Assembly: GCF_003569765.1 (NCBI RefSeq)
Contig: NZ_QXMG01000053.1
Span: 1 to 38,774 of the forward strand
Length of the DNA: 38,774 bases
Origin: Caldimonas tepidiphila
GTDB taxonomy: Bacteria; Pseudomonadota; Gammaproteobacteria; Burkholderiales; Burkholderiaceae_C
Reading direction: 5' to 3'
The translations under genes and the position numbers were made by a program. The notes beneath the pieces were generated by a model. The model made no database searches. It had not been told where the DNA came from and saw only the letters and a program-made list of their open reading frames with translations. Every line of letters begins with the position of its first letter. Within the stretch, counting starts at the first letter, position 1. Positions 1 to 38,774 of the stretch are shown piece after piece.

Positions 1-71
1 GGCGCTGTCAAGCCACGCCCCGCCCGGCGCCCTCGCTGCCATTTGTGCAACAAAGCCCGCAACCCCGCCCG

Positions 72-695
72 ATGCTGAAGATCCTCGGCAAATCGTCGTC
101 CATCAACGTCCGCAAGGTACTGTGGACCTGCGAGGAGCTCGGGCTTCCCTATGAGCAACAGCAGTGGGGCTCCGGGTTTCGCCCGACGGAGACGGAGGAA
201 TTCAAGGCGCTCAACCCGAACGCCATGGTCCCGGTGCTGATCGACGGCGAGTTCGTGCTGTGGGAATCGAACGCGATATGCCGGTATCTTGCAGGTCGCC
301 AGGAGTGCGATCGCTTGCTGCCTTCCGACCTGCGCCAGCGCGCGCTTGTGGAGCAGTGGATGGACTGGCAAGCCACCGAGCTGAACAACTCCTGGCGCTA
401 TGCGTTCATGGCGCTGATCCGGCACAGCGCCGCGCATGCGGACGCCGCCGCCATTGCGGCCAGCGTCGAAGGGTGGAACCGGCACATGGGCATCGTGGAG
501 GCCCAGCTGCGACGCACCGGCGCCTACATGACCGGAGAGACATTCACTCTGGCAGACGTCGTGGTCGGTCTGTCCGTCAACCGCTGGTTCATGACGCCGA
601 TGCAGCGGCCCGCCTACCCTGCGGTGGCGGCCTACCACGAGCGCCTCGACGCGAGGCCCGGCTATCGGGCGCATGGCCGCAACGGCACGCCGTAA
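72..695 (+). CDS. Glutathione S-transferase family protein
   Basis: A 207-residue cytosolic GST-like protein that probably conjugates glutathione to electrophiles or reduces a small substrate. The N-terminal thioredoxin fold (about residues 1-80) starts with the beta strand MLKILGKSSSINVRKVLW, where the SSS/N region is the expected catalytic Ser site. It continues to NAMVPVLID with the cis-proline and to the glutathione-contacting WESNAI segment. An all-helical C-terminal domain follows, with the FTLADVVVG signature near residue 160. An in-frame GTG at 45 would add nine residues, but the ATG at 72 matches the usual family start and is preferred. The gene stands alone, with the next gene starting about 100 bases downstream. 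The exact substrate cannot be told. Confidence 0.9.
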   Translation: MLKILGKSSSINVRKVLWTCEELGLPYEQQQWGSGFRPTETEEFKALNPNAMVPVLIDGEFVLWESNAICRYLAGRQECDRLLPSDLRQRALVEQWMDWQATELNNSWRYAFMALIRHSAAHADAAAIAASVEGWNRHMGIVEAQLRRTGAYMTGETFTLADVVVGLSVNRWFMTPMQRPAYPAVAAYHERLDARPGYRAHGRNGTP

Positions 696-795
696 TCGCA
701 CGTCAGCTCCATCGGGCGGCAGGCGGCGGCCGCCCGCGGCTTACCATCGGCGCGATCCGGCAGGGCATCCCGTCCCGGCCCACCAGGGGAGCGAG

Positions 796-1245
796 GTGGA
801 GGCGATCATCCTCATCGGCATCCAGGCCTCGGGCAAGACGAGCTTCTACCGCGAGCGCTTCTTCGACACGCACCTGCGCCTGAGCCTCGACATGCTGAGG
901 ACGCGCCACCGCCTGCACCTGCTGCTGCAGGCCTGCCTCGCGGCGAAGCAGCCCTTCGTGCTCGACAACACCCAGGTGCTGCGGCAGGAGCGCCTCGGGC
1001 CGATCGCGCAGGCGCGGGCCGCCGGCTTCTCGGTTCAGGGCTACTTCTTCGAGCCGCGCCCGGAGCGCGCGCTCGCCTGGAACGCGCAGCGCGCCGGGCG
1101 CGCCCTCATCCCGCCCAAGGGCCTGCTCGGCACCCTCAAGCGCCTGGAGCGGCCGACCCCCGAGGAGGGCTACGACCGGCTCTGGCGCGTCGAGATCGAC
1201 GCGGCGGGGGCCTTCGTCGTCGCGCCCTGGCAGCCGCCGCCCTGA
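796..1245 (+). CDS. Small P-loop kinase-like ATPase
   Basis: A 149-residue AAA/polynucleotide-kinase-like P-loop protein. It opens with the Walker A motif GIQASGKT (residues 8-15). LVLDNT-type residues (VLDNTQ, near residue 57) then resemble the second motif of PNK-type and zeta-toxin-like kinases, and a C-terminal stretch contains PPKGLLGTLKRLERPTPEEGY. Start choice: the GTG at 796 follows a purine-rich GGGGAGCGAG, and the upstream in-frame extension is low-complexity. Proteins of this type can phosphorylate nucleic acid ends or small molecules, but the substrate is unknown. It lies between the GST and phosphoesterase genes with no sign of coupling. The family assignment rests on the P-loop and the small size. 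Confidence 0.75.
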   Translation: MEAIILIGIQASGKTSFYRERFFDTHLRLSLDMLRTRHRLHLLLQACLAAKQPFVLDNTQVLRQERLGPIAQARAAGFSVQGYFFEPRPERALAWNAQRAGRALIPPKGLLGTLKRLERPTPEEGYDRLWRVEIDAAGAFVVAPWQPPP

Positions 1246-1354
1246 GGAGCGGGAAGCCGCGCGCCGCCGGCGCGTACGGATGGCGCGGCGCCCCTGCTCG
1301 CGCGGGGGAACGCGGCGGCGCGCTATCGTGACCGGCCGTCTCCCGAAGCCCGCC

Positions 1355-2497
1355 ATGCGAAGCCTGCTGAATCCCTTCATCCTCACGGTGACCGCGATCC
1401 TGGCCACGGCCTACGCCTACGCCGCCTGGCGCCTCACCTCCTCGCTCGCCGGCGCGCTGCTGCTCGCGCTGCCCTTCCTGGCGATCTGGGTGGTGCCGGT
1501 GGTCTACTGGCGCCGCGGCCGCGAGGACGACGGGCGGCTCGACGAGATCGCCCATGTCGCCAGCTACCTGTGCATGGGTTGGGTCAACTTCCTGATCCTG
1601 GTGCTGCTCGCGCGCGACCTGCTGCTGCTCGCGGCGGGGCCGCTGTCGCTGCCCTGGCTGGAGCGCATGCTCGTCGCGGGCGGCGCGCCGCTGGTGTTCG
1701 TGCTGGCCTTCGCGGCGCTCGGGCTCGGCGCGCTCGCCGCGCTGCGCGGCCCGCGGCTCAGGCGCGTGCGGGTGCCGGTGGAGGGCCTGTCGCCGTCGCT
1801 CGAGGGGCTGCGCATCGCGCAGATCAGCGACCTGCACGTCGGCCCCACGATCGGGGCGGCCTTCGTGCGGCGCGTCGTGCGCATGGCCAACCGGCTCGAG
1901 CCGGACCTGACCGTGCTGACCGGCGACATCGTCGACGGGCCGGTCGAGCGGCTCGCGCCCGGCGTCGCGCCGCTGGCGGAGCTCGCCGCGCCGCGCGGCG
2001 TGTTCCTCGTGATGGGCAACCACGACTACTACTCGGGCGCCGCGGCCTGGATCCCGCATTTCCGCTCGCTCGGGCTGAAGGTGCTGCTGAACCAGGCCGA
2101 GAGCTTCGTGCGCCGCGGCGCGCGTGTCGTCGTCGGCGGCGTGGTCGATCCGGCGGTGCGGCTGTTCGACCCGCGCCAGTCGCCGCGACCCGAGCTCGCC
2201 GCCGCGCCCGAGCTCGGGCCCGCGTTCCGGCTGCTGCTCGCGCACAACCCGCAGCTCGCGCCGCTGGGCGAGCGCGCCGGCTTCGACCTGCAGCTCTCCG
2301 GCCACACGCACGCCGGGCAGTTCTTTCCCTGGACGCTCGCGGTGCGCTGGGTGCACATGCCGCACGTGGCCGGGCTGTCGCGGCAGGGCCGCATGTGGGT
2401 CTACGTGAACCCCGGCACCGGCAGCTGGGGCCCGCCGGTGCGCTTCGGCACGACGCCGGAGCTGACGCTGCTGGAGCTGGTACGGGCGCCGGGCTGA
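1355..2497 (+). CDS. Membrane-anchored metallophosphoesterase (YkuE/YaeI-like)
   Basis: A 380-residue calcineurin-like phosphoesterase. The first 140 residues hold about four hydrophobic segments (near residues 8-26, 31-50, 75-98 and 110-130), which anchor it to the inner membrane. The catalytic domain carries the ordered metal-site motifs SDLHVG (about residue 157), LTGDIVDG (about 190), MGNHDYY (about 218), AHNP (about 300) and SGHTHAGQ (about 320). The full set of Asp, His and Asn ligands for a two-metal centre is present. Relatives such as YkuE and YaeI act at the cell envelope, YaeI on UDP-diacylglucosamine; the substrate here is not determined. The ATG at 1355 is chosen over an upstream ATG at 1280 because the extra 25 residues are arginine-rich and unlike a membrane N-terminus. 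Confidence 0.9.
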   Translation: MRSLLNPFILTVTAILATAYAYAAWRLTSSLAGALLLALPFLAIWVVPVVYWRRGREDDGRLDEIAHVASYLCMGWVNFLILVLLARDLLLLAAGPLSLPWLERMLVAGGAPLVFVLAFAALGLGALAALRGPRLRRVRVPVEGLSPSLEGLRIAQISDLHVGPTIGAAFVRRVVRMANRLEPDLTVLTGDIVDGPVERLAPGVAPLAELAAPRGVFLVMGNHDYYSGAAAWIPHFRSLGLKVLLNQAESFVRRGARVVVGGVVDPAVRLFDPRQSPRPELAAAPELGPAFRLLLAHNPQLAPLGERAGFDLQLSGHTHAGQFFPWTLAVRWVHMPHVAGLSRQGRMWVYVNPGTGSWGPPVRFGTTPELTLLELVRAPG

Positions 2498-2563
2498 GTT
2501 CGTTCCCGGAACAGGCTTCGGGCCGGGTGAATGGTTCCTCGAAAAAAATTCGTCAGAAATGAC

Positions 2564-2590
2564 TAAAGCCTTCGTCATGACTGACGATAA
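2564..2590 (+). promoter_or_regulatory. Candidate sigma-28 (FliA) flagellar promoter
   Basis: TAAAGCCT at 2564-2571, an 11-base spacer, then GACGATAA at 2583-2590. The known FliA consensus is TAAAGTTT-N11-GCCGATAA, so both half-sites and the spacing agree closely. It lies 35 bases upstream of the chemotaxis receptor ATG, the usual kind of target of this sigma factor. Confidence 0.75.
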
Positions 2591-2625
2591 CGAGGCCAAT
2601 CCAACTCCTCTTCCGGTTACAGCAC

Positions 2626-4194
2626 ATGAACCTGCTCCGCTCGCTACGCATCGGCCGGCGCCTGGGCCTGGCGTTCGGCCTCGTGAACCTGATCTTCCTG
2701 GCCGTCATCGCGGTCACGGTCTACACGCAGGCCAAGCTTGCCGAGGCCGACCGCTGGAACGTCCACACCTACAAGGTCCTCGCCACCGGCAACGGCATGC
2801 TGGAGTCCATGCTCAACATGCAGTCCGGCGCGCGGGGCTTCCTGCTCACCGGCAACACGTCCTACCTGGCGCCCTGGACCGCGGGCCTGGCAGCCTTCTC
2901 CCGGAACTGGGAGGAGGCACGCCGGCTCACGAGCGACAACCCGACGCAGCAGCGACGGCTCGAGGCGATCCGAGCGCAGCACGAGCGGCTGCGGACGATG
3001 CTCGACGGCTTCATCGAGCGCCGCAGGGGCGCGGGGACGGATGCCCAGGCCCTCGCCCAGCTGACGCAGGCCTTGTCGGAGGGGCACGACAAGCAGGTCA
3101 TGGACGCCTACCGGGAGCTGCAGGCGCAGTTCTTCGACGCCGAGTCGGCTCTGCTGGCCGAGCGTGCGGCGGTGGCGAAGGAGCTGCGCGAGACGAACAC
3201 GCGCGTCGAGGTGATCGGCTGCGCGCTCGCCGTGCTGCTGACCTCGGCTCTCGGCGTCGCCATCACCCGCTCCGTGCTGGTGCCGATCCGTCAGGCGGTG
3301 GCCGTGACGGAGACCGTCGCCTCGGGTGACCTGCGCTGGAACACCGCGATCGACGGCAGCGACGAGCCGGCCGAGCTGTTGCGCGCGCTTCAGGCGATGA
3401 ACGTCAGCCTGGCCGCGGTGGTGGGCGCGGTGCGGACCAGTTCGGACAGCATCGCGACCGCATCGGGCCAGATCGCCTCCGGCAACGCCGACCTCAGTCA
3501 GCGCACCGAGGTGCAGGCGAGCAACCTGCAGCAGACCGCGGCGTCGATGGAGCAGCTCACCGGTACGGTCGGCAACAACGCCGAGGCGGCCCGCAGAGCG
3601 GCGGAGCTGGCCCGTGCCGCAAGCGACGTTGCGGTGCAGGGCGGCGAGGCGGTCTCGCGCGTGGTCGAGACGATGGACGAGATCACGACCAGCTCGCGCA
3701 AGATCGCCGACATCATCGGCGTGATCGACGGCATCGCCTTCCAGACCAACATCCTCGCGCTCAACGCGGCGGTGGAGGCCGCGCGTGCCGGCGAGCAGGG
3801 CCGCGGCTTCGCGGTCGTCGCCGGCGAGGTGCGCACCCTCGCCCAGAGAAGCGCCCAGGCCGCCAAGGAGATCAAGGACCTGATCGGCGAGAGTGTGCGA
3901 CGCGTGGAGGCGGGCAGCGGCCTCGTCGGCGACGCCGGCCGCACCATCGAGGAGGTGGTCACGCAGGTCCGCAGCGTCACCGACCTGATCAACGAGATCA
4001 GCGCGGCCACCCAGGAGCAGCGATCGGGCATCAGCCAGGTGGGAGACGCCGTGGGCCAGCTCGACCGGGTCACGCAGCAGAACGCGGCGCTGGTCGAGGA
4101 GAGCGCGGCCGCGAGCGACAGCCTTCGCCAGCAGGCGGCTCATCTCGTGGAAGCGGTGAGCCGCTTCCGGCTCGGCCAGGGGCAGGCCGCCTGA
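2626..4194 (+). CDS. Methyl-accepting chemotaxis protein
   Basis: A 522-residue transmembrane chemoreceptor. Domains in order: TM1 (about 12-33), a roughly 150-residue helical periplasmic sensor of the CHASE3 kind (with an ARGFLLTGN-like motif near residue 67), TM2 (about 194-215), HAMP (about 215-268), and a cytoplasmic signalling hairpin. The hairpin's tip has the invariant [20 protein letters not shown] sequence near residue 370. It would signal to CheA through CheW. Flanking methylation helices have the usual Glu/Gln-Ala pairs ([12 protein letters not shown]). The C-terminus ends LGQGQAA with no CheR-docking pentapeptide. A sigma-28 promoter precedes it and a hairpin follows it, suggesting a single-gene unit. 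No other che genes are in view, and the ligand is unknown. Confidence 0.95.
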
Positions 4195-4205
4195 AACGGA
4201 TAATC

Positions 4206-4223
4206 GCGGCCGTACCCGGCCGC
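4206..4223 (+). terminator. Hairpin after the chemoreceptor gene
   Basis: Perfect inverted repeat GCGGCCG (4206-4212), loop TACC, CGGCCGC (4217-4223), 11 bases past the stop codon. There is no T tract, so termination efficiency is uncertain. Confidence 0.45.
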
Positions 4224-4292
4224 ACGTGACCGGTCCCGGCGCAAACCGGGCGGCGGCGCGGTTCCCGCACACTTACTCGACGAAGCCCCCTA

Positions 4293-5786
4293 GTGACCTC
4301 CCGTCTTGCCTGCGTTGCCGGCGACTCCTCCTGGCTGCCCCCACTCTCCGAGGAGGTGGCACGTTTCAACGACAGCGATGCCTTCCTGCTGCAGGCGGCC
4401 CCCGAGTTCGAGGTCTATCTGGTGCACCAGCACCAGAGAGGCATCGGCGGCGCCGATCTCGTCCGGCTGATCCGCAAGCGCGGCCCCGCGGGCATCATCG
4501 CCGTCTCCGCATCCCCGCGCGAGGTCTTCGCCCGGATGCTGGACCTCGGGGCGGACATGGTGGTGGAGCAGTCGCTCGACCGCGCGCAGTGGGAAGCGGC
4601 GATTGCCGCGGTGCGCAGGCGCTTGAAGCCGGGCGAGGAGTGCTGGCGGCTCGATGCCGCGCTGCGCGTGCTCCGGGCGCCGGGCGGCCGGGAGGTGCCG
4701 CTCAGCGACGCCGAGTGGATCATCATGGATTGCCTGGCCGAGGCGGGCGGCGAGGCCGTGGCGAGACAGACGCTTGCGGAGCGCCTGTGGGGCCCCTCCG
4801 CCCACGGCTGCATGGACAACGCCCTGCAGGCCAGCGTGTACCGCCTGCGCCGCCGCATCGAGGACGCGGTCCCGGGGCGGGCGCCGATCCAGTCCGTCTC
4901 ACGCATCGGCTACCGCTTCGCGGCGGCGATGGAGCGCGAAGCGGCCCCGCCCCCCCCGCCGGCTCCCGAACCGGTGCTCGCGCCCTCGGTCCGGCACGGC
5001 GCTCGCTTCACCGGCGAGGAAGGCCCCGCACTGGTATTCGCGCACGGCTACGGCTGCGACCAGTCGACATGGGGAGCGATCGTGCCCGCGTTCTCCTGGG
5101 ATCACCGGACGATGTCCTACGACCTCGCGGGCCACGGAAAAGCGGCCGCCGGGAGCTACGAGGCGCAGGGCCGGCACGCCAGCCTGGCCGGTCACGCGCA
5201 CGACCTGCTCGATCTCTGCGACGAGGCGGGACTCGTCAAGCCGGTGTTCGTCGGCCACTCGGTGAGCGCGGCGATCGGCGTGCTCGCGGCCGCGGAGAGG
5301 CCGCAATACTTCGGGGCGCTGGTGCTGGTCGCGCCGACTCCGACCTATCTGAACGACGGGGACTACCGGGGAGGTTTCGAGCGGCAGGATCTGGAGCGGA
5401 TGCTCGCGGAACTCGACGCGGACCCGTCCCGCTGGGCGCGGGGCATGGCGCCCGTCATCATGGGGAATCCCGACCGGCCGCAGCTCGGCGCCGATCTCGC
5501 CGCGTCGTTCTGCCGCCTGGAGCCCGCCATCGCGCAGCACTTCGCCCGCGTGACCTTCCTGTCGGACATCCGCGCCCGCCTGCGCGAGGTACGCTGCCCG
5601 GTGCTGCTGCTGCAATGCCGGGACGACCCGCTCGCCCCCGAGGACGCAGGCCGGTTCATGCACGAGGCGCTGCCGGGCAGCTCGCTCGCGCTGCTGCAGG
5701 CGACCGGGCACTGCCCGCATCTCAGCGCCCCGCACGAGACCGTCGCCGCCATCCGGCGCTTCCTCGCGCAGCGCCCGGCGCGCTGA
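4293..5786 (+). CDS. Degenerate receiver + winged helix + RsbQ/KAI2-like hydrolase fusion regulator
   Basis: A 497-residue three-domain protein. Residues 1-111 follow the receiver fold, but the phosphoacceptor Asp position is His45 (YLVHQHQRGIGG) and the conserved Lys is Gln93, so ordinary phosphorelay control is unlikely. Residues about 116-210 are an OmpR/PhoB winged helix (PLSDAEW, LAERLWG, VYRLRRRIE, SRIGYRF) that should bind DNA. After a proline-rich linker, residues about 235-497 are an alpha/beta hydrolase of the RsbQ/KAI2/D14 type. The hydrolase shows HGYGCDQSTW, nucleophile Ser323 in VGHSVSA, YLNDGDYRGGFE, TFLSD, Asp445 in DDPLAP and His473 in GHCPHLSAP. I infer a one-component sensor in which a small ligand bound or hydrolysed by the C-terminal domain controls DNA binding. 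The GTG start at 4293 lacks a clear ribosome site. Confidence 0.88.
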   Translation: MTSRLACVAGDSSWLPPLSEEVARFNDSDAFLLQAAPEFEVYLVHQHQRGIGGADLVRLIRKRGPAGIIAVSASPREVFARMLDLGADMVVEQSLDRAQWEAAIAAVRRRLKPGEECWRLDAALRVLRAPGGREVPLSDAEWIIMDCLAEAGGEAVARQTLAERLWGPSAHGCMDNALQASVYRLRRRIEDAVPGRAPIQSVSRIGYRFAAAMEREAAPPPPPAPEPVLAPSVRHGARFTGEEGPALVFAHGYGCDQSTWGAIVPAFSWDHRTMSYDLAGHGKAAAGSYEAQGRHASLAGHAHDLLDLCDEAGLVKPVFVGHSVSAAIGVLAAAERPQYFGALVLVAPTPTYLNDGDYRGGFERQDLERMLAELDADPSRWARGMAPVIMGNPDRPQLGADLAASFCRLEPAIAQHFARVTFLSDIRARLREVRCPVLLLQCRDDPLAPEDAGRFMHEALPGSSLALLQATGHCPHLSAPHETVAAIRRFLAQRPAR

Positions 5787-5812
5787 CCCCGCCCCCGGCC
5801 GGAGGTACGCCT

Positions 5813-5824
5813 CTTGCCGGCAAG
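5813..5824. repeat. Short palindrome before the 82-residue gene
   Basis: CTTGCCGGCAAG is a perfect 12-base palindrome between the fusion regulator and the small gene. It could be a weak hairpin or a protein-binding site, and nothing else supports a role. Confidence 0.25.
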
Positions 5825-5854
5825 CGGGATCATCGATTTTCGAAGGAGATCACC

Positions 5855-6103
5855 ATGGGCAAATTCCTGCTCGGCTTTCTCGTCGGCATGGTCTCGACCG
5901 CCTCCTACATGTCGGCCCAGAGCCGCATGGCGTCGGGACGGGCGAGCCCGGCGACCGAGGGGCGGGTCGACGAGCTGTCGAGCGCGCTGAACAGCCCGGC
6001 GATGACGACGGTCGGCCTCAACGCGGGCGACGGCACGCCGAACCGGGGCGGTGGCACGGTGCGCGAGGCCTCGATCACCTCGCTCCCCGACACCCGCCAC
6101 TGA
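5855..6103 (+). CDS. Small membrane-anchored hypothetical protein
   Basis: An 82-residue protein of unknown function. It starts MGKFLLGFLVGMVSTASYM, one hydrophobic helix with a GxxxG-like GFLVG core, followed by a polar, glycine- and serine-rich tail that has no cysteines. The start is well supported: a strong ribosome site GAAGGAG lies seven bases before the ATG at 5855. The gene sits 68 bases after the RsbQ-like fusion regulator on the same strand, so the two may be cotranscribed or the regulator may control it. Its size and single helix would suit a membrane-associated stress or envelope peptide, but no family was recognised. Confidence 0.7.
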   Translation: MGKFLLGFLVGMVSTASYMSAQSRMASGRASPATEGRVDELSSALNSPAMTTVGLNAGDGTPNRGGGTVREASITSLPDTRH

Positions 6104-6173
6104 GATCCCCGGCCGGGTCGCGGACCGGCCCGGCCTGCCGGGGGCGCTCCGCCACCCGCCGCGGCAGCCCGCG

Positions 6174-8075
6174 ATGCCCAAGCTGCTCTGGGTGACGCTG
6201 CCCCTCGTGGCGGCGCTGCTCGTGCTCGGCCTGCAGTGGCTGCGCCGGCGACCGCCGACCCGCCACGCGCTCAACGTCTGGTCGAGCCTGCTGCTGTTGG
6301 CCTACCTCGCCGCGACCGCGGGGCTGGGCATCTTCTGGGTGGCCTACCAGCAGCTGCCGGTCTTCGACTGGCACTACCTGTTCGGCTACGCGACGGTGCT
6401 GCTGCTCGGGCTGCACCTCGCCTTCAACTTCGGCACCGTATGGCGCCACCTGAGCCGGCGCCGGGCCCCGGCCGCCCGCCCCCCGGCCGGGCCGCGCCCT
6501 GCAGGGCGGCGCCGGCTGCTCGCCGCGGGCGGCGCGCTGGCGGCCAGCGGCGCGGCCTACCTGCTCGGCCTGCGCCACGGCGGCGGCGGGGCGGGCCTGC
6601 CGGCCGCGGCCCCGGTGGCGGGGAGCGCCCCGCTGCCCGCCGCCGATGCGGCGCTGGCGACGGTCGAGCGCTTCCACGCCCTCTCGGCGCATTCGCGCAG
6701 GGGGCTGCTGATGCAGGCGCCGCCGGTGTCCTGGGGCGAGGCGCCGCCGCCCTTCAAGCGCTACCCGCAGGCGCCGCGCGTGGCGCTGCCGCCGCCGGCC
6801 TTGGGTGGCGCCTGGCCGGAACTCGCGGCGCTGGGCACCGCGCTCTGGCACGTGGCGGGGCTGACCGATCCGCGCACGGCGCTGAACCTGCGCGCTGCGC
6901 CCTCGTCGGGCGCGCTGTTTCCCACTGAGCTCTACGTGGAGGTGCGCGCGCTGCGCGGGATCGAGCCGGGGCTGTGGCACTACGACGCGCGCACGCACGC
7001 GCTGGAGCGGCTGGGCGATCAGGCCGAGGCCGCGTCCCTCGGCGCGCCGGGCGAGGCCGCCGCGCTGGTGGTGGCCACCGCGGTCTTCCGCCGCACCGGG
7101 CGCAAGTACCGCGACCGCACCTACCGCTACGTGCTGGCGGACCTCGGCCACGGGCTGGAGAACCTGCGCGTGGCGGCGCGCGCGGTCGGCGCGCCGGCCC
7201 GGCTGGTGGCCCGCTTCGACGAGTCGCGCGTGGCGGCCGCGCTCGGCATCGACGAGGCCGAGGAAGGCGTGCTGGCGATGATGGCGCTGCTGCCGCCGGG
7301 CACGCCCCCGGCGGCCGGGGACGCGGCTGCCTGCCTGGCGCCGGTGGCGGTCCCGGCCGGCGCGACCGCCGCCTCGGCAGCAGCAGTACCGCTGGGCGTG
7401 ACGGACGCGGTGCACCGGGCCACCTCGCTGCGCCTGGCTCCCGGGGCGGGACCGCCGCCGCCCGTGCCGTCGCCGCACGGTCCCCTGCCCCTGCCGCCCG
7501 GCGGCGTCGCGCTGCCCCCGGCGGCGGCGCTGCGCGCCGACGTGCTGGCGCTGATCGCCGCGCGCCGCTCGGTGCGCCGCTTCGAGGCGACGCCGCTGCC
7601 GCTGGAGGCGCTCGCCGGCGTGCTGGCTGGCATCGCGCAGCCGCCGCAACTGTCGCCCGCGGTGCACGTCGACTTGGTCGTCAACGCCGTCGCGGGCCTC
7701 GCGCCCGGCGCCTACCGCCACGACCCGCAGCGGCAGGCGCTGCTGCCCAAGCGCGTGCCCGCGGACCTGCGGGCGGCGGCGCACGCCGCGGCGCTGGACC
7801 AGGACGCGATCGGCGGCGCGGCGGTGGTGTTCGTGCTGTCGGTGGAGCGATCCGCATTCGCCGCCGACGCCTGCGGCGCCGCGCGCGGCTACCGGCACGC
7901 CTTCCTCGAGACCGGGCTGGTCGGCGAGCGCATCTACCTGGAGGCCGGCGCGCGCGGCCTCGGCGCCTGCTCGGTCGGCGCCTTCTACGACGACGAGGCC
8001 TCGGCGCTGGTGGGCGTCGATCCGGCGCGCGAATGGGTGCTGCACTTCTCCGCGCTCGGCATCCCGGCGCGCTGA
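6174..8075 (+). CDS. Membrane-anchored tandem SagB-type nitroreductase
   Basis: A 633-residue protein. The N-terminus has three hydrophobic segments (about 5-22, 31-55 and 62-85) with histidines in WHYLFGYATVLLLGLHLAFN that resemble haem-ligand pairs of small cytochrome b-like membrane domains. A fourth segment with a preceding Arg pair lies near 110-130. A SagB-type flavin oxidoreductase domain follows (about 150-420, with FKRYPQAPR, PSSGALFPTELYVEV and YRYVLADLGH). A second nitroreductase domain spans about 460-633 (AARRSVRRFEATPL, GERIYLEAGARGLGACSVGAFYDDE, HFSALGIP). Such proteins bind FMN and oxidise or reduce small substrates, and some SagB relatives modify peptides. No precursor peptide or cyclodehydratase gene is nearby. 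The link between the haem-like anchor and flavin domains is inferred. Confidence 0.85.
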   Translation: MPKLLWVTLPLVAALLVLGLQWLRRRPPTRHALNVWSSLLLLAYLAATAGLGIFWVAYQQLPVFDWHYLFGYATVLLLGLHLAFNFGTVWRHLSRRRAPAARPPAGPRPAGRRRLLAAGGALAASGAAYLLGLRHGGGGAGLPAAAPVAGSAPLPAADAALATVERFHALSAHSRRGLLMQAPPVSWGEAPPPFKRYPQAPRVALPPPALGGAWPELAALGTALWHVAGLTDPRTALNLRAAPSSGALFPTELYVEVRALRGIEPGLWHYDARTHALERLGDQAEAASLGAPGEAAALVVATAVFRRTGRKYRDRTYRYVLADLGHGLENLRVAARAVGAPARLVARFDESRVAAALGIDEAEEGVLAMMALLPPGTPPAAGDAAACLAPVAVPAGATAASAAAVPLGVTDAVHRATSLRLAPGAGPPPPVPSPHGPLPLPPGGVALPPAAALRADVLALIAARRSVRRFEATPLPLEALAGVLAGIAQPPQLSPAVHVDLVVNAVAGLAPGAYRHDPQRQALLPKRVPADLRAAAHAAALDQDAIGGAAVVFVLSVERSAFAADACGAARGYRHAFLETGLVGERIYLEAGARGLGACSVGAFYDDEASALVGVDPAREWVLHFSALGIPAR

Positions 8076-8101
8076 AGCCGGAGTGCCCCGCCTGCCCGTG
8101 C

Positions 8102-8117
8102 CGCCCGGCGCCGGGCG
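8102..8117. terminator. Palindrome between convergent genes
   Basis: CGCCCGGCGCCGGGCG is a perfect 16-base palindrome in the 43-base gap between the convergent nitroreductase and histidine kinase genes, so it could serve as a bidirectional terminator. It lacks a T tract. Confidence 0.4.
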
Positions 8118-8118
8118 C

Positions 8119-9282
8119 TCAGGCGGGCGCCGGCGGAAGCGGAGCGGCGACGCGCGGCTGCTCCAGCGGCAGCCGCAGCGAGAACTCGCTGCCCTTGCCG
8201 GGCCCCTCGCTGCGCACCTCGACCGAGCCGCCGTGCAGTTCCGCGATCTGCTTCACGAGCGCAAGGCCGATGCCCATGCCGTCGGGCTCCAGGCTCTCCG
8301 CGGAGGGCGCGCGCGTGAAGAGCTCGAAGATGTGCGGCAGCGTCTCCGGCGCCAGCCCGACCCCGGTGTCGAGGACGCGGACCACGACCTGGCTCGCCTC
8401 GACGGTGGCCTTGAGCCACACCTGCCCTCCCGAGGGGGTGTAGCGCAGCGCGTTGGTCAGCAGGTTGGTCACGGCCTGCTGGAAGCGGCCCCGGTCCAGC
8501 TCGACGAGGATCGGCGCCGGCGGCACCAGCAGGTGCAGCGCCAGGCCGCGGGCCTCGAACTGGGGCCGCAGGCCGCTGGCCAGATCGTCCAGCAGCACCC
8601 CCAGGTCGATGCGCTCGGGATGCAGCCGCAGCTTGCCGGTCGCCGCCCTTCCGGCATCGGCCAGGTCGTCCACCAGGCGGCGCAGCGCGTCGAGCTGCCG
8701 CTCGATGATCTTCAGCGGATGGGCGATGGCCTCGGTGCAGGCCGGGGTCAGGCGGATCAGCTGCACCGCGTTGAACAGCGGCGCCAGCGGGTTGCGCAAC
8801 TCGTGCGCCAGCGTCGTGACCGCGACCTCCTTGTAGGCCTTCGCGTTCGCGAGCTCGCGCAGGCGATTCTCCAGCGTCTCGACGTAGGTCCGCTTGTCGG
8901 TGTGGTCGCGCACCACCTTGGCGAAGCCGATCGCCTGTCCATGGGCGTCGCGCAGCGCGACCGCCGAGCCGCTGACCCAGATGCGCGTGCCGTCGCGGCG
9001 CACGTGCCAGCGGTCGTCGTCCGCCCGCGGACTGTGCAGCGCCTCCTGAAGTTCGAGCACCGGCAGGCCGCGCTGCCGGTCCTCCTCCGTAAAGAGGATG
9101 TCCCCTCCCTGGCCGATCATCTCGGTGGCGGTGTAGCCGAAGATGCGCTCGGCGGCCCCGAGCCAATGCCGGACCCGGCCGTCGAGGTCCATCAGGATGA
9201 GGGCGTGGTCCTGCGTCTGCCGCAGCCACAGCTCGAGCAAACGATCCTTGCGCGGGATTGCGCCCGCTTCGCTGGAAGCCAT
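8119..9282 (-). CDS. PAS-domain sensor histidine kinase
   Basis: A 387-residue protein with no transmembrane segment, hence probably cytoplasmic. A PAS/PAC module occupies about residues 12-135 (ALILMDLDGRVRHWLGAAERIFGY, then GFAKVVRDHTDKR). A HisKA domain follows with the phosphoacceptor His near residue 160 in LAHELRNPL. The HATPase_c domain has the N box (TNLLTNALRYT), G1 (DTGVGLAP) and G2 (GMGIGLALVKQIAELHGG). No receiver or Hpt domain and no cognate response regulator lie alongside it, so it is an orphan or partners elsewhere. The start at 9282 gives MASSEAGAI; a longer in-frame version begins at 9327. It is divergent from the MHYT-GGDEF-EAL gene and convergent with the nitroreductase gene. 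Confidence 0.93.
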   Translation of the reverse strand: MASSEAGAIPRKDRLLELWLRQTQDHALILMDLDGRVRHWLGAAERIFGYTATEMIGQGGDILFTEEDRQRGLPVLELQEALHSPRADDDRWHVRRDGTRIWVSGSAVALRDAHGQAIGFAKVVRDHTDKRTYVETLENRLRELANAKAYKEVAVTTLAHELRNPLAPLFNAVQLIRLTPACTEAIAHPLKIIERQLDALRRLVDDLADAGRAATGKLRLHPERIDLGVLLDDLASGLRPQFEARGLALHLLVPPAPILVELDRGRFQQAVTNLLTNALRYTPSGGQVWLKATVEASQVVVRVLDTGVGLAPETLPHIFELFTRAPSAESLEPDGMGIGLALVKQIAELHGGSVEVRSEGPGKGSEFSLRLPLEQPRVAAPLPPAPA

Positions 9283-9720
9283 GCTTGTTCCGTTTCTTGG
9301 CAGGAGTGCTCTGCCGGTGGCAGGCAATCCTCATGCGAAGCAAGGGCACGGCAAGCGACTCGGGCACCGCATCTTCCCGGGACTCGCGTGCCAGCCGCCC
9401 GCTTGCCGGAAAAAGGAGGAATTGCACCGAAAGTGCGTGCGCCTCGTCTTCGAGGGCGAGCTGCCAATCAGTGACCCTAAACCTATCGAAAATAATGCTT
9501 GGGTATTTTTGCGTGCATCTCTCGGCCTGCCTTTCGGCAAGCGGGGACGCTCCTACCAGGAGTGCGGGAGCGAGCAAAACCGGAACGTGAAATATTTTAC
9601 AGAACGTGACAGGAGTCGACCTCTGTCCTTAGTAACCATTGCTTAAACTGAAGTATTCAAATGTGAACCAGTCGTGACAACTCCTACCTTGGTGCGTCGC
9701 AAAGGTCGCGCGCCCAACAG
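9283..9720. promoter_or_regulatory. Divergent intergenic region, AT-richer, with direct repeats
   Basis: A 438-base gene-free stretch between the histidine kinase (minus) and the MHYT-GGDEF-EAL gene (plus). The part from about 9460 to 9690 is visibly richer in A and T than the surroundings, as expected for promoters. It contains GAACGTGA twice (9583-9590 and 9602-9609, 19 bases apart) flanking the near-palindrome GTGAAATATTTTAC (9587-9600). No complete promoter could be assigned with confidence. No protein reading frame here looks real. Confidence 0.5.
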
Positions 9721-11853
9721 ATGTCACTCGAATTCATGCAACCGGAGTACGACCTCCCGGTGGTCGCACTGTCGGTACTGATCGCCTCCTTCGCGTCATA
9801 CGTCTCGCTCGACCTTGCCGGTCGGGTCCGCAACCGCGATCCGCTCTCCGCGTTGATGTGGACCGCCATCGGCGCGCTGGTCATGGGCTCGGGCATCTGG
9901 TCGATGCACTTCGTCGGCATGCTGGCACTGTCGCTGCCGGTCGTGCTCGGCTACGACCCTCTCGTCACGGTGATGTCCTGGGTTGCCGCGGTCGCGGTCT
10001 CGGGCCTGGCACTGAGCTTTGCGGCGCGCCCGCAACTCAGCAACCGGGCGCTTCTGGCCGGCGCGGGCCTGATGGCCAGCGGCATCTGCGCGATGCACTA
10101 CCTCGGGATGGGGGCGCTGGAGATGTCGCCTCCCATCGTCTGGAACCCCTGGCTGGTGGTGGCCTCGGCCGTGATCGCCGCGACGGCCTCGGCCGCCGCG
10201 CTGCGGATCTTCTTCTGGAGGAACGGCGACGGCGGCCCGCGGGGCCAGGCCGCGAAGATCGTCGCCGCGCTGGTCATGGGCCTGGCCATCAGTGGCATGC
10301 ACTACACGGGCAGCGCCGCCGCCGGGTTCCCGGCAGGGACCGTGTGCCTGAGCCAGGACGGGCTGGGAGGCCTCGATCTCGGGCTGCTCGTCGCCGTCGC
10401 CTGCGTGATCCTGCTATGCATGGGCCTGTTCGCCTCGGCACTGGAGGCGCGCATGCAGGCCACCGTGCTGCGGCTGGCCGCCACCCTCGCGTCGGCGAGC
10501 GAGCAGCTCAAGGGTGCCAATGCCGAGCTCCAGCAGATGGCGCTGCGCGATCCGCTCACTGGCGTTGCCAACCGCGTGCTGTTCCAGGAGCGCCTGGGCC
10601 AGGCCTTGCAACGGCTCGACCAGGGCGCGATCAAGAAGCTGGGCCTGCTGTTCATCGACCTCGACGGCTTCAAGCCGGTGAACGACGGCTATGGACACGC
10701 CGCCGGGGACGAGGTGCTGCGGCAGGTGGCGGACCGGCTGCGGGCCGGCTTGCGGGAACACGACGTGCTGGCGCGCATCGGCGGCGACGAGTTCGTCGTG
10801 CTGGTCGAGCGTGTCCGAGACGCCTCGGAGCTCGCGCGGCTGGGGCAGCGCATGATCGATGCGATGGCGCCCCCCTTCGAGGTGGCCGGCCGGCCCGTTT
10901 CGCTGTCCTGCTCGATCGGCGGTCTGGTGCACCCAGACCAGGGTCAGCGCGAGATGCTGATCGCGGATGCCGACGCGGCGATGTATGCCGCCAAGCGCGG
11001 CGGCGGCGGCGCCTTCGCGCTGTTCGAGCCGCACATGCACGAGGACGTTTCGGCACAGATCGAGATGCGGCAGTCGCTGCGGGAGGCGATCGAGCGCGGG
11101 CAGCTCTTCCTGCACTACCAGCCCAAGGTCGATGGCCGGTCCGGGGAACTGAAGGGGCTCGAGGCCCTGCTGCGCTGGACCCATCCCCTGCAAGGGCCCA
11201 TCCCTCCCGACAGGTTCATTGCGGTGGCCGAACGCTTCGGGCTGATCGTGCCGCTCGGGAACTGGGTGATCGACGAAGCCTGCCGTCAACTCGCGGCTTG
11301 GCGCGCCGATGGCATTCGTCTGACGGTATCAATCAATCTCTCCGCCCATCAGCTGAGGCAGACGGAATTGGTCGATCAGGTGCGGTCCGCCTTGCAGCGA
11401 CATGGCGTGGATCCGCAGCAGCTGATGTGCGAGATCACCGAGTCGGCCGCGATGGAGCACGGCCACGCGACGCACCAGGTGATCGAAGGGCTCACGGCAA
11501 TCGGCGTGCGGCTGTCGATCGACGACTTCGGCACGGGCCATTCGAGCCTCGCGTCGCTGCGGCAGTTGCGCGTACGCGAACTCAAGATCGACCGGATGTT
11601 CATCAGGGACATCGCGGTTAGCCAGGATGCCCGGGCGATCGTCGACGCCATCGTGCGGCTCGCGCATGCGCTGGGACTGCGCGTGGTCGCGGAAGGCGTC
11701 GAGACACCGCAGCAGCGCGAGGTGCTGAACGCGCTCGGCTGCGACGAGCAGCAGGGCTTCCTCTTCGCCCGGCCGATGCCGGCCGCCGAACTGATCGGCA
11801 CGCAGGCAGGGCGCGTCCTCGCCGGGACTCGCGGCGTCCCTGCTCCCGCCTGA
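9721..11853 (+). CDS. MHYT-GGDEF-EAL cyclic-di-GMP signalling protein
   Basis: A 710-residue integral membrane protein. The N-terminal MHYT sensor (about residues 10-245) has seven hydrophobic helices and the three signature motifs [16 protein letters not shown] and SGMHYTGS, proposed to bind metal and sense gases such as O2, CO or NO. A GGDEF domain follows, with intact RIGGDEF near residue 354 and an allosteric I-site RxxD (REHD) five residues upstream. The EAL domain starts GLEALLRW near residue 479 and keeps [26 protein letters not shown] and EGVE, so both synthesis and hydrolysis of c-di-GMP are plausible. The ATG at 9721 is used; another ATG lies five codons later. It likely tunes motility against biofilm in response to the membrane signal. 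Confidence 0.95.
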
Positions 11854-11860
11854 CGGGAGC
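11842..11860 (+). terminator. Hairpin overlapping the GGDEF-EAL stop codon
   Basis: GCTCCCG (11842-11848), loop CCTGA, CGGGAGC (11854-11860). The loop holds the stop codon of the preceding gene. A second hairpin follows at 11925. Confidence 0.35.
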
Positions 11861-11924
11861 CGGGTCGCGGAAGCGGCACCTGCGGCCGCTCCGCCGCTGT
11901 CGGGGCAGAGGGACGGCAAGTGAC

Positions 11925-11945
11925 AGGGGCACATTGAGTGCCCCT
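11925..11945. terminator. Bidirectional hairpin between convergent genes
   Basis: AGGGGCAC, loop ATTGA, GTGCCCCT: an eight-pair perfect stem in the gap between the convergent GGDEF-EAL and TerB-like genes, 12 bases from the latter's stop. Confidence 0.55.
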
Positions 11946-11957
11946 CCAACAGTCAGA

Positions 11958-12467
11958 TCACGACAGCGACAGCTTGACCTGGTAGCCGGGCTGGTTCTTC
12001 GGGTGGCTCTGGCTCGTGAAGACCGAGCGGTCGTTCTTCAGCAGCATGACCTCGAAGAACGGCCGGAACCGCTCCTCGGTGACCTGGAAGGCCGCCATGA
12101 ACTTGCCGAACAGCTCCTGCTCCTGCGGCTCCGGCTGCCCGTCGGCCAGCGAGGAATCGATGAGGTTGAGCAGGATGCACATCTTCTGCGCGTCGCTCAG
12201 CAGCGGCGCGGCCTCGCGCAGGAACTCGTCCAGCGAATGCTTCCTGCGGTACTTCACCGCGCTGTCGAGCAGCTTCTGGTTCTGCGCGCCGACGCCGATC
12301 ACGCCGCCGCCCTGGTCCTGCCCGCCGAGCACCGACAGCAGGTGGCCGATCTCCTCGTTGTCGATCTCCCCGTCGGCCGACATCATGTAGAGCAGCGAGG
12401 TGGCGAAAGCGAGGTGGGGCGTCATCTGCTCGCCGGCATCGCTCTTGAACATGTCAAACAGACCCAT
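11958..12467 (-). CDS. TerB-like tellurite-resistance-family protein
   Basis: A 169-residue all-helical cytoplasmic protein. It has the TerB-like acidic motif LLYMMSADGEIDNEEIGHLL near residues 25-45 and a second helical repeat with NLIDSSLADGQPEPQEQELFGKF near residues 102-125. Both resemble the metal-binding DxDxE pair of TerB folds. TerB family members bind Ca2+ or other metals and are thought to partner with membrane TerC. A TerC gene lies 252 bases upstream on the same strand, which supports a functional pair. The start at 12467 follows AGGA, six to ten bases upstream. The function could be metal or envelope stress rather than tellurite itself. Confidence 0.82.
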   Translation of the reverse strand: MGLFDMFKSDAGEQMTPHLAFATSLLYMMSADGEIDNEEIGHLLSVLGGQDQGGGVIGVGAQNQKLLDSAVKYRRKHSLDEFLREAAPLLSDAQKMCILLNLIDSSLADGQPEPQEQELFGKFMAAFQVTEERFRPFFEVMLLKNDRSVFTSQSHPKNQPGYQVKLSLS

Positions 12468-12719
12468 TTCTTATTCCTGTCTTCAAGTAGTCAATCAATC
12501 ACTGGTCGTTCCGGGCGCGCGCGGGCGCTCCATCCATCCGCCGCGGCGCGCCTTCTGATTTCATCGCATCGATCCGTCTTCTCGTCTCGCCGGCAGCTTC
12601 CGCGACCGGCCCGGGTCCTTCCCGGCACGCCCTCCTTTCTTCTGCACAGCCGCTCATCCCGGCCCCGGGCGGCGCGACCGCGGGCCGCGGCCGCCGGGAG
12701 CGGGGTCAGGGTTTCCGTT

Positions 12720-13526
12720 TCAGCAGGAGCGGGGCTCCAGCGCCTGCGGGGCATCCGCCACCTCCGCCTGCTTGGCTCGGCGCTTGGCACGGGCGCGCAG
12801 GTTGAGCGCCTCGACGAGCAGCGAGAAGGCCATCGCCGCGTAGATGTAGCCCTTGGCGACGTGTACCCCGAAGGCCTCGGCCGTCAGCGTCATGCCGACC
12901 ATCACGAGGAAGGCGAGCGCCAGCACCTTCACCGACGGGTGGCGGTCGACGAAGTCGCCGATCGACTTGGCCGCGACCAGCATCACGACGACCGCGGTGA
13001 TCACCGCCGCGACCATCACCCCGATGCGGTCGACCATGCCGACCGCGGTGATGACCGAGTCGAGCGAGAAGACGATGTCGATCACGGCGATCTGGGCGAT
13101 GATCCCCCAGAACAGGTTGCGGCTCGCGCCGCGCACCGCGTGGGCGGCCTGCGCCGCGTCGCTGCCGTGCTCGGACAGGCCGTCCTGCTCGCGCGCCTCG
13201 ACCTCGATGAATATCTCGTGCGTCGCCTTGTAGAGCAGGAACAGGCCGCCCAGCAGCAGCACGATGTCGCGCCCGCTGAAGCCGTTGCCGAAGACCGTGA
13301 AGAGGTCCTCGGTCAGGCCCATCACCCAGGTCAGCGAGAACAGCAGCAGCAGCCGCGTGATCAGCGCGAAGGCGAGGCCGAGGCGCCGGGCCTTGTCGCG
13401 CACCCCGGGCGGCAGACGCCCGACGAGGATCGAGATGAAGATGATGTTGTCGACGCCCAGGACGATTTCCAGGGCGGTCAGCATCGCGAAGGCGATCCAG
13501 AGGTTCGGGTCGAACAGGAATTCCAT
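12720..13526 (-). CDS. TerC family integral membrane protein (Mn/metal exporter-like)
   Basis: A 268-residue inner-membrane protein with about seven hydrophobic helices. Characteristic acidic membrane motifs are ALEIVLGVDNIIFISI (about residues 18-33) and AVIDIVFSLDSVITAVG (about 145-160), the paired Asp-containing helices of TerC/Alx proteins. A charged cytoplasmic loop near residues 105-130 (EVEAREQDGLSEHGSDAA) separates the two halves. Several TerC/Alx family members export Mn2+ during alkaline or metal stress and may aid metalation of secreted enzymes. An in-frame ATG 16 residues upstream exists, but MEFLFDPNLW is the usual family start. The TerB-like gene follows. No yybP-ykoY riboswitch was recognised upstream. 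Confidence 0.9.
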   Translation of the reverse strand: MEFLFDPNLWIAFAMLTALEIVLGVDNIIFISILVGRLPPGVRDKARRLGLAFALITRLLLLFSLTWVMGLTEDLFTVFGNGFSGRDIVLLLGGLFLLYKATHEIFIEVEAREQDGLSEHGSDAAQAAHAVRGASRNLFWGIIAQIAVIDIVFSLDSVITAVGMVDRIGVMVAAVITAVVVMLVAAKSIGDFVDRHPSVKVLALAFLVMVGMTLTAEAFGVHVAKGYIYAAMAFSLLVEALNLRARAKRRAKQAEVADAPQALEPRSC

Positions 13527-13608
13527 GAATACTTCTTGGTGTCGGGGCGATGCGCCCCGCAGGAGCGGGAGCACGCGGCGCTGCCGGCCGCGGCCAGGGG
13601 TTGGAAAT

Positions 13609-13639
13609 CCGGAGGCCGTGAAAAGGATTCGGCCTCCGG
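13609..13639 (-). terminator. Strong hairpin between yccA-like and terC genes
   Basis: Perfect 10-base inverted repeat CCGGAGGCCG (13609-13618) and CGGCCTCCGG (13630-13639) with an 11-base loop. It lies past the end of the Bax-inhibitor gene and before terC, so a terminator or a leader structure for terC are both possible. Confidence 0.5.
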
Positions 13640-13653
13640 CACCGGGAAGGGAC

Positions 13654-13671
13654 GGGGCGCCGCGGCGCCCC
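13654..13671. repeat. 18-base perfect palindrome
   Basis: GGGGCGCCGCGGCGCCCC lies 22 bases past the Bax-inhibitor stop codon on the minus strand. Together with the hairpin at 13609 it gives two stable RNA structures in tandem, most simply a terminator region. Confidence 0.4.
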
Positions 13672-13693
13672 GGTGGAGCTCAGTCGCTGCCGT

Positions 13694-14398
13694 TCAGTCG
13701 CTGCTCGACGTGAAGCCGAACAGCTGCAGCAGCGCGGTGAACAGGTTGAACAGCGACACGAACAGGCCGGTGGTCGCCATCACGTAGTTCGTCTCGCCGC
13801 CGCGCACGATGCGCTGCGTCTCCCAGGCCAGCATGCCGGCCATCAGCAGCACGACCATCGCCGAGACCGCGAGCGACAGCGCGCCCATCTCGAACACCGC
13901 CGCGCCGATGCCGGCGAGCACCGCGACGATCATGCCGATGAAGAGGAAGGAGCCCATGCCGGAGAGATCGCGGCGCGTCGTCATCGCCCAGGCCGACATC
14001 GCGAGGAAGACCGTCGCGGTCGCGCCCAGCGCCATGGCCACCACCTGCGTGCCGCCCGGCAGCGCCACGACCTTGCTCAGCAGCGGCCCGAGCGTGTAGC
14101 CCATGAAGCCGGTGAGCGCGAAGGTCAGCGCGACGCCCGCCGCCCGGTCGCGGAAGCGCGTGACGAGGAACAGCAGGCCGAAGTAGCCCGCGAGCGTCAG
14201 CAGCAGGCCCGGCGCCGGCAGGCCCCAGGCCATCGCGGCGGTGGCGACGAGCGCGCTGAAGCCGAGGTTGAACCCGAGCAGCGCATAGGTGTTGCGCAGC
14301 ACCCGGCGCGCCGAGTCGGCGTGCAAGGGCCTGGCGTGGTCCGCCGGCACGGGGACGGCGACGGCGGTGATGCGGGATCGATCGTCGTGGATGTTCAT
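13694..14398 (-). CDS. Bax inhibitor-1/YccA family membrane protein
   Basis: A 234-residue polytopic inner-membrane protein with about seven helices. After a polar N-terminal 40 residues come RRVLRNTYALLGFNLGFSAL, GFMGYTLGPLL and a C-terminal SLFNLFTALLQLFGF ending, which are standard for bacterial BI-1/YccA proteins. YccA interacts with the FtsH protease in E. coli, and related BsYetJ conducts Ca2+. The start at 14398 has a good ribosome site, GGAAGGAGC. A reading frame extending to 14506 would cross the intergenic regulatory palindromes and is rejected. The gene is divergent from the NhaR-like regulator, with 91 bases between the starts, so control by that regulator is plausible. Confidence 0.9.
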   Translation of the reverse strand: MNIHDDRSRITAVAVPVPADHARPLHADSARRVLRNTYALLGFNLGFSALVATAAMAWGLPAPGLLLTLAGYFGLLFLVTRFRDRAAGVALTFALTGFMGYTLGPLLSKVVALPGGTQVVAMALGATATVFLAMSAWAMTTRRDLSGMGSFLFIGMIVAVLAGIGAAVFEMGALSLAVSAMVVLLMAGMLAWETQRIVRGGETNYVMATTGLFVSLFNLFTALLQLFGFTSSSD

Positions 14399-14457
14399 GA
14401 GGGTGCTCCTTCCGGGGACGAAAGATAGGGCACACTCTTCTTCGAAAAAACAAGCAT

Positions 14458-14477
14458 CCGAAGGAATGACACTTCGG
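14458..14477. promoter_or_regulatory. Inverted repeat in the divergent regulator region
   Basis: CCGAAG (14458-14463) and CTTCGG (14472-14477) are inverted repeats separated by eight bases. They overlap the palindrome at 14473 and share its CTTCGG half-site. Confidence 0.4.
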
Positions 14478-14487
14478 AAATTCCGAA
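14473..14487. promoter_or_regulatory. LysR-type operator candidate (T-N11-A palindrome)
   Basis: TTCGGAAATTCCGAA is a perfect 7+1+7 palindrome containing T-N11-A (TCGGAAATTCCGA), the LysR-family half-site rule. It ends two bases before the regulator ATG at 14490, fitting autorepression and perhaps control of the divergent membrane protein gene. Confidence 0.55.
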
Positions 14488-14489
14488 CC

Positions 14490-15392
14490 ATGGCCACCCC
14501 CTTCAACTACCGCCACCTCTACTACTTCTGGGTCGTCGCCAAGGAGGGCGGCATGGCGCGGGCCGCCGAGCGGCTCGACATGGCGGTGCAGACGGTGAGC
14601 GCGCAGGTGCGCGAGCTCGAGCGCTCGCTCGGCCACGCGCTGCTCAAGCCCGCGGGCCGCGGCGTGGCGCTGACCGAGGCCGGCGCCGTCGCGATGGCGC
14701 ACGCCGACCAGATCTTCCAGATCGGCGAGCGGCTGCCGGCGGCGGTGCGCGAGGCGGCCACCGGGCAGGCGCTGCGGCTGGCGGTCGGCATCTCGGACGG
14801 GCTGCCGAAGCTCGTGGTGCGGCACCTGCTGCAGCCGGTGCTGGAGGACGCGCGCGTGCGGCTGCTGTGCCACGAGGACGAGATCGAGGGCCTGCTCGCC
14901 GACCTGGCGCTGCACCGGCTCGACATGGTGCTGTCCGACCGCCCCGCGCCGCCGAACCCGAACCTGAAGCTCTACAGCCACCCGCTCGGCGAGGCGGCGC
15001 TCGCGTGGTATGCGCCGGTCGCGCTCGCGTCGGCCTGCGCGGCGCCCTTCCCGGAGTGCCTGTCCGAGCTTCCAGTGCTGCTGCCCACCGGGCATGCCGC
15101 GGTGCGCACGCGGCTCGACCACTGGTTCGAGCGCAAGGGGATCCGCCCCGGCGTGGTCGGCGAGTTCGAGGACAGCGCGCTGCTGGCGGCCTTCGGCCGC
15201 AGCGGCCTGGGCGCCTTCCCCGCCTCGCGCTGGTCGCACGAGGAGTTGACGCAGGTGCACGGGATGCACCTGCTCGGCGACTGCCCGGAGGTCGTCGAGC
15301 ACTTCTACCTGATCTCCGCGCAGCGCCGCATCCAGCATCCGCTGGTGCAGCGCGTGCTCGATGCGCCGCAGGGCGCGACGGCGGCGGCCTGA
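14490..15392 (+). CDS. nhaR: LysR family regulator, NhaR-like
   Basis: A 300-residue LysR-type activator. The helix-turn-helix spans residues 1-65 and begins MATPFNYRHLYYFWVVAKEG, followed by RAAERLDMAVQTVSAQVREL. The Asn/Tyr-x-x-HLYYFW start is the hallmark of NhaR, which in E. coli activates nhaA in response to Na+ and high pH. The effector domain covers about 95-290, with LRLAVGISDGLPKLVVRHLL. No nhaA antiporter is in the window. The neighbour is a BI-1/YccA gene, so the regulon may differ from that in E. coli. The ATG at 14490 is preferred to an ATG at 14466, because the earlier one would bring the operator-like palindrome into the coding region. Confidence 0.85.
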   Translation: MATPFNYRHLYYFWVVAKEGGMARAAERLDMAVQTVSAQVRELERSLGHALLKPAGRGVALTEAGAVAMAHADQIFQIGERLPAAVREAATGQALRLAVGISDGLPKLVVRHLLQPVLEDARVRLLCHEDEIEGLLADLALHRLDMVLSDRPAPPNPNLKLYSHPLGEAALAWYAPVALASACAAPFPECLSELPVLLPTGHAAVRTRLDHWFERKGIRPGVVGEFEDSALLAAFGRSGLGAFPASRWSHEELTQVHGMHLLGDCPEVVEHFYLISAQRRIQHPLVQRVLDAPQGATAAA

Positions 15393-15403
15393 GCAGGCGC
15401 CCC

Positions 15404-15456
15404 GGCGGCTGCGGACAGGGCCGCGCCGGCCGCGAGCGGCGCGCACCGCAGCCGCC
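15404..15456. terminator. Long inverted repeat between convergent genes
   Basis: GGCGGCTGCGG (15404-15414) and CCGCAGCCGCC (15446-15456), eleven perfect pairs enclosing 31 bases, in the gap between the nhaR-like and exoD-like genes. Likely a two-way terminator. Confidence 0.5.
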
Positions 15457-15465
15457 GCCGTGGCT

Positions 15466-16089
15466 TCAGTGCCGCAGGCCCAGCCAGGCCAGCACGGCCT
15501 GCGCGCCCTCGACCAGGACCTGCCCCATCGCGAAGGCGTAGCCGACCGCCGCCACGCCGACGAGCGCCGACAGCAGCAGCGCCCGCCCGTCGCGGAACAT
15601 CCAGCCCAGGCTCAGCAGCGCGAGGCTCAGGCTCGGCAGCACGTTGCCGAGCGGCAGCGGCAGCAGGATCAGCGCGCCCATCAGCGCGATCCACCCGCCC
15701 CACCAGGGATGCGTGCTGCGATGGCACAGCAGCAGCCAGCGGGCGGCGAGGAAGCGGCTGGCGGCGGCGTAGGTCCAGGCCAGGGCCTGCAGGCAGCGCC
15801 GCGACCAGGTTTCACTGAGCGCCACCCGGTGCAGCCGCTCGGGAATGCAGGCGGCATCCCAGTCGCGGTGCCAGCGCCACGCGAGCGCCAGGATCACGAA
15901 ACCCAGCACCGAACCGAGGCCGACGAGCGGCGCGGCGCTCAGCATCGCCAGCAACAGGAGCAGCACCGCGGCGGAGGCCTGCCCGTGCAGGGCCAGCAGG
16001 TCCGGCAGCGTCAGGCCCGGCGCGGCGAGCACCGACCGCGCCCGGTGGCGCGCGGCGCGGCGGAAGACGGCAGCGAGTCGCTTGGACAT
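15466..16089 (-). CDS. exoD: ExoD family membrane protein
   Basis: A 207-residue integral membrane protein of the ExoD family, first described in rhizobial exopolysaccharide synthesis and alkaline tolerance. Visible family features are TLPDLLALHGQASAAVLLLL (about 27-46), hydrophobic helices in the centre, and the diagnostic LPLPLGNVLPSLSLALLSLG segment near residues 143-162, followed by RDGRALLLSALVG. It starts nine bases after the preceding membrane-protein gene, so the two are almost certainly cotranscribed. The precise biochemical role of ExoD is not established. The context (HPF-like stress protein, unknown membrane protein) suggests a stationary-phase or stress-induced unit. Confidence 0.85.
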   Translation of the reverse strand: MSKRLAAVFRRAARHRARSVLAAPGLTLPDLLALHGQASAAVLLLLLAMLSAAPLVGLGSVLGFVILALAWRWHRDWDAACIPERLHRVALSETWSRRCLQALAWTYAAASRFLAARWLLLCHRSTHPWWGGWIALMGALILLPLPLGNVLPSLSLALLSLGWMFRDGRALLLSALVGVAAVGYAFAMGQVLVEGAQAVLAWLGLRH

Positions 16090-16098
16090 GGGCGGTCC

Positions 16099-16488
16099 TC
16101 AGGCGCCGCGCGCCTGCCGGTGCAGCAGGCGCCCCACCGCGATCTGTGCCGTCGCGGCCAGCACGAGCATCAGCAGCAGCCCCAGGCCCCACCCGATCCA
16201 GACCAGCGGCGCCAGCCAGCCCAATAGCGACCCGAGCAGCGGCAGCGCGTCGCGCAGCGCATCCAGGCTCCAGAGCAGGCTTTGCTGCATCGCCCGCAGC
16301 AACCCCGGATCGACCCACAGCGCGACCCACTCCGGCACCGGCCATGCAGCGGCGGCCCGGCCGAGGTTCTCTGCCTCGCCGGAGGCGAACACCGCCGCGG
16401 CCCATCCGGCCATCTCCGCCGCCACGAAGGCGCCGGCGGTCCACATCAGCGCCAGCAGGCCGAAGACCATCCAGATGAGGAGCTTCAT
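16099..16488 (-). CDS. Small polytopic membrane protein of unknown function
   Basis: A 129-residue protein with three hydrophobic stretches: about 3-24 (LIWMVFGLLALMWTAGAFVAAE), a weaker one near 26-36, and a long C-terminal pair in 80-118 (PLLGSLLGWLAPLVWIGWGLGLLLMLVLAATA). It is tryptophan-rich and ends in a short basic tail (HRQARGA). The ATG at 16488 has a GGGGAGGGG ribosome site, and a much longer upstream reading frame is arginine-rich noise. It lies nine bases before exoD and 28 bases after the HPF-like gene, forming a tight three-gene unit. I recognise no family for it. Confidence 0.75.
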   Translation of the reverse strand: MKLLIWMVFGLLALMWTAGAFVAAEMAGWAAAVFASGEAENLGRAAAAWPVPEWVALWVDPGLLRAMQQSLLWSLDALRDALPLLGSLLGWLAPLVWIGWGLGLLLMLVLAATAQIAVGRLLHRQARGA

Positions 16489-16516
16489 CGCCCCTCCCCC
16501 GCCCGTCCGTTCGGAC

Positions 16517-16912
16517 TCATGCCCATTCGCCGCCTCCTTCCATGTCCCGCTCGCATGCCGAGCCCCGGCGCGCCGGACTTCCGCCCGCGCGCGGCCCCCG
16601 CCGATCCGCACGGCGTTGCCGCTGCCAGGCCCGGACCAGCGCCTGGACGGCACTGTGCAGCGCCTGTGCGAGCGCGGCGCCGGCGCTCTGCGCCCGGCTG
16701 GTGACGACCAGCACACCGCGCGAGTGCGTCACGAGCGTCACCTGGCATTGCTGGTCGATGCCTCCACGGGGACCGTTGAGGTCACGTAGCAGGATGCGCG
16801 CCTGGATCACCTCCTGGGCCGCACGGCGGAGCATGAAGCGGGCGCGGGCCAGCGCTCCGTCCCGGAAGGACTGCGCGTCGTCCTGGCAGGGGGCATGGAT
16901 CCGGATCTGCAT
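16517..16912 (-). CDS. HPF/RaiA-like ribosome-associated protein
   Basis: A 131-residue protein. Residues 1-95 fit the short HPF/RaiA (sigma-54 modulation) fold: MQIRIHA, then RARFMLRRAAQEVIQARILLRDLNGPRGG, CQVTLVT, and the final helix AGAALAQALHSAVQALVRAW. Proteins of this kind bind the ribosome decoding centre in stationary phase. Some distant relatives have other roles, and the sequence here is divergent. The C-terminal 30 residues are arginine-, glycine- and proline-rich. The ATG at 16912 follows GAGGAG, which decides the start against a longer frame to 16939. It is the first gene of a three-gene minus-strand unit with a small membrane protein and ExoD. Confidence 0.78.
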   Translation of the reverse strand: MQIRIHAPCQDDAQSFRDGALARARFMLRRAAQEVIQARILLRDLNGPRGGIDQQCQVTLVTHSRGVLVVTSRAQSAGAALAQALHSAVQALVRAWQRQRRADRRGPRAGGSPARRGSACERDMEGGGEWA

Positions 16913-17102
16913 GACGGTTCTCCTCGTCGAGTGGGTCATGCCCGCACGGTAAGCGCTCGGACGCGCCGGAAAAACCAGATGCAGCCTGAGCTCAGGTCAG
17001 GATTTGCCGAAGTTTCGACCTTCCGTCCCGCAACTGCGGCCGGGCGGGCGCCGCGACTCTCCGGCACGCGCGGTACCGGATCGCAGCGCCCTCCCCTTCC
17101 CC

Positions 17103-18908
17103 TTACAGCTTGCCCGCGCCGGCCTTCGCCAGCACCTCGGCCTTGACGGCGCCCGTCGGCTGGGCCGTGTAGGCGTAGCTCGTGCCCGGCTTCCAGTAGT
17201 CATTCAGGGAACGCACCAGCACCGTGCTGCCGCCGGCCCGGCCCTGCGCTGCGGCGAGCAGGCTGCCGTCGGCGAGTGCCGTGCCGTTGAGCAGCGTGCC
17301 GATGTCCTGGAAGTAGGTGTCGCAGTCGGCGGCGGAGTAGCCTGCCGCGACGCACCTGTCGCGGTTGGCGGTGGTCGACGACACCGAGTCGCCCATCGTC
17401 AAGCGGGACGGCGTCGGCAGCGCGTCCCCGATGGCGCCGGGCAGGATCTCCAGCATATTGTTCTCGACGTAGAGCTTGGACGCGGTGCCGATCTGCCAGG
17501 CCACCGACCAGGCGTAGTCCGGCGAGGGCAGGCTGCTGCTCCGCGGCTTGAGCGTGCCGGTGTAGTAGTTGTTGTAGACGTGGACCTTGCCGAAGCGGCC
17601 GCGCGGCTGGCGCTGCACCGTGTCCTGGTAGTGGTTGTGGTGCAGCGTGACCGCGAGCTTGTCGGGGCCGTAGCTCGCCACCTCACGGTTGCCGTCGCTG
17701 AAGCGCTCCGCGACGTCGTTGCCGCCGATCAGGTGCGTCTTGTCGTGCTGGCGGAACTGGTTGTAGGAGATCGTGACGCGGTTGCCGAACATCGTCACGT
17801 CGACCAGGCCGTCGTGGTGCTGCACCTTCTGCTCGGGCACGTTGAAGGGCGCCGCCCAGGTCGGCACCGGCGGGTCCATCTTGTCGGGGCGGGCACCATC
17901 GCTGAAGGTGTTGCGGTCGATCCAGACGTTGGTGGCGTTGAGCACCGAGATCAGGTCGTACTCGGCGTTCCAGCGCCCGCCCCTGCGGCTCGGGCACTTG
18001 TGCGGGCCGGTGTCGGCGACCGCGTCGTAGACCTTGCGGCAACTGCCGGTGTTGAACTCGCTCGCGGTGATGCTGAACGAGTCCTTCGGGTCCCAGCCGG
18101 GGAACATGTCGTAGGAGTCCTCGAACGCGATGTTGCGGATCACGATGTTCTCCGCCCTGATGTTCTCGGCGAGCAGCGTCCGGCCCGCCGCGTCCTTGCC
18201 CGAGCCGAAGCTGAAGTCGCCCAGGCGCAGGTTGCCATTCATGATGCGGGCGTCGCTGCCGAGGCCGAGGATGGACGTGTTGGAGCCGACGCGCAGCACC
18301 ACGCGCCGGGCCTGCTCGTTCGCGAAGCAGGCACGCTGGCCCTCGAGCGTGAGCTTGCCGTCGGCATCGGTGAAGGGCAGCAGCGGCGGCCGGTTGTCGG
18401 CCTCCAGCGACTGCCTGATCCACAGGTTCGGGTCGTAGGCCGCCTTGTACGCGGCGTCGAACTCGGCGAACGAGGCGTAGCTCGTCTCGCACTTGCGCAT
18501 GTAGTCCTCGTGCGTCAGCGGCACGCCCTCGTCGTCGACGTTGAGGTCCACGGTGCCGCTGATGTAGATGATCTTCCTCGTGTTGTCGGGACGTGCCGCG
18601 AGCGGGTCGTCCACCACCTTGCCGTACAGCGCCTTGACGAGCTGCTGCCGGTTCTTCACGACGTAGACATGCTTGGCGTCGGCGCCCTCGCCGCCGGTGA
18701 CCGGGTAGCTGCCGCCGTCCGCGCCGACGGTGGCCCAGCCGTCCGCTCCGAGCGACGAGGGCGGGTTCGCAACCTTCTTCGCCGCGATCGGCGTGCGCGC
18801 CGGGCCGTCGCCGGCCTCCCCGCCGCCGCCGCAGGCGGACAGCAGCGCGGCGAGGCACGCCAGGGTGATCGTGGTGACGGCAGGGCGCCGGATGTCGGAA
18901 TTGTTCAT
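17103..18908 (-). CDS. Pectate lyase, family PL1, lipoprotein
   Basis: A 601-residue secreted enzyme that cleaves polygalacturonate by beta-elimination. The signal peptide ends in a lipobox LLSAC, with Cys26 as the lipidation site, followed by a Gly run and a linker. The right-handed beta-helix has WIDRNTFSDG, DGLVDVTMFGNRVTISYNQF (near residue 367, Ca2+-binding Asp) and the PL1 active-site stretch RQPRGRFGKVHVYNNYY (near residue 436) with the catalytic Arg. Cysteines near residues 155-305 may form disulfides. At 601 residues it exceeds single-domain PL1 enzymes because of an N-terminal extension and inserts. It follows the pectinesterase gene by 44 bases, so the two work in sequence: demethylation, then cleavage. 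Confidence 0.93.
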   Translation of the reverse strand: MNNSDIRRPAVTTITLACLAALLSACGGGGEAGDGPARTPIAAKKVANPPSSLGADGWATVGADGGSYPVTGGEGADAKHVYVVKNRQQLVKALYGKVVDDPLAARPDNTRKIIYISGTVDLNVDDEGVPLTHEDYMRKCETSYASFAEFDAAYKAAYDPNLWIRQSLEADNRPPLLPFTDADGKLTLEGQRACFANEQARRVVLRVGSNTSILGLGSDARIMNGNLRLGDFSFGSGKDAAGRTLLAENIRAENIVIRNIAFEDSYDMFPGWDPKDSFSITASEFNTGSCRKVYDAVADTGPHKCPSRRGGRWNAEYDLISVLNATNVWIDRNTFSDGARPDKMDPPVPTWAAPFNVPEQKVQHHDGLVDVTMFGNRVTISYNQFRQHDKTHLIGGNDVAERFSDGNREVASYGPDKLAVTLHHNHYQDTVQRQPRGRFGKVHVYNNYYTGTLKPRSSSLPSPDYAWSVAWQIGTASKLYVENNMLEILPGAIGDALPTPSRLTMGDSVSSTTANRDRCVAAGYSAADCDTYFQDIGTLLNGTALADGSLLAAAQGRAGGSTVLVRSLNDYWKPGTSYAYTAQPTGAVKAEVLAKAGAGKL

Positions 18909-18952
18909 GGGTTCGCTGGGGTGGGTGCTGTGGGAAATCGGAGCGGCGGCGT

Positions 18953-20209
18953 TCAGCGCGCGGGCGCGTTGTGGAACTCGGCGAAGCGGTTGCCCTCGGC
19001 GCTGTAGGCGCGGCCCGAGGTGGACCGGGCCCAGGGGTCGAGCGGGCGGATGTGCGCGCCGAGCGTGCTGTTGCGGATCAGCAGCTGGCCGTTCGGCGAG
19101 CGGCCGGCGACGTAGGGATTGGTGGCGGCGTTGACCCCCTCGTCCCAGGCGCGGCCGAGGTGGATCGTGCCGGCGGGCGCGCCCGCGTCGGCGGTGAGCT
19201 CGCTGTTGATGATCAGCATGCCGTAGCGGTGCAGCGGCGAGGTGCTCGGCGCCAGCATCGCGGTGCCCTGGCCGACGGGCAGCCGGGTGCTCAGGTAGTG
19301 CAGCGTGCAGCGGTGCAGCACCATCGTGCCGCGGCCGAAGACGAAGTCGACGTCGCCCTCGACATGGCAGTCGCGGAAGTAGGCGCGCGAGACGGTCGAG
19401 GCATTGGCCGTCTTCACGTAGAGCGAGTCCTGGTGGCCGAGCACGCGCACCCGGTCGAACACGAGCCGGTCGGCCTGCGTCATCAGCGCCACCGCCTGCG
19501 CGCCGCTCGAGCCCGAGGCCCCGGCCGGGTAGCCGCTGCCGTGGACCACGTCCTTCATCGCGTCGTTGGCGAAGGTGAGGTTCTTGGCGTGGAAGTCGTC
19601 GCTGTAGATCGCGACCGAGGCGCTGCCGCTGGTGCCGTAGGTGCGCGACGACAGGCTCGGGTTGCAGGGGTTGGCCGACTCGACGTTCGCCACCTTGGGG
19701 CGGCCGTTGTAGTTGCCGTTGACGATCACGACCTCGCCGGCATCGGCGCCCGCGCCGTAGAGCGTGATCGGCGCCTTGTCTCGCACGCACACCAGCTCTC
19801 GGTAGGTGCCGGGCTTGACGAGGATGAAGTGGCGCGGCGCGCCGCTCGCCGCGGCCGGCACCGCGTCGAGCGCCGCCTGCACCGTCGTGTGGGTGCCGCT
19901 GCCGTCGGCCGCGACGACGAAGTCCGGCGTGAAGCTCGCCACCTCGCCCACTTCCGGCGGCATCCAGCCATCGGTGCTCAGGCCGCTGCCGTCGCTGCCG
20001 AGCTGGCCCGCCTGCGCGAAGTAGCGCGCGATCGTGTACTGCGCGGCCTCCTGTCCGTCGAGCTGGGGCCGCGTGGCGGTGCCGGCCGGCGGCTTCGCCA
20101 AGGGCGCCTCCCGGGTTTCGGCCGCACCGCCACCGCCTCCGCCGCAGGCGCTCAGGAAGGCGGAGGCGACCAGGGCGGCGACGAGGCCGAGCCGGAATGG
20201 AGACTGCAT
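18953..20209 (-). CDS. Pectinesterase, family CE8, lipoprotein
   Basis: A 418-residue secreted pectin methylesterase. A lipoprotein signal ends FLSAC (Cys22) and is followed by a Gly run. The beta-helix carries the CE8 signatures in order: a start like VAADGSGTHTTVQAALDAVP, QAVAL near residue 240, GHQDSLY with the acid/base Asp near 258, DVDFVFGRG with the nucleophile Asp near 288, and LGRAWDEG with the Arg near 352. It removes methyl esters so that the downstream pectate lyase can act. The ATG at 20209 follows GAGAGGA; an ATG 36 bases upstream would put that ribosome site inside the gene. It is the first gene of a two-gene pectin-degradation operon, preceded by a KdgR-like palindrome. Confidence 0.93.
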   Translation of the reverse strand: MQSPFRLGLVAALVASAFLSACGGGGGGAAETREAPLAKPPAGTATRPQLDGQEAAQYTIARYFAQAGQLGSDGSGLSTDGWMPPEVGEVASFTPDFVVAADGSGTHTTVQAALDAVPAAASGAPRHFILVKPGTYRELVCVRDKAPITLYGAGADAGEVVIVNGNYNGRPKVANVESANPCNPSLSSRTYGTSGSASVAIYSDDFHAKNLTFANDAMKDVVHGSGYPAGASGSSGAQAVALMTQADRLVFDRVRVLGHQDSLYVKTANASTVSRAYFRDCHVEGDVDFVFGRGTMVLHRCTLHYLSTRLPVGQGTAMLAPSTSPLHRYGMLIINSELTADAGAPAGTIHLGRAWDEGVNAATNPYVAGRSPNGQLLIRNSTLGAHIRPLDPWARSTSGRAYSAEGNRFAEFHNAPAR

Positions 20210-20262
20210 GGAGGGGTCCTCTCTGGTGAAGTGCGGCGCCATCGGGGGCGGAACAATAAATT

Positions 20263-20275
20263 GAAACGACGTTTC
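20263..20275. promoter_or_regulatory. KdgR-like operator candidate of the pectin operon
   Basis: GAAACGACGTTTC is a perfect 6+1+6 palindrome. Read with its flank it is TGAAAC-GAC-GTTTCG, close to the enterobacterial KdgR core TGAAAC-N3-GTTTCA. It begins 53 bases upstream of the pectinesterase ATG and directly abuts the -10 candidate, a position suited to repression. The regulator identity is inferred. Confidence 0.5.
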
Positions 20276-20281
20276 GTTATA
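20276..20281 (-). promoter_or_regulatory. -10 element candidate for the pectin operon
   Basis: On the minus strand this reads TATAAC, five of six bases of the sigma-70 -10 element. No good -35 box stands 17 bases upstream, so an activator may be required. The palindrome at 20263 follows it immediately. Confidence 0.4.
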
Positions 20282-20771
20282 GGACATCGTATGAGTGGAG
20301 CGAGCGAAAGACATCCTCGACAACCCCGATAGCGGCGCCTCCTTGATCTTTGGTAAGACCGTCTTCCTGCAGATCAGAGGATGAGCCTGGACGCTCCCCT
20401 CCCTGGGGAGGTTGGCGCCCAAGCGCGGCAAGGAGTTACGACGACGTACTTCTTCTGACGGTGTTCGAGCGGAGGGGGCGCGCAGCGACACGGAGGGCGG
20501 GACTGCGGCGCCATGGGGTGGCGGCGCGGTCCGGCCTGCGCACGCGATGTGCAGCGCGCTGCGCCGGGGCTGGCGCGCAAGGGGGGAGCGCCTGCGCGGC
20601 GACGAGCGCGCAGGGCAAGGCTCGGGAAGGACGGCCCAGCAGGGGCCGGCCGATGGACGGGCGCTCTTGCGGCGAACCCGGCGGGGTGCACGCCGGCCCG
20701 GACAGCGCCGTGCCCGGGGGACAGGCGTGGCGGGACGGCCGCTGCGCCTCCTGCCTACGCCGATGGCGGGC
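20282..20771. other. Gene-free region upstream of the pectin operon
   Basis: Between the pectin promoter and the end of the acyl-CoA synthetase gene no credible coding sequence was found. All frames are arginine- and alanine-rich with no family resemblance. The only structured element noted is TTTGGTAAGACCGTCTT (20350-20365 area), which has a PdhR/FadR-like TTGGT-N3-ACC core and the small palindrome AAGAC-C-GTCTT (20355-20365). Confidence 0.4.
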
Positions 20772-22439
20772 TCACGCGTTGCGCGTGGCGTTCTCCGCGT
20801 CCTGCAGCGCCCGCCACTGCACCTTGCCGGTGCCGGACTTGGGCAGCGAGTCGGCGAACTGGACGATGCGCGGCGCCTTGTAGGCGGCCATGTTCTCGTG
20901 GGCCCACTCGACGAGCTGCTGCTCGGTGACCTGCCCGCGCTGCGCCTCGCGCAGCACGACGATCGCCTTGACCGTCTCGCCGCGCTTGTCGTCCTTCGCC
21001 GCAATCACGCAGGCCTCCTGGATGGCCGGGTGGCGGTAGAGCAGCGCCTCGACCTCGGCCGGCCAGACCTTGAAGCCCGAGGCGTTGATCATCCGCTTCA
21101 AGCGGTCGACCATGAAGAAGTAGCCGTCCTCGTCGGTGCGCGCGAGGTCGCCCGTGCGCAGGAAGGGCTTGCCGTCGATCTCGACGAAGCTCGCGCGCGT
21201 CGCGTCGGGCTTGCCCCAGTAGCCCTGCATCACCTGCGTGCCGTTGACGACGATCTCGCCGACCTCGCCGGGCGGCAGCTCCCGGAAGTCGTTCGGATCG
21301 ACCACGCGCGCGTCGACGCCGAAGATCGGGATGCCCAGGCACTGCTTCTTCGGCCGCTGCGGCGGGTTGATGTGCGTCGGCGCGATCGTCTCGGACATGC
21401 CGTAGCCCTCGACGTAGTCGAGGCCGAGCAGGTCCTTCATGCGCTGCGCCACCGCGTCGGGCATCGCCGCGCCGCCGCCGCTGATGCGCCGCAGCGAGGA
21501 CAGGTCGAACTCCGTCACCTTCGGGTGCGACAGCATGTCCACCACCATCGCCGCGATCAGGCTCAGGTTGCTGATGCGGTAGCGCTCGACGCAGCGCAGC
21601 GCCGCCTCGCGGTCCCAGCGCGGCAGCAGCACCACCGTCGCGCCGAGGTAGAGCGGGCCGTTCATGCAGCCCTCCATGCCGGTGACGTGGAACAGCGGCA
21701 GCGTGGCGAGGAAGACCGAGTCCGGCGAGGTCGAGAACCAGGTCATCGACGACACGGCGTTGAACATCGTGCTGCGGTGCGTGTGCATGCAGCCCTTCGG
21801 GTGGCCGGTGGTGCCCGAGGTGTAGGGCATCACGCACAGGTCCTCGGGGCCGGTGTCGAGCGGGCGGGGGCGCAGGTCGCGCGCCAGCGCCTCGCTCCAG
21901 GCCACCGCGCCCGCGTCCGTCACCGGCTGGCGCGGCGCCTTGACGAACTCGGGCAGCGGCAGCTCGGTCGGCACCTTCAGGTAGTCGGCGTAGCAGGCGA
22001 CGACGAGGTGCCTGAGGCCGCGCTGCAGCGGCGGCGCGACGTGGCGGTACAGGTCCTGCGGCACGAGCGCCGTGGTCGCGCCGGCATCGTCGACGTAGTG
22101 CTGCAGCTCGTCGGTGAGGTTCATCGGGTTGACCGGCACGACGACCGCGCCGGCGCGCAGGATCGCGTAGTAGCCGATCACGAACTGCGGGCTGTTCTGC
22201 ATGTAGAGCAGCACGCGGTCGCCGCGCTTGACGCCGCACTCCTGCTGCAGGTAGCCGGCGAGGCGCTCGCACTCGTCGCGGAACTCGGCGTAGCCGATCT
22301 GCGTGTCGTAGAAGACCAGGAAGGGCTTGTCCGGGTAGCGGCGCGCCGCGACCTCGACGTTGTAGTAGAGGTTGGTCTCGGGCACCGTCAGGTGCAGGGG
22401 CAAGGCGGTCGGCCAGTGAGCGAGATGGCGGTCGGACAT
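20772..22439 (-). CDS. Long/medium-chain acyl-CoA synthetase (AMP-forming)
   Basis: A 555-residue adenylate-forming ligase that activates a carboxylic acid to its CoA thioester through an acyl-AMP. Motifs: the P-loop YTSGTTGHPKG near residue 203, GYGMSET near 346, FLRTGDLARTDEDGYFFMVDR with the hinge near 430, and the catalytic C-terminal Lys in SGTGKVQW near 538. The start MSDRHLAHW at 22439 has GGAG about 13 bases upstream. It is 155 bases after the acyl-CoA dehydrogenase gene, so it may be the last gene of the operon or carry its own promoter. In the levulinate pathway the matching activity is LvaE. The chain length and type of acid cannot be told. Confidence 0.92.
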   Translation of the reverse strand: MSDRHLAHWPTALPLHLTVPETNLYYNVEVAARRYPDKPFLVFYDTQIGYAEFRDECERLAGYLQQECGVKRGDRVLLYMQNSPQFVIGYYAILRAGAVVVPVNPMNLTDELQHYVDDAGATTALVPQDLYRHVAPPLQRGLRHLVVACYADYLKVPTELPLPEFVKAPRQPVTDAGAVAWSEALARDLRPRPLDTGPEDLCVMPYTSGTTGHPKGCMHTHRSTMFNAVSSMTWFSTSPDSVFLATLPLFHVTGMEGCMNGPLYLGATVVLLPRWDREAALRCVERYRISNLSLIAAMVVDMLSHPKVTEFDLSSLRRISGGGAAMPDAVAQRMKDLLGLDYVEGYGMSETIAPTHINPPQRPKKQCLGIPIFGVDARVVDPNDFRELPPGEVGEIVVNGTQVMQGYWGKPDATRASFVEIDGKPFLRTGDLARTDEDGYFFMVDRLKRMINASGFKVWPAEVEALLYRHPAIQEACVIAAKDDKRGETVKAIVVLREAQRGQVTEQQLVEWAHENMAAYKAPRIVQFADSLPKSGTGKVQWRALQDAENATRNA

Positions 22440-22594
22440 TGGGGGAGGACTCCAGCCGGGTTTCACGGGGACGAGCTCCGCCCGCCGCCGCGGGCCGCCC
22501 GGGCCTCGCGGCCGGGGCCGCCCGCGGCGGGGCGCGGGGGAAACGATCGGGGAGGACGGGCGTCGGCGTGCCCGTCCCGCGGGGCGCGGCCCGC

Positions 22595-23821
22595 TCAGCG
22601 CGCCGTCATGTAGCGCTCGAGCTCGAGCTTGCCGATCTGGTTGCGGTGCACCTCGTCGGGGCCGTCAGCGAAGCGCAGGGTGCGCGCCTGCGCGTAGGCG
22701 GCGGCGAGCGGGAAGTCGTCGCAGACGCCGCCGCCGCCGTGCGCCTGGATCGCCCAGTCGATCACCTGACAGGCCATCGTCGGCGCGGCCACCTTGATCA
22801 TCGCGATCTCCTTCTTCGCGACCTTGTTGCCCACCGTGTCCATCATCCAGGCGGCGTTGAGCACCAGGAAGCGCGCCTGGTCGATCAGGATGCGCGCGTT
22901 GGCGATGCGCTCGCGCGTCACGCCCTGGTCCGACAGCGGCCGCCCGAAAGGCCGGCGCGACAGCGCGCGGCGGCACATCAGCTCGAGCGCGCGCTCCGCG
23001 AGGCCGATCAGGCGCATGCAGTGGTGGATGCGGCCGGGGCCGAGCCGCCCCTGCGCGATCTCGAAGCCGCGGCCCTCGCCGAGCAGCACGTTCGTGACCG
23101 GCACGCGCACGTTCTCGAAGCTCATCTCGCCGTGGCCGTGCGGCGCGTGGTCGTAGCCGAAGACGTTGAGCGGGCGCTCCATCCTCACGCCCGGCGTCTT
23201 CATCGGCACTAGGATCATCGACTGCTGGCTGTGGCGGCTCGGGTTGTCCGGGTCGGTCTTGCCCATGAAGATCAGGATCTCGCAGCGCGGGTCGGGCGCG
23301 CCCGAGGTCCACCACTTGCGCGCGTTGATCACGTACTCGTCGCCGTCGCGCTCGATGCGCGCCTCGATGTTGGTGGCATCCGACGACGCCACCGCGGGCT
23401 CGGTCATCGCGAAGGCCGAGCGGATCTTTCCGTCCAGCAGCGGCAGCAGCCACTGGCGCTGCTGTTCCTCGTTCGCGTAGCGCACCAGCGTCTCCATGTT
23501 GCCGGTGTCGGGTGCGGAGCAGTTGAAGGCTTCGGGCGCGATGTGCGAGCGGCCCATGATCTCGCACAGCGGCGCGTACTCGAGGTTGGTGAGGCCCGCG
23601 CCGTACTTCGACTCGGGCAGGAACAGGTTCCACAGGCCCTGCTCGCGCGCCTTCTCCTTCAGGCGCTCCATCACCCGGGTCGGCACCCAGGGGTTGCCGG
23701 CGGCGCGGTTGGCCTCCACCTCGTCGTGGTAGGTGGCCTCGTTGGGATAGATGTGCTCCTCCATGAAGGCGCCGAGGCGCTTCTGCAGGTCCTGCACCTT
23801 CGGCGAGTACGAGAAATCCAT
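22595..23821 (-). CDS. Acyl-CoA dehydrogenase family protein, ACAD10/11-like
   Basis: A 408-residue flavoprotein. Landmarks: the N-terminal helical domain ([20 protein letters not shown]), [20 protein letters not shown] in the central beta domain (about residues 142-161), and the C-terminal helices [32 protein letters not shown] and [20 protein letters not shown]. This sequence type accompanies APH-like kinases in ACAD10/11 and in the bacterial levulinate protein LvaC, where the phosphorylated 4-hydroxyacyl-CoA is converted to a 3-hydroxyacyl-CoA. The APH-like kinase gene lies 44 bases upstream in the same operon, which supports that role here. A plain 2,3-dehydrogenase is the alternative. 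The start has a GGAGAC ribosome site. Confidence 0.92.
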
Positions 23822-23865
23822 CGCTGTCTCCTGTCCTGTGGTCCGTTGTGTTGGAGGGATCGTGT

Positions 23866-24963
23866 TCAGGCGCGCGCCAGCAGCCGCTCGACCGCGGCCC
23901 AGGCCTGCTCGGCCAGCGGCCGGGCGCGCTTGCCGGTGGCCACCGCCTCGGCGCTCGACGCGTTGCCCTGCAGCGCGCGGGCGGCCACGCCCTGCAGGAT
24001 GCCGGTGAGGCGGAACATGTTGAAGACCATGTAGTACTCCCAGTCGCGCTCGGGGATGCCCTCGCGGCCGGTGCGGCGGCAGTAGGCCGCCACGTACTCG
24101 GCCTCGGTGGGGATGCCGAGCGCGGCGAGGTCGGCGTCGGCGAGGCCGCGCGACGTGGGCCCCTGCGTCATGCGCCAGCTCATGCAGTGGTAGGCGAAGT
24201 CGGCGAGCGGGTGGCCGAGCGTCGACAGCTCCCAGTCCAGCACCGCGACGATGCGCGGCTGCTGCGCGTCGAAGATCACGTTGTCGAGCCGGTAGTCGCC
24301 GTGGACGATGCGCGTCTCGTCGCCGGCCGGGATGTTCTTCGGCAGCCACTCGATCAGGTTCTCGACCGCCTCGATGCGCTCGGTCTCCGACGCGCGGTAC
24401 TGCTTGGTCCAGCGCGCGACCTGGCGCTCGAGGTAGCCGCCGGCCTTGCCGTAGTCGCCGAGGCCCGCCGCCACCGGGTCGACCTGATGCAGCGCCGCGA
24501 TGACGCGGTTCATCTCGTCGTACATCGCGCCGCGCTGCGCGGGGCTCATGCCGGGCAGCTGCGGGTCCCACAGCACGCGGCCCGGCACGTGGTCCATCAG
24601 GTAGAAGGCGGTGCCGATGACCGAGTCGTCCTCGCACAGCGCGTGGGTGCGCGGCACCGGCACCTCGGTCGCGCCGAGCGCGGTGATGACGCGGTACTCG
24701 CGGTCCACCGCGTGCGCCGAGGGCAAGAGCTTGCCCGGCGGCTTGCGGCGCATCACGTAGTGGCGCTCGCCCGCGCGCACGAGAAAGGTCGGGTTGGACT
24801 GCCCGCCCTTGAACTGCTCGACCTGCAGCTCGCCGTCGAAGTCCCCGACCTTCTCGCGGATGAAGGCGGCGAGGCGCGCGACGTCGAAGGCGTGCTGCGG
24901 CGCGACGGGCCGGGTGCCGACGAAGCGGTCTTCGAGCGTCGGCGCGGAAGTGGCATTGCTCAT
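23866..24963 (-). CDS. APH-family phosphotransferase, acyl-CoA kinase-like (LvaA/ACAD10-type)
   Basis: A 365-residue kinase with the aminoglycoside-phosphotransferase fold. It opens with [27 protein letters not shown] (nucleotide-binding N-lobe), with YVMRRKPPG containing the ATP-contacting Lys. The catalytic loop HGDYRLDN is near residue 221, and the metal-binding Asp is in [19 protein letters not shown] near 241. In ACAD10/11 and LvaA such domains phosphorylate the 4-hydroxyl of hydroxyacyl-CoA, and antibiotic resistance is not implied. It is followed closely by the ACAD partner and preceded by an SDR 15 bases upstream. The ATG at 24963 has the ribosome site GGGAGG. No LvaB-like small partner gene was found. 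Confidence 0.9.
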
Positions 24964-24978
24964 CGGCCCGGCCTCCCT

Positions 24979-25752
24979 TCAGACCACGCTGTTGCCGCCA
25001 TCAACGGCGAGCGCCTGGCCGGTGACATGGCGCGAGGCCTCGCTGGCGAAGTAGACCACCGCGCCCTTGAGGTCCTCGTCGCTGCCGATGCGGCCGAGCG
25101 GCGTGCGCGAGGTCAGCGCGTCGCCGAGCTTCTCTATCAGGCCGTTGGCGAGCTTGCTCGGGAAGAAGCCCGGGCAGATCGCGTTGACGTTGATGTTGTA
25201 CTTGCCCCACTCGGAGGCGAGCGTGCGCGTGAAGTTGACGGCCGCGCCCTTGGAGGTGTTGTAGGCGATCGTCGTCATGCCCGGCGGCGTGCCGCGCAGG
25301 CCCGCGATCGAGGCGATGTTGATGATCTTGCCGCGCTTGGCGGGGATCATGCAGCGCCGTCCCACCTCGCGCGCGAGGAAGAACGGGGCGTCGACGTTCA
25401 GGCGCATCACCTTGTGCCAGGCCTCGTCCGGATACTCCTCGGCGGGCGCGCCCCAGGTGGCGCCGGCGTTGTTGACGAGGATATCGATGGTGCCGAAGCG
25501 CTCGACCACCGCGTCGACCAGCGCCGGGATCTGCTCGAACTTCTGCAGGTCGATCACATGGGTGAGCACCTCGCAGCCCAGCCCTTCCAGGTGCGCCCGG
25601 GCCTCGGCCAGCTCGTCGGCCTTGCGCGCGCAGATCGCCAGCTTGCAGCCCATCTCGCCCAGCGCCTCGGCCATCTGCAGCCCGAGGCCGCGCGAGCCGC
25701 CGGTGACGAGGGCCACCTTGCCGCTCAGGTCGAACAATGCCTTCACGCTCAT
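24979..25752 (-). CDS. Short-chain dehydrogenase/reductase
   Basis: A 257-residue NAD(P)-dependent SDR. Motifs: the nucleotide-binding TGGSRGLG (about residues 17-24), NNAG (about 94-97), catalytic Ser in INIASIAG (about 147), and YNTSK (Tyr-x-x-x-Lys, about 164-168). The C-terminus is [16 protein letters not shown], as in FabG and gluconate 5-dehydrogenase types. In this operon it probably interconverts a hydroxyacyl- and oxoacyl-CoA, matching the place of LvaD (reduction of the 4-oxo group) in the levulinate pathway. The start at 25752 has the ribosome site AAGGAG. The spacing is 30 bases after the thiolase and 15 before the kinase, so cotranscription is near certain. Confidence 0.93.
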
Positions 25753-25782
25753 GCCTGTCTCCTTGAATGTAGTTGCCGGTTC

Positions 25783-26961
25783 TCAGACCACCTCGAACAG
25801 CCCGGCCGCACCCTGGCCGCCGCCGATGCACATCGTCACGACGACGTACTTCGCGCCGCGGCGCTTGCCCTCGATCAGCGCGTGGCCGGTCAGCCGCGCG
25901 CCCGAGACGCCGTAGGGGTGGCCGACCGCGATCGCGCCGCCGTTGACGTTGAGCCGCTCGTCGGGGATGCCGAGCTTGTCGCGGCAGTACAGCACCTGCA
26001 CCGCGAAGGCCTCGTTGAGCTCCCACAGGCCGATGTCCTCGACCGAGAGGCCGGCGCGCGCCAGCAGCTTCGGGATCGCGAACACCGGACCGATCCCCAT
26101 CTCGTCGGGCTCGCAGCCGGCGACCGCGAAGCCGCGGAAGATGCCCAGCGGCTGGATGCCGCGGCGCTCGGCGAGCTTCGAGTCCATCACCACGCAGGCC
26201 GAGGAGCCGTCGGAGAACTGGCTCGCGTTGCCGGCGGTGATGACGCCGCCCGGCATCGCCGAGCGGATCTTCGCGACGCCCTCGAGCGTCGTGTCGGGAC
26301 GGATCCCCTCGTCCGCCGCGATCGTCACCTCGCGGCGCGTGATGCGGCCGCTGGCCTTGTCCACGACGCCCATCACGGTCGTCATCGGCACGATCTCGGC
26401 GTCGAACAGGCCCGCGGCCTGCGCCGCGGCGGCGCGCTGCTGGCTGCGCACGCCGTACTCGTCCTGCGCCTCCTTGGAGATGCCGTAGCGCTTGGCGACC
26501 TGCTCGGCGGTCTGCACCATGCTCCAGTAGATCTCGGGCTTGTGCTCGATCAGCCACGGGTCGCGGCGCATGTGCGGGTTGGCCTCGTTCTGCACGCAGG
26601 AGATGCTCTCGACGCCGCCGGCGACCATCACCTGCGCGCCCTCGACCATCACGCGCTGCGCGGCCAGCGCGATCGACTGCAGGCCCGAGGAGCAGAAGCG
26701 GTTGATCGTCATGCCGGCGGTCGTCACCGGCAGGCCCGCGCGCAGCGCGATCTGGCGCGCGACGTTGCCGCCGGTGGTGCCCTCGCCGAAGGTGCCGCCC
26801 ATGATGACGTCCTCGACCTCGGCGGGGTCGATGCCGGCGCGCGCCACCGCGTGCCGCACCGAGTGCGCGCCGAGCGTGGCGCCGTAGGTCATGTTGAAGG
26901 CGCCCTTCCAGGACTTGGCGAGTCCGGTGCGGGCGGTGGAAACGATGACGGCTTCGTTCAC
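25783..26961 (-). CDS. Acetyl-CoA acyltransferase (thiolase)
   Basis: A 392-residue thiolase that cleaves 3-ketoacyl-CoA to acetyl-CoA and a shortened acyl-CoA (degradative type likely from context). The nucleophile is Cys90 in [10 protein letters not shown], the catalytic His348 is in GHPYGVSG, and the second catalytic Cys378 is in CIGGGQG. All three residues of the active site are therefore present. The start is GTG at 26961, decided by GAGGAGACC just upstream and the canonical N-terminus [13 protein letters not shown]. It lies 71 bases after the hydratase/dehydrogenase gene and 30 before the SDR. Substrate chain length is not apparent. Confidence 0.95.
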
Positions 26962-27032
26962 GAAGGTCTCCTCGATGTCTCTTTGCACATGCGCGGGCCG
27001 GCGCGCGATGCGCGCCGCCGGCCCGGCGGGGG

Positions 27033-29123
27033 TCAGTGGTTGAAGCCGCGGCCTTCCTCGGCCAGGCGGGCGAGCAGCGGCGCGGGCGTCCAGAAGGCGA
27101 CGTTGGCGCCCGGCTCGGCGGCGATGCGCCTGAGGCTGCGCACCACGTTGGGCAGGCCCACCTGGTCGGCGTACTGCATCGGGCCGCCGCGGTGCAGCGG
27201 GAAGCCGTAGCCGTTGAGGTAGACCACGTCGATGTCGGAGGCGCGCAGCGCGATGCCCTCCTCCAGGATGCGCGCGCCCTCGTTGACCAGCGCGTAGATG
27301 CAGCGCTCGACGATCTCCTCGTCGCTGATCCGGCGCGGCTTCACGCCCGCGGCCTCGCGCGCCTGCTCGATGAGCTGCTGCACCAGCGGGTCGGGGATGG
27401 GGTCGCGCTTGCCGGCCTCGTAGCGGTACCAGCCCGCGCCCGTCTTCTGGCCGAAGCGGCCGGCCTCGCACAGGTGGTCGGCCACCGCCGAGACGTCCTC
27501 GCCGGGATGCTCGGCGGCGCGGCGCTTCCTGATCGCCCAGCCGATGTCCAGGCCGGCGAGGTCGCCCATGCGGAAGGGGCCCATCGCCATGCCGAACTTC
27601 TCCAGCGCACGGTCCACCTGCTGCGGCAGCGCACCCATCATCAGCAGGTCGTCGGCGGCCTTGCCGTAGCGCGCGATCATGCGGTTGCCGATGAAGCCGT
27701 CGCACACGCCCGAGACCACCGCCACCTTCCTGATCTTCTTCGCGAGTTGCATCGCGGTGGCGAGCACGTCCGGGGAGGTCTTCTCGCCGCGCACGACCTC
27801 GAGCAGCTTCATCACGTTGGCCGGGCTGAAGAAGTGCAGGCCGATCACGTCCTGCGGGCGCTTCGTGAAGGAGGCGATCCTGTTCAGGTCCAGCGTCGAG
27901 GTGTTGGACGCGAGGATCGCGCCGGGCTTGGCCACCTCGTCGAGCGTGCGGAAGACCTGCTCCTTGACGCCGATCTCCTCGAACACCGCCTCGACGATCA
28001 GGTCGGCGTCGGCGAGCGCGGCGTAGTCCAGCGTCGGCGTGATGCGGGCCAAGCGCGCCTCCATCTCCCCGGGTTTCAGCTTGCCCTTCTTGACGGTGTT
28101 CTCGTAGTTGCGGCGGATCGTCGCGAGGCCGCGGTCGAGCGCCTCCTGCCGGGTCTCCAGCAGCACCACCGGGATGCCGGCGTTGACGAAGTTCATCGCG
28201 ATGCCGCCGCCCATCGTGCCGGCGCCGATCACGCCGACCTGCTTCACGGTGCGCGTCGGGGTGCCCTCGGGCACGTCCGGGATCTTGCCCGCGGCGCGCT
28301 CGGCGGCGAAGACGTGGCGCAGCGCGCGCGACTCGGGCGTGTTCATCAGGCCGTAGAAGATCTCGCGCTCGACGCGCATGCCCTCGTCGAAGGACCTGGT
28401 CAGCGTGCTCGCCACCGCGTCCACGCACTTGAGGGGCGCGGGGAAGTTCTTCGACAGCGCGGCGATGTTGTTGCGCGCAAACTGCAGCCAGGCCTCGCCG
28501 TCGGGCTCCTTGACCTTCAGCTCGCTCAGGCGCCGGATCGGGCGCTGCTCGTCCAGCACCTTCTGCGCGAAGGCGAGCGCGGCCTCCAGCAGGTCGCCCT
28601 CGACGATCTCGTCGATCAGCGTGCCCGCGAAGGCGCGCGCCGGCACCGGGTTGCCGCTCACCATCAGGTTCAGCGCGGGCTCCAGGCCCACGAGGCGCGG
28701 CAGGCGCTGCGTGCCGCCGGCGCCCGGGATCAGGCCGAGCTTGACCTCGGGCAGGCCCAGCGACGCGTCGGCGCGCGCGATGCGGAAATGGCAGCCGAGG
28801 GTCAGCTCGAGCCCGCCGCCGAGGCAGGCGCCCGAGATCGCGGCGATCACGGGCTTGGCGCTGCTCTCGACGATGCGGATCACGTTCGGCAGGCTCGGCT
28901 CCATGCCCGCCTTGCTCGTGCCGAACTCGCGCACGTCGGCGCCGGCCGAGAAGGCGCGCTCGCTGCCGGTCAGCACGACCGCCTGCACCGCCTCGTCGGC
29001 AGCGGCACGGTCGATCGCGGCGACGATGCCGCTGCGCAGCGCGTGGCCCAGGCCGTTCAGCGGGGGGTTGTCGAGGGTGATGACGGCCACGGGACCGCGG
29101 ACCTGGTACTGAGCTTGGCTCAT
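27033..29123 (-). CDS. Enoyl-CoA hydratase / 3-hydroxyacyl-CoA dehydrogenase fusion
   Basis: A 696-residue bifunctional beta-oxidation enzyme. The N-terminal crotonase domain (about residues 1-190) has the oxyanion loop SAGADVREF and both catalytic Glu in [15 protein letters not shown] and [19 protein letters not shown]. After a linker, the 3-hydroxyacyl-CoA dehydrogenase NAD-binding domain begins [17 protein letters not shown] near residue 296. Its catalytic His is in [17 protein letters not shown], and the C-terminal domains follow ([11 protein letters not shown], then a second copy near 620). The order and length fit FadJ- or peroxisomal-type multifunctional enzymes. The ATG at 29123 follows GAGGAG; a GTG-preceded extension of 16 residues was rejected. 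It is the first gene of the minus-strand catabolic operon. Confidence 0.94.
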
Positions 29124-29200
29124 GCTCGCTGTGCTCCTCGGGAGGACGGCCGGCGGAAGCGGCCGCGACAAGGTGGATGAAGAGGCCGGCCTGCTTTTAG

Positions 29201-29357
29201 TTCTGCATTGCAGTACCGGGTTTTGCTGCTGAAGACCATCCTAGCGCGGTGGCGGGTGTGCTGTAAAGCGAGCAAACGCGAGTTTTTTTGCGTGTCGATA
29301 GGGCTTTCTGCACGAGGGGAAGTGCGGATTTGACGCAAGCTGTTTTGCTTTGCAGAA
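29201..29357. promoter_or_regulatory. Three TTCTGCA elements in the divergent promoter region
   Basis: TTCTGCA occurs at 29201-29207 and 29306-29312 on the plus strand and at 29351-29357 on the minus strand. The first forms the palindrome CTGCATTGCAG (29203-29213), and the last overlaps the plus-strand -10 candidate. They may bind a shared regulator of the two catabolic arms. Confidence 0.4.
29238..29267 (-). promoter_or_regulatory. Candidate sigma-70 promoter of the minus-strand catabolic operon
   Basis: Read on the minus strand: TTTACA (29267-29262), an 18-base spacer, then TAGGAT (29243-29238). Both boxes are moderate matches. It lies 115 bases upstream of the hydratase/dehydrogenase start, within an AT-richer gap of 323 bases that holds no gene. 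Confidence 0.4.
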
Positions 29358-29358
29358 T
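29330..29358 (+). promoter_or_regulatory. Candidate sigma-70 promoter of the plus-strand catabolic operon
   Basis: TTGACG (29330-29335), a 17-base spacer, CAGAAT (29353-29358). The -35 matches five of six consensus bases and the -10 four of six. The start codon of the acyl-CoA dehydrogenase gene is 88 bases further on. Confidence 0.5.
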
Positions 29359-29446
29359 TGAATTCCGTTGTTCTTCCCGGCGCGCCCGCCCCCTTCGCGG
29401 CAGGCGTCCCTCCGCGGCCCCGCCGCCTCGTCCCCGCCCGGAAACC

Positions 29447-31249
29447 ATGACCGACAGTCTTCTGATCCACCGTCGCGAGCTCGACTTCCAGCTCTTCGAG
29501 CTGCTCGACGCCGAGGGGCTGACGCGGCGCGCGCGCTACGCCGAGCACAGCCGCGAGACCTTCACGGCCGCGATCGACAGCGCCCACGCGATCGCCACCG
29601 AGCACTTCGTGCCGCACAACCGCAAGTCCGACGAGCACGAGCCGCGCTTCGAGGACGGCCGCGTCGTGATCATCCCCGAGGTCAAGGCGGCGCTCGACGC
29701 GCAGACCGGCGCCGGCTGGATCGCCGCGACGCACGACGAGGCGCTCGGCGGCATGCAGCTGCCGGTGCTGGTGGCGCAGGCCTGCGGCTCGCTGTTCAAG
29801 GGCGCCAATGTCGCGACCTCGTCCTACGCGATGCTCACGACCGCCAACGCCAACGTGATCCGCCGCTTCGGCAGCGAGGCGCAGCAGCGCCGCTACCTGC
29901 CGGGGCTGCTGGCCGGCCGCTTCTTCGGCACGATGGCGCTGACCGAGCCGCAGGCCGGCTCGAGCCTGTCGGACCTGAAGACGAGCGCCACGCCGCGCGG
30001 CGACGGCACCTACTCGATCCGCGGCCAGAAGATCTTCATCTCGGGCGGCGACCACGAGCTGAGCGAGAACATCGTGCACCTGGTGCTCGCGCGCATCGAG
30101 GGCGCCCCGCCCGGCGTCAAGGGCATCTCGCTCTTCATCGTGCCCAAGCACCGCGTCGACGACGCGGGCCGGGTGGGCGAGCGCAACGACGTCACGCTCG
30201 CCGGGCTGATCCACAAGATGGGCTGGCGCGGCACCACGTCGACGGTGCTGTCCTTCGGCGACCGGGGCGACTGCGTCGGCGAGCTCGTCGGCGAGCCGCA
30301 CCAGGGCCTGGCGTGCATGTTCCACATGATGAACGAGGCGCGCATCGGCGTCGGCCTCGGCGCAGTGATGCTCGGCTGGCGCGGCTACCTCGCCTCGCTC
30401 GACTACGCGCGCAACCGCCCGCAGGGTCGCCTGCCCGGCAGCAAGGACCCGACCGAGCCGCAGCTGCCGCTGATCCGCCATGCCGACATCCGCCGCATGC
30501 TGCTGGCGCAGAAGGCCTATGTCGAGGGCGGCTACGGGCTGTGCCTGTACGCGGCGCGGCTCGTCGACGAGCAGAAGACCGCCGAGGACGAGGCGGCGCG
30601 CCGCGAGGCCGGCCTGCTGCTCGACCTGCTGACGCCGGTGGTGAAGTCCTGGCCCTCGCAGTGGTGCCTGGAGGCCAACAGCCTCGCGATCCAGATCCAC
30701 GGCGGCTACGGCTACACCCGCGACTATCCGGTCGAGCAGTTCTACCGCGACAACCGGCTGAACCCGATCCACGAGGGCACGCACGGCATCCAGGCGCTCG
30801 ACCTGCTCGGCCGCAAGGTGGTGATGCAGCAGGGCGCGGCGCTCGCGGCGCTGGCGCAGCGCGTGCAGCAGACCGTCGCGCAGGCGCTCGGGGTGCCGGA
30901 GCTGCGCGCCGAGGCGCAGGCGCTCGAGGCCGCGCTCGGCGAGGTGCGGCAGACGCTCGCCGTGATCGGCCCGCTGCTGCGCGAGGACGGCGAGCGCGCG
31001 CTCGCCAACGCCTCGGTCTTCCTCGAGGCCTTCGGCCACACCGTGATCGCGTGGAACTGGCTGCAGCAGGCGCTCGCCGCGCAGGCGGCGCTGCCGCGCG
31101 CGAGCGGCGAGGACGAGGCCTTCTACCGCGGCAAGCTGCACGCCTGCCGCTGGTTCTACCGCTGGGAGCTGCCGCGCACCCGCGCGCAGCACGAGCTGCT
31201 GCGCAGCCTCGACGACCTGACGCTGACGATGGCGCCCGACTGGTTCTGA
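29447..31249 (+). CDS. Acyl-CoA dehydrogenase, DmdC/large type
   Basis: A 600-residue member of the large acyl-CoA dehydrogenase group that includes 3-methylmercaptopropionyl-CoA dehydrogenase. Landmarks: a long N-terminal helical part (to residue about 155), MALTEPQAGSSLSDLKTSA near residue 165, the beta domain with KIFISGGDHEL, then QIHGGYGYTRDYPVEQFYRD near 430. NPIHEGTHGIQALDLLGRK follows near 445, where the Glu in IHEGT is the expected catalytic base of this class. An extra C-terminal helical domain of about 130 residues follows. It would form the 2,3-double bond of an acyl-CoA. It is first in a plus-strand operon with a PaaI-type thioesterase 10 bases downstream. Its natural substrate is not identifiable from sequence. 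Confidence 0.93.
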   Translation: MTDSLLIHRRELDFQLFELLDAEGLTRRARYAEHSRETFTAAIDSAHAIATEHFVPHNRKSDEHEPRFEDGRVVIIPEVKAALDAQTGAGWIAATHDEALGGMQLPVLVAQACGSLFKGANVATSSYAMLTTANANVIRRFGSEAQQRRYLPGLLAGRFFGTMALTEPQAGSSLSDLKTSATPRGDGTYSIRGQKIFISGGDHELSENIVHLVLARIEGAPPGVKGISLFIVPKHRVDDAGRVGERNDVTLAGLIHKMGWRGTTSTVLSFGDRGDCVGELVGEPHQGLACMFHMMNEARIGVGLGAVMLGWRGYLASLDYARNRPQGRLPGSKDPTEPQLPLIRHADIRRMLLAQKAYVEGGYGLCLYAARLVDEQKTAEDEAARREAGLLLDLLTPVVKSWPSQWCLEANSLAIQIHGGYGYTRDYPVEQFYRDNRLNPIHEGTHGIQALDLLGRKVVMQQGAALAALAQRVQQTVAQALGVPELRAEAQALEAALGEVRQTLAVIGPLLREDGERALANASVFLEAFGHTVIAWNWLQQALAAQAALPRASGEDEAFYRGKLHACRWFYRWELPRTRAQHELLRSLDDLTLTMAPDWF

Positions 31250-31259
31250 AGGAGACCCG

Positions 31260-31709
31260 ATGCTGTCCCCCGCCCCGATTCCCGATGGCTTCGAGCCCGC
31301 CTTCGTCGACACCGACACCTTCATCGGCCTGTGCGGCCCGCTCTACGTGCGCGAGCGCGACGACGGCCCGCCCGTGCTCGCGATGCGCATCGCCGACAAG
31401 CACCTGAACCTGCGCGGCATCGCGCACGGCGGGCTGCTCGCGACGCTGGCCGACACCGCGCTCGGCTACGTGCTCAACCGCGCGCGCGGCGCGCAGCTCT
31501 CGCTCGTCACCGCCAGCCTGACGACCGACTTCGCCGAGGCCGCGCGCCTGGGCGACTGGGTCGAGGCGTACGTGGACATCCAGCGCGTCGGCAGCCGCAT
31601 GGCCTTCGCGAACGCCTACCTGCATGTCGGCGAGCGGCGCATCTTGCGCGCCAGCGGCGTGTTCGCCGCGGTCACGCCGCTGCCGCAGGGCAGCGGCACC
31701 GACGGCTGA
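31260..31709 (+). CDS. PaaI-type hotdog thioesterase
   Basis: A 149-residue hotdog-fold acyl-CoA thioesterase. The conserved region is NLRGIAHGGLLATLADTALGYV (about residues 51-72), with the HGG and Asp of the PaaI/YbdB class. SLVTASLTTDFAEAARLGDWVEA follows, and then the final strand ASGVFAAVTPLP. It would release CoA from dead-end or surplus acyl-CoA intermediates in the cytoplasm. It has a clear ribosome site GAAGGAGA and is separated by 10 and 11 bases from its operon neighbours, so it is translated as part of the same message. Confidence 0.9.
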   Translation: MLSPAPIPDGFEPAFVDTDTFIGLCGPLYVRERDDGPPVLAMRIADKHLNLRGIAHGGLLATLADTALGYVLNRARGAQLSLVTASLTTDFAEAARLGDWVEAYVDIQRVGSRMAFANAYLHVGERRILRASGVFAAVTPLPQGSGTDG

Positions 31710-31720
31710 AGGAGCGCGCG

Positions 31721-32437
31721 ATGACCAAGGTCCACGTTCTCCTGAAGAAGGAGGAGCTCGACGGCCAGCGCCTCGACGGCAAAGTCGTCGTGGTGCTCGA
31801 CGTGCTGTTCGCCACCTCGACGATGGTCGCCGCGCTCGCGCACGGCGCCGCCGAGGTGATCCCGACGCTCGACGGCGACGCGGCGCGCCGCCACGCGCTC
31901 GAGCATGCGCCCGGCTGCTTCGTGCTCGCCGGCGAGCTCGACGCCGTCACGCTCGACGGCTTCACGTCCGCGACGCCGCAGGCCGTGCTGCGCGAGATGC
32001 CCCCGGGCGGCACGCTGATCTACTCCACCACCAACGGCACCGTGGCGCTGGCACGCGCCGCGGCCGCCCCGCATGTCTACGCCGCTGCGTTGCTCAACGG
32101 CGAGGCCGTGGTCGAGCGCATCGTGCGCGAGCACGGCGACGCGACCGTGCTGCTGGTCTGCTCCGGCTCCGCCGACCGCTTCAACCTGGAGGACTTCTAC
32201 GGCGCGGGCTACCTCGTGAGCCTCTTCCACCGCGCCGGCGTGCGCGACTTCACCGACGCGGCGCAGGCGGCCGGGCTACTGCACCAGGGCAGCAGCGCCG
32301 AGCAGTGCCTGTGGAGCGCGCGCGTCGGCCGCCACATGCTGCGCAAGGACCTCGAGGACGAGCTGAGGTTCGCCGCACGCAAGAGCTGCCTCGACGTGGT
32401 GCCGAAGCTGGTGGACGGCCGGCTGCGCGCGACCTGA
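31721..32437 (+). CDS. ComB family phosphatase (2-phosphosulfolactate phosphatase-like)
   Basis: A 238-residue Mg2+-dependent phosphatase of the ComB family. Visible family segments: VVVLDVLFATSTMVAALAHGAAEVIP (about 22-47), VLAGELDAVTLDGF (about 68-81), YSTTNGTVALARAA (about 104-117), LVCSGSADRFNLEDFYGAGY (about 147-166) and HMLRKDLEDELRFAA near the end. In methanogens ComB makes sulfolactate for coenzyme M; bacterial members have largely unknown substrates. Inside an acyl-CoA operon a coenzyme M role is unlikely. I infer action on a phosphorylated organic acid, possibly linked to the acyl-CoA kinase of the facing operon. It starts 11 bases after the thioesterase, with the ribosome site GAAGGAG. 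Confidence 0.88.
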   Translation: MTKVHVLLKKEELDGQRLDGKVVVVLDVLFATSTMVAALAHGAAEVIPTLDGDAARRHALEHAPGCFVLAGELDAVTLDGFTSATPQAVLREMPPGGTLIYSTTNGTVALARAAAAPHVYAAALLNGEAVVERIVREHGDATVLLVCSGSADRFNLEDFYGAGYLVSLFHRAGVRDFTDAAQAAGLLHQGSSAEQCLWSARVGRHMLRKDLEDELRFAARKSCLDVVPKLVDGRLRAT

Positions 32438-32484
32438 CCGTTTGCCCGTCCTGTCCCCATCGAAACATGCCAGGAGGAGAGCCC

Positions 32485-33594
32485 ATGAAACAGCGAGCCC
32501 GCGCGGTGCTGAGCCGCGCCGTCAACCAGCCCGTCGTCGTCGAGGAGATCGAGGTCGACGCGCCGCGGCGCAACGAGGTGATGATCAAGCTGGCGGCCTG
32601 CGGCGTCTGCCACAGCGACCTGTCCGCCACCGACGGCACCATCCCCTTCCCCGCGCCGGTGGTGCTGGGCCACGAGGGCGCAGGCACCGTGGTGCAGGTC
32701 GGCGAGGGCGTCACCGAGTTCGCGGTCGGCGACCAGGTCGTCAGCAGCTTCGTCAGCATGTGCGGCAAGTGCCGCTGGTGCGTCACCGGCCGCCCGCAAC
32801 TGTGCGACCAGGCGGCGCGCGCCGGCTACACGCTGCCCGACGGCACGGTGCGCACGCACGACCTCGAGGGCCGCCCGCTCAACGTCTTCTCCGGCTGCGG
32901 CGTGATGGCCGAGTACGCGACGCTGCACGTCGACAACGTCGTGAAGGTGGCGAAGGACATCCCCGCCGACCGCTGCGCGCTGATCGGCTGCGGCGTGATG
33001 ACGGGCGTCGGCGCGGTCTGCAACACTGCGAAGGTCGAGCCCGGCTCGATCGTGGTGGTGTTCGGCGCCGGCGGCGTGGGCCTGAGCGCGATCCAGGGCG
33101 CGGCGATCAGCGGCGCGGTGCAGATCGTCGCGGTGGACACCAACGAGCACAAGCTCGGGATGGCGCGCGTGTTCGGCGCGACGCACGTGCTGAACGCGAC
33201 GCAGACCGACAACGTGGTGAAGGCGCTCAAGCAGATGACCGGCGGCGGCGCCGACTACGCCTTCGAGTGCGTCGGCCGCGGCGAGGTCGTCGCGCAGGCC
33301 TACGGCTGCCTGCACAAGGGCGGCACCGCGGTGGTGGTCGGCGTCGCGCCGCCGAAGGACACCGTGAGCCTGCGCACCGCGAGCTTCACCTTCGAGGAGA
33401 AGACGCTCACCGGCAGCTACTTCGGCTCGGCGCGCCCGCGCGAGGACTTCCCGCGCCTGCTCGGCCTCTACCGCGCCGGACGGCTGAAGCTCGACGAGCT
33501 CATCACCCGCACCTACACCATCGACGAGGCGCCGCAGGCCTTCGCCGACCTCGCCGCCGGCCGCAACGCGCGCGGCGTGATCGTGTTCGGCTGA
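32485..33594 (+). CDS. Zinc-dependent alcohol dehydrogenase, class III-like MDR
   Basis: A 369-residue medium-chain dehydrogenase. Catalytic zinc ligands are Cys42 (ACGVCHSDL), His63 (LGHEGAG) and the later Cys in IGCGVMTGVGAV. The structural zinc site has the four-Cys lobe Cys93, Cys96, Cys99 and Cys107 (CGKCRWC then QLC). The NAD-binding fold has VVVFGAGGVGLSAIQGA. The type resembles bacterial NDMA- or class III-like alcohol dehydrogenases that oxidise primary alcohols to aldehydes. In the operon it could feed alcohol precursors to the acyl-CoA pathway. The start ATG at 32485 follows AGGAGGAGA, a near-perfect ribosome site, 47 bases after the ComB gene. Confidence 0.93.
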   Translation: MKQRARAVLSRAVNQPVVVEEIEVDAPRRNEVMIKLAACGVCHSDLSATDGTIPFPAPVVLGHEGAGTVVQVGEGVTEFAVGDQVVSSFVSMCGKCRWCVTGRPQLCDQAARAGYTLPDGTVRTHDLEGRPLNVFSGCGVMAEYATLHVDNVVKVAKDIPADRCALIGCGVMTGVGAVCNTAKVEPGSIVVVFGAGGVGLSAIQGAAISGAVQIVAVDTNEHKLGMARVFGATHVLNATQTDNVVKALKQMTGGGADYAFECVGRGEVVAQAYGCLHKGGTAVVVGVAPPKDTVSLRTASFTFEEKTLTGSYFGSARPREDFPRLLGLYRAGRLKLDELITRTYTIDEAPQAFADLAAGRNARGVIVFG

Positions 33595-33626
33595 CACCCC
33601 CCGACACCCCTGAGCAAAGGAGACCC

Positions 33627-34607
33627 ATGCAAGCCCTGATGTGCCACGCCTTCGGCCCGATCGACACGCTGCGCGTCGAGGACGTGCCCGAGCCGCAGCC
33701 CGGCCCCGGCCAGGTGCTGGTCGACGTGCAGGCCGCGTCGCTGAACTTCCCCGATGCGCTGATCGTGCAGGGCCTCTACCAGGTCAAGCCCGCGCTGCCC
33801 TTCTCGCCGGGCGCCGAGCTCGCCGGCGTGGTGCGCGCCGTCGGCGAGGGCGTGGCCGGCGTGCAGCCGGGCGACCGCGTCATCGCCTCGTCGGGCCACG
33901 GCGCCTTCGCGCAGTGCTGCGTGGTCGACGCCGCGCGGCTGATGCCCCTGCCCGAGGGCATGGACTTCGAGCTCGGCGCCTCCTTCGTGCTGACCTACGG
34001 CACCTCGCTGCACGCGCTGAAGACGGTCGCGCGGCTGCAGCCCGGCGAGACGCTGCTGGTGCTCGGCGCCGCGGGCGGCGTGGGGCTGGCGGCGATCGAG
34101 ATCGCCAAGGCGATGGGCGCGCGCGTGATCGCGGCGGCCTCCAACGAGGACAAGCTCGCGCTGTGCCGCCAGGTCGGCGCTGACGAGACCATCGACTACT
34201 CGCGCGAGGACCTCAGGAAGCGCGTCGACGCGCTGACCGACGGCCGCGGTGCCGACGTAGTCTACGACCCGGTCGGCGGCCCCTACACCGAGCCGGCGCT
34301 GCGCGCGACCGGCTGGCGCGGCCGCTTCCTGGTGGTGGGCTTCGCGGCCGGCGAGATCCCGAAGATCCCGCTGAACCTCGCGCTGCTCAAGGAGCGCGCG
34401 ATCCTCGGCGTCTACTGGGGCGACTCGGTGCGGCGCGACCCGGCCGGGCACCGCGCCAACATGCGGCAGCTCGCCGAGTGGTTCGCCGCCGGCAAGGTGC
34501 GGCCGGTGATCAGCGAGCGCGTGACGCTCGCGCAGGCCGCGGACGCGATCGCGCGGCTGGCGAACCGGCAGGTGAAGGGCAAGGTGGTGGTGTTGCCGCA
34601 GGGGTGA
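33627..34607 (+). CDS. NADPH:quinone oxidoreductase family protein
   Basis: A 326-residue zinc-independent medium-chain dehydrogenase/reductase. The N-terminal GroES-like domain (residues 1-120) has PGAELAGVVRAVGEGV near 55-70 and no zinc-ligand Cys cluster. The nucleotide-binding domain has VLGAAGGVGLAAIEIAKAMGA near residues 145-165, then ADVVYDPVGG near 210 and IPKIPLNLALLKERAILGVYWG near 245. It is probably a quinone or enoyl reductase using NADPH. The C-terminal VKGKVVVLPQG is standard. It has the ribosome site AAAGGAGA and follows the alcohol dehydrogenase by 32 bases. It is the last gene of the plus-strand operon, followed by hairpins. Confidence 0.93.
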   Translation: MQALMCHAFGPIDTLRVEDVPEPQPGPGQVLVDVQAASLNFPDALIVQGLYQVKPALPFSPGAELAGVVRAVGEGVAGVQPGDRVIASSGHGAFAQCCVVDAARLMPLPEGMDFELGASFVLTYGTSLHALKTVARLQPGETLLVLGAAGGVGLAAIEIAKAMGARVIAAASNEDKLALCRQVGADETIDYSREDLRKRVDALTDGRGADVVYDPVGGPYTEPALRATGWRGRFLVVGFAAGEIPKIPLNLALLKERAILGVYWGDSVRRDPAGHRANMRQLAEWFAAGKVRPVISERVTLAQAADAIARLANRQVKGKVVVLPQG

Positions 34608-34640
34608 GCGCGGAGCCCGCCACCGTCCCCGGAAAACAGC

Positions 34641-34667
34641 AGGTCCCCCGGGGGAGCCGAGGGACCT
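34641..34667 (+). terminator. Hairpin after the plus-strand catabolic operon
   Basis: AGGTCCC (34641-34647) pairs with GGGACCT (34661-34667). The inside contains a second palindrome, TCCCCCGGGGGA (34644-34655). It begins 34 bases past the stop codon of the last operon gene. Confidence 0.5.
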
Positions 34668-34682
34668 CCTTCAGGCTTCCGC

Positions 34683-34711
34683 GCAGATCGCCCTCGTGAG
34701 GGTCGATCTGC
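34683..34711 (+). terminator. Second, longer hairpin in tandem
   Basis: GCAGATCG-CCCTC at 34683-34695 pairs with GAGGG-T-CGATCTGC at 34698-34711, a stem of about 13 pairs with a single bulged T and a tiny central turn. It lies close behind the first hairpin. No coding sequence was seen in the 420 bases 34608-35027. Confidence 0.45.
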
Positions 34712-34919
34712 CGGGAGCCGCCTGCGTGGCTTGGCGCACGGGGGAATCCGGTAGGCAGGCAAGTGCCGACCTTGTCGCTGGCTGGCGCGATGCCGCGAGC
34801 GAGGCGGCCAATGCAGCCTGCAGGTGGCATCGAGCGGGCGGGGAGCGGCAGATGGCTCCGATCGTGATCGACCGCACAAGCCACCCGAGCGTCACACCCG
34901 ATTACAGAAAGATCGCGTG

Positions 34920-34948
34920 TTGACACATAACAAACAGATAAACACAAT
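34920..34948 (+). promoter_or_regulatory. Candidate promoter upstream of the diguanylate cyclase genes
   Basis: TTGACA (34920-34925), a 17-base spacer, CACAAT (34943-34948), inside a short AT-rich patch (about 34910-34965) in otherwise GC-rich DNA. The perfect -35 and standard spacing make it a plausible sigma-70 promoter. Confidence 0.55.
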
Positions 34949-35027
34949 CAGCCACCACTCTTGAGCGGCCTGCTGCCTGCGCTCCACCGGCGCCCACCGG
35001 GTCCTCCCCCGCACACGGCCCGGCTCC

Positions 35028-35285
35028 ATGAAACTCCCCGCTTCCGCAGCGTCCGAGGCCTTGCCCGATGCCAGGCGCCTGGAGGCCGCTCCGCTGGCCG
35101 ACGCCCTCCTCGTGCAACGCCTTCATGACGGCACCGCAGCGGTCGCGTCCCCGCCGCCGCGGCTCGCGCACCTCGGCACGATGATGGACGGCCGGGGCGG
35201 CGATCCCGGCGCCCCGCGTCGGCTCGACTCGCTGGAGGACCGGCTCACGGTGCAGGACGAGTGGAAGGCGGCCGTGCCGCGATGA
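35028..35285 (+). CDS. Possible small gene coupled to the diguanylate cyclase
   Basis: An open frame of 85 residues whose stop overlaps the start of the diguanylate cyclase gene as ATGA (35282-35285), an arrangement typical of translational coupling. It begins 80 bases downstream of a good promoter candidate. The sequence (MKLPASAASEALPDARRLEA and on) is alanine-, leucine- and arginine-rich with no membrane segment, signal or known family. In this GC-rich DNA such frames arise by chance, so it may be only a 5' leader. Confidence 0.35.
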   Translation: MKLPASAASEALPDARRLEAAPLADALLVQRLHDGTAAVASPPPRLAHLGTMMDGRGGDPGAPRRLDSLEDRLTVQDEWKAAVPR

Positions 35286-37027
35286 GCGGGCTGCGGTCCT
35301 GGGCGCTGCGCCTGCTGGCCCTGGCGTGGGGCGCGCTGTTCCTGCCGGCGGGTGCCCTGGCCGCGCTGCCCGCGCTGCTGCTCGACGACCGCACGCTCCG
35401 CGTCGAAGCCTGGCCGTCCGCGACGGTGCGCTCCGATCCCTTCGGGACGCTCACGCTCGGCGAGGTGCTCGCCTCGCCCGCGCGCTTCGCCGTGCCGGAC
35501 TCGGCCTACGCCACGCTCGGCCTGCGCAAGGACGTGGTCTGGCTGCGGGTGCCGCTGGCGGTCGCGCCGTCCTCGGACGGGCGCTGGATCCTCGACATCG
35601 ACTACCCGGTGCTCAACCGCATCGACGTGCACCTTGTCGGCCCCGCGGGGCCGGTGCAGCACACCGTGCTCGGCAGCCTGCTGCCCCGCGCGCAGCGCCC
35701 GCTGGCCAGTCGCACCCACGCGGTCGAGCTTGCGCTGCAGCCCGGGACCCGCTACGACTTGCTGCTGCGCGTCGAGCACAGCGGCGCACACGTGCTGCCG
35801 ATCACGCTGAACAAGCCGGCGGCCTTCCATGCCCGCTCGCAGCAGGAGCAGATGCTGCAGGGCCTGCTCACCGGCTTCGGGCTGTGCCTGCTGCTCTACA
35901 GCCTGATGCAGGCCGTGAACCTGCGCGAGCCCCTGTTCTTCCGCTACGCGCTCCTGATCAGCGGCAGCATCCTGTTCTCGGCGTTCCAGTTTGGCATCGG
36001 CGCGCAGTACCTCTGGAGCGACAACCGCTGGATCGAGCAGCACATGGCCGGACTGTCGGCCCTGCTGGCCGCGGGCGGCACCTTCCTGTTCGTCGAGCGG
36101 GCGCTGGCTGGCGCGCCGACATGGCGCCACTTCGGCACCGCGATGCGGCTCGGCGCGGCCGTGCTGCTCGTCACCGGCGTGGCGCACGCGGCGGACTGGA
36201 TCGACACGCACGCGGTGAGCGCGGTGGTCAGCAGCGTCGGCCTGCTGCCGGCGCTGATGGGCATCCCGGGCAGCGTCCGGCTGCTGAGGCGCGGCGACAG
36301 CGTCGGCGCCTACCTGCTCCTCGCCTGGGCGGGCTACTTCGTGGCGACCGCGACGATGGTCGGCGTGGTCCAGGGCCGCATCGACGTCGGCTTCTGGACC
36401 CTGCACTCCTTCCAGCTCGGCGCGACCTTCGACATGCTGGCCTTCATGCGCGTCGTGAGCCTGCGCAGCCAGGCCATTCACGCCGCCGCCCGGCATGCGG
36501 TGCGCGAGCGCGACGTGCTGCATTCGCTGGCCCACACCGACGCGCTGACCGGCCTGCCCAACCGCCGCGGCCTGGACGCCGCCCTCGCCGCCGCACTGCC
36601 GGGCTGCACGCCCGGGCATCTGCTCGCGCTCTACATGCTGGACCTCGACGGCTTCAAGCAGGTCAACGACACGCACGGCCACGAGGTCGGCGACGAACTG
36701 CTGCTCGCGGTGGCGCAGCGCCTGCAGGCCCAGCTGCGCGCCAGCGACGTGGTCGCGCGCCTGGGCGGCGACGAGTTCGTCGTCATGGCCGAGGGATTGC
36801 CCGGGGAGCGGCAGGCGCGGGAGATCGGGACCAAGCTGATCGAGGCGTTCCGGATGCCGTTCGAGCTCGCCGGCGGCCCCGTCTGCCGCGTGGGGCTGAC
36901 CGTCGGCTACGTGCTGGTGCCGCTCGACGGCGACGATCCGGCCGAGCTGCTGCGGCGCGCGGATGCGGCGATGTACGCGGGCAAGCACGGGGGCAAGGGC
37001 AGCCTGCGGCGCGGCGTGGCGGCATAG
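35282..37027 (+). CDS. 7TM-DISM diguanylate cyclase
   Basis: A 581-residue membrane enzyme that makes c-di-GMP. A signal peptide (about residues 1-24, RLLALAWGALFLPAGALA) precedes a periplasmic 7TMR-DISMED2 beta-rich domain (about 35-180, with LRKDVVWLRVPLAV and WILDIDYPVLNRIDVHLVG). Seven membrane helices span about 190-395. The GGDEF domain follows, with DALTGLPNRRGLD near 418, LDLDGFKQVNDTHGHEVGD near 455 and GGDEFVVM near 495. An I-site RxxD (RASD) five residues upstream of GGDEF suggests product inhibition. The periplasmic domain would bind a carbohydrate-like ligand. An in-frame GTG at 35261 is possible, but the ATG at 35282 better starts the signal peptide. Confidence 0.94.
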   Translation: MSGLRSWALRLLALAWGALFLPAGALAALPALLLDDRTLRVEAWPSATVRSDPFGTLTLGEVLASPARFAVPDSAYATLGLRKDVVWLRVPLAVAPSSDGRWILDIDYPVLNRIDVHLVGPAGPVQHTVLGSLLPRAQRPLASRTHAVELALQPGTRYDLLLRVEHSGAHVLPITLNKPAAFHARSQQEQMLQGLLTGFGLCLLLYSLMQAVNLREPLFFRYALLISGSILFSAFQFGIGAQYLWSDNRWIEQHMAGLSALLAAGGTFLFVERALAGAPTWRHFGTAMRLGAAVLLVTGVAHAADWIDTHAVSAVVSSVGLLPALMGIPGSVRLLRRGDSVGAYLLLAWAGYFVATATMVGVVQGRIDVGFWTLHSFQLGATFDMLAFMRVVSLRSQAIHAAARHAVRERDVLHSLAHTDALTGLPNRRGLDAALAAALPGCTPGHLLALYMLDLDGFKQVNDTHGHEVGDELLLAVAQRLQAQLRASDVVARLGGDEFVVMAEGLPGERQAREIGTKLIEAFRMPFELAGGPVCRVGLTVGYVLVPLDGDDPAELLRRADAAMYAGKHGGKGSLRRGVAA

Positions 37028-37099
37028 CGGGCCTCTGCGGCACCGGAACCCGGGCCTGCGTCGCGCCGCCTCCGGGGCGCCGCCTCCGGGGCGCCGCCT

Positions 37100-37309
37100 T
37101 CAACGCGCCGGCGCGCGGCGCTTCGCGTGCAGCTCGCGCTTGATGTCGTGCGGCACCGGCTGCAGCGAGCGGCCGAGCCGCAGCGAGATCGCGGTGCACG
37201 GGACGTCGACGATCGCCAGGTGCAGCAGCGTGTCGGTCGTCACCTGCAGGCTCGGTGCGCTGCAGGTCTGCGCGCCGAGGCCGAGCCGGAAGAACTTGTG
37301 CTGCGCGTC
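37100..37309 (-). pseudogene. 3' fragment of an unrecognised gene
   Basis: A minus-strand open frame of 69 residues ends at 37100. It has coherent protein-like character: AQHKFFRLGLGAQTCSAPSL, then TDTLLHLAIVD and VPHDIKRELHAKRR at the C-terminus. Directly upstream, at 37310-37312, an in-frame TAG appears and the sequence changes character towards the transposase remnant. It has no start codon of its own and is best read as the C-terminal end of a gene cut by an insertion or rearrangement. The family was not recognised. Confidence 0.45.
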
Positions 37310-37399
37310 CTAACTGCGGCCAATACGAACTCCATATGCATTCCGGGGTTCATTGCTGTGATGTGATCGGACCCGAGCGCGCTGAGGTCACGCGACGTA

Positions 37400-37963
37400 G
37401 TGGGAGTGGCACGACGCCGGAGCGCGCAGGAGCCCGAGGCGGCAGCGTGCCACGAGCGCAACGGCCCGGTGCACAGCCGGCTGCTGGCACTGCGCCACTT
37501 GGCGCTGGGCTCCTCGGTGGCCAAGACCGCCGGACAGCTCGCGCTCGGCAAGAGCCAGCTCTACGACTGGATCCGGCGCTTCGAAGCCGAGGGGCTCGCC
37601 GGGCTGCACGACCGCCCGCACCCGGGCGCGCGCCAGCACTTGGCACACGAGCGAGAGGTGGAGTTCATGCGCCAGGTGCACGAGGGCCCGCCTGCGGACA
37701 GCGGCCTGAGCGCATGGCGGGGCGAGGCGGGTGCCGGCCAACCTCACGCTGCTGGTGCTGCCGCCGTACTCGCCCGAGCTCAACCCGGCCGAGATGCTGT
37801 GGCGCGAGATGCGCCAGCGCTACCTGAGCAACCGTGTCTAACCAGATCGCGAGGCACTCGACAGTGCTGTGGTCATGGCCTGGCTGAGCCTGAGCAACGA
37901 TGTCGAGCGCATCCGCCGCCTCACCAACTTCGACTGGGTCCGTCAGGCCGTCTGTAATACGGG
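37400..37963 (+). pseudogene. Broken IS630-family transposase
   Basis: Remnants of one transposase in two frames. From 37400 (frame 2) a Homeodomain/helix-turn-helix N-terminus reads RLLALRHLALGSSVAKTAGQ, then SQLYDWIRRFEAEGLAGLHDRP, through about 37730. From 37731 the frame changes and the C-terminal DDE end reads LTLLVLPPYSPELNPAEMLW, characteristic of IS630 with the last acidic residue in the PELNPAE motif. A TAA stop at 37839 interrupts it, after which the same frame continues LSNDVERIRRLTNFDWVRQA. The central catalytic part (first two Asp) is deleted, so it cannot be active. Terminal inverted repeats were not identified. Confidence 0.8.
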
Positions 37964-38239
37964 TCCCAGGAGATCCTCGAACTCGGATGCGGCCGACCAG
38001 CCGAGCATGTCGTTCGACGAGCTAAGGGCTTCAACCGGACGCTGGACCTTCCGAGAACTTCTTGGGATCCGTATAGGAGCGGTTCCAGGGGTCCAACCAA
38101 TGAAGGGTCCTATCCCCCAGGAACGCGGGGAGGTGCATGGGCTGCAACACATGTATCATTTTGTCGTACCCATCTTTGCCTCAGCTTCTTTGCCCAGCTA
38201 GGGCGTACTTGTCCACGCAGACCGCAACAGGAAGACCAC
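37964..38239. other. Non-coding segment between transposase remnant and surface-protein gene
   Basis: About 276 bases with no convincing gene. The first half carries short stop-interrupted frames on the minus strand that read like decayed coding sequence (for example WLDPWNRSYTDPKKFS near 38050-38100). The second half is lower in GC and leads to the ribosome site AGGAAG before 38240. It probably contains the promoter of the downstream gene, but none could be assigned. Confidence 0.4.
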
Positions 38240-38774
38240 ATGAGCACGTCCGACTCGATCACCACTCCCACCTTCAAAATTCTTGGTCCTGATGGAAACC
38301 CGGTGGTTGTGGGGAGCAGTGGCAATGACATCATTGAGCTCTCTGGTACCAGCAGCAGTTACCTGGTCAATGCCGGTGCAGGAAGCGATGTGCTCATCTA
38401 CGAGGTGAGCAAGCATCTTGCTGGAGAGACGAGCACTACCTTTAATGGCGGGTCGGGAACGGATACGGTCCGGTTGGTGTTTGAGACGACGGAGGCTTGG
38501 CTGCCGTTCAAGGATGCGATCAAGACGTTCTACAACTTCTTGTTGTCGCTAAAGACGAATGCGAGCGGGGAAGTAAGCGGCAACAGTAAATACACTCTCG
38601 TCCTCGAGAGCGGCACCCACACCGCCACTTTGACGGTTTCCTTGACAGAGGTGCTGCAGGTGTGGGTGGGGGGTGTTGAGATTGTTAATTCCCAAATTAA
38701 GCTGTTTGACGAAGCCGCGCCGAGCGTGACGATCACGGGCCTGGGCGGCAGCGACACCACCGTCAGCAGCCAGA
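38240..38774 (+). CDS. RTX/Ig-like large surface or secreted protein, 5' part
   Basis: An open frame from ATG at 38240 (ribosome site AGGAAG) that continues past the window end; 178 residues are visible. There is no N-terminal signal peptide, as expected for a type I-secreted protein. RTX-like glycine/aspartate segments appear early: GSSGNDIIELSG, NAGAGSDVLIYEV and NGGSGTDTVRLVF. From about residue 155, EAAPSVTITGLGGSDTTVSS resembles the start of a tandem Ig-like repeat in giant adhesins. Base composition is clearly lower in GC than the rest of the window up to about 38700 and rises after that, a sign of transfer or mosaic origin. The function (adhesin, biofilm protein or S-layer-like) is inferred. 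Confidence 0.7.
   Translation, partial: MSTSDSITTPTFKILGPDGNPVVVGSSGNDIIELSGTSSSYLVNAGAGSDVLIYEVSKHLAGETSTTFNGGSGTDTVRLVFETTEAWLPFKDAIKTFYNFLLSLKTNASGEVSGNSKYTLVLESGTHTATLTVSLTEVLQVWVGGVEIVNSQIKLFDEAAPSVTITGLGGSDTTVSSQ

Follow-up and report, generated by a model that had tools for sequence, protein, structure and literature searches.

The window, by which we mean the whole 38,774-bp stretch of DNA that was analysed, carries at positions 4293–5786 of the plus strand a gene that reads as a single 497-amino-acid frame with a GTG start and zero internal stops. It joins a pseudo-receiver (4293–4640, approximately residues 1–116), an OmpR-type winged helix (4686–4919, residues 132–209), a proline-rich linker and an RsbQ-type alpha/beta hydrolase (5001–5765, residues 237–491), all on the plus strand, which confirms the fusion of a dead receiver, a winged helix and a hydrolase that a first-pass annotation of the sequence had noticed. 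The winged helix was said there to be intact; it is recovered by Pfam as Trans_reg_C (residues 132–209, 1.3e-12) and retains the YRLRRRIE block in the alignment. The hydrolase is matched by Abhydrolase_6 (residues 247–486, 7e-21) and Abhydrolase_1 (residues 245–479). Pfam gave zero matches at E ≤ 1 on the receiver part, approximately the first 116 residues, and the pseudo-receiver is recognized from the alignment and a table of its residues. NCBIfam response-regulator models align from residues 29–53 to approximately 209, with scores far below their cut-offs.

The start at 4293 places four residues before the first strand, versus five in the homologue at L018 and 12 in that at L139. A codon-usage gene caller favoured a start at 4356, with which the first strand would be lost. 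An AlphaFold2 model of the protein reaches a pLDDT of at least 89 in 16 of the 27 ten-residue blocks of the hydrolase, with a lowest block of 63. Every ten-residue block of the N-terminal half stays at 60 or below, which is expected because the input alignment spanned the hydrolase alone. A contact between the hydrolase and this low-scoring regulator half could not be modelled, and this counts against the reading that we come to favour.

Directly upstream, across a 98-bp gap in which there is no promoter-like or terminator-like match, lies an MCP gene with a CHASE3 sensor domain (2626–4194, plus strand), which is a likely operon partner and target of the fused protein. The genes that follow encode an 82-amino-acid protein and then a nitroreductase-family protein. 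A 633-amino-acid protein at 6174–8075 has two nitroreductase-family stretches after an N-terminus that looks membrane-like by eye, and pectate lyase and pectinesterase family genes are adjacent at 17103–20287 on the minus strand. A search against Rfam gave zero matches.

In an alignment with live homologues, the phosphoacceptor Asp position of the fused protein is occupied by His45, the conserved Lys position by Gln93, and the acidic cluster by VAGDS. The first-pass reading of a dead receiver therefore holds, as the alignment does not restore either residue. The Asp and Lys expected of a canonical OmpR/PhoB regulator are both replaced, and a receiver-like N-terminus without its key residues, followed by a winged helix, places the protein by sequence among the atypical OmpR/PhoB regulators. 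We surveyed 45 homologues from the fetched loci, of which 40 are live and 5 dead. The phosphoacceptor Asp, the Ser or Thr, and the Lys are kept in all 40 live proteins, and the acidic cluster in 39, the remaining one being truncated at that place. In the five dead relatives, the Asp position is taken by E, E, E, Q or A and the Lys column contains no Lys, with the G736 protein carrying a Lys one residue before it.

These 45 homologues do not exhaust the matches to a profile, A2, that was built from the dead proteins with the query included and searched in 399 genomes of the family. Matches at E ≤ 1e-25 occur in 58 of these genomes, and their scores are split by a gap: six proteins, from the fused gene's own genome and from G439, G579, G607, G706 and G736, reach 249–364 bits, and the remainder stay at 207 or below. 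In a 47-row tree, the six dead rows cluster together (100/99) inside the live rows, and the query branches first among them, though several long branches leave that order unsure. At 1e-30, three of 330 order genomes have a match, namely the own genome and two live types from the same family; at 1e-62, matches are found in four of 389 relatives (own, G439, G579 and G607), and in none of the eight genus mates. These genome samples overlap, and each includes the own genome. Judged from the profile scores and the tree, the N-terminal half falls in a clade of pseudo-receiver/winged-helix proteins that sits inside the live regulators; it has six members, and the other five are unfused. This clade, its BLUF and MCP gene neighbours, and the absence of a second fusion from the genomes searched were not noticed in the first-pass annotation.

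At the loci of all five dead relatives (L173, L174, L175, L177 and L220), a divergent MCP gene adjoins the regulator, and a short BLUF gene lies tail to tail with it on the other side. The BLUF assignment is confirmed by Pfam in three of the five (L173, L174 and L177) and that of the MCP in two (L173 and L177), the others being identified by BLAST; the L175 BLUF protein, found by tblastn, is 64–83% identical to those of L173 and L174. In the neighbourhoods of 19 live regulators, a set to which seven other live loci (L170 and L182–L187) do not belong, BLAST found BLUF in none and an MCP-like match somewhere in the stretch in five. The arrangement of BLUF, pseudo-receiver/winged-helix regulator and MCP is conserved in five genomes from four genera, and is itself a candidate for a chemoreceptor switch controlled by light. 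No BLUF gene was found in the window by tblastn, and the own genome has two elsewhere. Two points count against the reading that we favour: the gene order in the window differs from that of the relatives, and the window MCP has a CHASE3 domain where the MCPs of the two scanned relatives have a 4HB domain.

Turning to the hydrolase half, the best match among solved structures in a phmmer search is B. subtilis RsbQ (1wom, 1.8e-70), followed by D14/KAI2-type entries at approximately 1e-50 to 1e-36. The catalytic triad is complete, with Ser323 (codon 5259–5261), Asp445 (5625–5627) and His473 (5709–5711), all on the plus strand, in columns that are invariant across 51 rows. The first-pass annotation had identified this triad and had assigned the domain to the RsbQ/KAI2/D14 type, and the phylogeny that it had called for agrees: a 61-row tree separates the RsbQ-type rows, KAI2d4 and D14, as a single group, from other hydrolases (99/97). 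The annotation had also suggested that the hydrolase responds to a bacterial signal of butenolide type. The superfamily that the domain has in common with KAI2 and D14 makes this conceivable, but the query nests within a 30-row bacterial group (100/95) and, inside it, an eight-row group (96/87) with L170, L171, L176, L178, L179/L088 and L180, apart from KAI2d4 and D14, which branch off together with two bacterial rows (91/90). A butenolide signal is left unsupported by this placement, and we consider it highly improbable. The nearest named record in the tree is L088, from Aquincola tertiaricarbonis. We had considered a loss of conserved surface residues as a mark of the fused domain (19 of 103 missing), but L088, from its own tree group, lacks 16 of 104, so this feature is not specific.

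The intact triad also fits another explanation, in which an ordinary enzyme that merely degrades a compound is attached to a constitutive DNA-binding protein acting by its amount; constitutively active pseudo-receivers are among the models discussed in the accessible text of PMC12632262. The company kept by the domain's nearest relatives speaks for a signalling role instead. In all five scanned members of its tree group (L170, L171, L176, L178 and L180), the RsbQ gene is followed by one for a PAS-GGDEF-EAL protein, as with RsbQ-type signalling proteins, and does not adjoin metabolic genes, and we regard the ordinary enzyme as unlikely.

Three further RsbQ genes are present in the own genome, to whose products the fused hydrolase is 47–54% identical. 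The gene after L004 encodes a PAS histidine kinase, that after L003 is a 539-amino-acid frame with a PAS match, and L002 is surrounded by GAF, EAL and GGDEF genes (GGDEF by eye). As described in the part of PMC3183031 available, known RsbQ proteins work on an RsbP-type PAS domain, and it could be argued that the fused RsbQ domain likewise acts through a separate PAS protein elsewhere, with the pseudo-receiver half a mere dock or competitor. The genome does hold two good PAS matches and five weaker ones (E 2e-6 to 1e-3). Both good matches, however, lie directly behind their own RsbQ genes, and the fused gene has no adjacent PAS match and hence lacks the downstream RsbP-type PAS gene of an RsbQ-PAS module, making a separate PAS partner a decidedly unlikely explanation. 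Two of the fetched loci deserve a remark of their own. At L188 (6986–7804), an own-genome RsbQ gene sits among GAF-EAL, GAF and GGDEF genes (GGDEF by eye) with no adjacent RsbP-type PAS match, and at L189 (4–7856), an RsbQ gene and its PAS-kinase gene appear, by eye, to be part of a cluster of chemosensory type that has receivers on both sides and that L039 and L040 may resemble.

So far, a single instance of the fusion has been found. A match spanning residues 1 to 497 was found in the own genome only, among the matches listed for 60 relatives, in nine genomes of the genus, and in 399 genomes each of the order and the family at approximately three scored candidates per genome, with the own genome included in every set. 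In a contig search that confirmed 574 loci, none of the best 80 has a match starting before residue 191. Three candidates that looked like fusions by alignment span were rejected: the codon-usage gene caller resolved G778 (L171) and G727 (L172) into separate 288-amino-acid hydrolase genes, and G019 (L013) has an internal stop inside the match. G048 was matched over residues 149–491 at 30%, again with an internal stop. In Geodermatophilus, Streptomyces and others, the region upstream of RsbQ contains long open frames, which by eye appeared to be GC-rich read-through in a part of the loci that did not include L013, L057 and L116. Because the fusion is a singleton, its conservation cannot be shown, which counts against our preferred reading. 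A singleton in a draft genome of 178 contigs could also be an assembly or sequencing artefact that joined two genes, but the coding frame is continuous through the proline-rich linker, and 47–54% identity to the three other RsbQs precludes a mis-join with those; we think an artefact very unlikely.

We then looked for a candidate DNA site. Across the 1465 bp of the six RR-MCP regions, the inverted repeat TCA-N4-TGA occurs 11 times, versus once across the remaining 91,814 bp of these loci, and 2000 dinucleotide shuffles gave a mean of 0.50 sites, with none reaching 11; these figures overstate the enrichment, as the pattern was picked after viewing these regions, the window's included. The background count is 225 in 1,456,779 bp, which if anything is too high because parts of that set overlap and some of its loci were retrieved for a loose form of the pattern. 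The window contains three copies, at 2553, 2575 and 9657, two of them within the 128-bp region before the MCP gene, and none lies at 4200–4300 or 5787–5855, where the first-pass annotation had guessed that the DNA sites would be. The copy closest to the MCP start is 41–89 bp upstream in all six loci, where for L220 the start was taken as the homologue of L173's and the region was extended by hand, so the repeat recurs at a similar place. The two copies before the window MCP, predicted operator 1 (TCAGAAATGA, 2553–2562) and predicted operator 2 (TCATGACTGA, 2575–2584), are 22 bp apart; exact pairs at this distance are also present in L173 and L175, and L174 has one with a single mismatch. No such pair occurs in L177 or L220. 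A word search in seven promoter regions was less successful than the gapped palindrome, finding the 8-mer CTGACGAA in four of the seven and no 9-mer or 10-mer common to four.

These repeats could belong to another regulator, with the fused protein acting elsewhere, and this possibility gains from the motif having been found after the fact and from the overlap of the window sites with a sigma28-like promoter. The strict forms of the motif, TCAGTTCTGA and TCAGAACTGA, nonetheless occur nine times in 40 loci that hold live regulators of the fused protein's own family (225,741 bp) and not once in 214 other loci (1,337,544 bp, partly overlapping). The nine sites fall in six loci, five of which form one close group. 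Such a distribution suggests that the motif goes with the winged helix rather than with MCP promoters in general. The related pattern TCAGWWNTGAY is also rare: the 5.47-Mb genome contains only four sites, of which one is in the window. Taken with this rarity, a different regulator seems to us improbable. Since the other three sites lie near no called gene, near transposase-like genes and near plasmid-type genes (by eye), we do not claim a wider regulon. Two results weigh against the motif as part of our reading: genome-wide, GTCAN4TGA, a loose pattern, exceeds its control only about twofold (129 versus 65), and in a scan with a matrix built from nine sites picked by hand in the relatives, a weaker tool than the pattern, the window sites rank third and fifth in 38.8 kb and are outranked by two AT-rich stretches. 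As a separate observation, strict TCAGTTCTGA palindromes are carried by the loci of live regulators L212, L209, L218 and kin and, converted to L186 coordinates, are flanked by a small gene and a gene resembling malate synthase (both named by eye), which are possible targets of those regulators.

The sigma28-like promoter, TAAAGCCT-N11-GACGATAA (2564–2590, plus strand), overlaps the pair formed by both predicted operators. It has three mismatches to the consensus in 16 positions, is the sole match at four or fewer, and is equalled at three mismatches by none of ten mononucleotide shuffles. Zero sigma28-like matches at up to five mismatches occur before the relatives' MCP genes, which again counts against our reading. 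The position of the predicted operators on the promoter suggests repression, though position alone is no proof of the sign.

On balance we lean, with little more than even confidence, towards an RsbQ-gated, phosphorylation-independent OmpR-type regulator of its own MCP operon. The winged helix would bind the paired TCA-N4-TGA repeats at the MCP promoter, and the bound regulator would control a chemoreceptor operon that contains its own gene, the MCP gene and the fusion presumably forming one operon, with this control possibly exerted against sigma28. A small molecule bound or turned over in the hydrolase pocket may alter the dimer of the pseudo-receiver or how tightly it holds DNA. In this simplest account, the regulator would need no kinase, and the RsbQ domain would be its likely switch. 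The first-pass interpretation thus survives in its domain identities and in its view of a regulator that resembles a one-component system and takes its input from a hydrolase, which is the best reading here, and fails in its butenolide signal and its guessed DNA sites.

RitR is an OmpR-type regulator. Together with ChxR and GlnR, it resembles the fused protein in having a winged helix that follows a receiver-like domain devoid of the phosphorylation residues, but the fused protein adds a C-terminal hydrolase as a likely input, and its relatives adjoin BLUF genes. The accessible portion of PMC12632262 reviews pseudo-receivers and terms the way they are switched a mystery, and the terms BLUF and hydrolase are absent from that paper. 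The RsbQ-PAS module, as in B. subtilis RsbQ/RsbP and relatives, likewise uses an RsbQ-type hydrolase with an intact triad as signal input, and differs in that here hydrolase and DNA-binding regulator share one chain and the adjacent PAS gene is missing. The available sections of PMC3183031 describe 45 such modules with a phosphatase, kinase or cyclase output, two of them uncertain, whereas the output of the fused protein is a winged helix, and the word 'winged' is absent from that paper. In the same sections, triad substitutions abolish RsbQ signalling in Bacillus, the sensed cue is described as remaining mysterious, and whether the hydrolase or the PAS domain does the sensing is left undecided.

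KAI2 and D14 receptors have the hydrolase superfamily and catalytic triad in common with the fused domain, which differs from them in sitting among bacterial RsbQs. They also have plant signalling partners, to which nothing at the fused gene corresponds. E. coli BluF acts on a partner regulator, BluR. Short BLUF proteins such as BlsA, which works with Fur in the portion of the literature available, also act on a partner regulator, and the BLUF genes beside the relatives suggest a similar separate sensor, in contrast to the window, which has no BLUF gene and where the sensor would be the RsbQ domain in the same chain. Three BLUF proteins are recorded for Ramlibacter tataouinensis in the accessible part of PMC3164672. 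In a literature search by title, neither this fusion nor the BLUF locus was described among the titles listed.

The fusion probably arose from two parents of kinds present in its family, a BLUF/MCP-linked pseudo-receiver regulator and an RsbQ that normally has a PAS-GGDEF-EAL partner. A bolder and more speculative proposal is an input swap, in which a BLUF-partnered, phosphorylation-free chemoreceptor regulator traded light for a metabolite by means of an RsbQ domain from a c-di-GMP operon. We put this forward tentatively, and equally so its premise, drawn from gene neighbourhood, that the input is light in the relatives and a metabolite here. This small pseudo-receiver clade offers two candidate inputs, a BLUF neighbour at five loci and a built-in RsbQ domain at one, together with a candidate DNA site common to its six members, and an RsbQ domain joined directly to a DNA-binding domain, for which an operator is predicted, could serve as a simple reporter for ligand discovery. 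If the input swap is true, the choice of chemoreceptor would be tuned by a directly sensed intracellular ligand, and an RsbQ signal could be read in the absence of a PAS partner.
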